Origin: an uncultured Sphingomonas sp. | Lineage (GTDB): Bacteria; Pseudomonadota; Alphaproteobacteria; Sphingomonadales; Sphingomonadaceae | DNA length: 63,490 bases | Reading direction: 5' to 3' | Assembly (NCBI GenBank): GCA_913775315.1 | Contig: CAJYIX010000011.1 | Coordinates: 1-63,490 of the forward strand | Translations under genes and position numbers: made by a program | Notes under the pieces: model-generated | Database searches by the model: none | What the model was told of the DNA's origin: nothing | What the model saw: only the letters and a program-made list of their open reading frames with translations | Shown: positions 1 through 63,490 of the stretch, one piece after another | How positions within the stretch are numbered: position 1 is the first letter of the stretch | Layout: the number at the start of each line of letters is the position of its first letter

Positions 1-61
1 TCGGAAAAAACGGTCGCAGTCGCTCCATCTGCTCGTCGGTCAGCCAAAACAGGTCGCTCAT
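1..61 (-). CDS. IS5-family transposase, N-terminal fragment (runs off the window)
   Basis: Reading leftward from an ATG at 61-59 the first twenty residues are MSDLFWLTDEQMERLRPFFP. This is the characteristic beginning of IS5-type DDE transposases (a DUF4096-like N-terminus with 'FWLTDEQ' and 'L.PFFP'). The protein would catalyse cut-and-paste movement of the element. Only the extreme N-terminus is visible, so catalytic residues and intactness cannot be assessed. Confidence 0.75.
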   Translation of the reverse strand, partial: MSDLFWLTDEQMERLRPFFP

Positions 62-121
62 CCTAGTCTCCTCGCGGAGTCTGAATCAGATCGCGACGCT
101 CACATCAATGGGTCCTGACCC
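1..121 (-). mobile_element. End of an IS5-family insertion sequence, cut by the window edge
   Basis: The segment holds the first codons of a transposase (1-61) followed outward by about 60 bases ending in the terminal sequence ATCAATGGGTCCTGACCC (104-121), which read from the element inward is GGGTCAGGACCCATTGAT. Such ends next to a CTAG-like target are typical of the IS427-type branch of IS5 elements. The other end lies outside the window, so neither target duplication nor completeness can be judged. The boundary at about 121 is inferred from the inverted-repeat-like end. Confidence 0.7.
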
Positions 122-337
122 TAGCTAAACCAGCCACCTGGCAAAAGCGGCCACGAAGATTGTCTGAAACAAGCAAGCGAGGACACAGGGGTTGTCACCG
201 GACCCCGGACGGATCGATTGGCACAAAGGGGTGTCTCTCGCGCTTTATTGTCGCAGGACATCCGGTTGGTACTCCCACGCCCGCATCGACAGCAATGATT
301 TGACCCTGGCGGACGGCGCACCCGCCGCGCCGGTCTG

Positions 338-2248
338 TCAGGAGGCGCTGCGCAGTAGGGCGACGACGCGGTCGCATTCGCTCTGGAGCGCCTGCGTGCG
401 CGAGCGGACCGCCGCGCTGATCGACCGTGTCTCGCGCGCGGCGGCTTCGGTCCGCTCGAACGTGTCGATCAGTGCGCGGAACGTCTGGCGCAGTGATGTC
501 GTGCTCGTCTCGATCGCGCCGATCGTGCCGCGGATGTCGGCGCTGGTGCGATGCTGCTGCGTCGCCGACTGCACGGTCTGAGAGGCGGAGGCGGCGAGCG
601 TGTCGAGCGCGGCGTTCAGCGCCTCGCTCATCCGCACGGCGGCATGGGTGGCGGTGCCGATCTCGGCCACACGCGCGGCGATCTCTCGCGTCGTGACGGC
701 GGTCGCCTGCGAGAAATTGCGGACTTCCTGTGCGACCACGGCGAAGCCGCGCCCGTTCTCGCCCGCGCGCGCCGCCTCGAGCGCGGCATTCAGCGCGAGC
801 AGGTTCGTCGCCTGGCTGAGCGTCGCGATCCGGTCCGACGACTCCTCGATCAGCGCAACCGTCCGCACCAGCGCCGCGTTGGCGCTCTGGACGGTGGCGG
901 AATGGCCCGCCGCCTCGATCGTCGCCTCTGCCGAGCGTTCGGCCTCGCTGGCGATCAGCTCGGCATCGGCGGCCAGGATGCGCATCCCGTCGAGCAGCGA
1001 CGCGGTGGCTTCGGTGGCGTCGGCGGCAACGGCATCCGCGGCCTCGGCTCGCTGCTGCTGATCGACCACGGTTAGCAGTGTCTGGTCGGCACTGTCGTCG
1101 AGCGCGTCGGCAACCTCGCGTAGGGGGCCGATCAAGGCGCCGATCGTGCGTTCGAGCTGGTCCGCGATCAGCGTGGTCGATCGCGCGAGTTCGCTACGGT
1201 GGCGAAGCGCGTCGGCAAGGCGGCGTTCGGCCTCCCGCTCGCCCGCTCGCCGGGCGGCCCCGGCCGCGTGCAGCGCCCGTTCGGCTGCATCCTGCGCCGC
1301 CTCTGCCGCGACGCGCGCGGTCTGTTCCCCGTCGGCGGCGGCAAGTGCGGCGGCGGTCCGCTCGGCCAGACGCTCGTTAAGCTGGCGCACGCGGCGGATC
1401 ACGGCCGCGCCGATCGCCACGAAGGCAAGCAGGCAGATCGCCAGCACCGGCAACATCGAGCGAAGCGCGACGATCGCGGGTACCAGCCTTTGCCACGCGA
1501 CGACGCCGAGCGGCCGGCCCCGCCAGTCGCGGATCAGCGTCGAGGCATCGTCCTCCGCCGCCGCCCCGGCCTCGTGCCAGCCAAGCCCCTTCAGCCCGAA
1601 ACCCTGCGACCATTCGGCCAGCACCGCGTCGTCGAGCGCGCGCACGTCGACGAAGATCCGGTAGGTGCGACGATCGAGGCGGGCGGGTCCCTTCTCGCGC
1701 ACGATCGGCGAGAAGCCGACGAGCGCCGGCCGGCCGCCGAAGCGTCCGATCAGCACTTGTGCATCGCGCCGCGCCCGTACTTCGGCCTCGGTCGCGGGCA
1801 GGCGCGCGAGCAGCGTCTTCAGCATCGCCGGCTCGATCATCCGGTCGAGGGGCGGGGCGGGGCTCTCCGGGATATGGCCGAACAGCGTTCGCCCGGCGGC
1901 GTCGATGACATAGCCGCGGCCAATCGGCGTGCCCCATTGCGACTGGACCCAGCGGGCATCCATCGCGCCGTAAGCGTGGTCGGCCGCCTCGTCCCAGGCG
2001 GCGTTGATATAGGTCTCGTTGCTGATCCGCGACCGCTCGCGATCGATCGCGCCGGCGATCGTCGTGGCGGCGATCCGGTTGGCGTCTCGATCCGCCTGCC
2101 AAGTGAGGAAGGCGGTCGCGATCGCCGCGGTGACGATGGCGAGGGCGATAAGGGCGTAAAGCAGGACCGTGATGGTCGACGAAATGTCGGCGTCGGTCCC
2201 CAACCCCGATCGCAACCATCGCCGTAGGTAGAGCCCTGCCCGTAGCAT
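338..2248 (-). CDS. Methyl-accepting chemotaxis protein with CHASE4-like sensor domain
   Basis: 636-residue transmembrane receptor. A first membrane helix lies near residues 25-49 and a second near 258-284. Between them is a periplasmic domain of about 205 residues with CHASE4 features ([20 protein letters not shown] near 77-96, then a [13 protein letters not shown] segment). The cytoplasmic part is a long Ala/Glu-rich coiled coil ending in a chemoreceptor hairpin with [16 protein letters not shown] and [14 protein letters not shown], the CheA/CheW contact tip. The second helix runs almost directly into coiled coil, and I see no clear HAMP domain. No che genes are nearby, so it would have to work with a distant array. 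The ligand is unknown. The start ATG (2246-2248) directly precedes the first membrane helix. Confidence 0.85.
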
Positions 2249-2371
2249 TCGTCGAAAACTATGCGCCGTTCGATAAGCCGAAGTTAAGGCGCCGTACCGA
2301 AACCGCGCATCTTAGATCGTTATTAAGGGTCATCGGTTGCGGGACTAGCGATAACTGCCGGGAATTGGCGG

Positions 2372-2989
2372 TCAGCGCGGGCGCATCATCCGGAACAGGG
2401 CGTCCTCGCGAATCTCGAAATAGTCGCCCGGCCCGCCGCCGCGCGTGATCGGCCGCGCGCGCGCCGTCTGATAGACGCCGTCCTCGAGCATCGCGCGATC
2501 GATATGGATGCCGACCGCCTCGCCGATCACCAGCCACTGGTCGAGCGCGCGATGCTCCTTCGTCTCGAGCTGCACCACCTGCGTGACGATGCATTCGAAC
2601 GACACGGGGCTGGCCGCCACGCGATCAGGCCGGACGAGGCGGGAGGGCAGGGCGTCGATCCCGGCGAGCGCAAACTCGTCGACGTCGCTTGCCACCATGG
2701 CCGACGTCGCGTTCATCCGTTCGGCGAGCGCGCGGGTCGCGAGGTTCCAGACGAACTCGCCCGTCGCCTGCGCATTGGCGACGCTGTCCTTCCGCCCGAC
2801 CGAGGAGAAGGCGATCAGCGGCGGCTGATAGTTGACGAGATTGAAGAAGCTGTAGGGGGCAAGGTTGCGCGTGCCGTCAGCCGAAACGGTGCTGATCCAG
2901 CCGATCGGCCGCGGTGCGACGATCGCGTTCAGCGGGTCGTGCGGCAGGCGGTGGCCCTCCGCCGGGCGATAGAAGTGCCAGTCGGTCAT
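2372..2989 (-). CDS. Flavin reductase-like FMN-binding protein (DIM6/NTAB family)
   Basis: 205 residues. The N-terminal half carries the split-barrel flavin-binding signature of the flavin reductase-like family: 'IVAPRPIGWISTVSADG', 'NLAPYSFFN' and 'PPLIAFSS', followed by 'NLATRALAERMN'. Family members bind FMN non-covalently and either reduce flavin with NAD(P)H for a partner oxygenase or act as small oxidoreductases. No oxygenase lies next to it, so the partner and substrate are unknown. It is on the same strand as, and upstream of, the chemoreceptor, with a 123-base gap, so the two are probably separate units. Confidence 0.85.
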   Translation of the reverse strand: MTDWHFYRPAEGHRLPHDPLNAIVAPRPIGWISTVSADGTRNLAPYSFFNLVNYQPPLIAFSSVGRKDSVANAQATGEFVWNLATRALAERMNATSAMVASDVDEFALAGIDALPSRLVRPDRVAASPVSFECIVTQVVQLETKEHRALDQWLVIGEAVGIHIDRAMLEDGVYQTARARPITRGGGPGDYFEIREDALFRMMRPR

Positions 2990-3060
2990 CGGCCCGCGAT
3001 GCGCAGCGACGCGCCGGTCGTCAATATCCGCCGGGCAGCGCGAGCGGAGGGGCAGGGCGA

Positions 3061-3136
3061 TGGTGGGTCCGCCGGGGCTCGAACCCGGGACCTCTCGATT
3101 AAAAGTCGCTTGCTCTACCGACTGAGCTACGGACCC
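3061..3136 (-). tRNA. tRNA-Lys (anticodon TTT), CCA encoded
   Basis: Read on the minus strand, the 76-base gene starts GGGTCCG, pairs perfectly with CGGACCC at the 3' end, and is followed by discriminator A and an encoded CCA. The D arm (GCTC/GAGC) and T arm (CCGGG/CCCGG around TTCGAGC) are perfect. The anticodon loop CTTTTAA gives TTT, hence lysine. The anticodon stem (AGCGA versus TCGAG) has only three canonical pairs next to the loop; the two outer positions are A-G and G-A oppositions. The 5' end directly abuts the folK stop codon, so the tRNA may be cut from a folK-tRNA transcript. Confidence 0.95.
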
Positions 3137-3637
3137 CTACCATCGATGCGCGGACCTAGGGATGGAGCGGCGCGCGGTCAACCGGGCGCGAAGCTGGCGC
3201 AGCGTCAGGCCGGTCGCGGGATCGCGCCAGCCGGGGGCGATGGCCGCGGCGGGTGTGAGGACGAAGTCGCGTGCCCGGAACGCTATATGCGGGATCGTGA
3301 GCGTCCGCGTCCGCCACCGCCCGCCGCGCCACAGCACGATGTCGAGGTCGAGCGTCCGCGCGCCCCAGCGCCGCCCGCGCCGCCGCCCGAAATCACGCTC
3401 GATCGCCTTGAGCGCGGCAAGCATTGCCGGGGGCGAAAGCTCGCTTTCTAGGAGTGCAGCGGCATTGGCATAGCGGCGCAGCGACGGGCCGATGGGTGCG
3501 CTGGACAGGATCGGCGATCGCGCGGTCACCCGGCCGGGCAGCGCCGCGAGCGCTGCGGCCAGCGTCGCCGCCGGCCCGCCATGACGCGATGGCCGGTTCG
3601 ACCCGAGCGCGATCAGATAGGTTGTTGCCGTCGCCAC
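3137..3637 (-). CDS. folK: 2-amino-4-hydroxy-6-hydroxymethyldihydropteridine pyrophosphokinase
   Basis: 166 residues from a GTG start. HPPK transfers pyrophosphate from ATP to 6-hydroxymethyl-7,8-dihydropterin in folate synthesis, in the cytoplasm. The signature elements are visible: 'YLIALGSNR' at the N-terminus, 'APIGPSLRRYANAA', and the catalytic block 'RRWGARTLDLDIVLW' with the two metal-binding Asp residues of the DLD motif. I chose GTG at 3635-3637 because it is preceded by a GGGGGA ribosome site and the protein then begins just before the first beta strand. An ATG 36 bases further upstream would overlap the divergent udg start. The stop codon TAG directly touches the first base of tRNA-Lys. 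Confidence 0.9.
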   Translation of the reverse strand: MATATTYLIALGSNRPSRHGGPAATLAAALAALPGRVTARSPILSSAPIGPSLRRYANAAALLESELSPPAMLAALKAIERDFGRRRGRRWGARTLDLDIVLWRGGRWRTRTLTIPHIAFRARDFVLTPAAAIAPGWRDPATGLTLRQLRARLTARRSIPRSAHRW

Positions 3638-3660
3638 GATCCCCCGCCTATGCCGGGCCG

Positions 3661-4338
3661 ATGTTCGCGCCAAGCCCCTTGCCCGATACCGAACCCCCGC
3701 GCGACTGTCCGCGCTGCCCCCGCCTGGTCGCCTTCCGCGAGGCGTTACGGGTCGAATACCCCGACTGGTGGAATTCGCCGGTCAATGCGTTCGGCGATCC
3801 CGACGCGTGGCTGGCGATCGTCGGCCTCGCCCCCGGCAAGCACGGCGCCAACCGCACCGGCCGGCCGTTCACCGGCGACCATGCCGGCGTGCTGCTGTTC
3901 GACACGCTGGGCAAATACGGCCTGGCAGAGGGAACGTACGAGGCGAAGCCCGACGACACGCTCGCGCTCAAGGGCGCGATCATCATCAATGCGGTCAAGT
4001 GCCTGCCGCCCGAGAACAAGCCGACGCCCGAGGAAATCCGCACCTGTCGCCCGTTCCTGGAGGGACAGATCGCCGCGCTGCCCGCCCCGCGCGTGTTCGT
4101 GGCGCTGGGCCAGATCGCGCACCAGTCGGCGGTGAAGGTGCTGGGCGGCAAGCTGCCCAAGGCCAAGTTCGGGCATCTGGCCGAACACCGGATGCCGGGC
4201 GGGCAGGTGCTGATCGATAGCTATCACTGCTCACGCTACAACCAGAACACCGGCCGTTTAACGCCCGAGATGTTCGAGGCGGTGTTCGCACGGGCGCTAG
4301 AGGTGAAGGCGGAACTGGACTCGGCGGCGAACGGCTGA
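3661..4338 (+). CDS. udgB: Uracil-DNA glycosylase, family 5 (UdgB type)
   Basis: 225 residues. It removes uracil, and in this family also other deaminated bases, from DNA in base excision repair. Family 5 signatures are present: the catalytic-loop motif 'GLAPGKHGANRTGRPFTGD', 'NAVKCLPPENKPTPEEI', and the C-terminal 'HCSRYNQNTGRLT'. An N-terminal CPRCPRL segment and the later Cys residues (in VKCLPP and IRTCRPF) fit the four-cysteine iron-sulfur cluster of families 4 and 5. The ATG at 3661 gives a normal N-terminus; an in-frame opening further upstream is only antisense to folK. It is divergent from folK with 23 bases between starts, so the promoters must overlap. Confidence 0.88.
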   Translation: MFAPSPLPDTEPPRDCPRCPRLVAFREALRVEYPDWWNSPVNAFGDPDAWLAIVGLAPGKHGANRTGRPFTGDHAGVLLFDTLGKYGLAEGTYEAKPDDTLALKGAIIINAVKCLPPENKPTPEEIRTCRPFLEGQIAALPAPRVFVALGQIAHQSAVKVLGGKLPKAKFGHLAEHRMPGGQVLIDSYHCSRYNQNTGRLTPEMFEAVFARALEVKAELDSAANG

Positions 4339-4374
4339 CAACTTGCTTGCGGGTTGAATGGGGGAATGCACTCT

Positions 4375-5004
4375 ATGCCGTTGCTAATGGCATCTGCGAT
4401 GCAGATGCCCGACTTGACCGTTGGGCCGAAACCCCTTGGCAAGTCCGAGCGCTGGCTCACGAGCGACAATTATCCGCCGGGCTCGCTGATCAAGAGTGGC
4501 ATTTCGGAATTCGAACTGTTCGTGGACCGGGCCGGTCGTGCCGCCGGTTGCCGGGTAAAGAAATCCAGCGGCACAGCCGATCTCGAGAACGCGGCGTGCA
4601 AGGCATTTCAATTGAGGGGTCGCTGGAACCCGGCTGTCGACCCGAACGGCCAGCCAATCTTTTCCGTCTTTCGGAAGCGCATTAAACGGGTCGGACAGAA
4701 CGCTCGCGGTGAATTCGACCCGATCCCGCAATATCCCGACATCGAAGTCGAGGTCGCGCGCCTGCCCGTGCCGCCGATCCGGGCATTCGTCGTCGTGCGC
4801 CAGATCCAGCGTGCCGACGGCACCCTCGAACATTGCGAGGTAACGTCGCCCAGCCCCAGCAAGGCGCTAAACGCCGCTGCCTGCAAGCTGGCCGCGCCGC
4901 TGGCGGGGACCGAACCGATCCGCGACAAGGCCGGCAATCCCGTGCGCGGCGCGCGCTGGCGAATCGTCCGGTTTATGGAGAAGCAGCCGGCCCGGGTCGG
5001 CTGA
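4375..5004 (+). CDS. Probable envelope protein with two TonB C-terminal-like repeats
   Basis: About 209 residues. A short hydrophobic start (MPLLMASAMQMP) could be a weak signal sequence. Two similar segments follow: 'FELFVDRAGRAAGCRVKKSS' and later 'VVVRQIQRADGTLEHCEVTS', each followed by an Ala/Cys-containing helix (ENAACKAF, LNAAACKLA). This beta-beta-alpha pattern, with 'VD..G....C.V..SSG', resembles the TonB C-terminal domain found in small secreted sphingomonad proteins, but there is no membrane anchor or proline-rich linker, so it is unlikely to be a working TonB. The ATG at 4375 has GGGGGA nine bases upstream; other starts at 4354 (TTG) and 4366 are possible. Its function is not known. 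Confidence 0.6.
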   Translation: MPLLMASAMQMPDLTVGPKPLGKSERWLTSDNYPPGSLIKSGISEFELFVDRAGRAAGCRVKKSSGTADLENAACKAFQLRGRWNPAVDPNGQPIFSVFRKRIKRVGQNARGEFDPIPQYPDIEVEVARLPVPPIRAFVVVRQIQRADGTLEHCEVTSPSPSKALNAAACKLAAPLAGTEPIRDKAGNPVRGARWRIVRFMEKQPARVG

Positions 5005-5012
5005 TCTGCGTT

Positions 5013-5513
5013 TCACGACGCGAGGCGCATCCACCGCGCCGCGTCGCCATAGCCGGCGACCTTGGCAGCGAGCGTCGGCGCCATGGCCGCTTCCGCGAAA
5101 CCGAGGCGGTGCCAGTAAGCGGCTGCCCCCTCGACCGCGATGAGTTCGGCTTCGGTCAGGCCGTCACGGTGTGCGGCTCCCAGCGCCGCCGCAACCAGCC
5201 GTTCGCCGACGCGCAGGCCGCGGGCGGCGGGGGCAAGGGCGAGGTCGTGGAGGAACAGCACCTCGCGCGCTGCGCCCGGGTCGAGGATCGTGCCGACCGC
5301 GGGCGGCGATCCGCGCGGCCAGCCATGGGCGAGTAGATAGCCTATCAGTTCGCCCGCCCGCCGCGCGGCAAGGCAGTAGCCGGCGGGATGGTCGATGCGG
5401 CTGGCAAAGGCATCGGCCGGCTCGATCAGCAACGGTGGATACGCCGCGGCCTGAATCGCCAGCGCCGCGGGCAGGTCCGCTCGGGCCAGCCGGTCGATCG
5501 TGACGCCGGTCAG
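5013..5513 (-). CDS. GNAT-family N-acetyltransferase, apparently from a CTG start
   Basis: About 166 residues. The order of elements fits GNAT acyltransferases: beta 1 'VTIDRLARADLPAALAIQAA', a central 'VLFLHDLALAPAARGLRVGERL' covering beta 4 and the acetyl-CoA pyrophosphate loop (R/Q-x-x-G-x-G/A-like), and 'YWHRLGFAEA' near the end. The acceptor is unknown. No ATG, GTG or TTG precedes beta 1 in this frame; the first in-frame TTG would remove the first strand and helix. CTG at 5511-5513 overlaps the TGA of the upstream gene as CTGA and puts the start exactly where family members begin. Third gene of a telA operon, so probably translationally coupled. Confidence 0.7.
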   Translation of the reverse strand: MTGVTIDRLARADLPAALAIQAAAYPPLLIEPADAFASRIDHPAGYCLAARRAGELIGYLLAHGWPRGSPPAVGTILDPGAAREVLFLHDLALAPAARGLRVGERLVAAALGAAHRDGLTEAELIAVEGAAAYWHRLGFAEAAMAPTLAAKVAGYGDAARWMRLAS

Positions 5514-6214
5514 AGCGCTTCGTCGCCCTGATAGCGGACCTGGAGATACCGCCCGCGCGTCGCCAGCAGGTCGAGATCGCCCTGCGCGAGTTGGGCGGTC
5601 ATGGTGGCGATCTCCTGGTCGATCACCTTCAGCCCCTCGACCAGCTGCGCGTCGGGCGTCGCGCCATTGCGCTCGGTGCGGCGGAGCGGTTCGGGGACCT
5701 GCTGATAGCTCTTCACCAGTTCGGGCAACTGCTCTGCGACGAGCTTGCGCACCTCGGCAGCGGCGGGCTCGCGCTCGTCGAGGCGGGCGAGCTGGGGCGA
5801 GAGCGTTTCCAGCTTCACGCCGATCGAATCGACCAGCGTGCGCGCGGGTGCAGGCAGGGCGAGACGCTGGCCCTCCAGCCACTGCTCGGTCTGAAGCGGC
5901 AACGCCTTCAGCGGGGTTTCGGCCAGCTTCTCCGGCGTCGGCGCGGCGTCGGTGCGGGCGAAGGCAATGACGAGCGTCGTCGCGATCAACAGGCCCATGA
6001 CGATCATCGCGCCCAGCGTGCCGAGCGGTGTCACCATGCCGATCATCAGCGCAACCGCGATGATGAGCCCGTCCGCCAGCGCGATCGTCCCGACGCGGCG
6101 GATGACCGTGCCCTCGCGCCGGCGGCTGGCGCGGCGCGACAGGCTCGACCGGCGCTCCCGCGCGCGCTCCAGTGCCTCGCTCGCCCGCGCGATCTGGGCG
6201 TCGACCTCGCTCAC
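5510..6214 (-). CDS. XpaC-like membrane protein (5-bromo-4-chloroindolyl phosphate hydrolysis family)
   Basis: 234 residues. A basic, Arg-rich N-terminal helix is followed by a hydrophobic hairpin (two membrane helices around 'LADGLIIAVALMIGMVTP' and 'MIVMGLLIATTLVIAF') and then a soluble, charged, helical C-terminal domain of about 140 residues. Genes of this type regularly sit beside telA; the family name comes from an indirect phenotype, so a phosphatase activity should not be assumed. The GTG start at 6212-6214 overlaps the telA stop as GTGA, and its own stop overlaps the acetyltransferase start as CTGA. The role is likely in membrane stress or anion tolerance together with TelA. Confidence 0.6.
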   Translation of the reverse strand: MSEVDAQIARASEALERARERRSSLSRRASRRREGTVIRRVGTIALADGLIIAVALMIGMVTPLGTLGAMIVMGLLIATTLVIAFARTDAAPTPEKLAETPLKALPLQTEQWLEGQRLALPAPARTLVDSIGVKLETLSPQLARLDEREPAAAEVRKLVAEQLPELVKSYQQVPEPLRRTERNGATPDAQLVEGLKVIDQEIATMTAQLAQGDLDLLATRGRYLQVRYQGDEAL

Positions 6215-7410
6215 AGCGCCTCCAGCTTGAAGGTCTGGCCGCCGCTCGCGCCATTCTGCGCGGCACCCTCGGCGCGGGCGATATAGCCCTTCGACTTCTC
6301 GACCTCGTTGCCGAGCGTCGTCACCGTCGTCTTCATGCTGTCGAGCGCCTTGAGCTTGAAGCTGTCGATCGCATCCATCGTGTCGTAGATGTTCTGGAAC
6401 GCGCGCTGCAGCGTCTCGAGCGGGATCGTCGAGGACGCGGACTGCTCGTGGATGCGCGCGGTCTGCGACTTCAGGAGCGCACCGGTCGAATCGATCAGGC
6501 CCGCCGTGGTCGTGTTCAGCGCGGTGATCTGTTCGAGCACCAGCTTCTGATTGGTCAGCGCCTGCGCGACAGTGACGGCGGTGCGAAGCGCCGAGACGGT
6601 GGTGGTGCTGGCGCGGTCGACGCCCTTCACCAGCTCGACATTGTTTTTCTTCACGAGGTCGAGGGCCAGATAGCCCTGCACCGTCACCGCCATCTGCGTC
6701 AGCAGGTCCTGGGTGCGCTGGCGGGTGTAGAAGAGCGCGGTCTCGCGGATCGCCTTGGCCTTGGCCGGGTCGCTGTGATCGAGTTCGTTTGCCTTGTCCT
6801 CCAGCCGGGCGTCCATCGCCTTGGACAGGTGGATCATCTGTTCGAGCCGGCCCATCGCCGCCCACAGGTTCGCACGCTCGGTATCGATCGCGGCGTTGTC
6901 CATCAGGAGCTCGTCCTTGCCCGAGGCAAGGCGCTTCAGGATCGCGGCGATGTGGCTCTGCGCCGACTGATAGCCGTCGAAATAGTCGCGCATCTTGTCG
7001 CCAAAGGGGAGGATGCCGAACAGCTTCTTCTTGGTGAACAGGTCGCCCTTCTTGCCGGGGTCGAGATCCTCGACCGTGCGGCGCAGCGCCAGCAGATCGG
7101 CGCCGACGCCGCTTTCCTGGTCCATGGCGCGGACCGGCCGGTCGAGGAAGCGGTTGGACTGACCCGCGGCATCTCGGATTTCCTTATTGCCCATCGCGCT
7201 GATCGCATCGACGCGCTTGCCGAACTCAGGTGAGTTGACGTCCTGCGCGACTAGGTCGTCGATGAAGGCGTCGACCCGCTGTTCGAGCTCGGACTTCTTG
7301 GCTTCGTCCACGGGGACGAGACCGGCGGCCTGCGTCGGCGCGACCGCGGGGACAGGATCGGGCGGGGTCAGCTTCAGTGCGGGTTCGGCCGTCGTCGTCT
7401 CGGTCGCCAT
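6211..7410 (-). CDS. telA: Toxic anion resistance protein, TelA/KlaA family
   Basis: 399 residues, soluble and mostly helical. The family-typical core includes 'GNKEIRDAAGQSNRFLDRPV', 'PFGDKMRDYFDGYQSAQSHI', a middle segment with 'RTQDLLTQMAVTVQGYLALD', and 'ALNTTTAGLI' toward the end. TelA homologs are associated with tolerance to tellurite, some antimicrobials and cell-envelope stress; the molecular activity is not established. It is first gene of a three-gene operon (TelA, XpaC-like, GNAT) joined by 4-nt overlaps. The ATG at 7408-7410 is preceded by a GGAGGATGGA ribosome site. Confidence 0.85.
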   Translation of the reverse strand: MATETTTAEPALKLTPPDPVPAVAPTQAAGLVPVDEAKKSELEQRVDAFIDDLVAQDVNSPEFGKRVDAISAMGNKEIRDAAGQSNRFLDRPVRAMDQESGVGADLLALRRTVEDLDPGKKGDLFTKKKLFGILPFGDKMRDYFDGYQSAQSHIAAILKRLASGKDELLMDNAAIDTERANLWAAMGRLEQMIHLSKAMDARLEDKANELDHSDPAKAKAIRETALFYTRQRTQDLLTQMAVTVQGYLALDLVKKNNVELVKGVDRASTTTVSALRTAVTVAQALTNQKLVLEQITALNTTTAGLIDSTGALLKSQTARIHEQSASSTIPLETLQRAFQNIYDTMDAIDSFKLKALDSMKTTVTTLGNEVEKSKGYIARAEGAAQNGASGGQTFKLEAL

Positions 7411-7502
7411 TCCATCCTCCGTCCGGGGCCCGCGATCGGCACCGGCTTCAACCGTATTAGATAGTCAATACACCTGCCGCCGCAAGCTTGGCGATGGGCA
7501 AG

Positions 7503-7520
7503 GCGCACGCTAGCGTGCGC
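7503..7520. repeat. Perfect 18-base palindrome GCGCACGCTAGCGTGCGC
   Basis: GCGCACGCT followed immediately by its reverse complement AGCGTGCGC, in the 130-base divergent gap between telA and the next plus-strand gene, 21 bases upstream of that gene's ATG. With no loop it fits a protein-binding dyad better than an RNA hairpin. The remainder of the gap shows only an AT-richer patch near 7451-7472 that could hold a promoter. Confidence 0.4.
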
Positions 7521-7540
7521 GCGATCCTTGAGGAAGCCCG

Positions 7541-8014
7541 ATGCCGATGCTCGCCGCGCTATTGATGCTTCAGGCTGCTGCCTGTCCCGCCGGGGCGGAG
7601 CCGGTGCCGCCTGCGCTGTCGGCATGGGGGCAGGGGACGCCCGTTTCCGCCGCAGCCGACGCCGATGCGCCGACGATTGCGATCGGCTTGCCGGTCGAGG
7701 TCGCGCTGCATCCCGCCGCGCACCTGAAGCTGCCCGCGCCGCCGGCGAAGGCAGCGGCGGCGGACAGCCATGGCGGCCTCGTCGCCTTTGCCATGCCCCG
7801 TGCGGGCAAGGTGCGCGTCGCGCTGTCGGCGCCCGCTTGGATCGAGCTCGTCTCGGGCGGCAAGGCGGTCGCCTCGACCGGGCATGGCCACGGGCCGCGC
7901 TGTTCGGGGATGCGAAAGATCGTCGATTTCGACCTGCCCGCCGGCCGCCACCTGATCCAGTTGTCGGGCAGCCCCGCCGCGTCGGTACGGCTGATGGTCG
8001 TACCCGCCGCCTGA
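7541..8014 (+). CDS. Small secreted protein of unknown function
   Basis: 157 residues. A short signal-like start (MPMLAALLMLQAAACPAGA) is followed by a beta-rich domain. Recognisable local features are 'HLKLPAPPAKAAAADSHGG', 'GKVRVALSAPAWIELV', a 'STGHGHGPRCSGMRKIVDF' segment and a final 'GRHLIQLSGS'. The pattern of alternating hydrophobic residues and the closing strand resemble a small beta-sandwich that would bind something in the periplasm. The Cys residue of the processed N-terminus and that of the GPRC segment might form a disulfide. The operon partner is corA, 42 bases downstream on the same strand. I do not recognise a characterised family. Confidence 0.65.
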   Translation: MPMLAALLMLQAAACPAGAEPVPPALSAWGQGTPVSAAADADAPTIAIGLPVEVALHPAAHLKLPAPPAKAAAADSHGGLVAFAMPRAGKVRVALSAPAWIELVSGGKAVASTGHGHGPRCSGMRKIVDFDLPAGRHLIQLSGSPAASVRLMVVPAA

Positions 8015-8056
8015 GGCCATTGCGCCGCGCGCCTCGCCCGCCCAGATAGCGCGCGC

Positions 8057-9022
8057 ATGACCGTCGTCGCCGCCACCCTCTACCGCGCCGGGCAGTGCGC
8101 GGGGCCCGTGTCGATCGACGCGATGCCCGAATGTCACGGTGACGACGAGTTCGTCTGGATCGGCCTTTACGAGCCGAGCGACGAGGAATTGCGGACGATC
8201 GCCGATCGCTATCACCTCCATCCGCTGGCGGTGGAGGATGCGATCAACGGCAAGCAGCTGCCGAAGCTCGACATATACGGCGAGCAGCTGTTCGTCGTCG
8301 CCCGCACCGCGCATCTCGACGGCGACCATATCCGCTATGGCGAGACGGCGATTTTCGTCGGCAAGCATCATGTCGTCACCGTCCGCCACGGCTCGGCGCG
8401 CGCGCATACCGAATTGCGCAAGGAGCTGGAGACCTCGCCCGCGCTGCTCAGGCGGGGGACCGATTACGTGCTGCACGCAATCCTCGACTTCATCGTCGAC
8501 GGGTATCAGCCGATCATCGACCAGATCGAGGAATGCGTGCTGGAGATCGAGCAATCGACGCTCGACAGCTTCCTGACCCGCGAGCAGACCGCGCGGCTGT
8601 TCACGTTCCGCCGCCAGCTCATCCGGTTCCAGCGGGTGACGGTGACGATGGGCGAACTGGTCGCCAAGCTCGCCAATCTCGACATGCCCTGCATCGACCG
8701 CGACATCCGGCCCTATTTCAAGGACGTGCTCGACCATCTGCGCCGCACCGAATCGACGACGGCGACCTTGCGAGAGGTGCTGGGGCAGGTGTTCGAGGTC
8801 TCCAACCTGCTCGAACAGCAGCGGACGGGCGCGATCACGCGGCAGCTGGCGGCATGGGCGGCGATCCTGGCGGTGCCGACCGCGATCGCGGGCATCTACG
8901 GCATGAACTTCGAATACATGCCCGAGCTGAAGGTAAAGGGCGCCTATTTCGTGGTGCTCGGCGTCATCGCGACGCTGTGTACGATCCTCTATCTGCGGTT
9001 CAAGGCGCTCAAGTGGCTGTAA
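8057..9022 (+). CDS. corA: CorA-family divalent metal transporter
   Basis: 321 residues. A large cytoplasmic N-terminal domain with the usual alpha/beta funnel features ('IGLYEPSDEELRTIADRYHL', 'HPLAVEDAI') leads through a long stalk helix to two C-terminal membrane helices. The selectivity motif of the family is visible as YGMNFEYMPE at the end of the first helix, and a basic C-terminus (RFKALKWL) closes the protein. It would conduct Mg2+ (also Co2+ or Ni2+) across the inner membrane as a pentamer. The stop codon overlaps the start of the following gene by 10 bases. Confidence 0.93.
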   Translation: MTVVAATLYRAGQCAGPVSIDAMPECHGDDEFVWIGLYEPSDEELRTIADRYHLHPLAVEDAINGKQLPKLDIYGEQLFVVARTAHLDGDHIRYGETAIFVGKHHVVTVRHGSARAHTELRKELETSPALLRRGTDYVLHAILDFIVDGYQPIIDQIEECVLEIEQSTLDSFLTREQTARLFTFRRQLIRFQRVTVTMGELVAKLANLDMPCIDRDIRPYFKDVLDHLRRTESTTATLREVLGQVFEVSNLLEQQRTGAITRQLAAWAAILAVPTAIAGIYGMNFEYMPELKVKGAYFVVLGVIATLCTILYLRFKALKWL

Positions 9023-10152
9023 CGGCGCGGATCGCGCGCGGGGTGGGCGAGATCGCCGCCGCCGACTGGGATGCGTGCGCGGGGGCGGACAATCCGTTCT
9101 TGAGCCATGCGTTCCTCTCGCTGCTCGAGCGGTCGGGTTCGGTTGGCGGGCGGAGCGGCTGGACGCCGCTGCCGATCATCGTCGACGGGGCGGACGGCAA
9201 GCCCGCGGCGATCGCGCCCGCCTATGCCAAGACGCACAGCCAGGGCGAATATGTGTTTGACCATGGCTGGGCCGATGCATGGGAGCGGGCGGGGGGCAGC
9301 TATTACCCCAAGCTGCAGGTCGCGGTGCCGTTCACGCCCGTGCCCGGCCCGCGGCTCCTGCTGCGTGAAGGGGCCGAACCCGCGCCGCTGATCGCCGCGA
9401 TCGAGGCGGTGGTGGACCAGAACGGGCTCTCCTCCGCCCATGCGACCTTCGTCGATGAGGGCCAATTGCCGGCGTTCGAGGCGGCGGGGTGGCTGATCCG
9501 CGAGGGGGTGCAGTTCCACTGGGCCAATCGCAACTATAGCAGCTTCGACGATTTCCTCGCCGACCTGGCCAGCCGCAAGCGCAAGAACCTGCGCAAGGAG
9601 CGCGCCGCCGCCAATGAGGGCCTGACGATCCGGCACCTGACCGGGGCCGAGATCACGGAGGCGCACTGGGACGCCTTCTGGATCTTCTATCAGGATACGG
9701 GCAGCCGAAAATGGGGGCGCCCGTACCTGACCCGCGCCTTCTTTTCGATGCTGGGGGAGGCGATGGGCGACCGGGTGCTGCTGATCCTTGCCGAGCGGGA
9801 CGGGGTGCCGATCGCGGGGGCACTCAATCTGATCGGCACCGACGCGCTCTACGGCCGCTATTGGGGGTGCAGCGAGGACGTGCCGTTCCTCCATTTCGAG
9901 CTTTGCTATTATCAGGCGATTGATGCGGCGATCGCGCGCGGCCTGGCGCGGGTCGAGGCGGGCGCGCAGGGGGAGCACAAGCTGGCGCGCGGTTACGCGC
10001 CCGTCGCCACCTGGTCGGCGCATTACATTCCCGACCCCTCGTTCCGCCGCGCGGTCGCCGATTTCGTCGAGCGGGAGCGGCTGGCGGTCGAGCAGGAGGC
10101 CGAATATCTCGGCGAACTGACGCCGTTCAGGAAGCCCGGTTCGCCCGGTTGA
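9013..10152 (+). CDS. FemAB-like / COG3146 GNAT-fold transferase (DUF482 family)
   Basis: 379 residues from a GTG start at 9013-9015, inside the last codons of corA. Family features are 'ADNPFLSHAFLSLLERSGS' near the N-terminus, 'AIAPAYAKTHSQGEYVFD', 'ASRKRKNLRKERAAA', and 'LYGRYWGCSEDVPFLHFELC' with 'AGAQGEHKLARGYAPV'. These proteins share the fold of Fem-type aminoacyl transferases that modify peptidoglycan precursors, but no substrate is known for this branch. There are no membrane segments, so it is cytoplasmic. Translational coupling to corA is likely. Its last 26 bases overlap the end of the convergent membrane-protein gene. Confidence 0.8.
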   Translation: MAVTARIARGVGEIAAADWDACAGADNPFLSHAFLSLLERSGSVGGRSGWTPLPIIVDGADGKPAAIAPAYAKTHSQGEYVFDHGWADAWERAGGSYYPKLQVAVPFTPVPGPRLLLREGAEPAPLIAAIEAVVDQNGLSSAHATFVDEGQLPAFEAAGWLIREGVQFHWANRNYSSFDDFLADLASRKRKNLRKERAAANEGLTIRHLTGAEITEAHWDAFWIFYQDTGSRKWGRPYLTRAFFSMLGEAMGDRVLLILAERDGVPIAGALNLIGTDALYGRYWGCSEDVPFLHFELCYYQAIDAAIARGLARVEAGAQGEHKLARGYAPVATWSAHYIPDPSFRRAVADFVERERLAVEQEAEYLGELTPFRKPGSPG

Positions 10153-11782
10153 TCGCTTCCAACCGCGTCTTCATTTCGGGGCCATAGGGGCCGAGGTCCT
10201 GCATCATCAGCTGCGGCGCGCGCGCGGCGTCGTCGACGCGGAACAGCGCGCTCGTCCCGTTGCGCCAGACGGGGATCAGCCCCGCCTCCAGCCGGCGGTC
10301 GTATTTCGGCGGCTGCACGATCCAGACATAGTCGTAGGTCTGGCGCGGGAAGCGGGCGAGGCTGACGGCGATCGGCCGCCACCATTCGCGCGCGCACTTC
10401 ACGTCGGTGACGATCTGCGACGGGTCGTGGTTGAACCCGCGCGCATTCTTCATCCGCACGGTCAGGAGCTGGCCACCCGCCATCGACCATTGGTCGTTGG
10501 CATAGGCGAGCTTGCGCTCGAGCGCGAGGCCGGGAAGATGCTCCAGTCGCGACATCTTCCATTCGTAGCGGCACGTCTCGCCGATGAAGGTGATGAGGCG
10601 CGCGCCCTCGGGCAGCTTGTCGAGCGCGGCCAGCTCGCGGTCGTAGCTCTTGTCATAAAGCCAGAAGCTGTAGGTCGTGGCGGCGATCCGCACCCCGAAA
10701 AAGGCAAGGCCCGCCGCCGCCAGCAGCGCCGCGTTGCGCATCGGGATGCCGGGCTTGGGCCTGAGCGCCAAGAGCGCGATCCCGAGCGCGAATGGCGCCA
10801 GCCGCATGTCGGCATAGGCCGAGCCGAAGACGATGCGCGGCAGCAGGACATAGACCGCGACGAGGAACAGCGCCGAGATGCTGAGATGCCGCGAATACTG
10901 GATATTGGGGTCGCGCAGCCCCTTCAGCAGCACCAGGAACAACGTGGCGAGCGTCGCCATGTCGAACAATTCCCAGCGGTCGCGAAAGATCATCGTGACC
11001 CACTGCATCTTCGCGCGCCAGTTGAACCAGTCGCCGGTCTGGCCACCGACATGGCCCCCCGATCGCCACGCGAGCATCAGCACGGCGGGCGGGAACAGCG
11101 ACAGGCAGTGGATGCCCGCCCAGACCGGCGCCTTCCACTTGTCGGCAAGCTGCGGATGGCGGTCCCATTGCCGGATCAACTCGCCGGCAAAGGCGAGCAC
11201 GCCGAGCAGCCCCCAGCCATAGGTATGGCAGACCCACAGGATCAGTCCGATCGGCACGAAGAGGACGGCGCGCAGCTTCAGCCGGCCCAGCCGCGCGAGC
11301 CGCAGCCACAGCGCAAAGGCATTGAGTGCCAGCGCCATCGCCAGCGCGAAATTGACGAAGCCGAAATGGAAGGGGAAGCTGTAGACGATCGGCAGCGCGA
11401 ACAGCGCGGTGGCGGGGATGCGGCCATGCACCTCGCGCGCGATCCAGAGCAGGCCGGTCGCGGTCAGCACCGGCGTCATCAGCACGATCAGCTTGACCGC
11501 GAGCTCCAGCCCCATGATCGGCTCGAGCGGGACGATGAGCAGGTCGATGCCGAGATTGCCGATCAGCTGCCAGTCGAAATTATACCAGTCGGCCAGCCAC
11601 GGCACCTGTCCGTGCGCGAGCTGAACGCGGTAGCGGCCCATGTGCCCCGGCAGGTCGACCAGCGGCGGGATGTCGGGCCAGATCAGCGGCACCGCCGCGA
11701 GCAGCGCCATCGCCGCCACGAACCAGCGCGTCTGCCACCACCGAAGCGGTTCCTGCCCCGCGCCCTGCCCGTGCCCCTGCAT
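10127..11782 (-). CDS. Polytopic membrane protein of unassigned family (paralog A)
   Basis: 551 residues, about ten membrane helices and a C-terminal soluble part of about 160 residues. Motifs shared with the next gene upstream are 'PPLVDLPGHMGRY' after the first helix, 'IGNLGIDL', 'GFVNFALAMALALNAFAL', 'HTYGWGLLGVLAFA', 'NWRAKMQWVTMIFRDRW', 'YADMRLAPFALGI' and in the tail 'CRYEWKMSRLEHLPGLA' and 'WSMAGGQLL'. The acidic and aromatic residues in the first periplasmic loop and the soluble tail recall GT-C-type lipid-linked glycosyltransferases, which is inference only. Last gene of a three-gene operon, 9 bases after paralog B. Its 3' end overlaps the convergent FemAB-like gene. Confidence 0.65.
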   Translation of the reverse strand: MQGHGQGAGQEPLRWWQTRWFVAAMALLAAVPLIWPDIPPLVDLPGHMGRYRVQLAHGQVPWLADWYNFDWQLIGNLGIDLLIVPLEPIMGLELAVKLIVLMTPVLTATGLLWIAREVHGRIPATALFALPIVYSFPFHFGFVNFALAMALALNAFALWLRLARLGRLKLRAVLFVPIGLILWVCHTYGWGLLGVLAFAGELIRQWDRHPQLADKWKAPVWAGIHCLSLFPPAVLMLAWRSGGHVGGQTGDWFNWRAKMQWVTMIFRDRWELFDMATLATLFLVLLKGLRDPNIQYSRHLSISALFLVAVYVLLPRIVFGSAYADMRLAPFALGIALLALRPKPGIPMRNAALLAAAGLAFFGVRIAATTYSFWLYDKSYDRELAALDKLPEGARLITFIGETCRYEWKMSRLEHLPGLALERKLAYANDQWSMAGGQLLTVRMKNARGFNHDPSQIVTDVKCAREWWRPIAVSLARFPRQTYDYVWIVQPPKYDRRLEAGLIPVWRNGTSALFRVDDAARAPQLMMQDLGPYGPEMKTRLEAINRANRAS

Positions 11783-11791
11783 CGCGCGTCC

Positions 11792-13312
11792 TTAGCGGGT
11801 GGGGGCGGGTTGCGACAAGCGGCTCACCGCACGCTCTGTCGCAATGCGGTAAAGCGTTGAGGGGCCCTCATTCGCCGCCCGGATCACGTCGGGGGCAAGG
11901 CGGGGGCGGGCGGGAAACCCGATCGTCCAGACGTGCGTGAACACGCGGCGATCGGCATCGCGCACCGCCGCGGCGAAGTCGGTGGGCGCATATTCGCAAG
12001 CCTTCGGATAGACGAGCTGCGAGGGGTCGCGGTCATAGGGCGCGGCAAGCGGATGACGGTGGGCGAGCAATTGCTGCCCGGCGATCGTCCACTGGCCGTT
12101 GTCGAAGATGTCGCGCCGCACCTCCGCGATGCCCGCCAGATGCCCCAGCCGGTCGGACGACCAGTCGGACGCGCAGGGCTCGTTCACCAGCACGAGCACC
12201 GCCGCGCCGCGCGGAATGGCGGGGACGATGCGGAGTGCCGCCTCCTGCCGCTCCGCGACGATCGCGAAGCTCGCCGTCGTGGCGGCCGTGCGGACGAGGA
12301 GGAAGGCGAGCCCGACCAGCAGCAGCCTGGCGGCGAGCCGCGGCTCGGCCACGCGCACCGCGATCAGCGCGACGGCGAGCGCCGGCGCCAGCATCCGCAT
12401 GTCGACATAGGCCCCGCCGAGCGCGAGCCGCGGCAGCAGGGCGAACGCCGCGACGAGGATAACTACCACCGCGCCCAGCACCGGATCGAAGCGGAACGCG
12501 CGGTGGCGGATCGCCGTCCAGAGCAGCCCGGCGATCAGGATCGCGCTGGCGACGTCGAACCATTTCCACCGGTCGCGCAGCAGCCCGGCCACCCAGACCG
12601 CCTTCGCCCGCCAGTCCCAGGCGAGCGGCTGCGCCTCCCCGCCATGACCGCCGACCATCGCGAGGATCGGCAGCGCGAGGGGAAGGCAGCTTAGGCCCGC
12701 CTCGATCAGGGCACGGGGCCAGGAGCGCCCCCGCTCGCGCCGCAGCGCGGTGTCACTTGCAAAGGCGGCGAGCCCGAACAGCCCCCATCCGAAGCTGTGC
12801 GCGACCCACAGGGCACAGGCCGCGGGGGTCAGCAGCAACAGGCGGAGCGCCGGACGCTCCGCCATCGCGATCCACGCCGTTAGCGCCCAGAGCGCGAGCG
12901 CGGCGGCCAGCGCGAAATTGACGAAGCCGAGCTGGAACGCCTGTCCGTACGCCAGCGTCGCGGCGAACCCGATCAGCGGCGGCACGCGCAGCCGGCGAAC
13001 CCGCGCGAGCATCATCTGCCCGCCGACGAACAGCGCGGGGATCAGGATGACGATCGCCTTGGCCGCCGCCTCCGCCCCGATCACGCGCGCCAGCACGATC
13101 GCGGGCAGGTCGACGCCGAGATTGCCGACGAGTGCCCATTCGTAGCGCCAGTGCGCCTGAAGCGCGGGCGACCGCGCGAGCGCGGCGGCGATGTGATAGC
13201 GCCCGATATGGCCTGGCAGGTCGTTGAGCGGCGGGATCGCGGGCCAGAGCAACGGCACGACCGCGCACGCGAGCAGCAGGAACGCGATCCGGCGGGTTGG
13301 TATGTCTGTCAT
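11792..13312 (-). CDS. Polytopic membrane protein of unassigned family (paralog B)
   Basis: 506 residues with the same architecture as the downstream neighbour: many membrane helices, then a C-terminal soluble domain. Shared motifs are 'PPLNDLPGHIGRY', 'VGNLGVDL', 'GFVNFALAAALALWAL', 'HSFGWGLFGLAAFA', 'DWRAKAVWVAGLLRDRW', 'YVDMRMLAPALAV', and 'CASDWSSDRLGHLAGIA' with 'WTIAGQQLL'. The paired Cys/Trp and Arg/His/Leu residues in the tail are the same in both paralogs. I chose the ATG at 13310-13312 because it overlaps the preceding stop codon as ATGA; an upstream opening of 14 codons is less likely. Possible GT-C-like transferase or its partner; the substrate is unknown. Confidence 0.65.
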   Translation of the reverse strand: MTDIPTRRIAFLLLACAVVPLLWPAIPPLNDLPGHIGRYHIAAALARSPALQAHWRYEWALVGNLGVDLPAIVLARVIGAEAAAKAIVILIPALFVGGQMMLARVRRLRVPPLIGFAATLAYGQAFQLGFVNFALAAALALWALTAWIAMAERPALRLLLLTPAACALWVAHSFGWGLFGLAAFASDTALRRERGRSWPRALIEAGLSCLPLALPILAMVGGHGGEAQPLAWDWRAKAVWVAGLLRDRWKWFDVASAILIAGLLWTAIRHRAFRFDPVLGAVVVILVAAFALLPRLALGGAYVDMRMLAPALAVALIAVRVAEPRLAARLLLVGLAFLLVRTAATTASFAIVAERQEAALRIVPAIPRGAAVLVLVNEPCASDWSSDRLGHLAGIAEVRRDIFDNGQWTIAGQQLLAHRHPLAAPYDRDPSQLVYPKACEYAPTDFAAAVRDADRRVFTHVWTIGFPARPRLAPDVIRAANEGPSTLYRIATERAVSRLSQPAPTR

Positions 13313-14943
13313 CGCAGCCGCCAGACGTTCGCGACGCCGGTCGGCTGCAGCCATGCCGGCGCATTCTCCCCGACCAGTACTGCGCCGACGCCGCGATTGG
13401 TCCGCATCGCCGAAAGAGCAGCGGGACAGGCGACAACGTAATCGACGCGCAGGTCTCGGACGATCGCCCGCGCCGCTCCCTCATTGCCCGCGAACAGGCG
13501 ATAGCTCGCGAGATTACCCGCGGCATTGCGATGATAGGGCGCGGCGATCGCGTGGTGGCGCGTCGCGACGAGCAGCCAGGGACCAAGGTCGACGGGGCCG
13601 AGCACGCGGCCGGGCGGAAGCGCGGCCATCGCGCGCGCCTGATCGATCCCGTCGCAGCGCGAGCCGGCGGGCGGCGCCGTGCGGACGGGCAGCGCGGCGG
13701 CGGCGATCGGCCAGACGATGCCCGCCCCCGCCACCCAGACCGGCAACGCGGCCAGCGGCGACACGCCGCGCGCGCGATCGAGCGAGAGGGCGATCAGCGG
13801 GGGCGCCAGCGCCGCCGCGGCATAGGCGCCGCGCAGCTGCAACAACGCGATGCCGAGGCCCGCGGCAACCAGCGCCGCGATCGTCAGCGCCGGTCGGTGG
13901 CGCGCGGTCAGGGCGGCGGCGACCAGACCCACGACCCCGACCCCGACATAGCCGATCGCCCAGCGCGGATCGGCGGCGAAGAGCGGCTGCGCCTCGCCCA
14001 CCTGCGTCAGCCAGACCCTAGCCAGCGCCGGATCGACCGCGCCATAGGGCGAGAAGCAAGCGGGAACGAACCACGCGATGCCGGCCACCGCCGCTCCGCC
14101 CGTCGCAAGGGCGGCGATCAGGCGCGCTCGCGGTGAGAACAGCCGCTTCCCACCAAGCGCAAGCAGAAGCAGCGCCGCCGCGCTGATCGACCCCGCCCGC
14201 CAGCTCGCGCGCGCAAAGCCGTCGCACGGCGCGCTGGCCCAGTCGCCGGGCGCGAAGACCATCGCCAGCAGCGCGAGGCCAAAGAAGAGCGCGACCGCCA
14301 TCGCCAGCAGGCGCGGGCCGGGCGTGCGCGCCCATTGCAACACCGCAATGCCGATTCCAACCGCCAGCATCGGCGCGGTTTCCATGCCGATGCCGAGCGA
14401 CAGCGCCGCCGCCACGCCCGCGGCGATGCCGCCCGCCCGCTTCCGCCGCGCGACGAGGCCGAGCGCGAACAGCGCCAGCAGCACCATCTGGAGCCCGTGA
14501 TGATCGATCCGCCCCGGCGCGAACAGCGTCGTCGCCGGATAGGCGAGCGCGGCGAGGATCGCGGCGTCGATCGGCCGCGCGCCGACCGCTCGCGCCAGCC
14601 GGGCAGTGACGAACAGGAAACCGGCGAACAGCAGCGCGGGCCAGAGGATCAGCATCGTGGCTTCGCCAAGGCCCGCCCTCAGCATCGCCGCGGGAATCAG
14701 GTCGGGCAGCCGCGACCAGTGCATCGCGACGCCTTCGACGCCGATCCGGACCTGGCCAAGGTCGCCGAACGCCTGTCCGCCCAGCCAATCGCGGATCTGC
14801 TGCAACCGCACCGCATCGTCGCCGTCGGGCAGTGCGAGCCGGGCGAGGTCGGCGCGGCGCACCCACCACCAGCCGAGCGTCATCACGCCCGCCAGCCCGC
14901 TCGCCAACGTCAGGTCGCGCGCGATCGGCGCCGGGGTATCCAT
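13309..14943 (-). CDS. Polytopic membrane protein, possible GT-C / oligosaccharyltransferase-like enzyme
   Basis: 544 residues, about a dozen membrane helices. After the first helix there is a periplasmic loop with 'DGDDAVRLQQIRDWLGG' and 'MHWSRLPDLIPAA'. An acidic motif at this place followed by an aromatic/His-Trp segment is how STT3/PglB-type and related GT-C enzymes begin, with the Asp pair as candidate metal or catalytic residues. A second motif, 'FAPGRIDHHGLQM', lies in the second large loop. The C-terminal 100 residues contain two Cys residues. First gene of the operon with paralogs B and A (ATGA overlap with B). The first codons follow the promoter-proximal gap after the aquaporin gene. 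The assignment is by loop pattern only. Confidence 0.6.
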   Translation of the reverse strand: MDTPAPIARDLTLASGLAGVMTLGWWWVRRADLARLALPDGDDAVRLQQIRDWLGGQAFGDLGQVRIGVEGVAMHWSRLPDLIPAAMLRAGLGEATMLILWPALLFAGFLFVTARLARAVGARPIDAAILAALAYPATTLFAPGRIDHHGLQMVLLALFALGLVARRKRAGGIAAGVAAALSLGIGMETAPMLAVGIGIAVLQWARTPGPRLLAMAVALFFGLALLAMVFAPGDWASAPCDGFARASWRAGSISAAALLLLALGGKRLFSPRARLIAALATGGAAVAGIAWFVPACFSPYGAVDPALARVWLTQVGEAQPLFAADPRWAIGYVGVGVVGLVAAALTARHRPALTIAALVAAGLGIALLQLRGAYAAAALAPPLIALSLDRARGVSPLAALPVWVAGAGIVWPIAAAALPVRTAPPAGSRCDGIDQARAMAALPPGRVLGPVDLGPWLLVATRHHAIAAPYHRNAAGNLASYRLFAGNEGAARAIVRDLRVDYVVACPAALSAMRTNRGVGAVLVGENAPAWLQPTGVANVWRLR

Positions 14944-14988
14944 GCGCCCCCGCGTAAGGGGCGCATGGTTAATTCCGCGTATCGACGC

Positions 14989-15789
14989 TCAGCGCGCTTC
15001 CTCGGCCATCCGCTCGATCGGCATGTCGCCGATCGGCCCGGGCGAGACATCGGCGTCGCGGTGCGCGAACAGCCAGCGACCGGCAAGGCCCGCCACCACC
15101 GCACCCGCGATCGGCGCGACCCAGAACAGCCAGAGCTGCTGGAGCGCCCAGCCGCCGACCAACAGCGCCGGCCCGGTGCTGCGCGCCGGATTGACCGAGG
15201 TGTTGGTGACCGGGATCGAGACGAGGTGGATCAGCGCGAGCGCCAGCCCGATCGCCAGCGGCGCGAACGGCATCGGCGACCGCTCGTCGGTCGCGCCGAG
15301 GATGACGATAAGGAATCCGGCGGTCAGCAGCGCCTCGGTCACGAAGCTTGCCGCGAGCGTATAGCCGCCCGGCGAATGCGCACCGTACCCGTTGGCGGCA
15401 AAGCCGCTGGCGACGAGGTCGAAGCCCGGATGCCCGCCCGCGATCACCGCCAGCACGCCCGCACCCGCGATCGCGCCGACGAGCTGTGCGGCGACGTAGC
15501 CGGGCACGTCGTGAACGGGGAACCGCCCGGCGACTGCCAGCCCGATGCTGACCGCCGGGTTGAAATGCCCGCCCGAGATGAACCCGACCGCGAACGCCAT
15601 CGTGAACACCGTAAGGCTGAAGGCGAGCGAGACGCCCAAGAGCCCGATCGACCCCGGCACGTCCGCGCCCGCCGCCAGGACCGCGGCGCCGCAGCCGCCG
15701 AGCACCAGCCAGAACGCGCCCGTCGCCTCTGCCGCCAGTCGCCGCGCCGCCGCGATCGGGCGGGGGCGCGGATTGAGTTCGCTTGCCAT
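14989..15789 (-). CDS. aqpZ: Aquaporin Z-type water channel
   Basis: 266 residues, six membrane helices plus two half-helices. Both NPA-type boxes are present: '[13 protein letters not shown]' in the first half and '[17 protein letters not shown]' in the second, where NPA is followed by the Arg of the selectivity filter. The phrase '[16 protein letters not shown]'-like start ([16 protein letters not shown]) is typical for AqpZ rather than for glycerol facilitators. The ATG at 15787-15789 has a GGAGGAAAAG ribosome site. It lies 45 bases upstream of the three-gene membrane operon on the same strand, so it may share a transcript. It is divergent from the D-amino-acid operon. Confidence 0.93.
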
Positions 15790-15954
15790 GCTTTTCCTCC
15801 GGTTGCGCCCGCGTGACGGGCGTCGAAGATTGCGGGCGGCCTAACCCATGTTACCGCCCCGCCGTTCCTGGTGTCTTTGCAGGGGGTACATGGTGCGGAG
15901 CGACCCGGTGGCGTGCCGGTGGACGTGGCCCCGGCGCTCGATTAGCCTCGAGCG

Positions 15955-17124
15955 ATGCCGCTGCCCCTCCTGCTCGCGCTCGCCCTTTCACAGGAAGCTG
16001 CGCCTCTGCCGCCCGCCGAACCCGTTGCCGGCGCGCGCGTCGTGGTCGCGGGGGACAAGGTGGTCGCCGCACAGGCGGCGGGGCTGGCCGACTTGGCAGC
16101 CGGACGCCGTGCGACCCCCGACGATCCGGTCCGCGTCGCCTCGATCTCGAAGCTGGTCGTCGCGATCGGGGTGATGCGGTTGGTCGAGGCGGGGAAGCTC
16201 GACCTGGACGCGGATGTATCCACGCTGCTCGGCTGGCGGCTGCGGCACCCGCAATTCCCGGACACGCCGATCACGCTGCGGCTGCTGCTCTCGCACCGAT
16301 CGGGGCTGGCCGACGGCATCGACTATGTGTTGCCGCTCGATGCCGACCTGCGCACCGCGCTCGCCGATCGGAAGGCGTGGGGGGCGCAGGCGCCGGGCGG
16401 CTATTTCCGCTACGCCAATATCGGCTTCCCGGTCGTCGCATCGGTGATGGAGCGCGCGACGGGCGAACGTTTCGACCGGCTGATGGATCGGCTGGTGCTG
16501 AAACCGCTCGGCATCGCCGGCTGCTATCAATGGGACGCGTGCGACGCCGCCATCGCGGCGCGCGCCGTGGTGCTGGTCGAGCCGGACGGCACGCCGATCC
16601 GCGACGACAATCGCGGCATCAAGCCGGCCTGCTCGGTCACCCCCGCGCGCAACGGATCGTGTGCATTGACCGGATGGGAAGCGGGGCGCAACGGCGCGAT
16701 CTTCTCGCCGCAGGGGGGCCTGCGCATCTCGGCACAGGGGCTGGCGAAGATCGGGCGGCTGATCGCGGGGGGCGGCAGCGTGGATGGCGTGCGGCTGCTC
16801 TCGCCCGCCTCGGTGAAGGCGATGACGACCCCCGCCTGGACTTATGACGGCAAGAATGGCGAGACCGAGGGCGGGCTCTATTGCCGCTATGGCCTTGGCG
16901 TCATGTTCACCGGCAGCGGGATCGACGGTTGCCCCGACGACCTGTTCGGCGACGGTCGCCCGCGTATGGGCCATGCGGGGGAGGCGTATCGACTGCGCTC
17001 GGGCCTGTGGGTCGGGGCGGACGACGGCGTGACCGCCTATTGGGCGACGGGGATCGCGCAGGACGCAGCCCTCGGCACCTCGGGCTATTCGGCGATCGAG
17101 GAACGACTGGCGCGCGGCAAATGA
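15955..17124 (+). CDS. Secreted serine hydrolase of the beta-lactamase/DD-peptidase family
   Basis: 389 residues. A short signal peptide (MPLPLLLALALSQEAA) suggests export. The catalytic set of class C beta-lactamase-like hydrolases is visible: S63-x-x-K66 in 'VASISKLV' and the Tyr-x-Asn motif Y153-A-N155 in 'YFRYANIGF'. A 'LLSHRSGL' segment typical of the family lies between them. Such enzymes act as DD-peptidases, D-aminopeptidases or esterases. It is the first gene of six genes whose junctions all overlap by 4 bases (ATGA with dgcN-like), so a role in freeing D-amino acids or peptides from murein is inferred. The 165-base gap to aqpZ must contain the operon promoter; I see no clear -35/-10 pair. 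Confidence 0.85.
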   Translation: MPLPLLLALALSQEAAPLPPAEPVAGARVVVAGDKVVAAQAAGLADLAAGRRATPDDPVRVASISKLVVAIGVMRLVEAGKLDLDADVSTLLGWRLRHPQFPDTPITLRLLLSHRSGLADGIDYVLPLDADLRTALADRKAWGAQAPGGYFRYANIGFPVVASVMERATGERFDRLMDRLVLKPLGIAGCYQWDACDAAIAARAVVLVEPDGTPIRDDNRGIKPACSVTPARNGSCALTGWEAGRNGAIFSPQGGLRISAQGLAKIGRLIAGGGSVDGVRLLSPASVKAMTTPAWTYDGKNGETEGGLYCRYGLGVMFTGSGIDGCPDDLFGDGRPRMGHAGEAYRLRSGLWVGADDGVTAYWATGIAQDAALGTSGYSAIEERLARGK

Positions 17125-18137
17125 GCGCGATCCCGACGCCGTACCTGCTCTATCTGGGTGCCGCGACCGACTTTCTGGGGCTGAAGACCGCGCGCGGGCT
17201 GGCGACGTTCGCACCCGAAAAGTGCGTCGGCGAGTGGCGGCACGACGAATGTCCGTACTCGGTCGACCTCGACCGGGTGACGCTGGACGAGGGGATCGCG
17301 CGGGGTGCGCGGACGCTGGTGATCGGCATCGCCAATCCGGGCGGGCGGATGGATGCGCGTGTCGTCGCCGATGCCGTCGCGGCGGCAAGGGCGGGGCTGA
17401 ACGTCGCCGCCGGCCTTCACCAGCGGCTGCGTGGCGAGCCCGATCTGGTCGCGGCGGCGGAAGCGGCGGGCGTGCAGCTCTGCGACGTGCGCGATCCGCC
17501 TGCCGATCTGCCGGTCGGCAACGGCCGCCCGCGTGCCGGGCGGCGGCTGCTGACCGTCGGCACCGACTGTTCGGTGGGCAAGATGTACGCGACGCTGGCG
17601 CTGACGCGGGCGATGCAGGCGCGCGGGCACCACGCCGATTTCCGCGCGACGGGGCAGACGGGCATCCTCGTCGCCGGCAGCGGCATCGCGATCGACGCGG
17701 TGGTCGCCGACTTCATCGCCGGCGCGGTCGAGACGCTGTCGCCGCCGCGCGAGGCTGGCGGCTGGGATCTGATCGAGGGACAGGGCTCGCTTTTCCACCC
17801 GAGCTTCGCAGGCGTGTCGACGGGGCTGCTCCACGGCGCGCAGGCTGATGCGCTGGTGCTGTGCCACGAGGTGGGGCGCGAGACCTTGCGCGGGCTTGCC
17901 CACTATCGCGTGCCGGGGCTGGCCGAGTGCCTTGACGCCAACCTTTGCGTGGCACGGCTGACCTCGCCGGGCGTGCGGGCGGTGGGCGTATGTCTCAACA
18001 CCGCGTCGCTGGACGAAGCGGCGGCGCGGGCGGCGTGTGCGGCGGTCGAGGCCGAACTCGGCCTGCCTGCGACCGACCCCTATCGCTTCGGCGCCGAGCC
18101 GATTGTCGCGGAGATCGAACGCTGCTTCGCCGCCTGA
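17121..18137 (+). CDS. dgcN: DgcN-like protein (DUF1611), probable D-glutamate N-acetyltransferase
   Basis: 338 residues, cytoplasmic. The C-terminal half carries a P-loop-like motif 'TVGTDCSVGKMYATLALT' followed by 'DFRATGQTGILVAGSGIAID' and 'WDLIEGQGSLFHPSFAGVS', the hallmarks of DUF1611. The N-terminal half is a Rossmann-like domain with 'KTARGLATFAPE' and 'RTLVIGIANPGGRMD'. Characterised members (DgcN) acetylate D-glutamate on the amino group, and their gene is paired with DgcA, as here. The ATG overlaps the upstream stop (ATGA) and the stop overlaps dgcA (CTGA). The identification as DgcN rests on family and gene pairing, so a different D-amino acid or dipeptide could be the true substrate. 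Confidence 0.8.
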   Translation: MSAIPTPYLLYLGAATDFLGLKTARGLATFAPEKCVGEWRHDECPYSVDLDRVTLDEGIARGARTLVIGIANPGGRMDARVVADAVAAARAGLNVAAGLHQRLRGEPDLVAAAEAAGVQLCDVRDPPADLPVGNGRPRAGRRLLTVGTDCSVGKMYATLALTRAMQARGHHADFRATGQTGILVAGSGIAIDAVVADFIAGAVETLSPPREAGGWDLIEGQGSLFHPSFAGVSTGLLHGAQADALVLCHEVGRETLRGLAHYRVPGLAECLDANLCVARLTSPGVRAVGVCLNTASLDEAAARAACAAVEAELGLPATDPYRFGAEPIVAEIERCFAA

Positions 18138-19087
18138 CCGCCGAGGCGCGCGCCTTTCCGCTACGCGCGCCGTTCCGCATCGCGCGCGGCGTGAAGACGG
18201 TGGCCGAGGTCGTGGAGGTGCGGATCGAAGAAGCCGGTTTCATCGGACGCGGTGAGGGCGTGCCCTATCCGCGCTATGGCGAGAGCGTCGCGAGCGCGCT
18301 GGCGGCGATCGAGGCGGCGCGCGGCGCGGTGGAGGCGGGGGCGGATTGCCGCGATCTCCTGTCGCTGATGCCCGCGGGTGCAGCGCGCAATGTCGTCGAT
18401 GCGGCGCTCTGGGACCTCGACGTCAAGCTCGGCCGCGCGTCACTACCCCCGGCGATGGAAACCGAGACGGCGGTGACGGTGGGCATCGACACGCCGGTTG
18501 CGATGCACGCCGCCGCACTCGCGCTCGGCCCGGTGCCGCTGGTCAAGGTCAAGGTTGACGGTGAGGCCGTGGCCGATCGCGTTGCCGCCGTCCGCAGCGC
18601 GCTGCCCGCCGCGCGGATGATCGTGGACGCCAATGAAAGCTGGACGCTGGGCACGCTCCGCGCCGCCCTGCCCGCGCTGGTCGAGGCGCGGATCGATCTG
18701 GTCGAACAGCCGCTGCCCGCCGATGCCGACGACGCGCTGGTGGGGATCGACGCGCCGTTCGCGATCGCCGCCGACGAATCCGCGCATGGGATCGGCGACC
18801 TCGACCGGCTGCGCGGCCGCTACAGCCACATCAACATCAAGCTCGACAAGACCGGCGGGCTGACCGCGGCGCTCGCGCTCGCCGATGCCGCCGAACGCGT
18901 GGGGATGGGGGTGATGCTCGGCTGTATGGTGGCGAGCTCGCTCGGTATCGCCCCGGCGATCCGACTGGCGGGGCGGGCGTCGTTTGTCGATCTCGACGGG
19001 CCATGGTGGCTGGCGGCGGATCGCACGGGCGGGGTGCGGATCGAGCAGGGCGTGTTGACCCCGCCCGTGCCGGGCTTCTGGGCATGA
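18134..19087 (+). CDS. dgcA: DgcA-like enolase-superfamily epimerase, apparently from a CTG start
   Basis: 317 residues. An N-terminal capping domain ('FPLRAPFRIARGVKTVAEVV') is followed by a barrel with the full epimerase set: K138-V-K140, D165 in 'IVDANESW', E191 in 'DLVEQP', D214 in 'IAADES' and K236 in 'INIKLDKTGG'. This is the arrangement of L-Ala-D/L-Glu dipeptide epimerases and of DgcA, which converts N-acetyl-D-Glu to N-acetyl-L-Glu. No ATG, GTG or TTG exists between the upstream stop region and the first strand; CTG at 18134-18136 overlaps the dgcN stop as CTGA and gives a family-typical N-terminus. The next gene begins in an ATGA overlap. Confidence 0.82.
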   Translation: MTAEARAFPLRAPFRIARGVKTVAEVVEVRIEEAGFIGRGEGVPYPRYGESVASALAAIEAARGAVEAGADCRDLLSLMPAGAARNVVDAALWDLDVKLGRASLPPAMETETAVTVGIDTPVAMHAAALALGPVPLVKVKVDGEAVADRVAAVRSALPAARMIVDANESWTLGTLRAALPALVEARIDLVEQPLPADADDALVGIDAPFAIAADESAHGIGDLDRLRGRYSHINIKLDKTGGLTAALALADAAERVGMGVMLGCMVASSLGIAPAIRLAGRASFVDLDGPWWLAADRTGGVRIEQGVLTPPVPGFWA

Positions 19088-20613
19088 GGGTCGCGATCCT
19101 CGCCGCGCTGGCGCTGCTGGGCGCTGCGCCGGTGTCCGCCGACCTGCTGATCCGCGGCGGCACCGTCGTCACCGGCCAGCGCGCGCCGTTCGTCGGCGAC
19201 GTGGCGGTGCGCGGTGATCGGATCGTCGCGGTCGGTGCGCGCCTGTCGATGCGCGCCGCCCGGACTGTCGAGGCGAAGGGGCTGATCGTCGCGCCGGGCT
19301 TCATCGACCCGCACACGCATGTCGAGGCGATGCTGCTCGGCCCCGACGCACGCGCGCGGCTGGTCGATCGGTTCCTGATGCAGGGGGTGACGACCGCCTT
19401 CATCGGCAACGACGGGGGCGGCGCGGTCGACGTGAAGGCGGTGCTGGCGAGCGCGGCAGCGCGGCCGGTCGCCATCAACTACGCTACCTATGTCGGGTTC
19501 GGCAGCATCCGCAGCGCGGTGCTGGGGGACGCCGATCGCGCGCCGTCCCCCGCCGAGAGTGCGCGGATGAAAGCCCTCGCCGCCCGCGCGATGTGCGACG
19601 GCGCGCTCGGCCTGTCGAGCGGACTGTTCTATGCGCCGCAGCGCTTCGCGAGGACCGGGGAGGTCGCCGCCGTCGCGGCGGAGGCGGGCCGACGCGGCGG
19701 CTTCTACGATACGCATCTGCGCGACGAATCCTCCTATTCGATCGGCCTCGAGGCCGCGGTCGAGGAGGCGCTGGCGATCGGCCGCGCATCGGGCGCGGCG
19801 GTGCACATCGCGCATATCAAGGCACTTGGCGCCGATGTCGAAGGCCGCGCCCCCGCGGTGATCGCCCGGATCGAGGCGGCGCGGGCGAAGGGCCAGCGCG
19901 TCACCGCCGATCAATATCCATGGGACGCCTCGGGCACCAGTCTCGTCGCCGCGCTGGTGCCGGGGTGGTCGCAGGCCGACGGGCGCGCGGCGATGCTCGC
20001 GCGGCTGGGCGATGCGCGGGCGATAGCCGAGATGCGCGAAAATCTGCGGCGGCGGGGCGGGGCGGACAAGCTCCTCCTTACCAGGGGGCCGCTGCGCGGG
20101 CGGACGCTGGCGCAGATCGCGGCGGGTGGCGATCCGGTTGCCGCCGCGATCCGCATCATTCGGGGCGAGGATCCGGCAGTTGCGAACTTCAACCAGTCGG
20201 AGCGCGATATCCGCGCCTTCATGACCCGCCCCTGGGTGATGACGGGCAGCGACGCCTCGACCGGCCACCCGCGCAGCTTCGGCAGCTTCGCGCGCAAATA
20301 TGCGGTCTATGTGCGCGAGCGGCACGTGCTCGACCTGTCGAGCTTCGTCGCGCGCAGTGCGACGCTGACCGCCGATACGTTCGGCCTCAAGGATCGGGGG
20401 CGGATTGCGACGGGTGCGTTCGCCGACCTCGTGCTGTTCGATCCCGCCACCTATGCCGCCCGCGCGACCTATTCTGATCCCGAGCGGACGGCGGCTGGGG
20501 TGCGAATGGTGCTGGTCAACGGCCGCGTCGCGGTCGAGGGCGGGCGGCTGACCGGCGTCGCGGCAGGGCGGGCCTTGCCGCGTAAGCCTGCCGAGGGGAC
20601 TTGCCCGGCATGA
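19084..20613 (+). CDS. Periplasmic N-acyl-D-amino-acid deacylase (D-aminoacylase family)
   Basis: 509 residues. A signal peptide (VAILAALALLGAAPVSA) precedes the amidohydrolase start 'DLLIRGGTVV'. Metal ligands are seen as H-T-H in 'FIDPHTHVEAM', then 'GALGLSSGLFYAPQ', 'YDTHLRDES', 'AVHIAHIKALG' and the catalytic Asp of 'VMTGSDAST'. The closing 'DRGRIATGAFADLVLFDP' is the family C-terminus. It would hydrolyse N-acyl-D-amino acids outside the cytoplasm, producing free D-amino acids for the symporter encoded next. Fourth gene of the overlapping operon (ATGA on both sides). That the enzyme is exported, while many family members are cytoplasmic, argues that its substrates come from outside. Confidence 0.85.
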   Translation: MRVAILAALALLGAAPVSADLLIRGGTVVTGQRAPFVGDVAVRGDRIVAVGARLSMRAARTVEAKGLIVAPGFIDPHTHVEAMLLGPDARARLVDRFLMQGVTTAFIGNDGGGAVDVKAVLASAAARPVAINYATYVGFGSIRSAVLGDADRAPSPAESARMKALAARAMCDGALGLSSGLFYAPQRFARTGEVAAVAAEAGRRGGFYDTHLRDESSYSIGLEAAVEEALAIGRASGAAVHIAHIKALGADVEGRAPAVIARIEAARAKGQRVTADQYPWDASGTSLVAALVPGWSQADGRAAMLARLGDARAIAEMRENLRRRGGADKLLLTRGPLRGRTLAQIAAGGDPVAAAIRIIRGEDPAVANFNQSERDIRAFMTRPWVMTGSDASTGHPRSFGSFARKYAVYVRERHVLDLSSFVARSATLTADTFGLKDRGRIATGAFADLVLFDPATYAARATYSDPERTAAGVRMVLVNGRVAVEGGRLTGVAAGRALPRKPAEGTCPA

Positions 20614-21821
20614 TTGCCCGCTGGCTCGCCATTCCGCTCTGGCTGCGCGTGCTCGGCGGGCTGCTACTGGGCGTGCTGCTGGGTCTGGTCTGGCCCGCCG
20701 CCGCGCCGAAGGTCGGGCTGGTCGGCGAGTGGTTCGTGCGCGCGATCCGGATGCTCGTCGCGCCGATCGTGCTGGTGACGATCGCCGCGGGCATCGCCGG
20801 CATGGCCGAACCCGCGAAGCTCGGACGGCTGGGACTACGTACGATCGGGTTGTTCGCTGCAACGACGCTGGCGGCAGTGGCGATCGGCATGGCCGTTGCG
20901 GTGCTCGTCCGGCCGGGCGACGGCGCGCCGCTGGCCGGTGTCGCGGCACAGGCACTGGGCGAACCGCGGAGCCTCTACGACACCGCCGCAGGCATCGTCC
21001 CGCTCAACATCGTCGAGGCGCTGGGCAAGGGCGACATGCTCGCGCTCATCTTCACCGCGATCCTGATCGGCGTCGGTACCGTCGCGGCGGGCGAGGCGGG
21101 GCGGCCGTTCGCGCGCGGGCTCCAGTCTCTGTCCGCAGTGCTGCTGTCGGTCGTACGGCTGGTGATGGAGGCGACGCCGTTCGGGGTGTTCGCGCTGACC
21201 GCCAATGCCGTGGCGTCGAGCGGGGTCGAGGTCTTCGCGCGCATCGGCTGGCTGGCACTTGCGGTCGTCATCGGGTCGGCGGCGCAGATGGCGCTGGTCC
21301 ATGCGCCCTTGCTGGCCGTCGTTGCGCGACGGTCGCCGCTCCGCTTCTGGCGAGACAGTGTCGAGGCGCTGGCGATCGCCTTTTCCACCGCGTCGAGTTC
21401 GGCGGTGCTGCCCGTTGCGATCCGGCTGGCGGAGACGCGGCACCGGATCGCGCGCCACGTCGCGCAGACGGTGCTGCCGCTCGGCGCGTCGATCGGCAAG
21501 GACGGGACGGCGATGTATGTCGGCCTCTTGAGCGTCTTCAGCCTGCAGGCGCTCGGCCACCCGATCGCGCCTGCCGAATGGGGCGTGATCCTCGCTACGG
21601 CCACGCTGGCGGCATTCGGGACCGCGCCGGTGCCGTCGGCCTCCCTCTTCATGCTCGCGGCGGTGCTGGCGGCGGTCGGCGTGGGCGCGGGGGATACCGC
21701 GCTGATCGTCGGGCTGGTGTTGCCGTTCGACCGCCTGCTCGACATGACGCGGACGGTGCCGAGCGCGTCGGCCAACCTCACTGTAGCGTCGTGTGTCGAT
21801 CGGCTGGAGCATCGGGAATGA
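20610..21821 (+). CDS. Dicarboxylate/amino-acid:cation symporter (DAACS family, GltP/DctA-like)
   Basis: 403 residues, eight membrane helices plus re-entrant loops. Family motifs are the serine-rich 'AFSTASSSAVLPVAI' (first re-entrant loop), 'LGASIGKDGTAMYVG' in place of the more usual NMDGTA, and 'PFDRLLDMTRT' containing the Asp and Arg residues that bind the substrate carboxyl and amino groups. The N in the 'NMDGT' sodium-binding motif is a Gly-Lys here, which might signal proton coupling or a changed cation site. An acidic amino acid such as D-Glu or D-Asp is the natural candidate, given the flanking dgcN/dgcA. The start ATG overlaps the deacylase stop; a TTG nine bases upstream is a less likely alternative. 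Confidence 0.88.
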   Translation: MIARWLAIPLWLRVLGGLLLGVLLGLVWPAAAPKVGLVGEWFVRAIRMLVAPIVLVTIAAGIAGMAEPAKLGRLGLRTIGLFAATTLAAVAIGMAVAVLVRPGDGAPLAGVAAQALGEPRSLYDTAAGIVPLNIVEALGKGDMLALIFTAILIGVGTVAAGEAGRPFARGLQSLSAVLLSVVRLVMEATPFGVFALTANAVASSGVEVFARIGWLALAVVIGSAAQMALVHAPLLAVVARRSPLRFWRDSVEALAIAFSTASSSAVLPVAIRLAETRHRIARHVAQTVLPLGASIGKDGTAMYVGLLSVFSLQALGHPIAPAEWGVILATATLAAFGTAPVPSASLFMLAAVLAAVGVGAGDTALIVGLVLPFDRLLDMTRTVPSASANLTVASCVDRLEHRE

Positions 21822-23170
21822 AGCGAGCCGTCCTACTGCTCCTCGCGATTGCCGTACCAGCACGCGCCGATGGCCCGGTGCTCGCCGATCGCGTGCGGGG
21901 GACCTTGGCGGCGCCCGATCTTGCCGGGACGCGATGGGGGCTGCTCGTCGTCGACGAGGCGGGGCGTCCGCTGGTGGCGATCGATCCGGACGCGCGCTTC
22001 CTCCCCGCCTCGAACAGCAAGCTGCCGAGCGTGCTGGCCGACATGGCCGCGCCCGCGCCCGCCGAGGGGACGGGCGTCGCGATCGAGGGCGAGGACGTGG
22101 TGCTCATCGGCGCGGGCGATCCGTGGCTGTCGGGGGCGAGCGACTGCGTGCGCGACTGCCTGTCGACGCTCGCCGACGCCGTCGCCGCGCGCACCGGCCG
22201 CGTACGCGACGTCATCGGCGACGACCGGCGCTGGGTGGACGAACGCTGGGGGCAGGGGTGGAACTGGAACAACCTGCCCACGCGATCGGGTGCGGCGGTG
22301 TCGGCCTTGAGCCTTGATGAGAATATCGTCGCGGTGACGGTGATGCCCGATGGCAAGGTCGCGGAGCCGACCGGCTGGTACCGGATCGAGGATCGGGTCG
22401 AGCCGGGGGCGGCAACCTCGCTCGGCGTGGAGCGCCTGCCCGGCGAGCGGACGCTGGTGGTGCGCGGCACGGTTGCGGGGCCGGCGCCGGTGACGATCGC
22501 GCACCCCGTCGACGATCCCGCCGCCTATGCCGCACACCGCTTCGCCGTGTTGCTGCGCGCGCGGGGGGTAAAGGTGGGCGGCGAGGCAAAGGCGCGGCAT
22601 CGGCGGCCGGGCGAGGCTGCGGCCATGCTGCCCCAAGCCATCGCCCGGCTGACGCCGCCGCCGCTGACCGAAACCTGGGCGCGGACGCTGAAGGCCAGCC
22701 AGAACCTGTTCGCCGAGATGCTGCTACGACGCGACGTGCCCGAGGGGACGGCGGCGGCTGGCCTCGCCCGCTACGACACGCTGTTCGCAGCCGCGGGGGC
22801 GCCGCGCCGCGGATGGGACTTCGCCGACGGGTCGGGCATGTCGAGCTACAACCGCCTCTCCCCGCGCGCATCGGTGGCATTGCTGCGCTGGGCGGCGGGT
22901 CAGCCCTTTGCTGCGACGTTCAAGGGATCGCTGCCGATCGCGGGCGTCGACGGCACGCTCGCCGCGCGGTTCAAGGGGACGGCGCTGGCGGGCAAGCTAT
23001 TTGCCAAGACCGGTTCGCTGAACGGTGCGTCGGCGCTGTCGGGCTATCTGACGGCGAAGAGCGGGCGGACGCTGACCTTCGCCTTCTTCGCCAACGACAT
23101 GCCCAGCGCAGCGCCGCCGGTCACGCCGGTGATGGATCGCGTGTTGGTCGAGATCGCCGCGGCGAATTAG
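21818..23170 (+). CDS. dacB: D-alanyl-D-alanine carboxypeptidase/endopeptidase (PBP4 type)
   Basis: 450 residues. A signal peptide (AVLLLLAIAVPARA) leads to a DD-peptidase with the active-site S65-N-S-K68 in 'LPASNSKLPS', the second motif in 'FADGSGMSSYNRLSP', and KTG in 'LFAKTGSLNGA'. Insertion domain II ('ALSLDENIVAVTV') is typical for class C PBP4. Such enzymes trim terminal D-Ala and cut 4-3 cross-links in murein. Being last in the overlapping D-amino-acid operon, it could supply D-Ala and peptides to the hydrolases and the symporter. It ends 7 bases before the convergent clpS stop. Confidence 0.9.
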   Translation: MKRAVLLLLAIAVPARADGPVLADRVRGTLAAPDLAGTRWGLLVVDEAGRPLVAIDPDARFLPASNSKLPSVLADMAAPAPAEGTGVAIEGEDVVLIGAGDPWLSGASDCVRDCLSTLADAVAARTGRVRDVIGDDRRWVDERWGQGWNWNNLPTRSGAAVSALSLDENIVAVTVMPDGKVAEPTGWYRIEDRVEPGAATSLGVERLPGERTLVVRGTVAGPAPVTIAHPVDDPAAYAAHRFAVLLRARGVKVGGEAKARHRRPGEAAAMLPQAIARLTPPPLTETWARTLKASQNLFAEMLLRRDVPEGTAAAGLARYDTLFAAAGAPRRGWDFADGSGMSSYNRLSPRASVALLRWAAGQPFAATFKGSLPIAGVDGTLAARFKGTALAGKLFAKTGSLNGASALSGYLTAKSGRTLTFAFFANDMPSAAPPVTPVMDRVLVEIAAAN

Positions 23171-23177
23171 GCGAACG

Positions 23178-23513
23178 TCACGCCTTTTCGAGCGTGCATT
23201 GCAGCGGGTGCTGGTTCTCGCGGGCGAAGTCCATGACCTGGCTGACCTTGGTCTCGGCGACTTCGTAGCTGAACACGCCGCAGACGCCGACGCCCTTCTG
23301 GTGGACGTGCAGCATCACCTGCGTCGCCTGTTCCATGTTCATCCGGAAGAAGCGCTGAAGGACGAGGACGACGAATTCCATCGGGGTATAATCGTCGTTG
23401 AGCATCAGCACGCGATAGGGCGTGGGCTTCTTCGTCTTGGCGCGGGTGCGCGTGGCGATGCCGACAGACGTGCCGTTGCCGCCGGTCCCGCCCTGCTCGT
23501 CTTCATCGGTCAT
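23178..23513 (-). CDS. clpS: ATP-dependent Clp protease adaptor ClpS
   Basis: About 111 residues. The ClpS core is unmistakable: '[18 protein letters not shown]' with the Asn-Asp-Asp pocket for N-degron residues, '[20 protein letters not shown]', and '[20 protein letters not shown]'. The adaptor delivers N-end-rule substrates to ClpAP in the cytoplasm. A flexible, Gly/Thr- and Lys-rich N-terminal tail precedes the core. ATG at 23511-23513 was chosen; ATGs at 23534 and 23564 would add 7 or 17 residues and none has a strong ribosome site. clpA is not in the window. Confidence 0.93.
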
Positions 23514-23597
23514 ATGGGGGCTGAAGCGCTGCATCGTTGCCGAAAATAGGGGATGCCCCCCCATCGGGGCAAGGGCCGTTTGGCCGTAGGCCCGACG

Positions 23598-23627
23598 AAA
23601 AGGGGCGGCCGCATCGCGACCGCCCCC
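23598..23627 (-). terminator. Intrinsic terminator of the phasin gene
   Basis: On the minus strand GGGGGCGGTCGC pairs with GCGGCCGCCCC around a short loop and is followed by TTTTCG. It lies 37 bases after the phasin stop codon (23664) and before clpS, so it ends phasin transcription and leaves about 85 bases for a clpS promoter. Confidence 0.7.
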
Positions 23628-23663
23628 GGTATTCGATCCGTTCCCGCCGTGGCGGGATGCGGA

Positions 23664-24449
23664 TTACGCGACGACCTTCACCTTCTCGGCGGCGACGGCC
23701 ATGCGGTTCGACAGCGGCTGCATCGCGTCCGACGACAGCTTCAGCATGTGCTCGGTCGCCTTCGACGCTTCGGCGACATAGGCGTCGAACGCCGAGCGGA
23801 CATAGTCGCTCTGGAGCTTGAACAGCTCGGTCGGCGACTTCACCGACGCCATGCTCTTCATCGCGGCGGTCGCATGCTCGAACGACTTGCGGCTGTACTC
23901 GGCGGCTTCCTGGCCCAGCGTCTCGACGCCCTTGGCGGCGATGCGGCCGCTCTCGACCATCGCCTCGAGGTTGCCCTTGGCGAAGTCGTTCATCTCTTCG
24001 GCGAGCTTCGCGCTCTTCTCCATCGCGGTCTTGGCGCGATCGTTCATGTCGCCGAACATGGCCTGCGCCTTGTGGGTCGCGGTGTCGGCAGCGGTCTTGA
24101 GGTCGGTCATCGGAGCGGTTTCCTTCTGCACGGTCTGGGCGGTGGGCGCCGCCGCAGCCGCAACGGCCTTGGCGGTGTCGGTCACGGTGCCGGCGACGGC
24201 CTTGACGATCGTCTCGGCGGCCTTGGTGACCGGGGCGGCGACATTCTGGACGGTCGCCTTGGCGGTGTCGGCAGCCTTTTCGGCGGCCTCGACCACGGGT
24301 TTCAGGACGGAAGGCTTCGGCGTGGGTGCGATCGCCTCGACCGGCGCGGCGGCAATCACCGGCGCGGGTGCCGCAGGCTTGGGGGGAACCGCCTTGGCGC
24401 GCGGCGCGGCACCGCGCGGCGTGCTGGACTTCGGACCCTTGGTCACCAT
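23664..24449 (-). CDS. phaP: Phasin family protein
   Basis: 261 residues. The first 120 residues are Ala/Pro/Lys-rich and unordered, with PhaF-like AAK/AAP repeats. The second half is the helical phasin_2-like domain with 'AQAMFGDMNDRAKTAMEKSA', 'AKGNLEAMVESGRIAAKG', 'SFEHATAAMKSMASVKSPTE' and 'LFKLQSDYVRSAFDAYVAEA'. Phasins coat the surface of polyhydroxyalkanoate granules; the basic extended N-terminus could also touch DNA, as in PhaF-type proteins. The ATG at 24447-24449 is preceded by a GAGAGGCGAG site. The neighbouring phaC lies upstream on the same strand with 115 bases between, where TGC/GCA palindromes occur. Confidence 0.88.
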   Translation of the reverse strand: MVTKGPKSSTPRGAAPRAKAVPPKPAAPAPVIAAAPVEAIAPTPKPSVLKPVVEAAEKAADTAKATVQNVAAPVTKAAETIVKAVAGTVTDTAKAVAAAAAPTAQTVQKETAPMTDLKTAADTATHKAQAMFGDMNDRAKTAMEKSAKLAEEMNDFAKGNLEAMVESGRIAAKGVETLGQEAAEYSRKSFEHATAAMKSMASVKSPTELFKLQSDYVRSAFDAYVAEASKATEHMLKLSSDAMQPLSNRMAVAAEKVKVVA

Positions 24450-24471
24450 CACTCGCCTCTCGCAAAAGATG

Positions 24472-24533
24472 TTGCGGTGCAGCGATTACTCGATTCGACA
24501 GGTCGCTGCAAGTGAATTGTTGCGGTGCAACAA
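24472..24533. promoter_or_regulatory. Two TTGC-GGT-GCA operator-like sites before the phasin gene
   Basis: TTGTTGC-GGT-GCAACAA (24517-24533) is a perfect 7-base inverted repeat with a 3-base spacer. A second copy of its core, TTGCGGTGCAG, lies at 24472-24482, 23 bases before the phasin ATG. PHA-responsive repressors of the PhaR type bind TGC...GCA dyads upstream of phasin genes, so these sites probably let granule formation control phasin synthesis. The binding protein is not in the window. Confidence 0.55.
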
Positions 24534-24564
24534 AGTCACGATGCAGTGAAACTTGTTAGCGGTC

Positions 24565-26310
24565 TCAACGGGTTCGGACGTAAGTCCCCGGCGCATCTTC
24601 GAGGGCCGGAAGCGGACCCTCGCCGGGCACTCGCGCGCCCTTCGCCGGCACGGTTTCGCCGTCGAGCGCGGCGATCCACTGGCGCCAGTCGGGCCACCAG
24701 CTTCCCTTCACCTCGCGCGCGCCGGCGACGAAGGCGGTGAGGCTGTCGGCCCCGTCCTCGTTAATCCAATACTGGTATTTCCCCGAGGACGGCGGGTTGA
24801 CCACGCCGGCGATATGCCCCGACCCGGCCAGCACGAAGCGCAAGGGGCCGTTGAAGTAATGCGTGATCTTCCACACGCTCTCTGCCGGGGCGATGTGATC
24901 CTCGCGCCCCGCCTGGACATAGGTCGGCGTGGCGACGCGGGTCAGGTCGATCGGCGTCCCGGCCACCGCGATCGCGCCCGGCGTCACCAGCTTGTTGTCG
25001 CGATAGAGGTCGGCGAGATAGCTCTGATGCCACTTGGCGGGCAGGTTGGTGACGTCGCTGTTCCAGTGGAGCAGGTCGAACGGCGTATACTCCGCCCCCA
25101 TCAGGTAATTGTTGGCGACATAGTTCCAGATGAGGTCGCGTCCGCGCAGCAGGTTGAACGTCGCGGCCATGTACCGCCCGTCGAGGAAGCCGTCGGGCGA
25201 CAGCGCCTCGATCAGCTTCATCTGCTCATCATCGACGAACATCTGAAGGTCGCCGGCCTGGGTGAAATCGACCTGCGCGGTGAAGAAGGTGGCCGACGCC
25301 ACCTTGTCCGCTTCCCCCCGCGCGGTCAGCAGCGCCAGGGTCGCGGCGAGCGTCGTGCCCGCCACGCAATAGCCGATCGTGTGCACCGAGGGCACGTCCA
25401 GCAGTTCGCGCACCGTGTCGATCGCGTCGATCTGTCCGCGCTCGATGAAGTCGTCCCAGACCACGTCCTTCATCGACGCGTCGGCGGACTTCCAGGAGAC
25501 GACGAAGACGCTCAGCCCCTGTTCGACCGCCCAGCGGATGAAGCTCTTTTCGGGCGTGAGGTCGAGGATGTAGAAGCGGTTGATCCAGGGCGGGAAGATC
25601 AGCAGCGGGATCTTCGACACAGCCTTCGTCGTCGGCGCGTAGTGGATCAGCTCGTACATCGGCGTCCGCTTGACCACCTTGCCCGGCGTCACCGCGATGT
25701 TGCGGCCGAGCTCGAACGCGCCCTCGCTCGTCTGCGTCATCTGGCCCTTGGCCATGTCGGCGAGCATGTTCTGAAGGCCCTTGAGCAGGCTCTCGCCGCG
25801 CGTCTCGATCGCCTTTTCGAGGACGACCGGGTTGGTCGCGGGGAAGTTGGTCGGGCTCATCGCGTCGATGAAGCCGCGCGTGGCGAAGCGGATCTGTTCC
25901 TTCTGCTTGGGGTCCACGCCCTCGATCGCATCGACGCCCTTCACCAGATGCTCGGCGATCAGGAAATAGCTCTGGCGGATGAAGTCGAAAACCGGGTCCT
26001 CGCGCCACTGCGGCGCCTTGAACCGCTTGTCGCGCGCCTGCTCGGGCGTCTCCTCGGGCGGGGCGGCGTTCGCGGGGTCGAGGAAGCGCTGCCACAGCTT
26101 CATCGTGTCGCCCCAGAATTCGGCCTGCGCGCGGATGACGGGCGTCGGATCGAACGGCGAGCCGCTCAAGGGCTGCGGCGCGGCGTCGATCAGGTCGAGG
26201 CCGTGCTCCATCATCATCTGCTGCATCCGGCCCATCACCCAGGTCCAGTGCTGGATGTCCTTCAGGTCGGGCGTGGGCGTCGCGGTCGCGCCGTCGGGTT
26301 GGTCGGCCAT
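24565..26310 (-). CDS. phaC: Class I poly(3-hydroxyalkanoate) synthase
   Basis: 581 residues. It polymerises hydroxyacyl-CoA into polyhydroxyalkanoate at the granule surface. The N-terminal PhaC domain ('DPRRFK'-like 'DKRFKAPQWREDPVFDFIRQ') is followed by an alpha/beta hydrolase fold. The lipase-like box 'GYCVAGT' contains the nucleophile C315; the catalytic Asp is in 'QAGREDHIAP' and the His in 'VLAGSGHIAGVVNPP'. 'PPWINRFYILDLTPEKSF' and 'WNSDVTNLPAKWH' are class I signatures. The ATG at 26308-26310 has GAGAGGA upstream; a longer frame start 18 codons earlier is unlikely. It is divergent from the aminotransferase gene. phaR, phaA and phaB are not in the window. Confidence 0.95.
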   Translation of the reverse strand: MADQPDGATATPTPDLKDIQHWTWVMGRMQQMMMEHGLDLIDAAPQPLSGSPFDPTPVIRAQAEFWGDTMKLWQRFLDPANAAPPEETPEQARDKRFKAPQWREDPVFDFIRQSYFLIAEHLVKGVDAIEGVDPKQKEQIRFATRGFIDAMSPTNFPATNPVVLEKAIETRGESLLKGLQNMLADMAKGQMTQTSEGAFELGRNIAVTPGKVVKRTPMYELIHYAPTTKAVSKIPLLIFPPWINRFYILDLTPEKSFIRWAVEQGLSVFVVSWKSADASMKDVVWDDFIERGQIDAIDTVRELLDVPSVHTIGYCVAGTTLAATLALLTARGEADKVASATFFTAQVDFTQAGDLQMFVDDEQMKLIEALSPDGFLDGRYMAATFNLLRGRDLIWNYVANNYLMGAEYTPFDLLHWNSDVTNLPAKWHQSYLADLYRDNKLVTPGAIAVAGTPIDLTRVATPTYVQAGREDHIAPAESVWKITHYFNGPLRFVLAGSGHIAGVVNPPSSGKYQYWINEDGADSLTAFVAGAREVKGSWWPDWRQWIAALDGETVPAKGARVPGEGPLPALEDAPGTYVRTR

Positions 26311-26401
26311 GGTCCTCTCCTCTGGCAGTCGCCTGTCCGCGCCCGTATAGCGGGGTTGCCGCATCGGCGAAATCGCCCGCGGCCACTCAGGAGCAACGGC
26401 A

Positions 26402-27613
26402 ATGTCCGACGAATTCTACCGCATCAAGCGTTTGCCCCCCTATGTCATCGCCGAAGTGAACGCGATGCGGGCAGCGGCGCGTGCGGCGGGAGAGGACATT
26501 ATCGACCTGGGCATGGGCAATCCCGACCTGCCGCCGCCGCCGCACGTGCTCGAGAAGCTGTGCGAAGTGGCGATGAAACCGGACGCGCACGGCTATTCAC
26601 AGTCCAAGGGCATCCCCGGCCTTCGCCGCGCGCAGGCCAATTACTATGGCCGCCGCTTCGGCGTCGACGTCGATCCCGAGACCGAGGTCGTGGTGACGAT
26701 GGGATCGAAGGAGGGGCTGGCCAGCCTCGCCACCGCGATCACCGCGCCGGGCGACGTGGTGCTGGCGCCCAACCCATCCTACCCGATCCACACCTTCGGC
26801 TTCATCATCGCCGGCGCGACGATCCGCAGCGTGCCGACAACCCCGAACGAGGAATATTGGGCCAGCCTCGACCGCGCGATGGCGTTCACCGTGCCGCGGC
26901 CGAGCATTCTCGTCGTCAACTATCCGTCCAACCCGACGGCGGAGACGGTCGACCTCGCTTTCTACGAGCGGCTGGTCGCGTGGGCGAAGGCGAACCAGGT
27001 TTGGGTGTTGTCCGACCTTGCCTATTCGGAGCTTTATTTCGACGGCAACCCGACGCGCTCGATCCTTGAGGTGCCGGGGGCCAAGGACGTGGCGATCGAG
27101 TTCACCTCGCTTTCCAAGACCTATTCTATGGCCGGCTGGCGGATGGGCTTTGCGGTCGGCAACAAGAAGCTGATCGCGGCGATGACGCGGGTGAAGTCGT
27201 ACCTCGATTACGGCGCGTTCACGCCCATTCAGGCGGCGGCATGCGCGGCGCTCAACGGCCCGCAGGACATTGTCGAGCGCAACCGCCAGCTCTATCACAA
27301 GCGCCGCGACGTGATGGTCGAGGCGTTCGGCCGCGCCGGCTGGGATATCCCTGCGCCCAAGGCGTCGATGTTCGCCTGGGCCCCGCTGCCGCCCGCGCTC
27401 AAGCATCTGGGCAGCCTCGAATTCTCCAAGCAACTCCTCACCCACGCCAAGGTCGCGGTCGCGCCCGGCGTCGGTTACGGTGAGGACGGCGAGGGCTATG
27501 TCCGCATCGCGATGGTCGAGAACGAGCAGCGGCTGCGTCAGGCAGCGCGCAACGTGAAGCGCTACCTCCAGTCGATGGGGGTCAACACGCCCGCACAGGC
27601 GAGCAACGGCTGA
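26402..27613 (+). CDS. alaC: PLP-dependent class I/II aminotransferase (AlaC-like)
   Basis: 403 residues, cytoplasmic fold-type I enzyme. The pyridoxal-phosphate Lys sits in 'SLSKTYSMAGWRMGF', and other family marks are 'DLGMGNPDLPPP', 'APNPSYPIHTFGFI', 'YPSNPTAE' and 'EGYVRIAMVENEQRL'. The last phrase and the overall pattern match AlaC-type glutamate-pyruvate aminotransferases and related LL-diaminopimelate-like aminotransferases. Sitting upstream of dapB, it might alternatively serve lysine synthesis; alanine formation is the more common assignment. The gene is divergent from phaC by 91 bases, and the first codon follows a short CAGGAGCAACGGCA region that contains a usable ribosome site. 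Confidence 0.85.
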   Translation: MSDEFYRIKRLPPYVIAEVNAMRAAARAAGEDIIDLGMGNPDLPPPPHVLEKLCEVAMKPDAHGYSQSKGIPGLRRAQANYYGRRFGVDVDPETEVVVTMGSKEGLASLATAITAPGDVVLAPNPSYPIHTFGFIIAGATIRSVPTTPNEEYWASLDRAMAFTVPRPSILVVNYPSNPTAETVDLAFYERLVAWAKANQVWVLSDLAYSELYFDGNPTRSILEVPGAKDVAIEFTSLSKTYSMAGWRMGFAVGNKKLIAAMTRVKSYLDYGAFTPIQAAACAALNGPQDIVERNRQLYHKRRDVMVEAFGRAGWDIPAPKASMFAWAPLPPALKHLGSLEFSKQLLTHAKVAVAPGVGYGEDGEGYVRIAMVENEQRLRQAARNVKRYLQSMGVNTPAQASNG

Positions 27614-27629
27614 TCTGCTTTAATGATTG

Positions 27630-27667
27630 TTCCCCGCCGCCCGCCCGTGGCAAGGGCGGGGGGGAAT
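27630..27667. terminator. GC-rich hairpin between alaC and dapB
   Basis: CCCGCCC (27640-27646) pairs with GGGCGGG (27654-27660) around the loop GTGGCAA, and the outer bases TTCCCC/GGGGAA extend the stem with a small bulge. There is no T run, so termination would be imperfect or factor-assisted; it could also be a processing or stability element. Confidence 0.35.
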
Positions 27668-27691
27668 AGTCTGTCTAATCAGAGAGTGCGC

Positions 27692-28420
27692 ATGAACCGG
27701 ATCGGCATCTACGGCAGCCTGGGGCGGATGGGGCAGGCGATCGTCGCGGCGATGCCGGCGCTTGACGCGGTGCACGCCGGCGGCGTCGATGCGGGCGAGG
27801 ATCCCGGCCCGCTCGCCGGCCAGTGCGACGTGCTCGTCGATTTCTCCGCGCCTGCCGCGCTCGATGCGCATCTGGCCGCGGCGACGGCGGCGGGGACGCC
27901 GATCGTCATCGGCACCACCGGCCTGTCGCCGCACCACCACGACGCGATCGATGCGGCGGCGGAGCGGATCGCGATCCTCCAGACCGGCAACACTTCCGTT
28001 GGCGTCGGCCTCTTGATGGCGCTCGTCCGCGATGCCGCGCGCAAGCTGGGGCAGGAATGGGACATCGAGATCGTCGAGATGCACCACCGCGACAAGGTCG
28101 ATGCCCCGTCGGGCACCGCGCTGATGCTGGGCGAGGCGGCGGCGGCGGGTCGCGAGACGACGATCGCCGAGACGGGCGTGCAAGGCCGCGCTGGGCTGGT
28201 CGGCGCGCGCGCGCGCGGGACGATCGGCTTTTCCAGCCTGCGCGGCGGCACCGTCGTCGGCGACCATAACGTCGTCTTCGCCGGCAATGGCGAGCGGATC
28301 GAGATCGGCCATTACGCACAGGACCGCGCGATCTTCGCCGCCGGCGCGGTGCGGGCGGCGCTGTGGCTCGCGGGCCGCGCGCCGGGCCGCTACCGGATGG
28401 ACCAGGTGCTCGGCCTTTGA
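27692..28420 (+). CDS. dapB: 4-hydroxy-tetrahydrodipicolinate reductase
   Basis: 242 residues. It reduces hydroxytetrahydrodipicolinate with NAD(P)H on the path to lysine and diaminopimelate. The Rossmann start 'RIGIYGSLGRMGQAI' binds the cofactor; 'VDFSAPAALDAHL' and 'IVIGTTGLS' follow; the catalytic segment 'EIVEMHHRDKVDAPSGTAL' holds the His pair, Lys and the substrate-binding DAPSGTA. Somewhat shorter in the nucleotide domain than E. coli DapB, as often in alphaproteobacteria. The ATG at 27692 follows AGAGAGTG. Its stop overlaps the nth start (TTGA), so the two genes are coupled. Confidence 0.95.
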   Translation: MNRIGIYGSLGRMGQAIVAAMPALDAVHAGGVDAGEDPGPLAGQCDVLVDFSAPAALDAHLAAATAAGTPIVIGTTGLSPHHHDAIDAAAERIAILQTGNTSVGVGLLMALVRDAARKLGQEWDIEIVEMHHRDKVDAPSGTALMLGEAAAAGRETTIAETGVQGRAGLVGARARGTIGFSSLRGGTVVGDHNVVFAGNGERIEIGHYAQDRAIFAAGAVRAALWLAGRAPGRYRMDQVLGL

Positions 28421-29088
28421 AGAAGGCGAACGTCTTCGAGTTCTTCCGCCGGCTGGCCGAGGTCAATCCCGCGCCCGAGACCGAACTAGAATCGGTCAAC
28501 GTCTATACGCTGCTCGTCGCCGTCGTTCTCTCGGCACAAGCCACCGATGCGGGCGTCAACCGCGCCACCCGCGCGCTATTCGCCGAGGTCGACACCCCCG
28601 AGAAGATGGTGGCGCTCGGCGAAGAGGGGCTGAAGCGGCATATCAAGACGATCGGGCTGTTCAACACGAAGGCCAAGAACGTCATCGCGCTTTCGCAGGC
28701 GCTGATCGACCAGCATGACGGCGAAGTGCCCGCCGACCGCGCCGCGCTGGAGGCGCTGCCCGGGGTAGGGCGAAAGACCGCCAATGTCGTCATGAACGTC
28801 GCCTTCGGGCAGGAGACGTTCGCGGTCGATACGCACCTGTTCCGGGTCGGCAACCGCACGGGCCTTGCCCCCGGCAAGACGCCGCTCGCGGTCGAACTGA
28901 AGCTTGAAAAGGTGGTGCCGCAGCCGTTTCGCCTGCACGCGCATCACTGGCTGATCCTGCATGGCCGGTACGTGTGCAAGGCGCGGACGCCCGATTGCTG
29001 GAAATGTCCGGTCGCGGACCTCTGCCGCTACAAGCCCAAGACGCCGCCGCCCAAGGCAAAGGCCGGCGACTCGATAAAGCCCGCCTGA
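28417..29088 (+). CDS. nth: Endonuclease III (DNA glycosylase/AP lyase)
   Basis: 223 residues from a TTG start that overlaps the dapB stop as TTGA. It removes oxidised pyrimidines and nicks the abasic site. The helix-hairpin-helix 'LEALPGVGRKTANVVMNVAF' contains the catalytic Lys, and 'VDTHLFRVGNRTGL' the catalytic Asp. The C-terminal 'VCKARTPDCWKCPVADLC' carries the 4Fe-4S cysteines in the C-x6-C-x2-C-x5-C spacing. 'LLVAVVLSAQATD' is the usual N-terminal signature. The C-terminal Lys/Pro-rich tail is an extension of about 20 residues beyond the cluster. Confidence 0.95.
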   Translation: MKKANVFEFFRRLAEVNPAPETELESVNVYTLLVAVVLSAQATDAGVNRATRALFAEVDTPEKMVALGEEGLKRHIKTIGLFNTKAKNVIALSQALIDQHDGEVPADRAALEALPGVGRKTANVVMNVAFGQETFAVDTHLFRVGNRTGLAPGKTPLAVELKLEKVVPQPFRLHAHHWLILHGRYVCKARTPDCWKCPVADLCRYKPKTPPPKAKAGDSIKPA

Positions 29089-29127
29089 CTTCCTATGTGA
29101 GCGGCCGTTTCGTTCACGAGGTTGCTT

Positions 29128-29556
29128 ATGCTCATGTCCCTGATCGCGAGCACGATGCTCGCCGCAGCGCCCGCGCCGGCGCAGAACGCCCCCGACTGGA
29201 CGGGCGTGTGGCGCAACGGATCGAACAGCGTCCATATCCGCGCCAGCCGCTGCGGACAGGCGATGTGCGGCACCGTCATCTGGGCGAGCGAAAAGGCAAA
29301 GGCCGATGCCGCGGCCGGCGGGACCGACAATCTGATCGGCACGCGCATCTTCGACGGCTTTACGCCCGAGGATGGCGAGTGGGTGGGCGACGTCTATGTC
29401 CCTGACCTGGCCAAGAGCTTTTCGGGTTCGATCTGGATGGAGGGGCGCAACACGCTGGTCGGGCGCGGCTGCCTGTTCGGCAATTTCGGCTGCCGCGAAC
29501 AGCGCTGGACGCGCGTCGCCGACACCGCACGGCCCGTGCCGAAGCGCCGCCGCTGA
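29128..29556 (+). CDS. Secreted DUF2147 protein
   Basis: 142 residues. A signal peptide (MLMSLIASTMLAAAPAPAQ) precedes a domain typical for DUF2147: 'GVWRNGSNSVHIRASRCGQA', 'CGTVIWASE', 'GTRIFDGF' and 'WVGDVYVPDLAKSFSGSI', ending with 'GRGCLFGNFGCREQRWTR'. Four cysteines in the mature part can form disulfides. Members are small periplasmic beta-barrel-like proteins without an established role. The ATG at 29128 has GAGG six bases upstream. The stop shares one base with the rsmE start. Confidence 0.8.
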   Translation: MLMSLIASTMLAAAPAPAQNAPDWTGVWRNGSNSVHIRASRCGQAMCGTVIWASEKAKADAAAGGTDNLIGTRIFDGFTPEDGEWVGDVYVPDLAKSFSGSIWMEGRNTLVGRGCLFGNFGCREQRWTRVADTARPVPKRRR

Positions 29557-30299
29557 TGGCGGCGACGCCGGCCTGGCCGCCCGATTCAACGCCTCGCCTG
29601 TTCGTCAAGACGCCGTTGTCCGACGGGGCGGCGGTGGCGATCGACGGCGGGCAGGCACATTATCTGGCCGGGGTGATGCGGCTGAAGGTCGGCGATCCCG
29701 TCCTCCTGTTCGATGACGCGACCGGCGAGTGGCTTGCCGAGGCGAGCGAGGTCCGCAAACGCGACCTTACGCTGACGGTCACGCACCGGATGCGCGAGCG
29801 CGAGGCGGTGCCCGACCTGTGGCTGTGCGCCGCGCCGATCAAGAAGGGGCGGATCGACTGGGTCGCGGAAAAGGCGTGCGAGCTGGGCGTCGACCGGCTG
29901 GTGCCGGTGCTGACGCAGCGGACGATCGTCGACCGCCTGAATCTCGATCGCCTGCGCGCACACATGATCGAGGCGGCGGAGCAATGCGGGCGCACTGCGC
30001 TGCCCTCTCTGGCCGAGCCGGTGAAGCTGGCGGCGCTGCTGGCCGAGTGGCCTGCCGAGCGCGCACTGTTCTTCGCCGACGAGAGCGGCGGCGTGCCCGC
30101 GGCCGAGGCGATGCGCGCGCGGCCCGGCCCGGCGGCGATCCTGGTGGGGCCGGAGGGCGGCTTCACCCCCGCCGAGCGCGAGGCGATCCGCGCATGCCCG
30201 GCGGCGGTCGGCATCACGCTCGGTCCGCGCATCCTGCGTGCCGAAACCGCCGCGGCGGCGGCGACCGCGGTGTGGATGGCCGCCGCGGGCGACTGGTAA
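29556..30299 (+). CDS. rsmE: 16S rRNA (uracil-1498-N3)-methyltransferase
   Basis: 247 residues. It methylates U1498 of 16S rRNA with S-adenosylmethionine; SPOUT-class fold. The C-terminal knot motifs are complete: 'AAILVGPEGGFTPAEREAI' and 'ITLGPRILRAETAAAAATAV', plus 'WVAEKACELGVDRLVPVLTQ' in the middle. The N-terminal PUA-like domain starts with 'RLFVKTPLSDGA' and 'HYLAGVMRLKVGD'. The first ATG overlaps the stop of the DUF2147 gene by a single base. It is the last gene of a dapB-nth-DUF2147-rsmE run and converges on the carbonic anhydrase gene. Confidence 0.93.
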   Translation: MAATPAWPPDSTPRLFVKTPLSDGAAVAIDGGQAHYLAGVMRLKVGDPVLLFDDATGEWLAEASEVRKRDLTLTVTHRMREREAVPDLWLCAAPIKKGRIDWVAEKACELGVDRLVPVLTQRTIVDRLNLDRLRAHMIEAAEQCGRTALPSLAEPVKLAALLAEWPAERALFFADESGGVPAAEAMRARPGPAAILVGPEGGFTPAEREAIRACPAAVGITLGPRILRAETAAAAATAVWMAAAGDW

Positions 30300-30304
30300 G
30301 GTTC

Positions 30305-30345
30305 GACCGGAGCGCCAGCGGGGAGGGGACCGCGGCGCTCCGGTC
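30305..30345. terminator. Hairpin between convergent rsmE and carbonic anhydrase genes
   Basis: GACCGGAGCGCC (30305-30316) is repeated inverted as GGCGCTCCGGTC (30334-30345), a perfect 12-base stem with a 17-base loop, starting 6 bases after the rsmE stop. No T run follows, so it is a probable but not classic terminator. The remaining gap to 30413 shows nothing else clear. Confidence 0.45.
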
Positions 30346-30413
30346 CGGGTGAGGGCGACGCCGGCGTTGGAGCTACCGCCGCCGCCCTGTCCGATCTCTA
30401 AAGCCCGATCCCG

Positions 30414-31049
30414 TCAGACCAGCACGGGCTCCGGCCGCTCCACCGCGTCGAGCCGCGTGGCCGCTTCGATCGTCATCAGCGGCTTGAGCACCCCGTCGCG
30501 GAGGTCATAGACCCAGCCGTGCAGCGTCAGCTCCTGCCCCCGCTCGAACGCGGCTTGTACCAGCGGGACGCGGGCAAGGCGGACGAGCTGGTCGCGGACA
30601 TTGAGTTCGACCATGCGGTTCAGCCGCTGCCCCTCCGGCAGTGCGTCGACCTCTTCGGCATGTTCGGCATAGACGTCGTGGACGCCCGCCACCCATTCGC
30701 CGACCGCGCCGGTTCCCTCGCGCTTCCAACCATGCGCCACCCCGCCGCAGCCGTAATGGCCGCACAGGATGATGTGGCGCACGCGCGTCCGCTCGACCGC
30801 GGTCTGGAGCACCGCCATCAGGTTGAGGTCGTCCTCGTAGACCAGATTGGCGACGTTGCGGTGGATCGACATCACGCCGGGGGGCGAGTTGGTGATCTGA
30901 TCGGGCGCCACGCGGCTGTCCGAACAGCCGATCCAGAGGAAGTTCGGCTTCTGCTCCTCGGCCTGGCGCGCGAAATAGTCGGGGCGCTCCTCACGCAGCT
31001 GTTCGGCCCACGCCTTGTTGGCGAGGAGCAGCATCTTGGTATCGTTCAT
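30414..31049 (-). CDS. can: Beta-class carbonic anhydrase
   Basis: 211 residues. It interconverts CO2 and bicarbonate; cytoplasmic zinc enzyme. Zinc ligands C42, H98 and C101 are in 'LWIGCSDSRVAPD' and 'CGHYGCGGVAH', and D44/R46 form the usual dyad. 'SIHRNVANLV' and 'GWVYDLRDGVL' complete the family pattern. The ATG overlaps the stop of the SulP transporter gene (ATGA at 31046-31049), so the anhydrase is translationally coupled to an anion transporter that probably carries bicarbonate. Confidence 0.95.
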   Translation of the reverse strand: MNDTKMLLLANKAWAEQLREERPDYFARQAEEQKPNFLWIGCSDSRVAPDQITNSPPGVMSIHRNVANLVYEDDLNLMAVLQTAVERTRVRHIILCGHYGCGGVAHGWKREGTGAVGEWVAGVHDVYAEHAEEVDALPEGQRLNRMVELNVRDQLVRLARVPLVQAAFERGQELTLHGWVYDLRDGVLKPLMTIEAATRLDAVERPEPVLV

Positions 31050-32671
31050 AGGTGGACGAGCTCCCGGCGCGGCGCGTTGACCAGCGGCGCGCTCTTTTCG
31101 GCGATGTCGCCGCGGACCGAGACGCGGATGTCGCGGAACGGCGCGCCGCGGACGAAGGCATTGAGAACGTCGATATTGTCGAGGTCGACGTACGACGTGG
31201 ACGACAGGTCGACGAGCAGATCGGCGCCGCTGGGCACCCGGTTCAGCGCCTTTTGCAGCTCATACTTGTGGATGAAGTAGAGATTGCGTCGCGCGCGGAT
31301 CATGCAGCTGTTGCCGTCGCAGACGAAGCTGACCGCGGGGCGGAAGTTGCGCGCGACGACGAAGACGAAGCCGATGGCGAGGCCAATGACGATGCCGACA
31401 AGCAGGTCGGTGAACAGGATCGCCGCGATCGTCGCGACGAACGGCACGAACTGGGTGTAACCCTGCTTCCACCGCTTCAGGAACAGCGCCGGCTTGGTGA
31501 GCTTGTAGCCGGTCTGGATCAGGACAGCGGCGAGCGCGGCCAGCGGGATGAGGTTGAGGATCGCGGGGATCAGCACGACGCTGAGCAACAACCAGCTGCC
31601 GTGCATGATCGTCGACAGCTTGCTAGACGCGCCCGAATCGACGTTCGCCGAGGAGCGGACGATGACCGAGGTGACGGGCAGGCCACCGATCAGGCCCGAA
31701 ATCAGGTTGCCGCCGCCTTGCGCGAACAGCTCGTGATTCTTGTCGGTGGTGCGGCGCTGCGGATCGAGCTCGTCGACCGCGGTGACGCTCAGGAGCGATT
31801 CGAGGCTGGCGACGATCGCCAGCGTGATCGCCACGGTCCACACCGTCGCATTGCCGACCTGGCCGAAATCGGGGAGCGAGAACAGGCCGACGAAGCCCGA
31901 GAACCCGTCGGCGATCGGCACCGACACCAGATGCTCCTTCTGGAGCTGGAGCGCGGGGGCGATCACGCCGAACAGCGCGTTCATGCCAACCGCGCCGGCA
32001 ACGACGACGAGCGGGCCGGGCAGCAGCTTGAGCGCGCCTTCCTTCGGCCGGTTGGCGTCCCACCAGAACAGGAACGCGATCGAGATGACGGAGATGACGA
32101 CGGCGCCCATCGTCAGCTTGTCGGTGAACGAGAACCACAGCGTCGACAGCGTGTTCATGCCGTCGGTCTGGGTAAAGGCGAACTCGCCCGAGGGATCGCC
32201 GTCATAGCCGACCGCGTGCGGTACCTGTTTCAGGATCAGGATGAGGCCGATCGCCGCGAGCATGCCGGTGATGACCGAACTGGGGACGAACTCGGCCAGC
32301 ACGCCCGAGCGGCTGAACGAGAAGATCATCTGCATCGCGCCCGCCAGCACGACGGCGAGCGTGAACGCCTGGAAACTCGGCAACGACTGGATCGCGTCGA
32401 AGACGATGACGGTCAGGCCCGCGGCCGGGCCGCTGACCGACAGCGGCGACTTGGACAGCGCGCCAATGACGATCCCACCGACGATCCCCGCGATCAGCCC
32501 CGAGAACAGCGGCGCGCCTGAGGCAAGCGCGACGCCGAGGCACAGCGGCAGCGCGACCAGCGCGACGACGATCGAGGCGGGCAGGTCCTGCTTCCACGTG
32601 GCAAAGTTTGGCAGGAAGCCGATCTTCGCGGGCGCAGGCGACGGGGCGGCGATCGCGGCGTGGGCGTTCAT
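31046..32671 (-). CDS. SulP-family anion transporter with C-terminal STAS domain
   Basis: 541 residues. The N-terminal two thirds form the SLC26/SulP membrane core with 'DLPASIVVALVALPLCLGVA', 'LSVSGPAAGLTVIVFDAI' (anion-binding helix region) and 'LESLLSVTAVDELDPQRRTT'. After about 430 residues comes a cytoplasmic STAS domain ('GADLLVDLSSTSYVDLDNID'). The coupling with a beta-carbonic anhydrase points to bicarbonate as the substrate (BicA- or DabA-free type CO2 supply), although sulfate cannot be excluded from sequence. The ATG at 32669-32671 starts a short Ala/Pro-rich cytoplasmic tail. Confidence 0.88.
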   Translation of the reverse strand: MNAHAAIAAPSPAPAKIGFLPNFATWKQDLPASIVVALVALPLCLGVALASGAPLFSGLIAGIVGGIVIGALSKSPLSVSGPAAGLTVIVFDAIQSLPSFQAFTLAVVLAGAMQMIFSFSRSGVLAEFVPSSVITGMLAAIGLILILKQVPHAVGYDGDPSGEFAFTQTDGMNTLSTLWFSFTDKLTMGAVVISVISIAFLFWWDANRPKEGALKLLPGPLVVVAGAVGMNALFGVIAPALQLQKEHLVSVPIADGFSGFVGLFSLPDFGQVGNATVWTVAITLAIVASLESLLSVTAVDELDPQRRTTDKNHELFAQGGGNLISGLIGGLPVTSVIVRSSANVDSGASSKLSTIMHGSWLLLSVVLIPAILNLIPLAALAAVLIQTGYKLTKPALFLKRWKQGYTQFVPFVATIAAILFTDLLVGIVIGLAIGFVFVVARNFRPAVSFVCDGNSCMIRARRNLYFIHKYELQKALNRVPSGADLLVDLSSTSYVDLDNIDVLNAFVRGAPFRDIRVSVRGDIAEKSAPLVNAPRRELVHL

Positions 32672-32812
32672 GCCGCCCCTCCGCTTTCGATTTCGACGCT
32701 AGCCCGCATGACACCCTCCCACGACGCGGGCGCAACCGGCGCACCGCACCTGTCGGGATAGCCGCGCGCATCTTTCCCGTTGGGGACGCTCTGTAAGGAA
32801 TGATTGCTGGGG

Positions 32813-34126
32813 TCAGCCCGGCAGCGCGATCGTCGCGCGCAGGCCGCCCTCGGCGCGGTTGGTGAGGTCGAGGCTCCCGCCCTCAGCCGCCGCCGCGCGC
32901 GCGACGATCGACAGACCCAGGCCGAAGCCGGCGGTGTCGCGCCCGCGCGCATTGTCGAGCCGGACGAAGGGTTCGAGGACGAGCGCCAGCGATTCCTCGG
33001 GGATGCCCGGCCCGTCATCCTCGACATGCAGGCAGACATGGCCCGGCCGCTTTTCCAGCCGCACGATCACCTCGCGCCCGTAATGGACGCCATTGTCGAC
33101 GAGGTTCGTGACCGCGCGGCGAAAGCTCGACGGGCGGACGGAATGTTCCAGATGCGACGGCCCCTCATAGCGCACGGCATGGCCATGGTCGCTGGCATCG
33201 TCGGCGAGGCTGGCGCACAGGACGGCAATATCGACGCGGCGCGGCTTCTCCGGATCGGCCTCCCCGCCCAGAAACGCGAGGAGCGAGTTTACCATCGCCT
33301 CCATCCCCTCGATATCGGCGGCGACCTCCCGCCGCAGGCCCTCGTCCGGGATCGCCTCGGTTCGCAGTTGCAGGCGGGCAAGGGGCGTGCGCAGGTCGTG
33401 ACCGACTGCGGCAAGCGCGCGCGTCCGCTCGTCGATCAGCCGGCGGATGCGCGCCTGCATCGTGTTGAACGCCGCGATCAGCCGGCGGATCTCGACCGGC
33501 CCCGCTTCGTCCAGCTCGGGCAGCGCCTCGCCGGGGGTATAGCGCTCGACCGCGCCGGTCAGGCCGCGAATGGGTTTCAGCGTGCGGCGGATGAGCAGGC
33601 CGCCGAGCAGCATCACCGCGAACACCGGGATCAGCGCCGCGATCATCCGCTCGATCGGCACGCCCGCCGACCGCACCGGCTCGACCGTGCGGAAATAGAC
33701 CCAGCTTCGATCGGGCAGGCGCATCGTGCCGGTGATCACCGACTTGGTCCCGACGCGGAGCAGCGCGAGGCGGACCTGCTGGTTTTCGAGGCCGGGTTCC
33801 CAAGCGATGACCTGATCGCGAATCTGGTTCGGGGCGGGGCCGTTCTGCGGCAGCGTCGGTTCGGCCGCGCTCCAGCGGACGATGTAGCGGTCGGTGGTCA
33901 GTTCGTCGGCATAGCGCGCGCGGGCGGGCGGCGGCGACTGGCCGACCAGCCGGCGGACGATGACCAGATGCTCGGCCAGCCGCCGCGCCTCGTCGTCGCG
34001 GACCGAAAACTCGGTGGCGCGTTCGTAAAGCAGCGTGCTGGCAACAAACTCGAGCGCGAGCGCAAAGAGCAGGATCGCGACCAGCCGCCCGATCAGGCCC
34101 ATCGCCGGCCAGTGCGGGCGCATCAT
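32813..34126 (-). CDS. Sensor histidine kinase, EnvZ-like
   Basis: 437 residues. Two membrane helices (about 10-30 and 160-180) flank a periplasmic domain of about 130 residues containing 'DDEARRLAEHLVIVRRLVGQ'. A HAMP linker ('IRRTLKPIRGLTGAVERY') leads to the phosphoacceptor His in 'VGHDLRTPLARLQLR'. ATP-binding boxes are 'RRAVTNLVDNGVHYG' (N box, with NxxDN), 'VEDDGPGIPEE' (G1) and 'GFGLGLSIVARAA' (G2). It is cotranscribed with the OmpR-type regulator, sharing an ATGA overlap. The signal is unknown; the pair sits between SulP and the MHS transporter. Confidence 0.92.
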   Translation of the reverse strand: MMRPHWPAMGLIGRLVAILLFALALEFVASTLLYERATEFSVRDDEARRLAEHLVIVRRLVGQSPPPARARYADELTTDRYIVRWSAAEPTLPQNGPAPNQIRDQVIAWEPGLENQQVRLALLRVGTKSVITGTMRLPDRSWVYFRTVEPVRSAGVPIERMIAALIPVFAVMLLGGLLIRRTLKPIRGLTGAVERYTPGEALPELDEAGPVEIRRLIAAFNTMQARIRRLIDERTRALAAVGHDLRTPLARLQLRTEAIPDEGLRREVAADIEGMEAMVNSLLAFLGGEADPEKPRRVDIAVLCASLADDASDHGHAVRYEGPSHLEHSVRPSSFRRAVTNLVDNGVHYGREVIVRLEKRPGHVCLHVEDDGPGIPEESLALVLEPFVRLDNARGRDTAGFGLGLSIVARAAAAEGGSLDLTNRAEGGLRATIALPG

Positions 34127-34827
34127 TCGCGCGTGACCGGCGCACTCAGCATATAGCCGACGCCGCGCACGGTGACGATCGGCGCGGGCCGCTCCTCGGT
34201 CGACAGCTTGCGGCGCAGGCGGCTGATGAGCACGTCGATGGAGCGGTCGGACGAATCGCCGATCCGCGTGCGCGACAGCTCGATCAGCCGCTCGCGCGCG
34301 ATCACGCGCTGCGCATGATCGACGAGGACGGCGAGCAGGTCGAACTCGGCGCCGGTCAGGTCGACCACCGCCTCGGTCGGGGAGCGGAGTTCACGGCGGG
34401 GCAGGTCGATCGTCCATCCCTCGAACGTCGCGATTCCCTTCGACCGCTCGTCCTCGCCGCCGCCGCCGCGCGATTCCCAGCGGCGCAGGACGGCGCGGAC
34501 GCGGGCGATCAGCTCGCGCGTGCCGAACGGCTTGGGCAGGTAGTCGTCGGCACCGAGTTCGAGGCCGATGACGCGGTCGACCTCGCTGCCCTTGGCGCTG
34601 ATGAAGATGATGGGGACGTCGCTTTGCTGGCGGATGCGGCGGCACAGGTCGATGCCGCTGGTGCCGGGCAGCATGATGTCGAGCAGGACGAGCTCGACAT
34701 CGCCGCCCTCGAACGCCTGCCAGAATTCGGGCGCGGCTGCGCAGGCGCGCACCTGATAGCCGTTTTCCTGAAGCGCGCGGGCGGTAAGGACGCGCAGCGC
34801 CGGATCGTCTTCGACAAGCAGGATCAT
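34123..34827 (-). CDS. OmpR-family response regulator
   Basis: 234 residues. The receiver domain has the acidic pair in 'LVEDDPAL', the phospho-acceptor D50 in 'LVLLDIMLPG', and Lys in 'DYLPKPFGTRELIAR'. The C-terminal winged helix shows 'VDLTGAEFDLLAVLVDHAQR' and 'SRTRIGDSSDRSIDVLISRL' ending in 'VRGVGYMLS'. It would control genes in response to the adjacent histidine kinase, whose start overlaps its stop. The likely promoter lies in the 42-base gap to the MHS transporter gene or upstream of that gene. Confidence 0.95.
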   Translation of the reverse strand: MILLVEDDPALRVLTARALQENGYQVRACAAAPEFWQAFEGGDVELVLLDIMLPGTSGIDLCRRIRQQSDVPIIFISAKGSEVDRVIGLELGADDYLPKPFGTRELIARVRAVLRRWESRGGGGEDERSKGIATFEGWTIDLPRRELRSPTEAVVDLTGAEFDLLAVLVDHAQRVIARERLIELSRTRIGDSSDRSIDVLISRLRRKLSTEERPAPIVTVRGVGYMLSAPVTRE

Positions 34828-34869
34828 GGGCGGGGATGTAACGATCCCCGCCCGATCAATCCAGCCGGG

Positions 34870-36192
34870 TTAGTCGAGGCGGCGCGCCAGTTCCTTGTTG
34901 AGGCCGAGCGCCACCAGCGTGCCGATCGCGCCGGACAAAAGGTAACCGCCCGCCGCCGCGAGCCCGAAATAATGGGTGAGCGCCAGCGCCGCGAGCGGGG
35001 CGAAGCCCGCGCCGAACAGCCAGGCCAGGTCGCTGGTGAGCGCCGCGCCGGTATAGCGCGCGCGCTTCGGAAAGTTGCTGGTGACGGCACCCGACGACTG
35101 GCCGAACGACAGGCCGAGCAGGATGAACCCCGAGATCATGAACACCGACTCGCCGACCGCGCCGCCGCGCAGCAACTGCGGTGCGAAGCCAGAGAACACC
35201 GCGATCGCCGCGGCGGTATAGCCGAGCACCGAACGGCGGCCGATCCGATCCGCCAGCCACCCCGACGCGACGATCGAAGCCAGGCCAAAGCCCGCGCCCA
35301 CCATTTCGATCACGAGAAAGCGGGTGATGCTCTCGCCGGTGTAGACATAGACCCAGGAGAGCGGGAACACCGTCACCATGTGGAACAGCGCGAAGCTGGC
35401 GAGCGGGGCGAACGCGCCGATGACGATGTTGCGCCACTGCGCCTTGATCGTCGGGGCGACGCGCGAGGGAGTGAGCTCGCGCGTCTTGAACAGGTCGGCA
35501 TATTCGGCGGTCACGACCATGCGAAGCCGCGCGAACAGCGCCACGACGTTGAGCGCGAAGGCGACGAAGAAGGGATAGCGCCAGCCCCAGGCGAAGAAAT
35601 CCTTGGCCCCGATCGTGCCGAGCAGGAACGCGAACAGGCCGCTTGCCACCAACAGGCCGAGCGGCGCACCGAGCTGCGGCACCATCGCCCACCAGCCGCG
35701 CTTCCCGTCGGGTGCGTTGAGCGCGAGGAGTGACGAGAGGCCGTCCCACGCGCCGCCCAGCGCGATGCCCTGACCGATACGCAGGATGGCGAGGATCACC
35801 GCCGCCCAGATGCCCGCCGCCTGATAGCTCGGGAGGAAACCGACCGACACGGTCGAGGTGCCGAGCAGGAACAGCGCGATGGTGAGCTTCGTCCCGCGCC
35901 CGTGCCGCCGGTCGATCGCCATGAAGATCTGCGTGCCGATCGGCCGCGCAACGAAGGCGAGCGGGAACAAAGCGAAGGACAGAAGCGTCGCGGTCACGCG
36001 ATCCGCGAACGGGAAGATGAGCTGCGGGAACACGATCACGCTGGCGATCGCGTAGACGAAGAAATCGAAGAATTCGGAGGTGCGCCCGATGATGACGCCG
36101 ATCGCGATCTCTCCCGGCCGGACATGCTCGTCGGCATGCAGGGCGCGGGCGTCCTGCTCGAGCGCGTGGGAATGGGCGACGGCTTCGGCCAT
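34870..36192 (-). CDS. MFS transporter, metabolite:H+ symporter (MHS) type
   Basis: 440 residues, twelve membrane helices. MHS marks are the early 'IGRTSEFFDFFVYAIASVIV', 'PLAFVARPIGTQIFMAIDRR' with the basic loop 'HGRGTKLTI', 'LRIGQGIALGGAWDGLSSL' and a loop 'ADRIGRRSVLGY' after helix 8. Relatives carry carboxylates, betaine or sugars acids with protons; no substrate can be given. I use ATG at 36190-36192, which has AAAGGA ten bases upstream; ATG at 36199-36201 is an alternative. It is divergent from the cyo operon, sharing a 141-base gap with a perfect palindrome. Confidence 0.87.
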   Translation of the reverse strand: MAEAVAHSHALEQDARALHADEHVRPGEIAIGVIIGRTSEFFDFFVYAIASVIVFPQLIFPFADRVTATLLSFALFPLAFVARPIGTQIFMAIDRRHGRGTKLTIALFLLGTSTVSVGFLPSYQAAGIWAAVILAILRIGQGIALGGAWDGLSSLLALNAPDGKRGWWAMVPQLGAPLGLLVASGLFAFLLGTIGAKDFFAWGWRYPFFVAFALNVVALFARLRMVVTAEYADLFKTRELTPSRVAPTIKAQWRNIVIGAFAPLASFALFHMVTVFPLSWVYVYTGESITRFLVIEMVGAGFGLASIVASGWLADRIGRRSVLGYTAAAIAVFSGFAPQLLRGGAVGESVFMISGFILLGLSFGQSSGAVTSNFPKRARYTGAALTSDLAWLFGAGFAPLAALALTHYFGLAAAGGYLLSGAIGTLVALGLNKELARRLD

Positions 36193-36280
36193 GACGGGCA
36201 TATCCTTTGGGCGGGGCCTTTGGGCGAGCAACCCGCGAACCGCGATTCCGGTCCCTTACGCGGTCCACGGCCGATGGGGC

Positions 36281-36299
36281 ATAGGACATTTTGTCCTAT
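36281..36299. promoter_or_regulatory. Perfect operator-like palindrome upstream of the cyo operon
   Basis: ATAGGACA-TTT-TGTCCTAT is an exact 8-3-8 inverted repeat, 35 bases before the cyoA ATG and 89 bases before the MHS transporter start. The arms are AT-flanked in an otherwise GC-rich gap, which fits a dimeric repressor or activator site. The regulator is not known; the half-site does not match FNR/FixK or the usual RegA sites I can recall. Confidence 0.5.
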
Positions 36300-36333
36300 T
36301 CCGCGCAGCCGCCCACGGGCCTAGCTCCGCGTC

Positions 36334-37437
36334 ATGCTGAACCGCACGCGCGCCCCGGCCCTCCGTTTCGCGACCCTTGCTGCCGCCCTGCTCGCGCTCG
36401 GCGGTTGTGACATGGTCGTCATGAACCCTTCGGGCGACGTCGCGCGCCAGCAAGCGGACCTGATCCTGTGGTCGACGGGGCTGATGCTGCTCATCATCGT
36501 GCCGGTGATGGTGCTGACCGCGGTTTTCGCATGGCGCTACCGCGCTAGCAACGAAGAGGCCGAGTACGCGCCCGAGTGGAATCACTCGACCGGGCTCGAG
36601 CTTATCATCTGGTCGGCGCCGCTCCTCATCGTCATCATGCTAGGCGCGCTGACCTGGGTCGCGACGCACACGCTCGACCCCTATCGCCCGATCGGCCGGA
36701 TCGCGGCGGGCAAGCCCGTCCCCGCGACGCAGCGCCCGCTGGAGGTGCAGGTCGTCTCGCTCGACTGGAAATGGCTGTTCATCTATCCCGAGCAGGGGGT
36801 GGCGAGCGTCAACGAACTGGTCGTCCCTGTCGACCGCCAAGTGCGTTTCCGCCTCTCCTCGTCGAGCGTCATGAACACCTTCTACGTGCCGGCGATGGCG
36901 GGCATGATCTACACGATGCCGGGCATGGAGACGAAGCTTCACGCCGTCCTCAACAAGACCGGTGATTTCGAGGGCATGTCCGCGCATTACAGCGGCGCGG
37001 GCTTCTCGAAGATGCGCTTCCGCACCTATTCGGTCGACGAGGCCGGGTTCGAGAAGTGGGTCGCGAAGGCCAAGGGCGCGCAGGGTCGGCTCGATGCCAA
37101 GACCTATCTCCAGCTCGAACAGCCGAGCGAGGATGATACGCCGCGTCAGTTCGCCGGGGTCGAGCAGGGCATTTTCAGCCGCATCGTCAACATGTGCGTG
37201 CGCCCGAACCAGCCCTGCATGACCGAATCGATGCACGGGATGCACGGCAATTCCGGCCTGCCCGCGCCCACCAACAACGCGGTCCGTCCGCGCACCCCGC
37301 CGGCCTTCGACCGCGCGCCGGGTGAGGACGTGCCGAGCCCGCGCACCGACGCGGCGGGCAAGGGCGCCAGCTCGCCCGCCCGCACCGGCAGCGGTGCCGC
37401 CGCCAATCGCGAAACGCCCACGCAGAAGGGTGAGTGA
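36334..37437 (+). CDS. cyoA: Cytochrome bo3-type quinol oxidase subunit II
   Basis: 367 residues. A lipoprotein signal ends in 'LLALGGCDM', so the N-terminus is anchored in the membrane by a lipid. Two membrane helices follow ([18 protein letters not shown] and '[20 protein letters not shown]'). The periplasmic cupredoxin-like domain ('[20 protein letters not shown]', '[20 protein letters not shown]') lacks the CuA ligands, as expected for a quinol oxidase. The last 80 residues are Pro/Ala/Thr-rich and variable. First gene of a seven-gene run to regA. Confidence 0.93.
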
Positions 37438-37444
37438 GGAACTC

Positions 37445-39436
37445 ATGTCCGACGCAGTCTATCAGATGATCTTCGGTCGCCTGACGCTCGACGCGCTGCC
37501 GCTGCACGAACCGATCGTCGTCGCGACGTTCGGCGTCGTGGCGCTGGGCGGCCTCGCGCTCCTCGGCCTCATCACCAAATACAAGCTCTGGGGCTACCTC
37601 TGGAGCGAGTGGTTCACGACGGTCGATCACAAGAAGATCGGCATCATGTACATGATCCTCGGCACCGTCATGCTGCTGCGCGGGTTCGCCGACGCGATCA
37701 TGATGCGGTTGCAGCAGGCGATGGCCTTCAACGGGTCCGAAGGGTATCTGGACGCCCACCATTACGACCAGATCTTCACCGCGCACGGCGTCATCATGAT
37801 CTTCTTCGTGGCGATGCCGTTCGTCACGGGGCTGATGAACTATGTCGTCCCGCTCCAGATCGGCGCGCGCGACGTGAGCTTCCCGTTCCTCAACAATTTC
37901 AGTTTCTGGATGACCGCCGCGGGCGCGGGGCTGGTCATGGCGAGCCTGTTCGTGGGTGAGTTCGCCAAGACCGGCTGGCTGGCGATGGCACCCTTGTCGG
38001 GGCTTGATTACTCGCCGGACGTCGGCGTCGACTATTATATCTGGGCGTTGCAGATCGCCGGCGTCGGCACATTGCTGTCCGGCGTCAACCTGATCGCGAC
38101 CATCGTCAAGATGCGCGCGCCGGGCATGAGCCTGATGAAGATGCCGGTCTTCACCTGGTCGGCGCTCGTCACCAACGTGCTGATCGTCGCGGCCTTCCCC
38201 GTGCTGACGGCGGTGCTCGCCTTCCTCAGCCTCGACCGCTATGTCGGCACCAACTTCTTCACGAACACGCTCGGCGGCAACCCGATGATGTACGTGAACA
38301 TGATCTGGATCTGGGGCCACCCGGAAGTCTACATCCTGATCCTTCCCGCATTCGGCGTGTTCAGCGAGGTCGTGTCGACCTTCTCGGGCAAGCGGCTGTT
38401 CGGCTATACCTCGATGATCTACGCGCTGATCGTCATCTGCATCCTCGCCTATCTCGTGTGGCTGCACCACTTCTTCACGATGGGGTCGGGGGCGAGCGTC
38501 AACAGCTTCTTCGGCATCACGACGATGATCATCTCGATCCCGACGGGAGCGAAGATCTTCAACTGGCTGTTCACGATGTACAAGGGGCGCATCCGCTACG
38601 AGCTGCCGATGATGTGGGCGATCGCGTTCATGCTGACCTTTACCGTGGGCGGCATGACGGGCGTGCTGCTGGCGGTGCCGCCGGCGGACTTTGTGCTCCA
38701 CAACTCGCTGTTCCTCGTCGCGCACTTCCACAACGTCATCATCGGCGGCGTGCTGTTCGGGATGTTCGCTGGCATCAACTACTGGTGGCCCAAGGCGTTC
38801 GGGTTCAAGCTCGATCGCAAGTGGGGGCTGGTGAGCTTCTGGGCGTGGGTCGTCGGCTTCTGGACTGCGTTCACCCCGCTCTATGTCCTGGGCCTGATGG
38901 GCGTCACCCGTCGCCTGCGCACCTTCGACGATCCGAGCCTCCAGATCTGGTTCGTCATCGCGGGGATCGGTGCGGCGATCGTCGCGGTGGGCATCGCCGC
39001 ATTCCTGATCCAGATCGCGGTCAGCATCCTCAATCGCGACAAGCTGCGCGACGAGACCGGCGATCCGTGGGGCGGCCGCACGCTCGAATGGGCGACCACC
39101 TCGCCGCCGCCGCATTACAATTTCGCGTTCACGCCGGTGGTCCACGACCTCGACGCGTGGCACGACATGAAGGCGCGCGGCGGCAAGGTTCCGGCCGAAG
39201 GGTACATGGACATCCACATGCCCAAGTACACGGGCGCGGGCGTCATCCTCGCCGGCCTGTCGGCGGTCTGCGGCTTCGGCCTCGTGTGGCACATCTGGTG
39301 GATGGCGGGCGGCGCGCTGGCCGGCATCGTCGGCTTCGCGATCTGGCACAGCTTCGACTATGACCGCGACTATTACGTCACCGCAGACGAAGTCGCCGAA
39401 ACCGAGCGCGCCGGGCGCGTGATGGCAGGGGCCTGA
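37445..39436 (+). CDS. cyoB: Cytochrome bo3-type quinol oxidase subunit I
   Basis: 663 residues, about fifteen membrane helices. Heme-copper signature regions are all visible: '[19 protein letters not shown]' with a heme His, '[20 protein letters not shown]' with CuB His cross-linked to Tyr, 'HHFFTMG' with two CuB His, and '[13 protein letters not shown]' with heme His pairs. '[17 protein letters not shown]' is the usual N-terminal phrase of CyoB. It reduces O2 to water with ubiquinol and pumps protons. The ATG at 37445 is 7 bases after cyoA and has a GAGGAACTC site. Confidence 0.96.
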
Positions 39437-39440
39437 AGCG

Positions 39441-40067
39441 ATGGCGAACCACACCGCAACCACAGCCGACGCGCCCCATTTCTGGGAGACCGAGCCGCAT
39501 CATCACGAGGCGGGGTCGAGCACGATGCTCGGCTTCTGGCTCTATCTGATGAGCGACTGCCTCATCTTCGCGATGCTGTTCGCGGGCTGGGGCGTCTATG
39601 GCCAGAGCGCCGCGGGCGGCCCCACCGCGCCCGAACTGTTCGACCTGAAGCTTGTCGCGCTCAACACCGCGATGCTCCTGTTCAGCTCGATCACCTACGG
39701 CTTCGCGATGATCGCGGCGCAGGAGGACAAGAAGGGCGCAACGCTCGGCTGGCTGGCCGTCACCGGCCTGTTCGGCGCGGCGTTCCTTGGAATCGAGCTC
39801 TACGAGTTCGCGCACCTGATCCACGAGGGGGCGGGGCCGCAGCGGTCGGCGTTCCTGTCGAGCTTCTTCGCGCTGGTCGGCACCCACGGGCTGCACGTCT
39901 TCTTCGGCATGATCTGGCTGACCGTGCTGATGGTGCAGGTGGCGAAGAAGGGCCTGATCGCGGCGAACACCCGCCGGCTCGCCTGCCTCAGCCTGTTCTG
40001 GCACTTCCTCGACGTCGTGTGGATCGGCGTCTTCACCTTCGTGTACCTGCTGGGGTCGATGCAATGA
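39441..40067 (+). CDS. cyoC: Cytochrome bo3-type quinol oxidase subunit III
   Basis: 208 residues, five membrane helices. Subunit III signature 'TMLGFWLYLMSDCLIFAMLF' and 'FALVGTHGLHVFFGMIWL' are present, with the typical Glu in 'GIELYEFAHLI'. The N-terminus is His-rich and hydrophilic. It is placed 4 bases after cyoB, and its stop overlaps the cyoD start as ATGA. It stabilises the oxidase and the proton pathway of subunit I. Confidence 0.95.
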   Translation: MANHTATTADAPHFWETEPHHHEAGSSTMLGFWLYLMSDCLIFAMLFAGWGVYGQSAAGGPTAPELFDLKLVALNTAMLLFSSITYGFAMIAAQEDKKGATLGWLAVTGLFGAAFLGIELYEFAHLIHEGAGPQRSAFLSSFFALVGTHGLHVFFGMIWLTVLMVQVAKKGLIAANTRRLACLSLFWHFLDVVWIGVFTFVYLLGSMQ

Positions 40068-40459
40068 GCCACGACGCACACACGGCCGATCATGGCGAGG
40101 GCGGCGCCGCGCACGCCACGAGGCGGGGCTATGTCACCGGCTTCCTCCTGTCGGTCGTCCTTACGGCGATCCCGTTCGGGCTGGTGATGGGCGGCGTCAT
40201 TAACGACATGCGGATCACCGCCGGCATCGTCATGGCATTGGCGATCGTGCAGATCGTCGTCCACATGGTCTATTTCCTCCACATGGATACCAAGTCGGAG
40301 GGCGGCTGGACGCTGATGGCGCTGATCTTCACCGCGGTCATCGTCGTCATCACGATTGCCGGCTCGCTATGGGTGATGGTCAACATGAACCGCTACATGA
40401 TGCCGCCGATGCCGCCCGCATCCGCCGCGGCACCGATGTCGGACATGAGCGGCATGTGA
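40064..40459 (+). CDS. cyoD: Cytochrome bo3-type quinol oxidase subunit IV
   Basis: 131 residues, three membrane helices: 'YVTGFLLSVVLTAIPFGLVM', 'AGIVMALAIVQIVVHMVYFL' and 'ALIFTAVIVVITIAGSLWVM'. The 'VHMVYFLHMD' segment and the final 'MVNMNRYMM' are family-typical. The hydrophilic N-terminus is His- and Gly-rich. Start overlaps the cyoC stop. The C-terminal Met/Pro-rich tail is longer than in E. coli CyoD. Confidence 0.94.
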   Translation: MSHDAHTADHGEGGAAHATRRGYVTGFLLSVVLTAIPFGLVMGGVINDMRITAGIVMALAIVQIVVHMVYFLHMDTKSEGGWTLMALIFTAVIVVITIAGSLWVMVNMNRYMMPPMPPASAAAPMSDMSGM

Positions 40460-41100
40460 AGCGCGTCGCCGCCCGGATCGGCGTCCTTTCCCTCATCGTC
40501 CTGTTCGTCGGGCTCGGGATCTGGCAGCTCGAACGGCGGACGTGGAAGCTCGACCTGATCGCGCGGGTCGAGGCGCGGCTGAAGGCGCCGCCGGTGCCGC
40601 CATCGTCGCGGGGCGAGGAGTATACCCGCATCGCCGCGACCGGCCGCTGGGTGCCGGGGCGAGACACCTATACGCAGGCGGTAACCGAGCTCGGCGGCGG
40701 CTTCTGGGTAATGACGCCGCTCGACACGCCTGAGGGGCGCCTGCTCGTCAACCGCGGGTTTGTCACGGTGGATCGCCGGGGGAAGACCCCGCCGCCCGTC
40801 GGGCCGGTGCGGGTCAAGGGGCTGCTGCGCCTGAGCGAGCCGGGGGGCGGGTTCCTCCGCGCCAACGACCCCGCCGCCGACCGTTGGTACTCGCGCGACG
40901 TGGCGGCGATCGCGGCGGCGCGGCGGCTGGGGCCCGTGCTGCCCTGGTTCCTCGATGCCGGGGCGAACGGCGACAGCTGGCCGCGCGGGGGGCTTACGGT
41001 CGTGACGTTCCGCAACGCGCACCTGCAATATGCGCTGACGTGGTTCGCGATGGCGGGGCTGCTCGCGTTCCTCGCGTGGCGCGTTACGATCCGGCGATGA
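40456..41100 (+). CDS. SURF1-family oxidase assembly protein
   Basis: 214 residues from a GTG start that overlaps the cyoD stop (GTGA). Two membrane helices, at the very N-terminus ('IGVLSLIVLFVGLGIWQLER') and at the C-terminus ('LTWFAMAGLLAFLAWRV'), flank a periplasmic domain with 'RIAATGRWVPGRDTYTQAV', 'GFWVMTPLDT' and 'RLLVNRGFVTVDRR'. SURF1 binds heme and helps insert it into heme-copper oxidases. Its place at the end of a quinol oxidase operon suggests the bo3 enzyme as its client. No heme O synthase gene is seen here. Confidence 0.92.
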   Translation: MKRVAARIGVLSLIVLFVGLGIWQLERRTWKLDLIARVEARLKAPPVPPSSRGEEYTRIAATGRWVPGRDTYTQAVTELGGGFWVMTPLDTPEGRLLVNRGFVTVDRRGKTPPPVGPVRVKGLLRLSEPGGGFLRANDPAADRWYSRDVAAIAAARRLGPVLPWFLDAGANGDSWPRGGLTVVTFRNAHLQYALTWFAMAGLLAFLAWRVTIRR

Positions 41101-42371
41101 CGACGCTATCGCCGGAAGATGCGGGCCGCCGCAACCTGCTGCTCCTCGTCCAGCTACGCTGGCTGGCGGTGGCGGGGCAGATGGCGACGATCCTGGGCGT
41201 GCAGTTCGGCCTGGGGATCGCGCTGCCGATCCTGCCGATGTTCGCGACATTGGGCCTGCTGATCGGCCTCAACCTCGTACAGCTCCTGTCGGAGCGGCGA
41301 AGGGCGGTCACAAACAACCAGCTCTTCGCCGCGCTGCTGATCGACGTGGGCGCGCTCACCATCCAGCTTTACCTGTCGGGCGGCGCGACCAATCCGTTCG
41401 TCGGCCTGTTCCTGCTCCAGGTGGTGCTCGGCGCGATCCTGTTGAAGCCCGTCACGAGCTGGCTGATGGTCGCGGTGACGAGCGGGGCGTTTGCGGGGTT
41501 GACGGTCGACTATCACCGCCTCGACCTGCCCCCCGCAATGGCGAGCAACCATTCGCTGCCGTACCTCATCGGCAACTGGTTCAACTTCACGCTGGCCGCC
41601 GTGCTGATCGTGCTGTTCGTTACACGGATCGCGCGCAACCTGTCCGAACGCGACGCGCGGCTCGCAGCGCTGCGCCAGCAATCGGCGGAGACCGAGCATA
41701 TCGTCCGCATGGGCCTGCTCGCGAGCGGCGCGGCGCACGAACTCGGCACGCCGCTCTCGACCGTCGCGGTGGCGCTGGGCGATTGGGCACGCGATCCGGC
41801 GATCGCGGGCGACCCCGCGCGTGCCGAGGAGCTTGCCGACATGACCGCCGAGATTGCGCGGTGCAAGGCGATCCTGTCGGGTATCCTGCTCGCCGCGGGG
41901 GAGGTGACCGGCGCCGCGCCCGAGCGGACGACGCTGCGCCGCTTCCTGTCGGGCATCGTCGCGCGCTGGGACGAGGGGCAGCCGGGCCTCGTCCGGTTCG
42001 AGGACCGGCTCGGCCCCGACCGCGCGATCGTCGCCGACCGCGCGCTGTCGCAGGCGCTCACCAACGTCCTCGACAACGCCGCCGAAGCCGGCGCGCGCGC
42101 GATCGAGGTGACGGCGACGGCCAAGGACGGCGAACTCGTCCTGAGCGTGATCGACGACGGGCGCGGGGTGCCGCCCGGCATCCTCGCGCATCTGGGCAAG
42201 CCCTATCAGTCGAGCAAGAACCGGCGCGGGGCGGGGCTGGGGCTGTTCCTGGCGGTCAACGTGCTGCGCGTTCTGGGCGGCACGCTGTCGGTGGCCAATC
42301 GCAAGCTCGAGGGGGCGGAGGTTGTGTTCCGCCTGCCGCTCGCCGCGCTCATGCTGGAGGAGGCGCGATGA
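41097..42371 (+). CDS. regB: Redox-sensing histidine kinase, RegB/PrrB/ActS type
   Basis: 424 residues. Six N-terminal membrane helices include the quinone-site phrase 'GGATNPFVGLFLLQVVLGAI' of RegB proteins. The phosphoacceptor H214 is in 'LLASGAAHELGTPLSTVAV', the exact RegB H box, and C256 in 'EIARCKAILSGILLAAG' corresponds to the redox-active Cys near the dimer interface of known RegB. ATP-binding motifs 'LTNVLDNAAEAG', 'VIDDGRGVPPG' and 'GAGLGLFLAVNVLRVLGG' follow. The ATG overlaps the SURF1 stop; the regA start overlaps its own stop. It should sense respiratory redox state and the quinone pool, directly linked to the oxidase operon. Confidence 0.93.
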   Translation: MTTLSPEDAGRRNLLLLVQLRWLAVAGQMATILGVQFGLGIALPILPMFATLGLLIGLNLVQLLSERRRAVTNNQLFAALLIDVGALTIQLYLSGGATNPFVGLFLLQVVLGAILLKPVTSWLMVAVTSGAFAGLTVDYHRLDLPPAMASNHSLPYLIGNWFNFTLAAVLIVLFVTRIARNLSERDARLAALRQQSAETEHIVRMGLLASGAAHELGTPLSTVAVALGDWARDPAIAGDPARAEELADMTAEIARCKAILSGILLAAGEVTGAAPERTTLRRFLSGIVARWDEGQPGLVRFEDRLGPDRAIVADRALSQALTNVLDNAAEAGARAIEVTATAKDGELVLSVIDDGRGVPPGILAHLGKPYQSSKNRRGAGLGLFLAVNVLRVLGGTLSVANRKLEGAEVVFRLPLAALMLEEAR

Positions 42372-42895
42372 CCGGACGACGGCTGCTCATCGTCGAGGAC
42401 GACGCGGTATTCGCCCGCACGCTCGCCCGCTCGTTCGAGCGGCGCGCCGATGCGGTGCGCGTGCTGAACGGGCCGGAGGGGCTTGAAGACGCCGCGCGCG
42501 AGCATGGCGCGACCCACGCGGTCGTCGACCTCCGGCTGGGCGGCGCATCGGGACTTGCCTGTGTCGAGGTGCTGCATGCGCTCGACCCCGCGATGCGGAT
42601 CGTCGTGCTGACCGGCTTCGCCAGCATCGCGACCGCGGTCGAGGCGATCAAGCTCGGCGCCACCAACTATCTCACCAAGCCCGCCAACACCGACGATATC
42701 GAGGCGGCGTTCGAGCGGGTGGCGGGCGATGCGGAAGCGGACCTGACCGCCGCGCCCACATCGCTGCGCACGCTCGAATGGGAGCATATTCATCAGGTGC
42801 TGGCCGACACCGGCTTCAACGTGTCGGAGGCAGCGCGGCGACTGGGGATGCACCGGCGAACCCTGGCACGGAAGCTGGAGAAGCGGCACCTCTAA
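42368..42895 (+). CDS. regA: Redox response regulator, RegA/PrrA/ActR type
   Basis: 175 residues. The receiver contains 'LIVEDDAVFARTLARSFERR', the phosphorylated D54 in 'AVVDLRLGGASGLACVE', and 'NYLTKPANTDDIEAAF'. A short linker precedes the Fis-like DNA-binding helix-turn-helix 'FNVSEAARRLGMHRRTLARK', nearly invariant in RegA proteins. It activates or represses respiratory, carbon and nitrogen genes on phosphorylation. Start is in an ATGA overlap with regB. The stop codon is followed directly by an inverted pair of repeats. Confidence 0.95.
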   Translation: MTGRRLLIVEDDAVFARTLARSFERRADAVRVLNGPEGLEDAAREHGATHAVVDLRLGGASGLACVEVLHALDPAMRIVVLTGFASIATAVEAIKLGATNYLTKPANTDDIEAAFERVAGDAEADLTAAPTSLRTLEWEHIHQVLADTGFNVSEAARRLGMHRRTLARKLEKRHL

Positions 42896-43028
42896 TCCTC
42901 CCCTGTAAGGGGAGGGGGACCATGCGCAGCATGGTGGAGGGGCGCTGCCTCCTGCGAAACGCTTGTGGAAATCCCCCTCCACCCCCGCGCTTGCGCGCGG
43001 CGGTCCCCCTCCCCGTACCGGGGAGGAT
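42894..43028. repeat. Inverted pair of REP-like elements (REPIN-like) between regA and glpX
   Basis: Copy 1 (42894-42942) runs ATCCTCCCC-TGTAA-GGGGAGG, GGGACC, ATGC-GCA-GCAT, GGTGGAGGGG. Copy 2 (42973-43028, minus strand) runs ATCCTCCCC-GGTAC-GGGGAGG, GGGACC, a GC-rich palindrome around GCGCGCAAGCGCG, GGTGGAGGGG. Each copy holds two small hairpins; the second hairpin differs in sequence yet stays palindromic. The inverted copies can also pair with one another over the whole length. The pair fills the gap between convergent regA and glpX and can act as a two-way terminator. Confidence 0.75.
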
Positions 43029-43032
43029 CAGG

Positions 43033-44001
43033 TCAGATCCGGTGCTCGCCCTTGACCCAGCGCACCGTGCCCGAGCTGGCGCGCATCACCACGCTCTCGG
43101 TCGTCATCATCCGCCCCTTGCGCTTGACGCCGGCCAGCAGGGAGCCGTCGGTGACGCCCGTCGCGGCGAAGATGCAGTCGCCGCTGGCCAGCTCGTCCAG
43201 CGTATAGACCTTGTCGAGGTCCTGGATCCCCCAGCGGTGGGCGCGCGCCCGCTCGTCGTCGTTGCGGAACAGGAGGCGCCCCTGGAACTGGCCGCCGACG
43301 CAGCGCAGCGCCGCGCAGGCAAGCACGCCCTCCGGCGCGCCGCCCGAACCCATGTAGATGTCGATCGTCGTGTCGGGATCGGTCGTCGCGATCACCCCCG
43401 CCACGTCGCCGTCGCCGATCAGCATCACGCCGCAGCCGATACCGCGCAGCTCGGCGATCAGCTTCTCATGGCGCGGGCGGTCGAGGACGCAGGCGATGAT
43501 CTCGTGCGGTTCGACGCCCTTGGCCGCGGCGACCGCGCGGACGTTTTCGGTGGCCGACTTTTCGAGGTCGATGACGCCCGCCGGATAGCCGGGGCCGACC
43601 GCGATCTTGTCCATATACACGTCGGGCGCGTTGAGCAGGCAGCCCTCCTCCGCGATCGCCAGCACCGCCAGCGCATTGGGACCGGCCTTCGCCGTGATCG
43701 TCGTGCCTTCGAGCGGGTCGAGCGCGATGTCGATCTTCGGCCCCTTGCCGGGCGCCGAGCCGACCTTTTCGCCGATATAAAGCATCGGCGCCTCGTCGCG
43801 CTCGCCCTCGCCGATCACGACGGTGCCGTCCATGTAGAGTTCGTTCAATGCGGCGCGCATCGCCTCGACCGCGGCGGCGTCGGCGGCCTTTTCGTCGCCG
43901 CGCCCGACCAGCGTCGAGGCGGCGATCGCCGCCGCTTCGGTCACGCGGACCATTTCGAGGACAAGCACGCGGTCGAGATTCTGGCTGGCCGATTGCGTCA
44001 C
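43033..44001 (-). CDS. glpX: Fructose-1,6-bisphosphatase class II
   Basis: 322 residues from a GTG start (43999-44001), with GGGGA eight bases upstream. It dephosphorylates fructose 1,6-bisphosphate in gluconeogenesis. Marks of GlpX are 'MDGTVVIGEGERDEAPMLYI', metal-binding 'IALDPLEGTT', 'GDGDVAGVIAT' and 'DIYMGSGGAPEGVLA'. A longer open frame continues upstream to 44373 but is non-coding by codon pattern and lacks family sequence. Ends 5 bases from the REP-like repeat pair. Confidence 0.93.
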   Translation of the reverse strand: MTQSASQNLDRVLVLEMVRVTEAAAIAASTLVGRGDEKAADAAAVEAMRAALNELYMDGTVVIGEGERDEAPMLYIGEKVGSAPGKGPKIDIALDPLEGTTITAKAGPNALAVLAIAEEGCLLNAPDVYMDKIAVGPGYPAGVIDLEKSATENVRAVAAAKGVEPHEIIACVLDRPRHEKLIAELRGIGCGVMLIGDGDVAGVIATTDPDTTIDIYMGSGGAPEGVLACAALRCVGGQFQGRLLFRNDDERARAHRWGIQDLDKVYTLDELASGDCIFAATGVTDGSLLAGVKRKGRMMTTESVVMRASSGTVRWVKGEHRI

Positions 44002-44122
44002 GTCGAAATCCCCTTGGTCGATTTTGCTTTGGGCGGGCGATAGGCGGGCGGGCGCGATTGGGCAATGGACGAACCGCGCCGGACGTGATTGGATCGGGGC
44101 GGACCGATCGGAGGGCGCACAG

Positions 44123-44476
44123 ATGCTGGCGTTGATGCTGATGATACAGGCTGCCCCCGTCGACGCGGCGCGGCTGGTGGCCGAAGCGCGGTTTTTGACC
44201 CGCGCCATAGTCGAGTGTCGGCAAAGTCGCGAGGGCGAGGCGATCACCGTCTGCGCCCGCCGAGATGCCGACAAATGGCGCGTGCCCTTCGTCACCCCCG
44301 ATCCCGGCGCGATCGACCCGGACGACGTGCCGCGCGAGCGATCGAAGCTGATCGCGCGGCCCAACAACTGCACCGAGATGAAGCTGATGGCCTATGAGTG
44401 CGGCATGGCCGGCGCGTCCATGACCTCGGGCAATCGCGGCACCCGGTTCGAGGCGCCGCGCCCGCTGGCGCCCTAG
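44123..44476 (+). CDS. Small secreted protein of unknown function
   Basis: 117 residues. A short hydrophobic start (MLALMLMIQAAPVDAA) resembles a signal peptide. The mature part has four Cys residues (in 'VECRQ', 'ITVCARRD', 'NNCTEM' and 'YECGMAG') and a proline-rich centre 'VPFVTPDPGAIDPDDVP'. Small proteins of this kind, with 'EAITVCARR....WRVP', occur often in sphingomonads and have no known role. A GGAGG site lies 8 bases before the ATG. It is upstream of ubiA by 40 bases. Confidence 0.65.
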   Translation: MLALMLMIQAAPVDAARLVAEARFLTRAIVECRQSREGEAITVCARRDADKWRVPFVTPDPGAIDPDDVPRERSKLIARPNNCTEMKLMAYECGMAGASMTSGNRGTRFEAPRPLAP

Positions 44477-44516
44477 GGCTCTTTCGCAGCCCCCGCGCCG
44501 ATGGCATGGGGGCGGC

Positions 44517-45446
44517 ATGACCGCCCAGCCGATCGTCCCCGACAGCGAGCATAAGGGCCTCGTCGCACGCCTGCCGGCCAAGGCGCGCGCCTTCGCGCTG
44601 CTCGCGCGGTTCGACCGGCCGATCGGGTGGTGGCTGCTGTTCTGGCCGGGCGCCTGGGCGATCGCGCTCGCCGGCGGATTGGCCCCGTTGGGCTCCGGGC
44701 GCTGGAACCTTCTCCTCTGGTTCCTCCTCGGCAGCATCGCGATGCGCGGGGCGGGGTGCGTCTATAACGACATCGTCGACCGCGACCTCGACGCCGCGGT
44801 CGAGCGGACGCGCAGCCGCCCGCTGCCGAGCGGAATCGTCAGTCTGAAGGCGGCATGGGCGTGGCTGATCGCCTTGTCGCTCATCGGCCTCGTCGTGCTC
44901 CTGCAACTGCGGCTGGAGGCACAGGTCGTCGCGCTCGCCAGTCTCGCGCTGGTCGCCGCCTATCCGTTCATGAAGCGGATCACCTGGTGGCCGCAGGCGT
45001 GGCTGGGGATGGTCTTTTCCTGGGCTGCGCCGGTTGGCTGGGTCGAGGTGACGGGCGGGGCGTCGTGGACGTTCGCGCTCCTTTATGCCGGGTCGATCGC
45101 GTGGGTGATCGGTTACGACACCATCTATGCGCTTCAGGATATCGAGGACGACGCGATGATCGGCGTCAAATCCTCCGCGCGCGCGATGGGGCGGCATGTG
45201 CGGGCGGGGACGGCGATCTTCTATGCGATCGCGGTCGGATGCTGGGCGGCGGGGTTCTGGCGGACGTTCGCCGATCCGCTCGCGCTGCTGGCGCTCGTGC
45301 CCGTCGCGGGGCATTTCGCGTGGCAGGTGGCGACGCTCAGGCCCGCCGACGGCGCGGGTGCGCTGGCGCGGTTCCGGTCGAACCGGATGGCGGGGTTCCT
45401 CATGTTCCTCGCCTGCGCCGTGGTCGGGACCGCCGCCGCCCTTTGA
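44517..45446 (+). CDS. ubiA: 4-hydroxybenzoate polyprenyltransferase
   Basis: 309 residues, eight to nine membrane helices. It attaches the polyprenyl chain to 4-hydroxybenzoate in ubiquinone synthesis. The two Asp-rich motifs bind Mg-diphosphate: 'NDIVDRDLDAAVERTRSRPL' and 'YALQDIEDDAMIGVKSSA'. The N-terminal 'LLARFDRPIGWWLLFWPGAW' is the standard start of the membrane domain. The ATG at 44517 lies after a GGGGGCGGC stretch. Ubiquinone made here feeds the quinol oxidase encoded upstream. Confidence 0.95.
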   Translation: MTAQPIVPDSEHKGLVARLPAKARAFALLARFDRPIGWWLLFWPGAWAIALAGGLAPLGSGRWNLLLWFLLGSIAMRGAGCVYNDIVDRDLDAAVERTRSRPLPSGIVSLKAAWAWLIALSLIGLVVLLQLRLEAQVVALASLALVAAYPFMKRITWWPQAWLGMVFSWAAPVGWVEVTGGASWTFALLYAGSIAWVIGYDTIYALQDIEDDAMIGVKSSARAMGRHVRAGTAIFYAIAVGCWAAGFWRTFADPLALLALVPVAGHFAWQVATLRPADGAGALARFRSNRMAGFLMFLACAVVGTAAAL

Positions 45447-45477
45447 CGGGGGGCATCCCGCACCCTAACTGCGGTGG

Positions 45478-46812
45478 ATGCTCAGCGTTTCCGAAGCCGT
45501 CGCCATCGCCCAGGCCGCCGTCGACAGGGCGCGCGCCGCCGGTGCCGATGCCGTCGATGCCAGCGTCAGTGCCGACCAGTCGACCGGCGTCGGCGTCCGC
45601 CTCGGCCATCTGGAAGAGATCGATCGCTCGGAGGGCGAGTCACTGAGCCTCCGCGCGTTCGTCGGCCGCCGCGTGGCGAGCGTGACGAGCTCGCGCTTCG
45701 CCCCCGCCGACCTCGATCGCCTCGCCGAGCGAGTCGTGGCGATGGCGAAGGCCGCGCCCGAGGATCCCTATGCCGGCCTCGCGCCCGAGCAGCGGCTGAT
45801 GCACGGCACCGCCCCCGACCTCGACTTGCATGACGATGCCGCGGTCGAGCCCGATCGCCTGCGCGACCTTGCCATGGCGTGCGAGGATGCGGCGCGCGAG
45901 GTTGCGGGGATCACCAACAGCGACGGCGCAGGTGCCTCGGCCCGCGCGGCCGTGTCGGCGCTCGCCACCAGCCATGGCTTTGCCGGCGGCTATGCGACGA
46001 CCAGTTACAGCCTGTCCGCCAGCGTCATCGCCGGCACCGGCGAGCGGATGCAGGGCGGCGACGCCAGCCACTCGGCGCGGTATTTCAATCAGCTCGAAGC
46101 GGCCGAGGCGATCGGCCGCCGCGCGGGGGAGCGCGCGGTCGAGCGGATCGACCCGGTGCAGGTCGAAAGTGGGACGATGCCCATCGTCTTCGACCGGCGG
46201 GTCAGCGCCAGCCTGATCGGCCATTTCACCGCCGCGATCGCCGGCGGCGCGGTCGCGCGTGGGACGAGCTTCCTCAAGGACAGGCTCGGCAAGCCGGTGT
46301 TCGCCGACGGCGTGACGATCACTGACGACCCGCACCGCCCGCGCGGGCTGCGCTCGCGGCCGTTCGATGGCGAGGGGCTGCCGGTCTCGTCCGTCGATCT
46401 AGTCGAGCATGGCGTGCTCCAGACCTGGCTGCTCGACAGCGCGGCGGCGCGGCAGCTGCATCTGGAGCCCACAGGCCACGCCGCGCGCGGCGGCGGGACG
46501 GCGACGACCAACGTCCACATGGCCGCGGGCAAACTACCCATCGAGACGCTGCTGGGCGAGGTGACGCGCGGCATCTACGTCACCGAACTGATCGGGCAGG
46601 GCGTCAATGGCGTCACCGGCGACTATAGCCGCGGCGCGGCGGGGTTCCTGATCGAGAATGGCGAGCTGGTCCGCCCCGTCGCGGGGATCACCATCGCGGG
46701 TAACCTGATCGACATGTACCGGGCGCTGGTGCCCGCCAGCGACCTCGAGTTCCGCTATGGCACCAACGCGCCGACGATCCGCATCGACGGGATGACCGTC
46801 GCCGGTGGCTGA
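45478..46812 (+). CDS. pmbA: TldD/PmbA-family metallopeptidase subunit (TldE type)
   Basis: 444 residues. TldE pairs with TldD to form a peptidase that degrades or matures small peptides. Characteristic pieces are 'VGVRLGHLEEIDRSEGESLS', 'GAGASARAAVSALATSHGF', 'MPIVFDRRVSASLIGHFTAA', 'SFLKDRLGKPVFADGV' and near the end 'YVTELIGQGVNGVTGDYSRG' with 'FLIENGELVRPVAGITIAGN'. The HExxxH zinc motif of TldD is absent, as expected for the E subunit. TldD is not in the window. The stop overlaps the next gene by 8 bases. Confidence 0.93.
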   Translation: MLSVSEAVAIAQAAVDRARAAGADAVDASVSADQSTGVGVRLGHLEEIDRSEGESLSLRAFVGRRVASVTSSRFAPADLDRLAERVVAMAKAAPEDPYAGLAPEQRLMHGTAPDLDLHDDAAVEPDRLRDLAMACEDAAREVAGITNSDGAGASARAAVSALATSHGFAGGYATTSYSLSASVIAGTGERMQGGDASHSARYFNQLEAAEAIGRRAGERAVERIDPVQVESGTMPIVFDRRVSASLIGHFTAAIAGGAVARGTSFLKDRLGKPVFADGVTITDDPHRPRGLRSRPFDGEGLPVSSVDLVEHGVLQTWLLDSAAARQLHLEPTGHAARGGGTATTNVHMAAGKLPIETLLGEVTRGIYVTELIGQGVNGVTGDYSRGAAGFLIENGELVRPVAGITIAGNLIDMYRALVPASDLEFRYGTNAPTIRIDGMTVAGG

Positions 46813-47587
46813 GCCCCTCGCCGACCGGGTGAGCGCCATTGCGACCGAGGCGGGCGCGCTCGCCATGGCGCGCTTCGGCGGCGAGGTGAGACGGTGGGAG
46901 AAGGCGCCGGGCCATCCGGTGTGTGAGGTCGATCTGGCGGTCGATGCCCTGCTGCGCGAGCGGCTGTCGGCGCTGCTGCCCGAAGCGGGCTGGCTGTCGG
47001 AGGAAACTGTCGATAGCCGCGAGCGGCTGGGCGGGCGACGCGTGTGGGTCGTCGATCCGATCGACGGCACGCGCGATTACCTGCGCGGCCGCCCCGGCTG
47101 GGCAGTGTCCATCGCGCTGGTCGAGGATGGGCAGCCGGTGATCGCCGTACTCGACGCCCCCGCACGTGGCGAGCACTGGCGCGCGATCGCGGGCAAAGGG
47201 GCGTTTCGCGGCACCGAACGGCTGCGCGCGAGCGACCGCTCGGAACTGGCCGGCGCGCGCGTCCCCGCCGATGCGCTCGCCAAAGCCGATCGCGATTTCG
47301 TGACCGTCGCCAAGCCCAACTCGATCGCGCTGCGCATGGCGATGGTCGCCGCCGGCGAGGCGGACCTGATCGCGACGCTGCGCTGGGGCCACGAATGGGA
47401 CATCGCCGCCGCCGTGCTGATTGCGCGCGAAGGCGGTGCGGCGGTCAGCGACGCACTCGGCCAGAAGCTGTCGTTCAACACCCCGCGCGCCGAGGCGTTC
47501 GGGGTGCTGGTGACGGCGCCGGCGATCCACGCGGCGGCGGTGGCGCGGCTGGCGGAGCGGGCGAAGGCGGCGGTGGGGCGGGGGTAA
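46805..47587 (+). CDS. Inositol monophosphatase-family phosphatase (CysQ/HisN-like)
   Basis: 260 residues from a GTG start within the pmbA end. Li-sensitive phosphatase motifs are present: 'EVDLAVDALLRERL', 'GWLSEE' (metal Glu), 'VWVVDPIDGTRDYLRGRPGW' (metal Asp pair) and 'LRWGHEWDIAAAVLIAREGG'. This set also serves 3'-phosphoadenosine 5'-phosphate, inositol monophosphate and histidinol-phosphate phosphatases; the sequence does not decide the substrate. Overlap with pmbA (8 bases) indicates one transcript ubiA-pmbA-this gene. Confidence 0.88.
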   Translation: MAEPLADRVSAIATEAGALAMARFGGEVRRWEKAPGHPVCEVDLAVDALLRERLSALLPEAGWLSEETVDSRERLGGRRVWVVDPIDGTRDYLRGRPGWAVSIALVEDGQPVIAVLDAPARGEHWRAIAGKGAFRGTERLRASDRSELAGARVPADALAKADRDFVTVAKPNSIALRMAMVAAGEADLIATLRWGHEWDIAAAVLIAREGGAAVSDALGQKLSFNTPRAEAFGVLVTAPAIHAAAVARLAERAKAAVGRG

Positions 47588-47603
47588 GGGCTTCCAACGG
47601 CGA

Positions 47604-47876
47604 TCAATCGTCGTTGTCGATAAGCGCTTCGCCTTTTCGAAGCCGTTGCAAAAAGCTGATAGCTATCCAGATCATCATGATGAGCGCATAGGTGCCGCCG
47701 AGCATGACACCAGCGACCATCGCCGCGGTGGACCAGTAGCGCGCGAGCTCGATGCCAACGAGCCGTATGACGAACATCCCGAGGATTAGGTACAGCAGCG
47801 CTAGAACGACCCCGCTGCCGAGAAAGTAGCCCCTAAGGCGGCGCCGAGCGCGCCGGAGGCGGGCGGCTTCTATCAT
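47604..47876 (-). CDS. Small membrane protein of unknown function
   Basis: 90 residues with an Arg-rich N-terminus (RLRRARRRLRGYF), two predicted membrane helices (about 18-40 and 50-74) and a charged tail ending in IDNDD. The positive-inside rule places both ends in the cytoplasm. It lies between the phosphatase gene (convergent, 16-base gap) and gntR (same strand, 8 bases downstream of it), so it may be cotranscribed with gntR. No family is recognised. Confidence 0.5.
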   Translation of the reverse strand: MIEAARLRRARRRLRGYFLGSGVVLALLYLILGMFVIRLVGIELARYWSTAAMVAGVMLGGTYALIMMIWIAISFLQRLRKGEALIDNDD

Positions 47877-47884
47877 GAACGCCC

Positions 47885-48607
47885 CTACCGCTCCATCGCC
47901 GCGCGCGTGTCGTCGAACGCCATCTCGACCAGCACGCGCATCGCCTTGTCCGCGGCCTCCACATCGCCCGCGGCGATCGCGTCGGCGACGCGGATGTGGT
48001 CGGGGACGGGATCGCGGGGGAGGGCGCGGGCGCGCTGCTTGTATTGCGTGGTCCAGTTGACCGCGGCGCCGATGCCCGCGCTCAGCGCCACGAGCGCGTC
48101 GTTGCGGGTCGCGCGAAGGATCGCGTCGTGGAACTCGCGGTCGGCGACGCGGCCGGGCTCGGTCGCCAGCGTGAAGCGGCGCATCGCCGCCAGCGCGTCG
48201 CGCATCGCCTTGACGTCGGCCTTTTCGCGCCGCTCGGCGGCCAGCCGTGCGGCGGCGGGTTCGACGATCGCGCGCAGCTCGAACAGGTCGCGCACGACGT
48301 TCATGTCGGGTTCCTTGGCGAACGCCCAGGCCAGCACCTCGGGATCGAGCAGGTTCCAGCGGCTGCGCGGCAGGACGCGGGTGCCCGCCTTGGGCCGGCT
48401 TTCGACCAGGCCCTTGGCGGTCAGCACCTGCACCGCCTCGCGGTATGCGCTACGCGATACGTCGAGCGCCTCGGCATTCGCGACCTCGCCCGACAGCCGC
48501 TCGCCAGGCGCGATCTCGCCCGTGACGATCGCGGTGCCGAGATAGTTCGCCACCGCCCCGCGCAGCCGACGCCCGGTGCCGCGCGGCTTTCTGGCCTGTT
48601 CTTCCAC
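47885..48607 (-). CDS. FadR-subfamily GntR transcriptional regulator
   Basis: 240 residues. The N-terminal winged helix shows 'ANYLGTAIVTGEIAPGERL' and the recognition helix in 'ALDVSRSAYREAVQVLTAKG'. The C-terminal FCD domain contains 'RDLFELRAIVEPAAARLAAE' and metal-ligand-like 'EFHDAILRATRNDALVAL'. Such regulators respond to sugar acids or other carboxylates in uronate and pentose catabolism. It is divergent from araD1 and lies at one end of the pentose locus, so it is the natural candidate for binding the GTCSGAC sites seen in this region. Confidence 0.92.
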   Translation of the reverse strand: MEEQARKPRGTGRRLRGAVANYLGTAIVTGEIAPGERLSGEVANAEALDVSRSAYREAVQVLTAKGLVESRPKAGTRVLPRSRWNLLDPEVLAWAFAKEPDMNVVRDLFELRAIVEPAAARLAAERREKADVKAMRDALAAMRRFTLATEPGRVADREFHDAILRATRNDALVALSAGIGAAVNWTTQYKQRARALPRDPVPDHIRVADAIAAGDVEAADKAMRVLVEMAFDDTRAAMER

Positions 48608-48693
48608 CCGTTCAGTCCCCTCGTTCCGGGCGCAACGGTAATCGTCCGCGCGGCGGCGGGCAAATCCAACGTTGCCAAATCAGGGACAGCGTA

Positions 48694-48709
48694 ATAAGTC
48701 GGAGTAAAT
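48694..48709. promoter_or_regulatory. Proposed GntR operator, gntR-araD1 divergent promoter
   Basis: ATAAGTCGGAGTAAAT lies in the 118-base divergent gap, 17 bases before the araD1 ATG. It aligns with sites at 54470, 61256 and 63011, sharing the frame (T/A)NTAAGTCSGAC. It is the weakest match (GGAG instead of CGAC in the right arm). The position suits autoregulation of gntR and repression of araD1. Confidence 0.45.
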
Positions 48710-48725
48710 AAATCGAGAGGCTAAG

Positions 48726-49715
48726 ATGCGATTGTTGCAGGTGCGCGGGAACGAGGGGCGTCAGGTCGTGGCGGCGGACGGGGGCGGGGCGTTCGTCGTA
48801 CCGGGCGTCGCAAGCGTACGTGACCTCGCCACACGCGCGATCGCGGCGGGGCATAGCCTTGCGCAGGCGGTCGAGGCGGCCGGGTGCGGTGCCACGGTCG
48901 ATCTGGCGGCGGTGGCGGCCAAGGGGCGGCTGCTCGCGCCGATCGATCATGAGGACCCGGCGCACCTGATCCTGTCGGGCACGGGCCTCACGCATCTCGG
49001 CTCGGCCGAGGGCCGCGACAAGATGCACCGCGCCGCGGCAGAGGCGGCGCATCAGACCGACTCGATGCGAATGTTCCTTGAGGGTGTCGAGGGCGGCAAG
49101 CCCGCCGCAGGTGCGGTCGGCCAGCAGCCCGAATGGTTCTACAAGGGCGATGGCAGCCAGCTCGTCGGGCCTGGCGAGGCGCTGTCGATGCCGGGCTTCG
49201 CCAAGGACGGCGGCGAGGAGCCGGAGCTTGCCGGCATCTATCTGATCGGGCCGGACGGAACGCCGCACCGGATCGGCATCGCACTCGCCAACGAGTTCAG
49301 CGACCATGTGACCGAGCGGCACAATTACCTGTGGCTCGCGCACTCGAAGCTGCGCCAGGCGGCGCTGGGGCCGGAGATCCTGACCGGGACGCCCCCCGCC
49401 GACGTGCGCGGGACCAGCCGCATCCGCCGCGGCGGCGAGACGGTGTGGGAAAAGCCGTTCCTGTCGGGGGAGGCGAACATGTCTCACACGCTCGCCAATC
49501 TCGAGCATCACCATTTCAAGTACGACCTGTTCCGCCGGCCGGGCGATATCCACGTTCACTTCTTCGGCACCGCGACGCTCTCGTTCAGCGACGGGTTCGC
49601 AACGCAGGCTGGCGACGTCTTCGAGATCGAGGCGGCACCGTTCAGCCTTCCGCTCGCCAACCCGCTCGCGCGCGCGGCGGGGGGCGAGGGAGTGACGGGG
49701 GTGAAGGTTCTCTGA
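48726..49715 (+). CDS. araD1: AraD1/GguC-family FAH-superfamily protein
   Basis: 329 residues. Fumarylacetoacetate-hydrolase-like fold. Family phrases are 'LLAPIDHEDPAHLILSGTGL', 'THLGSAEGRD', 'QPEWFYKGDGSQLVGPGE', 'DGGEEPELAGIYLIGPDG', 'IALANEFSDHVTERHNYLWL' and 'WEKPFLSGEANMSH'. AraD1/GguC proteins belong to sugar-acid metabolism; in the oxidative pentose routes a dehydratase of this superfamily turns 2-keto-3-deoxy-L-arabonate into 2-ketoglutarate semialdehyde. The dehydratase at 51493 would supply that substrate. The ATG at 48726 is preceded by GAGAGGC. It is convergent with the GH51 gene. Confidence 0.8.
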   Translation: MRLLQVRGNEGRQVVAADGGGAFVVPGVASVRDLATRAIAAGHSLAQAVEAAGCGATVDLAAVAAKGRLLAPIDHEDPAHLILSGTGLTHLGSAEGRDKMHRAAAEAAHQTDSMRMFLEGVEGGKPAAGAVGQQPEWFYKGDGSQLVGPGEALSMPGFAKDGGEEPELAGIYLIGPDGTPHRIGIALANEFSDHVTERHNYLWLAHSKLRQAALGPEILTGTPPADVRGTSRIRRGGETVWEKPFLSGEANMSHTLANLEHHHFKYDLFRRPGDIHVHFFGTATLSFSDGFATQAGDVFEIEAAPFSLPLANPLARAAGGEGVTGVKVL

Positions 49716-49720
49716 CGCCC

Positions 49721-49812
49721 GTCACCCCGGACTTGTTCCGTGGGCCACCGTCCAGAGGATGCCGCCGCCGCGTTCGCAGCACGGTGGACCCCCGGCACGT
49801 GGCCGGGGTGAC
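49721..49812. repeat. Inverted pair of REP-like elements between araD1 and GH51
   Basis: GTCACCCCGG...GGGCCACCGT (49721-49751) reappears inverted as ACGGTGGACC...CCGGGGTGAC (49781-49812). Inside the second copy CCCCCGGCACGTGGCCGGGG is itself a hairpin. The element almost fills the 106-base gap between the convergent stops and can fold in RNA of either strand, so it may end both transcripts. It differs in sequence from the pair at 42894. Confidence 0.6.
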
Positions 49813-49821
49813 GTTTAGAGC

Positions 49822-51408
49822 TTATTCCACCGCGAGCATCGTGACCGACGCGGGCGGCAGCGTTACTGTAATTGCCCCGTTCGCGACGCTCCCCGCGATC
49901 GCTCGCGGCTTGACCACATCCGGCGCGGCGAAGCTGTTGAGGCTGTTGACCGCCGGCCCCGTCAGCACCTCGCCCGCCGCGCGCGTGGGCGTGGTGCCCG
50001 CCACCTTCGCCTCGATCGTCGCGGGCCGCGTCGGGTCGAGGTTGACGAGCGAGAGATATAGCTTTCCGTCGGTGGCCCGTGCCGCCACCGCATCGACGCG
50101 CGGCATGGCGAGGTCACCGTAACGATAGACGCCCGCGCCCACGTCCACCGGCACGGCCGTCGCGTCCTGGAACGGCAGGTACAGCTTGTGCACCCAGTAG
50201 GTCGGCGTCAGCACCATCTTCGGGCCGTCGGTCAGGATCATCGACTGGAGCACGTTGACCATCTGCGCGATATTGGCGACGCGCACGCGGGCGGCATGGC
50301 GCGCGAAGATGTTGAAGTTGAGCGCGGCGATCACCGCGTCGCGCACAGTATTCTGCTGCTGGAGGAAGCCGGGATTGGTGCCCGGCATCGGCGCGGCCCA
50401 CACGCCCCATTCGTCGACGACGAGCGCGACCTCCTTCTTCGGGTCGTAGCGGTCCATCACCTCGCTATGCTTGGCGATCAGCCCGTCCATGCCGAGCGTT
50501 TCCTTGACCAGCGTCGCATATTCCTTCTCGCCAAAATCGGTCGAGGAATAGCTGACCGGCCAGCCGCCCGTCGTATAGTTGTGGAGTGACAGCCCCTCGA
50601 TGTTCCAGGCCCAGTCGTGGGTCTTCCACGCCTTCATCACCGCCTCGGTATAGGCGGTGTCACCGGTGCCGGGGCCGACGGCAACGCGGCGCATCGCGCC
50701 CGGCGCCTTCTCGCGCTGGTCGGGGTGATAGTTGCGGATGAAGCGGGCATAGAGCTTCATCTGGTCGGTGTAGAAATCGGGCGTCATCGCGCCGCCGCAC
50801 GACCAGCTTTCGTTGCCGATCCCGAGGAACTTGACCTTCCACGGCGCCTTGCGGCCGTTCGCTGCGCGCTCCGCCCCTGCGCTGGTCGTCGCGGCGTCGC
50901 CGGTCATGTATTCGACCCAGTCGACCGCCTCTTTCACTGTCCCCGAGCCGATGTTGACCGAGACATAGGCCTCGGCCCCCACCTGCTGCGCGAAGTCCAT
51001 GAACTCGTGCGTGCCGAAGGCATTGGGTTCGGGCGCGTTGCCCCAGGCGGCGTTGACCTTGCGCGTGCGCTTGCCCTGCGGGCCGATGCCGTCGCGCCAG
51101 TGATATTCGTCGGCATAGCAGCCGCCCGGCCAGCGGACATTGGGCACGCGGATCGCGCGGAGCGCGGCGACCACGTCGCTGCGGATGCCGCGGACATTGG
51201 GAATCTTGGAATTGGCACCGACCCAGATGCCGCCATAGATGCCGGTGCCCAGATGCTCGGCGAACTGGCCGAAGATATCGCGCTCGATCTTTGCGCCGGG
51301 CCGGTCGGCCTGGACGGTGACGGGCACCGCCGCTTCCTGCGCCGCCGCCGGCCACGCCAGCACCAACGCGCAGGCGGCGAGGCCCGCGCGCAACATCGCC
51401 TTGGTCAT
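49822..51408 (-). CDS. Secreted alpha-L-arabinofuranosidase, GH51
   Basis: 528 residues. A signal peptide (MLRAGLAACALVLAWPAAAQ) precedes the catalytic barrel. GH51 marks are 'NVRWPGGCYADEYHWRDGIG', the acid/base Glu in 'KFLGIGNESWSCGGAMTPDF' and the nucleophile Glu in 'VALVVDEWGVWA'; 'NRKAPWKVKF'-like text precedes the first. It removes arabinose side chains from arabinoxylan or arabinan. The ATG at 51406-51408 follows GGGAGAG; an 18-codon longer frame is unlikely. It follows the sugar-acid dehydratase gene by 84 bases with a GC hairpin between. Confidence 0.93.
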   Translation of the reverse strand: MTKAMLRAGLAACALVLAWPAAAQEAAVPVTVQADRPGAKIERDIFGQFAEHLGTGIYGGIWVGANSKIPNVRGIRSDVVAALRAIRVPNVRWPGGCYADEYHWRDGIGPQGKRTRKVNAAWGNAPEPNAFGTHEFMDFAQQVGAEAYVSVNIGSGTVKEAVDWVEYMTGDAATTSAGAERAANGRKAPWKVKFLGIGNESWSCGGAMTPDFYTDQMKLYARFIRNYHPDQREKAPGAMRRVAVGPGTGDTAYTEAVMKAWKTHDWAWNIEGLSLHNYTTGGWPVSYSSTDFGEKEYATLVKETLGMDGLIAKHSEVMDRYDPKKEVALVVDEWGVWAAPMPGTNPGFLQQQNTVRDAVIAALNFNIFARHAARVRVANIAQMVNVLQSMILTDGPKMVLTPTYWVHKLYLPFQDATAVPVDVGAGVYRYGDLAMPRVDAVAARATDGKLYLSLVNLDPTRPATIEAKVAGTTPTRAAGEVLTGPAVNSLNSFAAPDVVKPRAIAGSVANGAITVTLPPASVTMLAVE

Positions 51409-51446
51409 CGTCGCTCTCCCGTTACGACCCGCCGTGGCAAGCCGGC

Positions 51447-51484
51447 GCGGCGCGCGCCCCAACCCCCGCCGGGACGCGCGCCGC
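51447..51484. repeat. GC-rich hairpin between the dehydratase and GH51 genes
   Basis: GCGGCGCGCG (51447-51456) pairs exactly with CGCGCGCCGC (51475-51484) around an 18-base loop. It lies 8 bases after the dehydratase stop and 38 bases before the GH51 start on the minus strand. It has no T run; mRNA processing or attenuation is possible. Confidence 0.4.
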
Positions 51485-51492
51485 GACGAAGG

Positions 51493-53304
51493 TCAATGGC
51501 TGTCGCGCGGCAGTCCCTTGGTCTGCGCGATCCGCTGGAACTGTTCCGCCCCTTCGAGGATCGCGCCGGTGGATAGCTGGCCGACCAGATCGCGCTGGAT
51601 CGCCTGCCACGGCGTCTGCGACGCCGGATACTGGTAGCCACCCTCGGCCTCCAGCGCACGGCGACGCTCGGCGAGCTCCTCGTCGGGCAGCAGGATGTCG
51701 GCGGTGAACTTGCGAAGGTCGATTCGCACGCGGTCGCCGGTGCGCAGGAGGGCAAGGCCGCCCATCGCCGCCGCCTCTGGGCTGGCGTTGAGGATTGAGG
51801 GGCTGCCGCTCGTCCCCGACTGGCGCCCGTCGCCGATGCAGGGCAAGCTGTTGACCCCGTCGGCGATCAGATAGGCGGGCGGGCGCATGTTCACGACCTC
51901 CGCCGCGCCCGGATAGCCGATCGGGCCGGCGCCGCGCATGATGAGCAGCGTCTCGGGCGTGATGCCGAGCGCGGGGTCGTCGATCGAGTGGTGATATTGC
52001 TCCGGCCCGTCGAACACCACGACCGGGCCCTCGAATGCGTCGGGATCGTCGGGGTTCGACAGGTAACGCTGGCGAAACTCGTCGGAGATCACCGACAGCT
52101 TCATGATCGCGGCGTCGAACAGGTTGCCGCTCAGCACTGCGAACCCCGCCTTTTCGAGGAGCGGCGTGTCGAAGCGGCGGATGACCTTGTCGTCCTCGAT
52201 CTCGGCCTTGCGGCAATTGTCGCCGATCGTGCGGCCGTTGACGGTCAGCGCGCCCTCTTCGATCAGGCCCGCGCCCATCAGCTGCGCGACCACCGCGGGG
52301 ACACCGCCCGCGCGGTAATAATCCTCGCCCAGATACTCGCCGGCGGGCTGGAGATTGACCAGCAGCGGCAAGTCGAGGCCGTAGGCCTGCCAATCCTCGA
52401 TCGGCAGGTCGACGCCGATATGCCTAGCGATCGCGGCCAGGTGGATGGGCGCGTTGGTCGAGCCGCCGATCGCGGTGTTGACGCGGATCGCGTTGATGAA
52501 GGCTTCCTTGGTCAGGATGTCGGAGGGCTTCAGGTCCTCATGCACCATCTCGACGATGCGGCGGCCGGTGCGCCAGGCGGATTCCTGCCGGTCGCGATAG
52601 GGGGCGGGGATCGCCGCGGAGCCCGGCAGCGACATGCCCAGCGCCTCGGTCAGCGAATTCATCGTCGTCGCCGTGCCCATCGTGTTGCAATAGCCGGTCG
52701 AGGGGGCGGAGGAGGCGACGAGCTTGATGAACTGCTCGTCGTCGATCTCTCCGGCGGCGAGGAGCTGGCGCGCCTTCCACACGATGGTGCCGGAGCCGGT
52801 CCGCTCGCCCTTGAACCAGCCGTTGAGCATCGGTCCGACCGACAGCGCGATCGCCGGGATGTTGACGGTGGCGGCCGCCATCAGCGCCGCGGGCGTCGTC
52901 TTGTCGCAGCCGATCGTCAGGACGACGCCGTCCATCGGATAGCCGTAGATCGCCTCGACCATGCCCAGATAGGCGAGGTTGCGGTCGAGGCCCGGCGTCG
53001 GCCGCTTGCCCGTTTCCTGGATCGGGTGGACGGGAAACTCGAGCGGGATGCCGCCCATCTCGATGATGCCAGCGCGCACCCGCTCGGCAAGGACGAGGTG
53101 GTGGCGGTTGCAGGGCGACAGGTCGCTGCCCGTCTGGGCGATGCCGATGATCGGCTTGCCTGACCGCAACTCCTCCAGGCTCAGCCCGTAGTTGAGGTAC
53201 CGCTCGAGATAGAGCGCGGTCATGTCGACATTCTCGGGATTGTCGAACCAGGCGCGCGAGCGCAGCTTGCGGGTGTTGGGATCGGTCATGGGCGTGGCTG
53301 TCAC
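51493..53304 (-). CDS. IlvD/Edd-family sugar-acid dehydratase (arabinonate/xylonate dehydratase)
   Basis: 603 residues. Dehydrates a pentonate to the 2-keto-3-deoxy acid. Iron-sulfur Cys residues are in '[14 protein letters not shown]', '[17 protein letters not shown]' and '[17 protein letters not shown]', the family's invariant three. '[16 protein letters not shown]'-like '[20 protein letters not shown]' and '[20 protein letters not shown]' point to the sugar-acid branch (XylD, AraC of oxidative pathways) rather than to IlvD. A GTG at 53302-53304 overlaps the galM stop as GTGA; ATG at 53287-53289 is an alternative. Arabinonate versus xylonate cannot be settled; the GH51 and AraD1 context slightly favours arabinonate. 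Confidence 0.85.
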
Positions 53305-54434
53305 TTCCGGGTGGTCAGGCGATAGATCATCACGTGGCGATAGGGCTTGCCCGGATCGACGCGCGGCGAGGCGAAATCGGGCTTGTTCGGCGCATCGGGG
53401 AATTTCTGCGGTTCGAGCGCGATGCCGTCGCCCTGGCGATAGGCATGGCCGCCCTTGCCCGAGACCGACCCGTCGAGGAAGTTGCCGGTGTAGAATTGCA
53501 CGCCCGGCTCGGTCGTCAGTACCTCCAACACGCGGCCCGATTTCGGGTCCTCCAGCCGCGCGGCGAGCTGCGGCGTCGCGGTCTGCCCCTTGTCGAGCGC
53601 GAAATTATGGTCGTAGCCGGTGCCGAGCACGATCTGCTCGTCGCGCCGGTCGCGCAGCCCCTCGGCGATCAGGCGGGGGCGGGTGAAGTCGAACACGCTG
53701 CCCGCGACCGCGCGCCGCTCGCCCGTGGGGATCAGCGTCGCGTCGACCGGCGTGTACGCCTTGGCCGGGATCGTCAGCACATGGTCCGACGTGCCCGCCG
53801 GCGCGCCTTCGCCCGCCAGGTTGAACAGCGCGTGGTTGGTCATGTTGGCGATGGTCGGCTTGGTCGTCTTCAGATCATAGGTGATCGTCAGGTTGCTCGC
53901 CTCGTCCAGCGTATAGGTGACGGTGACGTCCGCCCGGCCCGGATAACCCTGGTCGCCATCGGGGCTGGTGTGCGCGAGGACCAGCTTCGCGGTCGGGCCG
54001 CTCGCGACCGAGACGATGCGCCAGTTCGCCTTGTCGAACCCCTTGATCCCGCCGTGGAGCGAATTGGTCTTGTCGTTGAGCGTCAGCTGGTACCGCTTGC
54101 CGTCCAGGCTGAACTGCCCACCCTTGATGCGGTTGGCATAGCGGCCGACGGTGACGCCGAAATAGTTCGGCACCTTCTCATATTGTTCGGCGGTGTCGTA
54201 GCCCAAGGTCACGTCGGCGCGCTTGCCCGCGCGATCGGGGCCGATCAGTGCCTGCAGCGTCGCGCCATAGGTGATGATCCGCGCCTCGACCCCGCGCTTG
54301 TTCTTCAGCGACACGATCTCGACCGGGCTGCCATCGGCGAGCGTGCCGAACGGCTTGCGCTCGGCATCAGCGGCGATCGCCGGCATCGCGGCGGTGGCAA
54401 GCAGGAGCGCGGCTCCCAATCGGATCGTCTTCAT
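53301..54434 (-). CDS. galM: Aldose 1-epimerase (galactose mutarotase family), exported
   Basis: 377 residues with a signal peptide ([16 protein letters not shown]). It interconverts alpha and beta anomers of sugars such as xylose, arabinose or galactose. Marks are '[20 protein letters not shown]', '[15 protein letters not shown]', '[12 protein letters not shown]' with catalytic His, '[14 protein letters not shown]', and the catalytic Glu in '[14 protein letters not shown]'. Exported forms are frequent in polysaccharide loci. The ATG at 54432-54434 has a GGGAGGAAT site. Upstream lies a GTCCGAC operator-like site; downstream the dehydratase start overlaps. Confidence 0.92.
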
Positions 54435-54469
54435 CTAATTCCTCCCGCGCGGCCACTCGGCCTTAGCTT

Positions 54470-54485
54470 ATAAGTCCGACAATAG
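54470..54485. promoter_or_regulatory. Proposed GntR operator upstream of galM-dehydratase
   Basis: ATAAGTCCGACAATAG lies 36 bases before the galM ATG (minus strand) in a 73-base gap. It aligns base for base with the sites at 61256 and 63011 in the core AG(T/A)CCGACAAT. A second palindrome, AAGCGCTT, with LacI-operator-like core, follows at 54493-54500. Confidence 0.5.
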
Positions 54486-54507
54486 AACGGACAAGCGCTT
54501 CCCGCAA

Positions 54508-56139
54508 TCAATGCGTGTATGCGAACGGTCCGATCACCGTCCCCACGAACCCGCCCGCGCGATTGGTGCTGAGGAAGCGCGCGTCGAGCCCCGCCTTCAG
54601 TGTCCGCGTCGTGCCGCCTGCGCCATAGTCGAACGCCATCGTGCCCCCGTTCGCGCGGATCGTCAGCGTGACGGGCCGGCGCGGATCGACCGGCGCCGAG
54701 GCGACCAGCTTCTCCTCGCCCTTGTCGCGAGTATAGAGCGCGACCTGTGGCTTGCCGGCGATCCGCGTCACCCCGAAGAACAGGTTGGACTGATCGCTCT
54801 GTATCGCGGCGAGCCCTGCGCGGTCGCCGTCCTTCATGGGCGCGAAGGTGACGGTGGTGCTGACGGTCGCGACATGATGCTGCTGGCGGCGGCCGAGAAA
54901 GGCGGGGACGCCCTTCTGATCGCCGAGCGCCGCGCCGCCCTTGAGCACCAGATCACCGCGGTCGAGCCGCCAAAAATTCGCCTTCGGCGTCCGCACGCCG
55001 ATCCACTGCATGCCGAGTTTCGGACCATCGAACGCGTCGACATAGCCGAAGTCGCCGCTGGTCGGCAGCGTCGGCGCGGGGCCGGCGGGCAGGCGGGGCT
55101 TGGCGACGACGTGCGGGATCGGCTTGCCGGGATCGAGGATGACGGGCCAGCCGTCCCTCCACGTCACCGGCAGCAGGAACGTCTCGCGCCCGATATTGTA
55201 GAAGTCGCCCTCATAAGGCCGCGTCGCGAGGAACGTCGCCCACCAGTCGCCGCTCTGCGTCTGGACAAGCGTCGCATGGCCCGCCGAGGTGATCGGATCG
55301 GGCCGCGCGGGGTCGAGATCGCGCTGCGTCAGGATCGGGTTCCTGTCCCACGGCACATAGGGGCCGGTCAGCGCCTTCGACCGGAACACGACCTGCGAAT
55401 GATTGACGCTGGTCCCGCCCTCCGCCGCGGTCAGATAGTACCAGCCGTCCTTCTTGAAGATGTGCGGCCCCTCGATCCAGACCGGCTTCTTGGACAGGTC
55501 GACCCCGCCGTTGACGAGCTCGGTCGACGGGCCGACCATCCTGCCCGCGCGCCAGTCATATTCCTGGATCCAGATCGCGCGGTGCCCGTCGTAGCGGGAT
55601 GGCTCGCTCGGTGCGCGGTTGTTGACGATGTAGGCGCGGTCGCCCTCCCAAGTGATCGATGGGTCGATGCCCTCGAACGGAAGCCAGATCGGGTCGGACC
55701 ACGGCCCCGCCGGGTCCTTCGCCGTGATGACGAAATTGCCCTTACAGTCGACGCAGGTGTTGACGATGTAGAACGTCCCCGCGTGGAACGAGATGTCGGG
55801 CGCGAACACCCCGCGCGACACCGCCAGCCCCGAAAAGTCGAGCTGCCCCGGCCGGTCGATCGCGTTGCCGATCTGCGTCCAGTTGACGAGGTCGCGCGAC
55901 TTGAAGATCGGCAGGCCCGGATAATGGGTGAAGGAGGAGAGGACGAGGTAGTAATCCTCGCCCACCCGCGTGATCGAGGGGTCGGGATAATAGCCCGACA
56001 GGATCGGGTTGCGATATTCGCCGGTCTTGGGCACCGCGCGCTCGATCGAGCGGCCTTCGTACCGGAAGTCGGCGAAGCGCGCCTCCTGAGCGGCAGCGGG
56101 CGCGGCGGCGGCGAGCGCGGTGAGCAGCAGGGCGCGCAT
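54508..56139 (-). CDS. Secreted GH43 beta-xylosidase/arabinofuranosidase with C-terminal sandwich
   Basis: 543 residues. Signal peptide (MRALLLTALAAAAPAAAQ). The five-bladed propeller starts at 'YRNPILSGYYPDPSI' with the catalytic base Asp, then has the pKa-setting Asp in 'PFEGIDPSITWEGD' and the general-acid Glu in 'VWIEGPHIFKKDGWYYLTAA'. A beta-sandwich domain follows after about residue 350 ('DAFDGPKLGMQWIGVRTP', 'NLFFGVTRIAGKPQVALYTR'), the usual arrangement of larger GH43 xylosidases. It would cut xylo-oligosaccharides outside the cytoplasm. It is separated from xylA by an intrinsic terminator with only about 20 bases between. Confidence 0.92.
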   Translation of the reverse strand: MRALLLTALAAAAPAAAQEARFADFRYEGRSIERAVPKTGEYRNPILSGYYPDPSITRVGEDYYLVLSSFTHYPGLPIFKSRDLVNWTQIGNAIDRPGQLDFSGLAVSRGVFAPDISFHAGTFYIVNTCVDCKGNFVITAKDPAGPWSDPIWLPFEGIDPSITWEGDRAYIVNNRAPSEPSRYDGHRAIWIQEYDWRAGRMVGPSTELVNGGVDLSKKPVWIEGPHIFKKDGWYYLTAAEGGTSVNHSQVVFRSKALTGPYVPWDRNPILTQRDLDPARPDPITSAGHATLVQTQSGDWWATFLATRPYEGDFYNIGRETFLLPVTWRDGWPVILDPGKPIPHVVAKPRLPAGPAPTLPTSGDFGYVDAFDGPKLGMQWIGVRTPKANFWRLDRGDLVLKGGAALGDQKGVPAFLGRRQQHHVATVSTTVTFAPMKDGDRAGLAAIQSDQSNLFFGVTRIAGKPQVALYTRDKGEEKLVASAPVDPRRPVTLTIRANGGTMAFDYGAGGTTRTLKAGLDARFLSTNRAGGFVGTVIGPFAYTH

Positions 56140-56160
56140 CGGCGATCCTTTCGGGAAATG

Positions 56161-56190
56161 AAAAGGGGCCGCGGTGTTCGCCGCGGCCCC
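56161..56190 (-). terminator. Intrinsic terminator after xylA, just before the GH43 gene
   Basis: GGGGCCGCGG-CGAACA-CCGCGGCCCC on the minus strand is a perfect 10-base stem, followed by TTTTCATTT. It is 8 bases after the xylA stop and its T run ends about 21 bases before the GH43 start codon. As there is no room for a separate promoter, some read-through must supply the GH43 message. Confidence 0.8.
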
Positions 56191-56197
56191 GAACGCC

Positions 56198-57508
56198 TCA
56201 GACGAAGCGGTTGATGAGGTTTTCCAGCCGCTCCTGCTGGCCCGACTTGTGGGCGGGCTTCAGGTCGCGTTCCACCGCCAGGTCGGCGATGCCGGCCAGG
56301 TCGAGATTGGCGATCTCGCCGCCCAGCCCCTCGGTCCAGCCGGCATAGCGCTTGGCCTTGATCGCATCGACGCGGCCGTCCTCGATGATCGCGGCGGCGT
56401 TGAGCAGGCCCTTCGCCACGGTGTCGATGCCGCCGATATGGCCGTAGAACAGGTCGACCGCATCGACCGACTGGCGACGCACCTTGGCATCGAAGTTGAA
56501 GCCGCCGGTGGTGAACCCGCCCGCGCGGATCACCTCGAGCATCGCCAGCGTCAGTTCCTCGACGGAGTTCGGAAACTGGTCGGTGTCCCAGCCATTCTGG
56601 TGGTCGCCGCGATTGGCGTCGATCGACCCGAAGATACCGAGCGCTGACGCCATCGCCAGCTCATGCTCGAAGGTGTGGCCCGACAGCGTCGCGTGGTTCG
56701 CCTCGATGTTCACCGCGACCTCGTTCTCGAGGCCGAAGCGCTTGAGGAAGCCGTACACGGTGGCGGTGTCGAAGTCGTACTGGTGCTTGGTCGGCTCGTG
56801 CGGCTTGGGTTCGATCAGGATCGTGCCCTTGAAGCCGATCTTGTGCTTGTGCTCGACCACTAGGCTGAGGAAGCGGCCGAAATTGTCCATTTCTCGGCGA
56901 AGGTCGGTGTTGAGCAGCGTCTCGTACCCCTCGCGGCCGCCCCACAGGACGTAGTTCTCGCCGCCGAGGCGATGCGTCGCCTCCAGCACGTCGCGGACCT
57001 GCATCGCGGCGAAGGCATAGACTTCCGGATCGGGGCTTGTCGCCGCGCCCGCGGCAAAGCGCGGGTGGCTGAACAGGTTGGCGGTGCCCCACAGGAGCTT
57101 GCGCCCGCTAGACGCCTGAAGCGCCTCCAGATGGTCGACCGCCTCGGCTAGGTGGCGGCGGTGCGAGGTCACATCCTGCGCATCGGCCATCACGTCGACG
57201 TCGTGGAAGCAGTAATAGGGCACGTCCATCTTCGTGAAGAAGTCGAACGCCGCCTCGCGCTTCATCGCCGCCGCGGCGTTGTCGTTGGCGCCGGCGTGCC
57301 AGGGGCGGTTGAACGTGCCGCCGCCGAACACGTCGCTGCCCGGCCAGCAGAAGGTGTGCCAGAAGCAGAGCGCGAAGCGGAGATGGTCCTCCATCCGTTT
57401 GCCGAGGACGACGCGGTCCTTGTCATAGAAGCGGAAGGCGAGTTCGTTGTCGCTGTCCGGACCTTCATATTTGATCGTCGGGATGTCGGCGAAGAAGTCG
57501 GTGGCCAT
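56198..57508 (-). CDS. xylA: Xylose isomerase
   Basis: 436 residues. It converts D-xylose to D-xylulose in the cytoplasm. Metal and substrate residues are in '[14 protein letters not shown]', '[20 protein letters not shown]' (Glu ligand), '[19 protein letters not shown]' and '[20 protein letters not shown]'. '[14 protein letters not shown]' and '[13 protein letters not shown]' complete the class II signature. The ATG at 57506-57508 overlaps the xylB stop by one base (TAATG). A longer open frame upstream is the antisense-free shadow of xylB and is not used. Confidence 0.96.
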
Positions 57509-58956
57509 TAGATGCTCCTGGGCGTGATGCGGGGATAGGCGGCGCGGAAGGCCGCCAGCTTGGGGGCGAAACGCTCGACCAGTTCGGGGTCGGGCGCGAT
57601 GGTGTGGCTGGTGGTCAGCTTGGTGCAGACGGCGGCCGGATCGCCGCCGTCGACCGCCAGCTGCGCAAGCCGCGCGGCACCGAGCGCCGGGCCGACCTCG
57701 CCGCCCTGGGCATAGACGAGTTCGACGTTCAGCGCCGCGGCCAGCGTCTGGCCCCAGTAGCGAGAGCGCGCGCCGCCGCCGATCACCGACAGGCGGGTGA
57801 GATCGGTGCCCGCCTCGCGCAGCACCTCCACGCCGTCGGCGAGCGCAAAGGCGACGCCCTCGAGCACCGCCTGCGCCAGCCGTTCGGGCGTGGTGTCGTG
57901 GTCGAGGCCAAGGAAACCGCCGCGCACTTCCGCATCGTTGTGCGGGGTGCGCTCGCCCGACAGATAGGGGAGGAAGAGTTCGGGGCCGCAGGCGGGGCCG
58001 ACGCTCTCGGCGCGTGCGAACAGTTCGGCCGCACCGCTCGTACCGGTGAGCCGTGCGACCCAGTCGATGCAGGCGGCGGCCGACAGATGCACCGCCATCT
58101 GGTGCCACATGCCGGGCATGCAGTGGCAAAAGGCATGGACGGCGCGCGCCGGATTGGGGCGGAAGTCCCTCGTCGCGACGAAGATCACGCCTGAGGTGCC
58201 GAGCGAGAGCAGCGCGTCGCCATCCTCGACCACGCCGACGCCCGCCGCACCCGCGGCATTGTCGCCGCCGCCGCCCGCGACGGGCACGCGCTCCATGCCC
58301 CACGCCTCGGCCACCTCGGCGCGCAGGATGCCCGAGACCGCCGACCCCTCGACCAGCCGCGGCATATGCTCGCGCGACAGGCCGGTGGCGGCGAGGATCG
58401 CGTCCGACCAGTCACGCGCGGCGACATCGAGCCACAGCGTACCGGCCGAATCGGACATGTCCGACACCTTCTCGCCGGTCATGCGCAGCCGCACCTCGTC
58501 CTTCGGCAGCAGCACGGTGCGCGTCGCGGCGAAGGTTTCGGGCTCGTGATCGCGGACCCACATCAGCTTGGGCGCGGTGAAGCCCGGCATGGCGAGGTTG
58601 CCGGCCACCGCATGCAGGTCCGGGACCGCCGCCTCCAGCGCCTTGCACTCGGCCTCGCTGCGCCCGTCGTTCCAGAGGATCGCGGGGCGGAGCGGCCGGT
58701 CGTCCCCGCCGAGCAGCGTCGCGCCGTGCATCTGCCCGGCGATGCCGATGCCGCGGACGGCGCGGCGCACCGCCGGGTCGATCGCCCGCACGGCCGCCTG
58801 CGTCGCGTCCCACCATGCGTCGGGATGCTGCTCCGACCACAGCGGATGCGGCCGCTGGACGGTGAGCGCCGCCACCCCGGTGGCCACGACGCCGCCGCGC
58901 TCGTCCAGCGCGACGGCCTTGACCCCCGAGGTGCCGATATCGATGCCGAGGAACAT
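57508..58956 (-). CDS. xylB: Xylulokinase
   Basis: 482 residues. It phosphorylates D-xylulose to xylulose 5-phosphate for the pentose phosphate route. FGGY kinase features are '[20 protein letters not shown]', '[19 protein letters not shown]', '[14 protein letters not shown]' with the substrate Asp, '[18 protein letters not shown]' and '[15 protein letters not shown]' for ATP. I chose ATG at 58954-58956 with AAGGCGGG just upstream; the longer frame adds residues without similarity. It starts 8 bases after the GH43 stop, so it belongs to the same transcript. Confidence 0.96.
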
Positions 58957-58964
58957 GGCCCGCC

Positions 58965-60119
58965 TTACTTCACGAACGGGTCGATGGTCTGGATCGACCC
59001 GTCGGGATTGTATTTGAGCTCGGTCATCTTGACGTTGCGCAGGCGCGTGTCGCCCGACAGCTGCACGTCGTGATAGAACAGCCACCACTTGCCCTTCCAT
59101 TCGACGATCGAATGGTGGCTGGTCCAGCCGTTGACCGGCTTCAGCACCTGCCCGCGATAGGTGTAGGGGCCATAGACGTTGTCGCTGGTGGCATAGACGA
59201 TGTTGTGCGTGTCGCCGGTCGAATAGCTCAGATAATATTTGCCGTTATACTTGTGCAGCCACGACCCCTCGAAGAAGCGGCGCTGCGTATCGCCGCCGAG
59301 CAGCGGCTTGCCCGCCTCATCAACGATCTTCACGTCGCGCGGGGCCTCGGCAAATTCGGTGAGGTCGCCGTTCATCTTCGCGATCTTTGGCGAGAGCGCC
59401 GGCTCGTTCGGTTTTTCGAGATCGGTCTTCGACCCGTTCGGATCGTACTTGCCGCTGACGTTGCGCTGAAGCTGCCCGCCCCAGATTCCGCCGAAGATCA
59501 GATAGCTTTCGCCGCCCTGATCCATGAACAGCGTCGGGTCCATCGAGAAGCTGCCCTTGATGGGCTCCGGGTTCGCCTTGAACGGGCCGACCGGCGACTT
59601 GGACGTGGCGACGCCGATGCGGAACGCGCCCTGCTTATCCTTGGCGGGGAAGTAGAGGTAGTAAGTGCCGTTCTTGAACGCGGCATCGGGCGCCCACATC
59701 TGCTGGCTGGCCCAGGGCACGTCCTTCACGTCGAGCGCGACGGGGTGGACGGTGGTCTTGCCGCCGGGCTCATCCATGCTGAGCACGCGATAGTCGCGCA
59801 TCTCGAAATGGCTGCCGAGATCGTCTTCCTTCGCCGGGCCGTCGATGTCGTGGCTGCCATAGACGTAGAGCTTGCCGTCGCCCCAGACATGCGCGGAGGG
59901 GTCGGCGGTGAAGATCTCGGTCGTCAGCGGCTGCGACAGATATTTGCGGCCGTCGGGGCCCGTCGCGTCGGCGCTGGCATTGGTCGTCGGCACCTCGCCC
60001 GCGGTTTCATTGTCGGCGGCGGCAGCGGTGTCGTTGCCCGCCTGCGGCGCGGCGCCCGAACAGGCGGCAAGGGCAAGCGCGATCGCGCTCACGGCAAGGC
60101 TAAGGGGAGCTCGCATCAT
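58965..60119 (-). CDS. Lipoprotein GH43-family glycoside hydrolase
   Basis: 384 residues. A lipobox is seen in 'AIALALAACSGAAP', so the enzyme is membrane-anchored with a Ala/Asn/Asp/Thr-rich spacer of about 50 residues. The propeller begins at 'EIFTADPSAHVWGDGKLYVY' (catalytic Asp), with 'GSFSMDPTLFMDQGGESYL' (Asp) and 'RRFFEGSWLHKYNGKYYLSY' (acid Glu). This pattern is near that of arabinoxylan-type GH43 and related enzymes; xylosidase or arabinofuranosidase are both possible. ATG at 60117-60119 has GGAGAGGA upstream. Upstream gap contains a LacI-type operator-like palindrome. Confidence 0.9.
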   Translation of the reverse strand: MMRAPLSLAVSAIALALAACSGAAPQAGNDTAAAADNETAGEVPTTNASADATGPDGRKYLSQPLTTEIFTADPSAHVWGDGKLYVYGSHDIDGPAKEDDLGSHFEMRDYRVLSMDEPGGKTTVHPVALDVKDVPWASQQMWAPDAAFKNGTYYLYFPAKDKQGAFRIGVATSKSPVGPFKANPEPIKGSFSMDPTLFMDQGGESYLIFGGIWGGQLQRNVSGKYDPNGSKTDLEKPNEPALSPKIAKMNGDLTEFAEAPRDVKIVDEAGKPLLGGDTQRRFFEGSWLHKYNGKYYLSYSTGDTHNIVYATSDNVYGPYTYRGQVLKPVNGWTSHHSIVEWKGKWWLFYHDVQLSGDTRLRNVKMTELKYNPDGSIQTIDPFVK

Positions 60120-60160
60120 TCATCCTCTCCTGTCTTGCGGTCGCTGCCGCATCGCTTGGC

Positions 60161-60177
60161 TGGATAGCGCTAACATC
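60161..60177. promoter_or_regulatory. LacI-type operator-like palindrome before the GH43-xylB-xylA unit
   Basis: TGGATAGCGCTAACATC contains the perfect core TAGCGCTA (60165-60172), 42 bases before the GH43 start on the minus strand. A second part-site, TTAGCGCC, is at 60181-60188. From memory it resembles the operator of the xylose-responsive LacI-type repressor of Caulobacter (TAGCGCTA with TAACAT flanks). No LacI gene is in the window. Confidence 0.5.
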
Positions 60178-60208
60178 ATCTTAGCGCCAGTGCGTTTCGG
60201 CAGGCGCT

Positions 60209-61219
60209 TCAACGAACCTTTGCGTCGACCGGGGCGGGGGCGGTGACGCCCGCGATGGTGTGCTCCACCCGTTTCAGCGTGCTGTCGGGATTGTAACGCA
60301 GATACTCGGCCGTCACCGTGCGCCGGCCGATCGACCCGTTCTGGTCACCGATCGCCAGCGTCGCATTGTGCATGAAGAGGTACCAGTTGCCCCTGAACGC
60401 GGCGATGCCCGGATGGATCGTGAAGCTGTACTTGCCCGAATCGGCCAGTTCGCCGCGATAGGTCCACGGCCCGCGAATCGACGGCGCGGTCGAATAGGAG
60501 ATGCGCTCGTCCCGATGCTTCGACCGGTCGAGCGAGGCGTAGGTCAGGTAGTAAAGCTTGCCGCGCTTGTGCAGCCACGGGCCCTCCTCGAAATGCGGCG
60601 GCGTGATCTCGGTGATCGGGCCGTCCAGCTCGATCATGTTTTCCTTCAGCTTGGCGATGTAGGCCTGTCGGTTGCCCCAGGCGATGTACGTCGCGCCGTC
60701 GTCGTCGGTGAAGACGGTGGGGTCGATATCCTCCCAGCTGTGCGTGCCCTTCGGCGTCATCTGGTTGGTGATGAGTGCCGATCCCTTGGCGTCCTTGAAC
60801 GGGCCGGTAGGGCTGTCGGACACCGCCACGGCGATCGCCTTGCCCGGATGCGTGTCGTCATGCTCGACCGCGGCATAGAACCAGAACTTGCCGTGCTTCC
60901 GGATGGCCTGCGCGGCCCAGGCGTCCTTCTTGGCCCATTTGAAGTCCTTGACGTTCATGATCGCGGGATGGGCTTTCCACGTCTTCATGTCCTTGGTGGA
61001 CCAGACGAGCCATTCCTGCATGTTGAACATCTCATCGCGCTGGGCGACGTCGTGACCGGTGTAGAGATAGAGCGTGTCGCCGACGACCAGCGGCGCGGGG
61101 TCGGCGGTGAAGACGGTGCGGAACAGCGGGTTCGATCCGGGCAGGGTGCCCATCCGATCCTGCGCGAGGAGCGGTGTCGTCAGGCAGGCAAGCGCGGCGA
61201 TCGCGACGCGGACGGACAT
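60209..61219 (-). CDS. Secreted GH43-family glycoside hydrolase
   Basis: 336 residues. Signal peptide (VRVAIAALACLTTPLLAQ). The propeller starts with 'FRTVFTADPAPLVVGDTLYL' (catalytic Asp), then 'THSWEDIDPTVFTDDDGATY' (Asp) and 'PHFEEGPWLHKRGKLYYLTY' (acid Glu). It is paralogous to the enzyme at 58965 and probably acts on arabinoxylan-derived oligosaccharides in the periplasm. I take ATG at 61217-61219, which has GGGGGAGAGG upstream; the frame extends 12 codons further. A GTCCGAC operator-like site lies 37 bases upstream. Confidence 0.9.
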   Translation of the reverse strand: MSVRVAIAALACLTTPLLAQDRMGTLPGSNPLFRTVFTADPAPLVVGDTLYLYTGHDVAQRDEMFNMQEWLVWSTKDMKTWKAHPAIMNVKDFKWAKKDAWAAQAIRKHGKFWFYAAVEHDDTHPGKAIAVAVSDSPTGPFKDAKGSALITNQMTPKGTHSWEDIDPTVFTDDDGATYIAWGNRQAYIAKLKENMIELDGPITEITPPHFEEGPWLHKRGKLYYLTYASLDRSKHRDERISYSTAPSIRGPWTYRGELADSGKYSFTIHPGIAAFRGNWYLFMHNATLAIGDQNGSIGRRTVTAEYLRYNPDSTLKRVEHTIAGVTAPAPVDAKVR

Positions 61220-61255
61220 TCGGACCTCTCCCCCGATATTCGATAGGATCGGCAC

Positions 61256-61271
61256 TCTAGTCCGACAATTG
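61256..61271. promoter_or_regulatory. Proposed GntR operator upstream of the GH43 gene
   Basis: TCTAGTCCGACAATTG lies in the 58-base gap between the cupin stop and the GH43 start. It matches the sites at 54470 and 63011 over AGNCCGACAAT. The gap is otherwise only a ribosome site and a short AT-rich patch that can hold a -10 element. Confidence 0.55.
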
Positions 61272-61277
61272 CCGCCG

Positions 61278-62282
61278 TCAACGACGCAGCCACTGCATCA
61301 CCATCGCGCGGACGCGACCGCGATTGGCGGCGAGGGGGCCGAGGATGCCGTGCTTCTCGGCGGGCAGGTGGTCGAGCGGATGGCGCTCGGGCCGGAAGAC
61401 ATAATGGTCGAAGAACGCACGCCACGCCTGTCGCTCGGGCAGGGGGCGCTCCGCGATCGTCGTCAGGGCCAGCAGCATCGCGGTGAATGGATCGTCGGGG
61501 CCGGACGGGTGCGCATCCCACCAGTAATTGACGAGGAGGTTGAGGTCGCCGATCGCCTCCACCTGATGCCACCACAGCTTCGGCAGATAGAGCGCGTCGC
61601 CGGGTTCGAGCTCGGCCACCAGCGCGCGGTCCCGCCACGCCTCGAACCGCGGCCATTGCGGATCGCCGGGGGAGGAGCCGACCGCCAGACCCACCGGCTG
61701 GCCCGCCATCGTATGGTCGATCGGCCCGACATAGAGGTCGCCGATCGCCCCCGGCGGGAACAGCGTGAAGCGCCGCCGCCCCGCGACGCAGACCGCCAGA
61801 TTGTCCAGGCGATCGTGATGACAGGCGACGGTCGAGGCGGTGCCGAGCCAGAGGCGCGGACCCGCCCGCTCGGGCAACCACGGCATCGGATGCGCGGCGG
61901 CGAAGGCGGGAAAGCCGACCTCTGCCGGGATCGAACCGAGGTAGAAACTGGCACCATCCGCCGCCTCGCTCCCGATCGCGGCGATGGCCTGCGGCAGCGG
62001 CATCGAGCGGCGCTCGAAATTGAAGCCGTCGAGGCCGGGGGCGTAGAAATAGCGGCCGGCGATCTCCGGCGTGCCCACGAAAAGCTCGGCCGAGACCGGC
62101 GCGGCGGATTCCGCAAGTACCTCGATCCAAGCCGAATTATGCGCTGCGGATGCCTTCAGCACCGGCCAGTCGGCGACCGCGCCGCGCAGCACGACCGGGC
62201 GACAGGGAGCGACGACCACCGCCTCGAACGCGGCCCGATCGGCCAGCGTCCGCGCGTCGATCGCAGCGACGCCCTCGCTCAT
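61278..62282 (-). CDS. Cupin-like (JmjC/Cupin_8) domain protein
   Basis: 334 residues, cytoplasmic double-stranded beta-helix protein of the Fe(II)/2-oxoglutarate-type family. Iron ligands H-x-D are in 'VACHHDRLDNLAVCVAGRRR', and a later His in 'LYLPKLWWHQVEAI'. The N-terminus 'PCRPVVLRGAVADWPVL' is family-typical. Proteins of this group sit beside SapC and TonB-dependent receptors in sphingomonads and Caulobacter; the function there is unknown. Its start overlaps the sapC stop (ATGA at 62279-62282). Confidence 0.85.
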   Translation of the reverse strand: MSEGVAAIDARTLADRAAFEAVVVAPCRPVVLRGAVADWPVLKASAAHNSAWIEVLAESAAPVSAELFVGTPEIAGRYFYAPGLDGFNFERRSMPLPQAIAAIGSEAADGASFYLGSIPAEVGFPAFAAAHPMPWLPERAGPRLWLGTASTVACHHDRLDNLAVCVAGRRRFTLFPPGAIGDLYVGPIDHTMAGQPVGLAVGSSPGDPQWPRFEAWRDRALVAELEPGDALYLPKLWWHQVEAIGDLNLLVNYWWDAHPSGPDDPFTAMLLALTTIAERPLPERQAWRAFFDHYVFRPERHPLDHLPAEKHGILGPLAANRGRVRAMVMQWLRR

Positions 62283-62968
62283 CCCGCCGTCAGTCGGGCG
62301 TTGCGGATGCGCGCGAGGCGGCCGAGCTGGCGCACCGATTGTGCCATGGTGAAGGCGGCCTGAAGGTGCCCGGCGCGCAGCAGCGACAGCGCCGCGGCGT
62401 CGTCCAGGTCGCCGATCGCATCGAGGCTGACGGTGTAGAGCCCGGCCAGCGTCAACCGCTCGCCGTCGTCGAACTTCAGATCGACATCGATGGGCTCGAG
62501 AAGCCTGTGCGACAGGCAGGCGTCGATGAACGCGCGTGTCGCGTCGAGTCCTGCCTTCAGCCGGCCGAGCGACTGCGCCATGCCGGCCAGCGCGGGAGAG
62601 GGGGCGCCGTCGCCGCCGAACAGCAGCTCGCCGGCGGCGTCGGCAAAGCGCGGATCGGCGGGGTCGATCGCTACCTGCTCGTCCACCACGTGAAAGCCGC
62701 GGCGCTTCCAGTCGAGCGGCTCGAACAGGCCCGCCAGTTCGTCGCGGGTGACCAGCGTCGGCTCCTCCGGCTTCAGCCCCAGGATCGCGCCGGCATAGAA
62801 TTCGCCGGTCGATTCGGCGCGCGTGACGAAGATCGGGGCCAGCGTCGCGGCGCTCGCGAACTCGTCCAGCACGATCTGGACGAAGGGCGGCGGCGCCCCC
62901 TCGACCGGCCCCAGGCGCAGCCCGGCATGGTCGTTGGCATTCAGCAGTTCCAGACGCTGCGCGGTCAT
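62279..62968 (-). CDS. sapC: SapC-family protein
   Basis: 229 residues, cytoplasmic. SapC family features are the early 'NANDHAGLRLG', 'FASAATLAPIFVTRAEST', 'EFYAGAILGLKPEEPTLV' and 'DWKRRGFHVVDEQVAIDPAD', ending in 'DDAAALSLLRAGHLQAAFTM'. Named after an S-layer-secretion-linked protein, the family is widespread next to TonB receptors. The ATG at 62966-62968 has GAGAGGG upstream. It is divergent from the receptor gene with a 182-base gap carrying operator-like sites. Its exact biochemical role is unknown. Confidence 0.85.
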   Translation of the reverse strand: MTAQRLELLNANDHAGLRLGPVEGAPPPFVQIVLDEFASAATLAPIFVTRAESTGEFYAGAILGLKPEEPTLVTRDELAGLFEPLDWKRRGFHVVDEQVAIDPADPRFADAAGELLFGGDGAPSPALAGMAQSLGRLKAGLDATRAFIDACLSHRLLEPIDVDLKFDDGERLTLAGLYTVSLDAIGDLDDAAALSLLRAGHLQAAFTMAQSVRQLGRLARIRNARLTAG

Positions 62969-63010
62969 TCCAATCCCTCTCCCCGCCATCCTTCGGATCG
63001 GCGGCGATGA

Positions 63011-63073
63011 TTTAGACCGACAATTGAGATTGTCGCCAGCCAAAAAAGCCTATAGGATCGCACTGTCCGACCC
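63011..63073. promoter_or_regulatory. Proposed GntR operators in the sapC-receptor divergent promoter
   Basis: Site 1, TTTAGACCGACAATTG (63011-63026), matches the other operators; AGATTGTCGCC follows. Site 2, CTGTCCGACC (63063-63072), keeps only the GTCCGAC core. Between them TTGTCG (63030-63035) and TATAGG (63051-63056), 15 bases apart, could be -35 and -10 elements of the receptor gene; both sites would then flank RNA polymerase. Remaining sequence to 63150 holds only the ribosome site. Confidence 0.5.
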
Positions 63074-63150
63074 TCATGTCGGGCCGTGGGTCCGATCCGG
63101 TGAACGAGCGGACGGCCCCGCTAGATAGAAGCGCGACGGGAGAGGACAGC

Positions 63151-63490
63151 ATGAAGGGATTTGCCGAGTCGGCGTTTGTTACCGGTATCAGCGGCGGCAC
63201 GATGCGCTGCCTGCTCACCGGCGGCGCCAGCATCGCCGCGATCGCGTGCGCGACGCCGCTTTGGGCCCAGGATCAGCAGGTTGGCAGCGAGACGACGGCC
63301 CCCGCCCAGGGTGAGGCCGTGCCTGACGCGGACGCCAATGCCGAGGACATTATTGTTACCGGTATCCGCGGTTCGCTTCAGCGTAACCTCGACATCAAGC
63401 GGACCTCGCCGGGCGTCGTCGACGTCATCTCGGCCGAGGATATCGGCAAGTTCCCGGATTCGAACGTCGCCGCCTCGCTCCAGCGCCTGC
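63151..63490 (+). CDS. TonB-dependent receptor, N-terminal part (runs off the window)
   Basis: 113 residues visible. A long signal sequence ('LLTGGASIAAIACATPLWAQ') is followed by a polar spacer, the TonB-box-like 'AEDIIVTGIRGSLQRN' and the start of the plug domain 'VVDVISAEDIGKFPDSNVAA'. The last phrase is typical of the sugar-type receptors (CarO/FpvA-like class) of sphingomonads and Caulobacter. It would import arabino-xylo-oligosaccharides through the outer membrane. A GGGAGAGGACAGC ribosome site precedes the ATG at 63151. The barrel is not in the window. Confidence 0.9.
   Translation, partial: MKGFAESAFVTGISGGTMRCLLTGGASIAAIACATPLWAQDQQVGSETTAPAQGEAVPDADANAEDIIVTGIRGSLQRNLDIKRTSPGVVDVISAEDIGKFPDSNVAASLQRL

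Follow-up and report, generated by a model that had tools for sequence, protein, structure and literature searches.

In E. coli, the salvage of murein peptides uses the L-Ala-D/L-Glu epimerase YcjG. A D-glutamate pathway based on the enzymes DgcN and DgcA was reportedly described by Yu et al. 2023 (ISME J 17:537). Passages of three articles (PMC12363236, PMC10845958, PMC11747546) confirm that the DgcN-DgcA route for D-glutamate has already been published, and in the last of these DgcN and DgcA appear as EC 2.3.1.312 and EC 5.1.1.25, respectively.

Here, we have analyzed a six-gene locus in a stretch of 63,490 nucleotides of DNA from an uncultured Sphingomonas sp., hereafter called the window. 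The locus resembles the published pathway in that genes of the same two families adjoin each other and in that a gene for a LysR regulator is located nearby in most sphingomonad relatives. It differs in the addition of genes for a putatively exported D-aminoacylase (DAA), an SDF-family carrier, a PBP4 and a serine hydrolase (SH), and in that the LysR regulator of the relatives' clusters is absent from the window. Compared to the YcjG system, DgcA is homologous to the epimerase (1jpd), but it scores under the epimerase cutoff, the proposed substrate is free D-glutamate rather than a dipeptide, and DgcN is added. No description of this gene set was found in the open-licence literature. The inner half corresponds to the known pathway, whereas its combination with exported hydrolases and a carrier seems to be new. 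We suggest that the operon, on balance, probably serves in the scavenging of D-amino acids, D-glutamate above all, and builds on the known Dgc pathway.

Organization of the operon

The segment from 15955 to 23170 in the window sequence is filled by six co-directional genes on the + strand. The genes are real, and their families agree with those named in the original prediction:

15955..17124, + strand: SH, serine hydrolase of the beta-lactamase/S12 fold, predicted to be exported (PF00144; SISK and YAN motifs; hydrophobic N-terminus; mixed fold neighbors)
17121..18137, + strand: DgcN, predicted cytoplasmic D-glutamate N-acetyltransferase (NF041892, 487.5 bits; best PDB chain 7xrj)
18110..18137, + strand: GGAG (18110-18113), followed by the likely CTG start (18122) and the 16 nt that DgcA shares with the end of DgcN
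18122..19087, + strand: DgcA, N-acetyl-D-glutamate racemase-like protein of the enolase family with a probable CTG start (NF042940, 391.3 bits; start placed by alignment to relatives)
19084..20613, + strand: DAA, predicted exported D-aminoacylase, of a type in which Asp replaces the metal Cys (PF07969/PF01979)
20610..21821, + strand: carrier of the SDF family with altered residues at the usual cation site and an acidic D-amino acid as the probable substrate (PF00375; motifs; PDB match)
21818..23170, + strand: PBP4/DacB-type D-Ala-D-Ala carboxypeptidase/endopeptidase, predicted to be exported (TIGR00666; SNSK, SQN and KTG motifs)

An overlap of 4 nt had been predicted at all five junctions. This holds for four of them, which carry ATGA overlaps (at 17121, 19084, 20610 and 21818), but not for the DgcN/DgcA junction, where CTGA is found at 18134. 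No ATG, GTG or TTG was found in the DgcA frame from 18036 to 18134, and the nearest upstream GTG in this frame (18035) is located far inside DgcN. In the 24 sphingomonad loci in which DgcA adjoins DgcN, the start aligns to a position 12 nt upstream of CTG 18134, as ATG in 20 loci and as GTG in 2. The remaining two are a locus with an ATG further upstream (L088) and that of Sphingomonas spermidinifaciens 9NM-10 (L069), the closest relative among the matches listed, which has a CTG like the window. Moreover, GGAG at 18110-18113 stands 8 nt before CTG 18122. Because the homology to the relatives' starts and the GGAG both favor 18122, we rejected CTG 18134 as the start, which would give an overlap of 4 nt, and the overlap of DgcN and DgcA is likely to be 16 nt with a CTG start. 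Co-transcription of the six genes is presumed. Neither a sigma-70 promoter nor an intrinsic terminator was detected, in a test that is weak at 69% GC.

The predicted cytoplasmic enzymes

The score of DgcN is above the NF041892 cutoff of 480, and that of DgcA is just below the NF042940 cutoff of 400, which was exceeded by all seven cluster relatives of DgcA that were tested. These results support the original identification of both enzymes. It is very improbable that DgcA is instead an L-Ala-D/L-Glu epimerase of the E. coli kind, with murein dipeptides as substrates, and that DgcN has another role. Among solved structures, the best relatives are 1jpd, the L-Ala-D/L-Glu epimerase of E. coli, and 4gfi, and the DLDGP motif is shared. 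However, DgcA reached only 294.7 bits against the epimerase model NF011708 (cutoff 343), the DgcA model outscored the epimerase model by approximately 97 bits, and 8/8 proteins tested were below the epimerase cutoff. Based on the missed cutoff and the score difference, we rejected DgcA as an ordinary dipeptide epimerase. Furthermore, to our knowledge, no SDF carriers for dipeptides have been described.

The genes argB, argJ and murI are all present in the genome. DgcN is an accessory protein, present in 26 of 61 genomes, a distribution that fits a nutrient route.

PBP4 and the serine hydrolase

PBP4 scored 156.6 bits against TIGR00666 (cutoff 107.8), and its SNSK, SQN and KTG motifs represent SxxK, SxN and KTG. 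No other protein of this genome matched TIGR00666, and PBP4 may have a housekeeping role. SH matched PF00144 but reached no NCBIfam cutoff, and the fold neighbors of its predicted model (pLDDT 78) are a mix of DD-peptidases, D-specific hydrolases and esterases. A role for the operon in beta-lactam catabolism seems unlikely.

The single TIGR00666 match would also suit a system for recycling of the cell's own wall, in which PBP4 and SH are wall enzymes while DgcN and DgcA clear D-glutamate from turnover, and the presence of MurI implies that D-glutamate is made inside the cell. We consider such recycling improbable, given that DgcN is accessory and that an exported deacylase and an importer suit material from outside.

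The putatively exported D-aminoacylase

The predicted fold of DAA is that of a D-aminoacylase, and the nine closest Foldseek chains include the AfDam, BbDam and OngB types. DAA shares with AfDam (1m7j), BbDam (3gip, an N-acyl-D-Glu deacylase) and OngB the fold, both metal His ligands, the catalytic Asp and the substrate Tyr, Lys and Arg. Unlike these, the window DAA is predicted to be exported, and the metal Cys is replaced by Asp in 31/31 cluster DAA proteins; the Cys/His/His site of subtype V is therefore not matched. The Arg of BbDam for the D-Glu side chain corresponds to Leu in the window DAA, as mapped by eye on a weak local alignment, and Leu is also found at this position in an enzyme for hydrophobic D-amino acids. 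With neither the BbDam Arg nor the metal Cys in place, a plain BbDam-type D-Glu deacylase was rejected.

Strongly hydrophobic N-termini, by a 32-residue measure, were found in 27 of the 31 cluster DAA proteins, as compared to 2 of 68 DgcA and 1 of 15 DgcN proteins. An earlier 45-residue measure of export did not discriminate, as 32 of the 68 DgcA controls passed. The 32-residue measure thus sets DAA apart as a predicted exported protein from DgcA and DgcN as predicted cytoplasmic proteins, in agreement with the locations first proposed. The 45-residue run also gave 11 lipobox matches, at least one of which (L074) looks like chance.

The SDF-family carrier

The carrier scored 321.2 against PF00375 (cutoff 27.9) but below the equivalog cutoffs of GltP (151.3 versus 638) and DctA (180.9 versus 513), and its best PDB match is an aspartate transporter. 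As in GltPh-type and DctA-type carriers, the DMTRT stretch is retained in its substrate site. In contrast to these carriers, NMDG is changed to GKDG, and the Asn/Asp of NVTGD to Ser/Asn, in the window and in all 16 sphingomonad cluster rows of a comparison that was confined to the stronger rows and to proteins with a gene call. We take these motifs to be part of the cation and substrate sites. The substrate is probably an acidic D-amino acid. The original prediction of an acidic amino-acid symporter was correct regarding the family, whereas symport is uncertain because the usual cation-site residues have been lost.

Conservation of the gene set

We compared the genes located within 10 kb of DgcN for the best 80 of at least 587 confirmed DgcN matches, a sample that leans towards close relatives and in which absences may be missing data, as several loci end at contig ends. 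Weak matches were dropped (LysR, SH and DAA <45% identity; SDF <38%; TonB receptor <100 bits; PBP4B-like <=45%; GltS <=150 bits), and taxon groups were assigned by hand from record names. Among these best 80 of 587, the 25 sphingomonad loci contained DgcA (24), LysR (21), DAA (20), PBP4 (17), SDF (16), a PBP4B-like hydrolase (13), an AmpG-like carrier (12), a penicillin-acylase-like gene (12) and a TonB receptor (12). DAA and SDF were present in 4/4 Hyphomonas/Phenylobacterium-type loci. In the 12 loci from Xanthomonadales, the sodium/glutamate symporter GltS takes the carrier's place (10 loci), and DAA was found in 6. The other 39 loci had DgcA in 34 cases, but neither DAA nor SDF in any. Elsewhere, DgcN and DgcA adjoin peptide ABC parts (Enterobacter), a D-amino-acid transaminase (Rhodobacter) or a gamma-glutamyltranspeptidase (Frateuria).

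A survey of the six-gene order in relatives had been proposed along with the original prediction. Of the 25 sphingomonad loci within the best 80 of 587, a single one, that of S. spermidinifaciens, has exactly this order, and the 25 loci showed 23 arrangements, a number inflated by contig ends and differing flank content. The set of genes thus recurs in shuffled form, and the six-gene order was rejected as a conserved unit. In the same-genus genomes with a full-length DgcN of >=60% identity, excluding the genome that contains the window and G018 (a partial match at 60%), DAA was located within 20 kb of DgcN in 8/9 genomes, and so was PBP4. The linkage of both genes to DgcN exceeds chance, which would give approximately 1% for each gene if it occurred once in a genome of 4 Mb, although the loci share descent.

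Another eight same-genus genomes carry DAA without a DgcN match. In four of the seven DgcN-less genomes inspected, DAA, PBP4, the PBP4B-like hydrolase and the AmpG-like carrier occur together, joined by SDF in three, which suggests that the outer module does not need DgcN and DgcA. The outer module could serve to scavenge N-acyl-D-amino acids or acylated D-peptides in general, including lipopeptides, rather than murein, with DgcN and DgcA as an optional add-on for accompanying D-glutamate. Consistent with this are the eight genomes with DAA but no DgcN match, the Leu at the BbDam Arg position and, in the best 80 of 587, the acylase and TonB receptor genes, each found in 12 of the 25 sphingomonad loci. 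We nevertheless find this explanation rather unlikely: PBP4, the PBP4B-like hydrolase and the AmpG-like carrier of the same loci indicate wall fragments, and a similarity search detected neither an acylase nor a TonB receptor next to the operon in the window.

Proposed pathway

In the scavenging of D-amino acids that we favor, PBP4, SH and DAA would act outside the inner membrane and trim wall-type peptides, with murein as the putative source, or N-acyl-D-amino acids to free D-amino acids, which the SDF carrier would import. In the cytoplasm, DgcN would acetylate D-glutamate, and DgcA would then convert N-acetyl-D-glutamate to N-acetyl-L-glutamate, which could enter the arginine route or be deacetylated to L-glutamate. 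Since the deacylase DAA is predicted to be exported and the acetyltransferase DgcN to be cytoplasmic, the two would not undo each other in a futile cycle.

This proposal is supported by the family scores of the Dgc proteins, the fold and predicted export of DAA, the recurring gene set, the neighbors of DgcN and DgcA in other bacteria, the presence of argB, argJ and murI, the accessory distribution of DgcN and the prior publication of the Dgc route. It is weakened by the window DgcA being under its cutoff, PBP4 being the genome's sole match to TIGR00666, the ambiguous function of SH, the absence of LysR and the failure to detect a promoter or terminator. A strictly murein- and D-glutamate-based version is further weakened by the lack of the BbDam Arg, the replacement of the metal Cys by Asp and the eight genomes with DAA but no DgcN.

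More tentatively, and with a little less than even confidence, we suggest a modular D-amino-acid utilization locus that is kept together in Sphingomonadales, Hyphomonas/Phenylobacterium-type bacteria and Xanthomonadales. Outside, such a locus would provide an exported D-aminoacylase with a new metal site (Asp for Cys). Its glutamate carrier would be exchangeable, either GltS or an unusual SDF protein that is possibly independent of sodium, and DgcN and DgcA would act inside. The locus would often include an AmpG-type carrier, an Ntn acylase and a receptor in the outer membrane, and the opposed acyl reactions would be separated by compartment alone.

In the D-glutamate of their walls, bacteria hold a large store of nitrogen and carbon that is used slowly. 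If the proposal is true, the enzymes that release the D-amino acid and the carrier that takes it up would be identified as the outer part of the Dgc route. The route would also be extended to many more bacteria among the sphingomonads and Xanthomonadales, and genes for deletion and enzymes for assay would be at hand.

Gene organization of the predicted operon

Gene calls and family matches bear out the original prediction of six co-directional genes, encoding an exported beta-lactamase/S12-fold hydrolase (SH), DgcN, DgcA, a D-aminoacylase-like amidohydrolase (DAA), an SDF carrier and PBP4, between a divergent aqpZ and a convergent clpS.

15955-23170: predicted operon
17121-18137: DgcN, predicted D-glutamate N-acetyltransferase
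18110-18137: apparent DgcA start, CTG at 18122
20610-21821: SDF carrier

A 4-nt overlap had been claimed for all five junctions. ATGA is present at four, whereas DgcN and DgcA likely overlap by 16 nt, as suggested by alignment to CTG 18122 and by GGAG 8 nt upstream. The DgcA frame contains no ATG, GTG or TTG between 18036 and 18134. Of 24 sphingomonad loci (from the best 80 of 587), 20 have ATG and 2 have GTG at the aligned start. The CTG, apparently the start of DgcA, is common to the window and Sphingomonas spermidinifaciens 9NM-10 (locus L069), the nearest named relative among the matches listed (88% DgcN identity).

Protein family assignment

DgcN scored above its NCBIfam cutoff (487.5 versus 480). 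DgcA was slightly below (391.3 versus 400), a cutoff exceeded by all seven cluster relatives tested; none of these eight DgcA proteins reached the L-Ala-D/L-Glu epimerase cutoff. DgcA carries KxK, a second Lys and DLDGP, which are enolase-family site motifs. DgcN, an acetyltransferase by name, retains GTDCSVGK, resembling a nucleotide-binding P-loop, and Pfam labels DUF1611_C a P-loop domain; G147, D149, C150, G153 and K154 are invariant in 15 sequences. PBP4 scored above its family cutoff with all three active-site motifs. SH contains SISK and YAN and matched no specific family in the family profile search; DD-peptidases, D-specific hydrolases and esterases are all similar to its predicted model (pLDDT 78).

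The SDF carrier retains the DMTRT stretch, part of the substrate site. In the window, as in 16/16 sphingomonad cluster rows, GKDG replaces NMDG, and NVTGD has Ser for its Asn and Asn for its Asp; the usual motifs are kept in three Hyphomonas/Henriciella-type rows, and the Phenylobacterium row is intermediate. Coupling may differ from the usual. These sphingomonad carriers are possibly a sodium-independent SDF subgroup.

Nine chains, from solved D-aminoacylases and from OngB, a related deacetylase, matched the DAA model (pLDDT 90.7) at E ~1e-40; the next fold was far weaker (E ~1e-19). Set against the key residues given in PMC12017989, DAA conserves the catalytic Asp, both His ligands and three substrate residues (Tyr, Lys and Arg). 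In all 31 cluster DAA proteins (loci from the best 80 of 587), Asp takes the place of the metal Cys. By-eye mapping on a weak alignment puts Gly in place of one substrate Ser, and Leu, as in an enzyme for hydrophobic D-amino acids, in place of the Arg with which BbDam, a characterised N-acyl-D-Glu deacylase, binds the D-Glu side chain. A strongly hydrophobic N-terminus was present in 27 of the 31 DAA proteins, versus 2/68 for DgcA and 1/15 for DgcN, and two of the four DAA N-termini under the hydrophobicity line contain a lipobox. DAA is predicted to be exported.

Distribution and gene neighborhood in relatives

DgcN was found in 26 of 61 genomes searched and in 14 of 37 within the genus, including the window's own 3.25-Mb genome, and is therefore an accessory gene.

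Table. Genes within 10 kb of DgcN at 80 named loci (best 80 of 587; weak matches removed)
Sphingomonads (n=25): DgcA 24, LysR 21, DAA 20, PBP4 17, SDF 16, PBP4B-like 13, AmpG-like 12, penicillin-acylase-like 12, TonB receptor 12, SH 6
Hyphomonas/Henriciella/Phenylobacterium type (n=4): DgcA, LysR, DAA, SDF, TonB receptor 4 each
Xanthomonadales (n=12): GltS 10, DgcA 6, DAA 6, TonB receptor 5, LysR 2
Remaining (n=39): DgcA 34, DAA 0, SDF 0

Gene order varies, with 23 arrangements among the 25 sphingomonad loci, in part because some loci are incomplete, but the neighborhood counts show that the cluster genes remain linked despite rearrangement. In Xanthomonadales, GltS, another glutamate carrier, occupies the SDF slot, and DgcA is not beside DgcN at six of the 12 loci. 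At other loci DgcN/DgcA adjoin components of a peptide ABC system in Enterobacter, a D-amino-acid transaminase in Rhodobacter or a gamma-glutamyltranspeptidase in Frateuria, as identified by a Pfam scan of ten neighbours at seven loci.

In Dyella sp. (L103:10010-13784), DgcN without DgcA is followed by a beta-lactamase-fold gene and BhcC, a 3-hydroxy-D-aspartate aldolase scoring above cutoff. Sphingomonas sp. CROZ-RG-20F-R02-07 (L107:5401-10987) has two divergent DgcN genes, and DgcA was not found within this stretch.

DAA (E <= 1e-60) occurs without any DgcN match in eight same-genus genomes. Among seven such genomes examined, SDF adjoins DAA in five, and DAA, PBP4, a PBP4B-like gene and an AmpG-like carrier are grouped in four (G006, G016, G021 and G028). 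In G010, which has DgcN, DAA is distant and grouped with acylase, receptor, PBP4B-like and AmpG-like genes. The AmpG-like/PBP4B-like pair, inside the cluster in many relatives, is on a different contig from the operon in the window's genome; on contig 17 (L177:10265-12711) the AmpG-like carrier (59%) adjoins the PBP4B-like hydrolase (71%). The cluster LysR was not found in this genome (best match 32%); PBP4 and DgcA have one match each. DAA without DgcN and split or missing cluster parts count against a simple pathway.

Proposed pathway

The DgcN/DgcA pathway is already known: PMC12363236 characterises the dgcN route as a pathway of irreversible racemisation, and PMC10845958 positions DgcN-DgcA between D-Glu and L-Glu. 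Searches in an open-licence library turned up no description of DgcN/DgcA joined with an exported D-aminoacylase, an SDF carrier and PBP4. ArgB, ArgJ and MurI are present in the window's genome, and D-Glu synthesis is therefore served by a separate enzyme, MurI. In the proposed pathway, for which we infer all substrates, release outside the cell would be followed by import and by acetylation-racemisation inside, yielding N-acetyl-L-Glu, which could link to arginine metabolism via ArgB and ArgJ.
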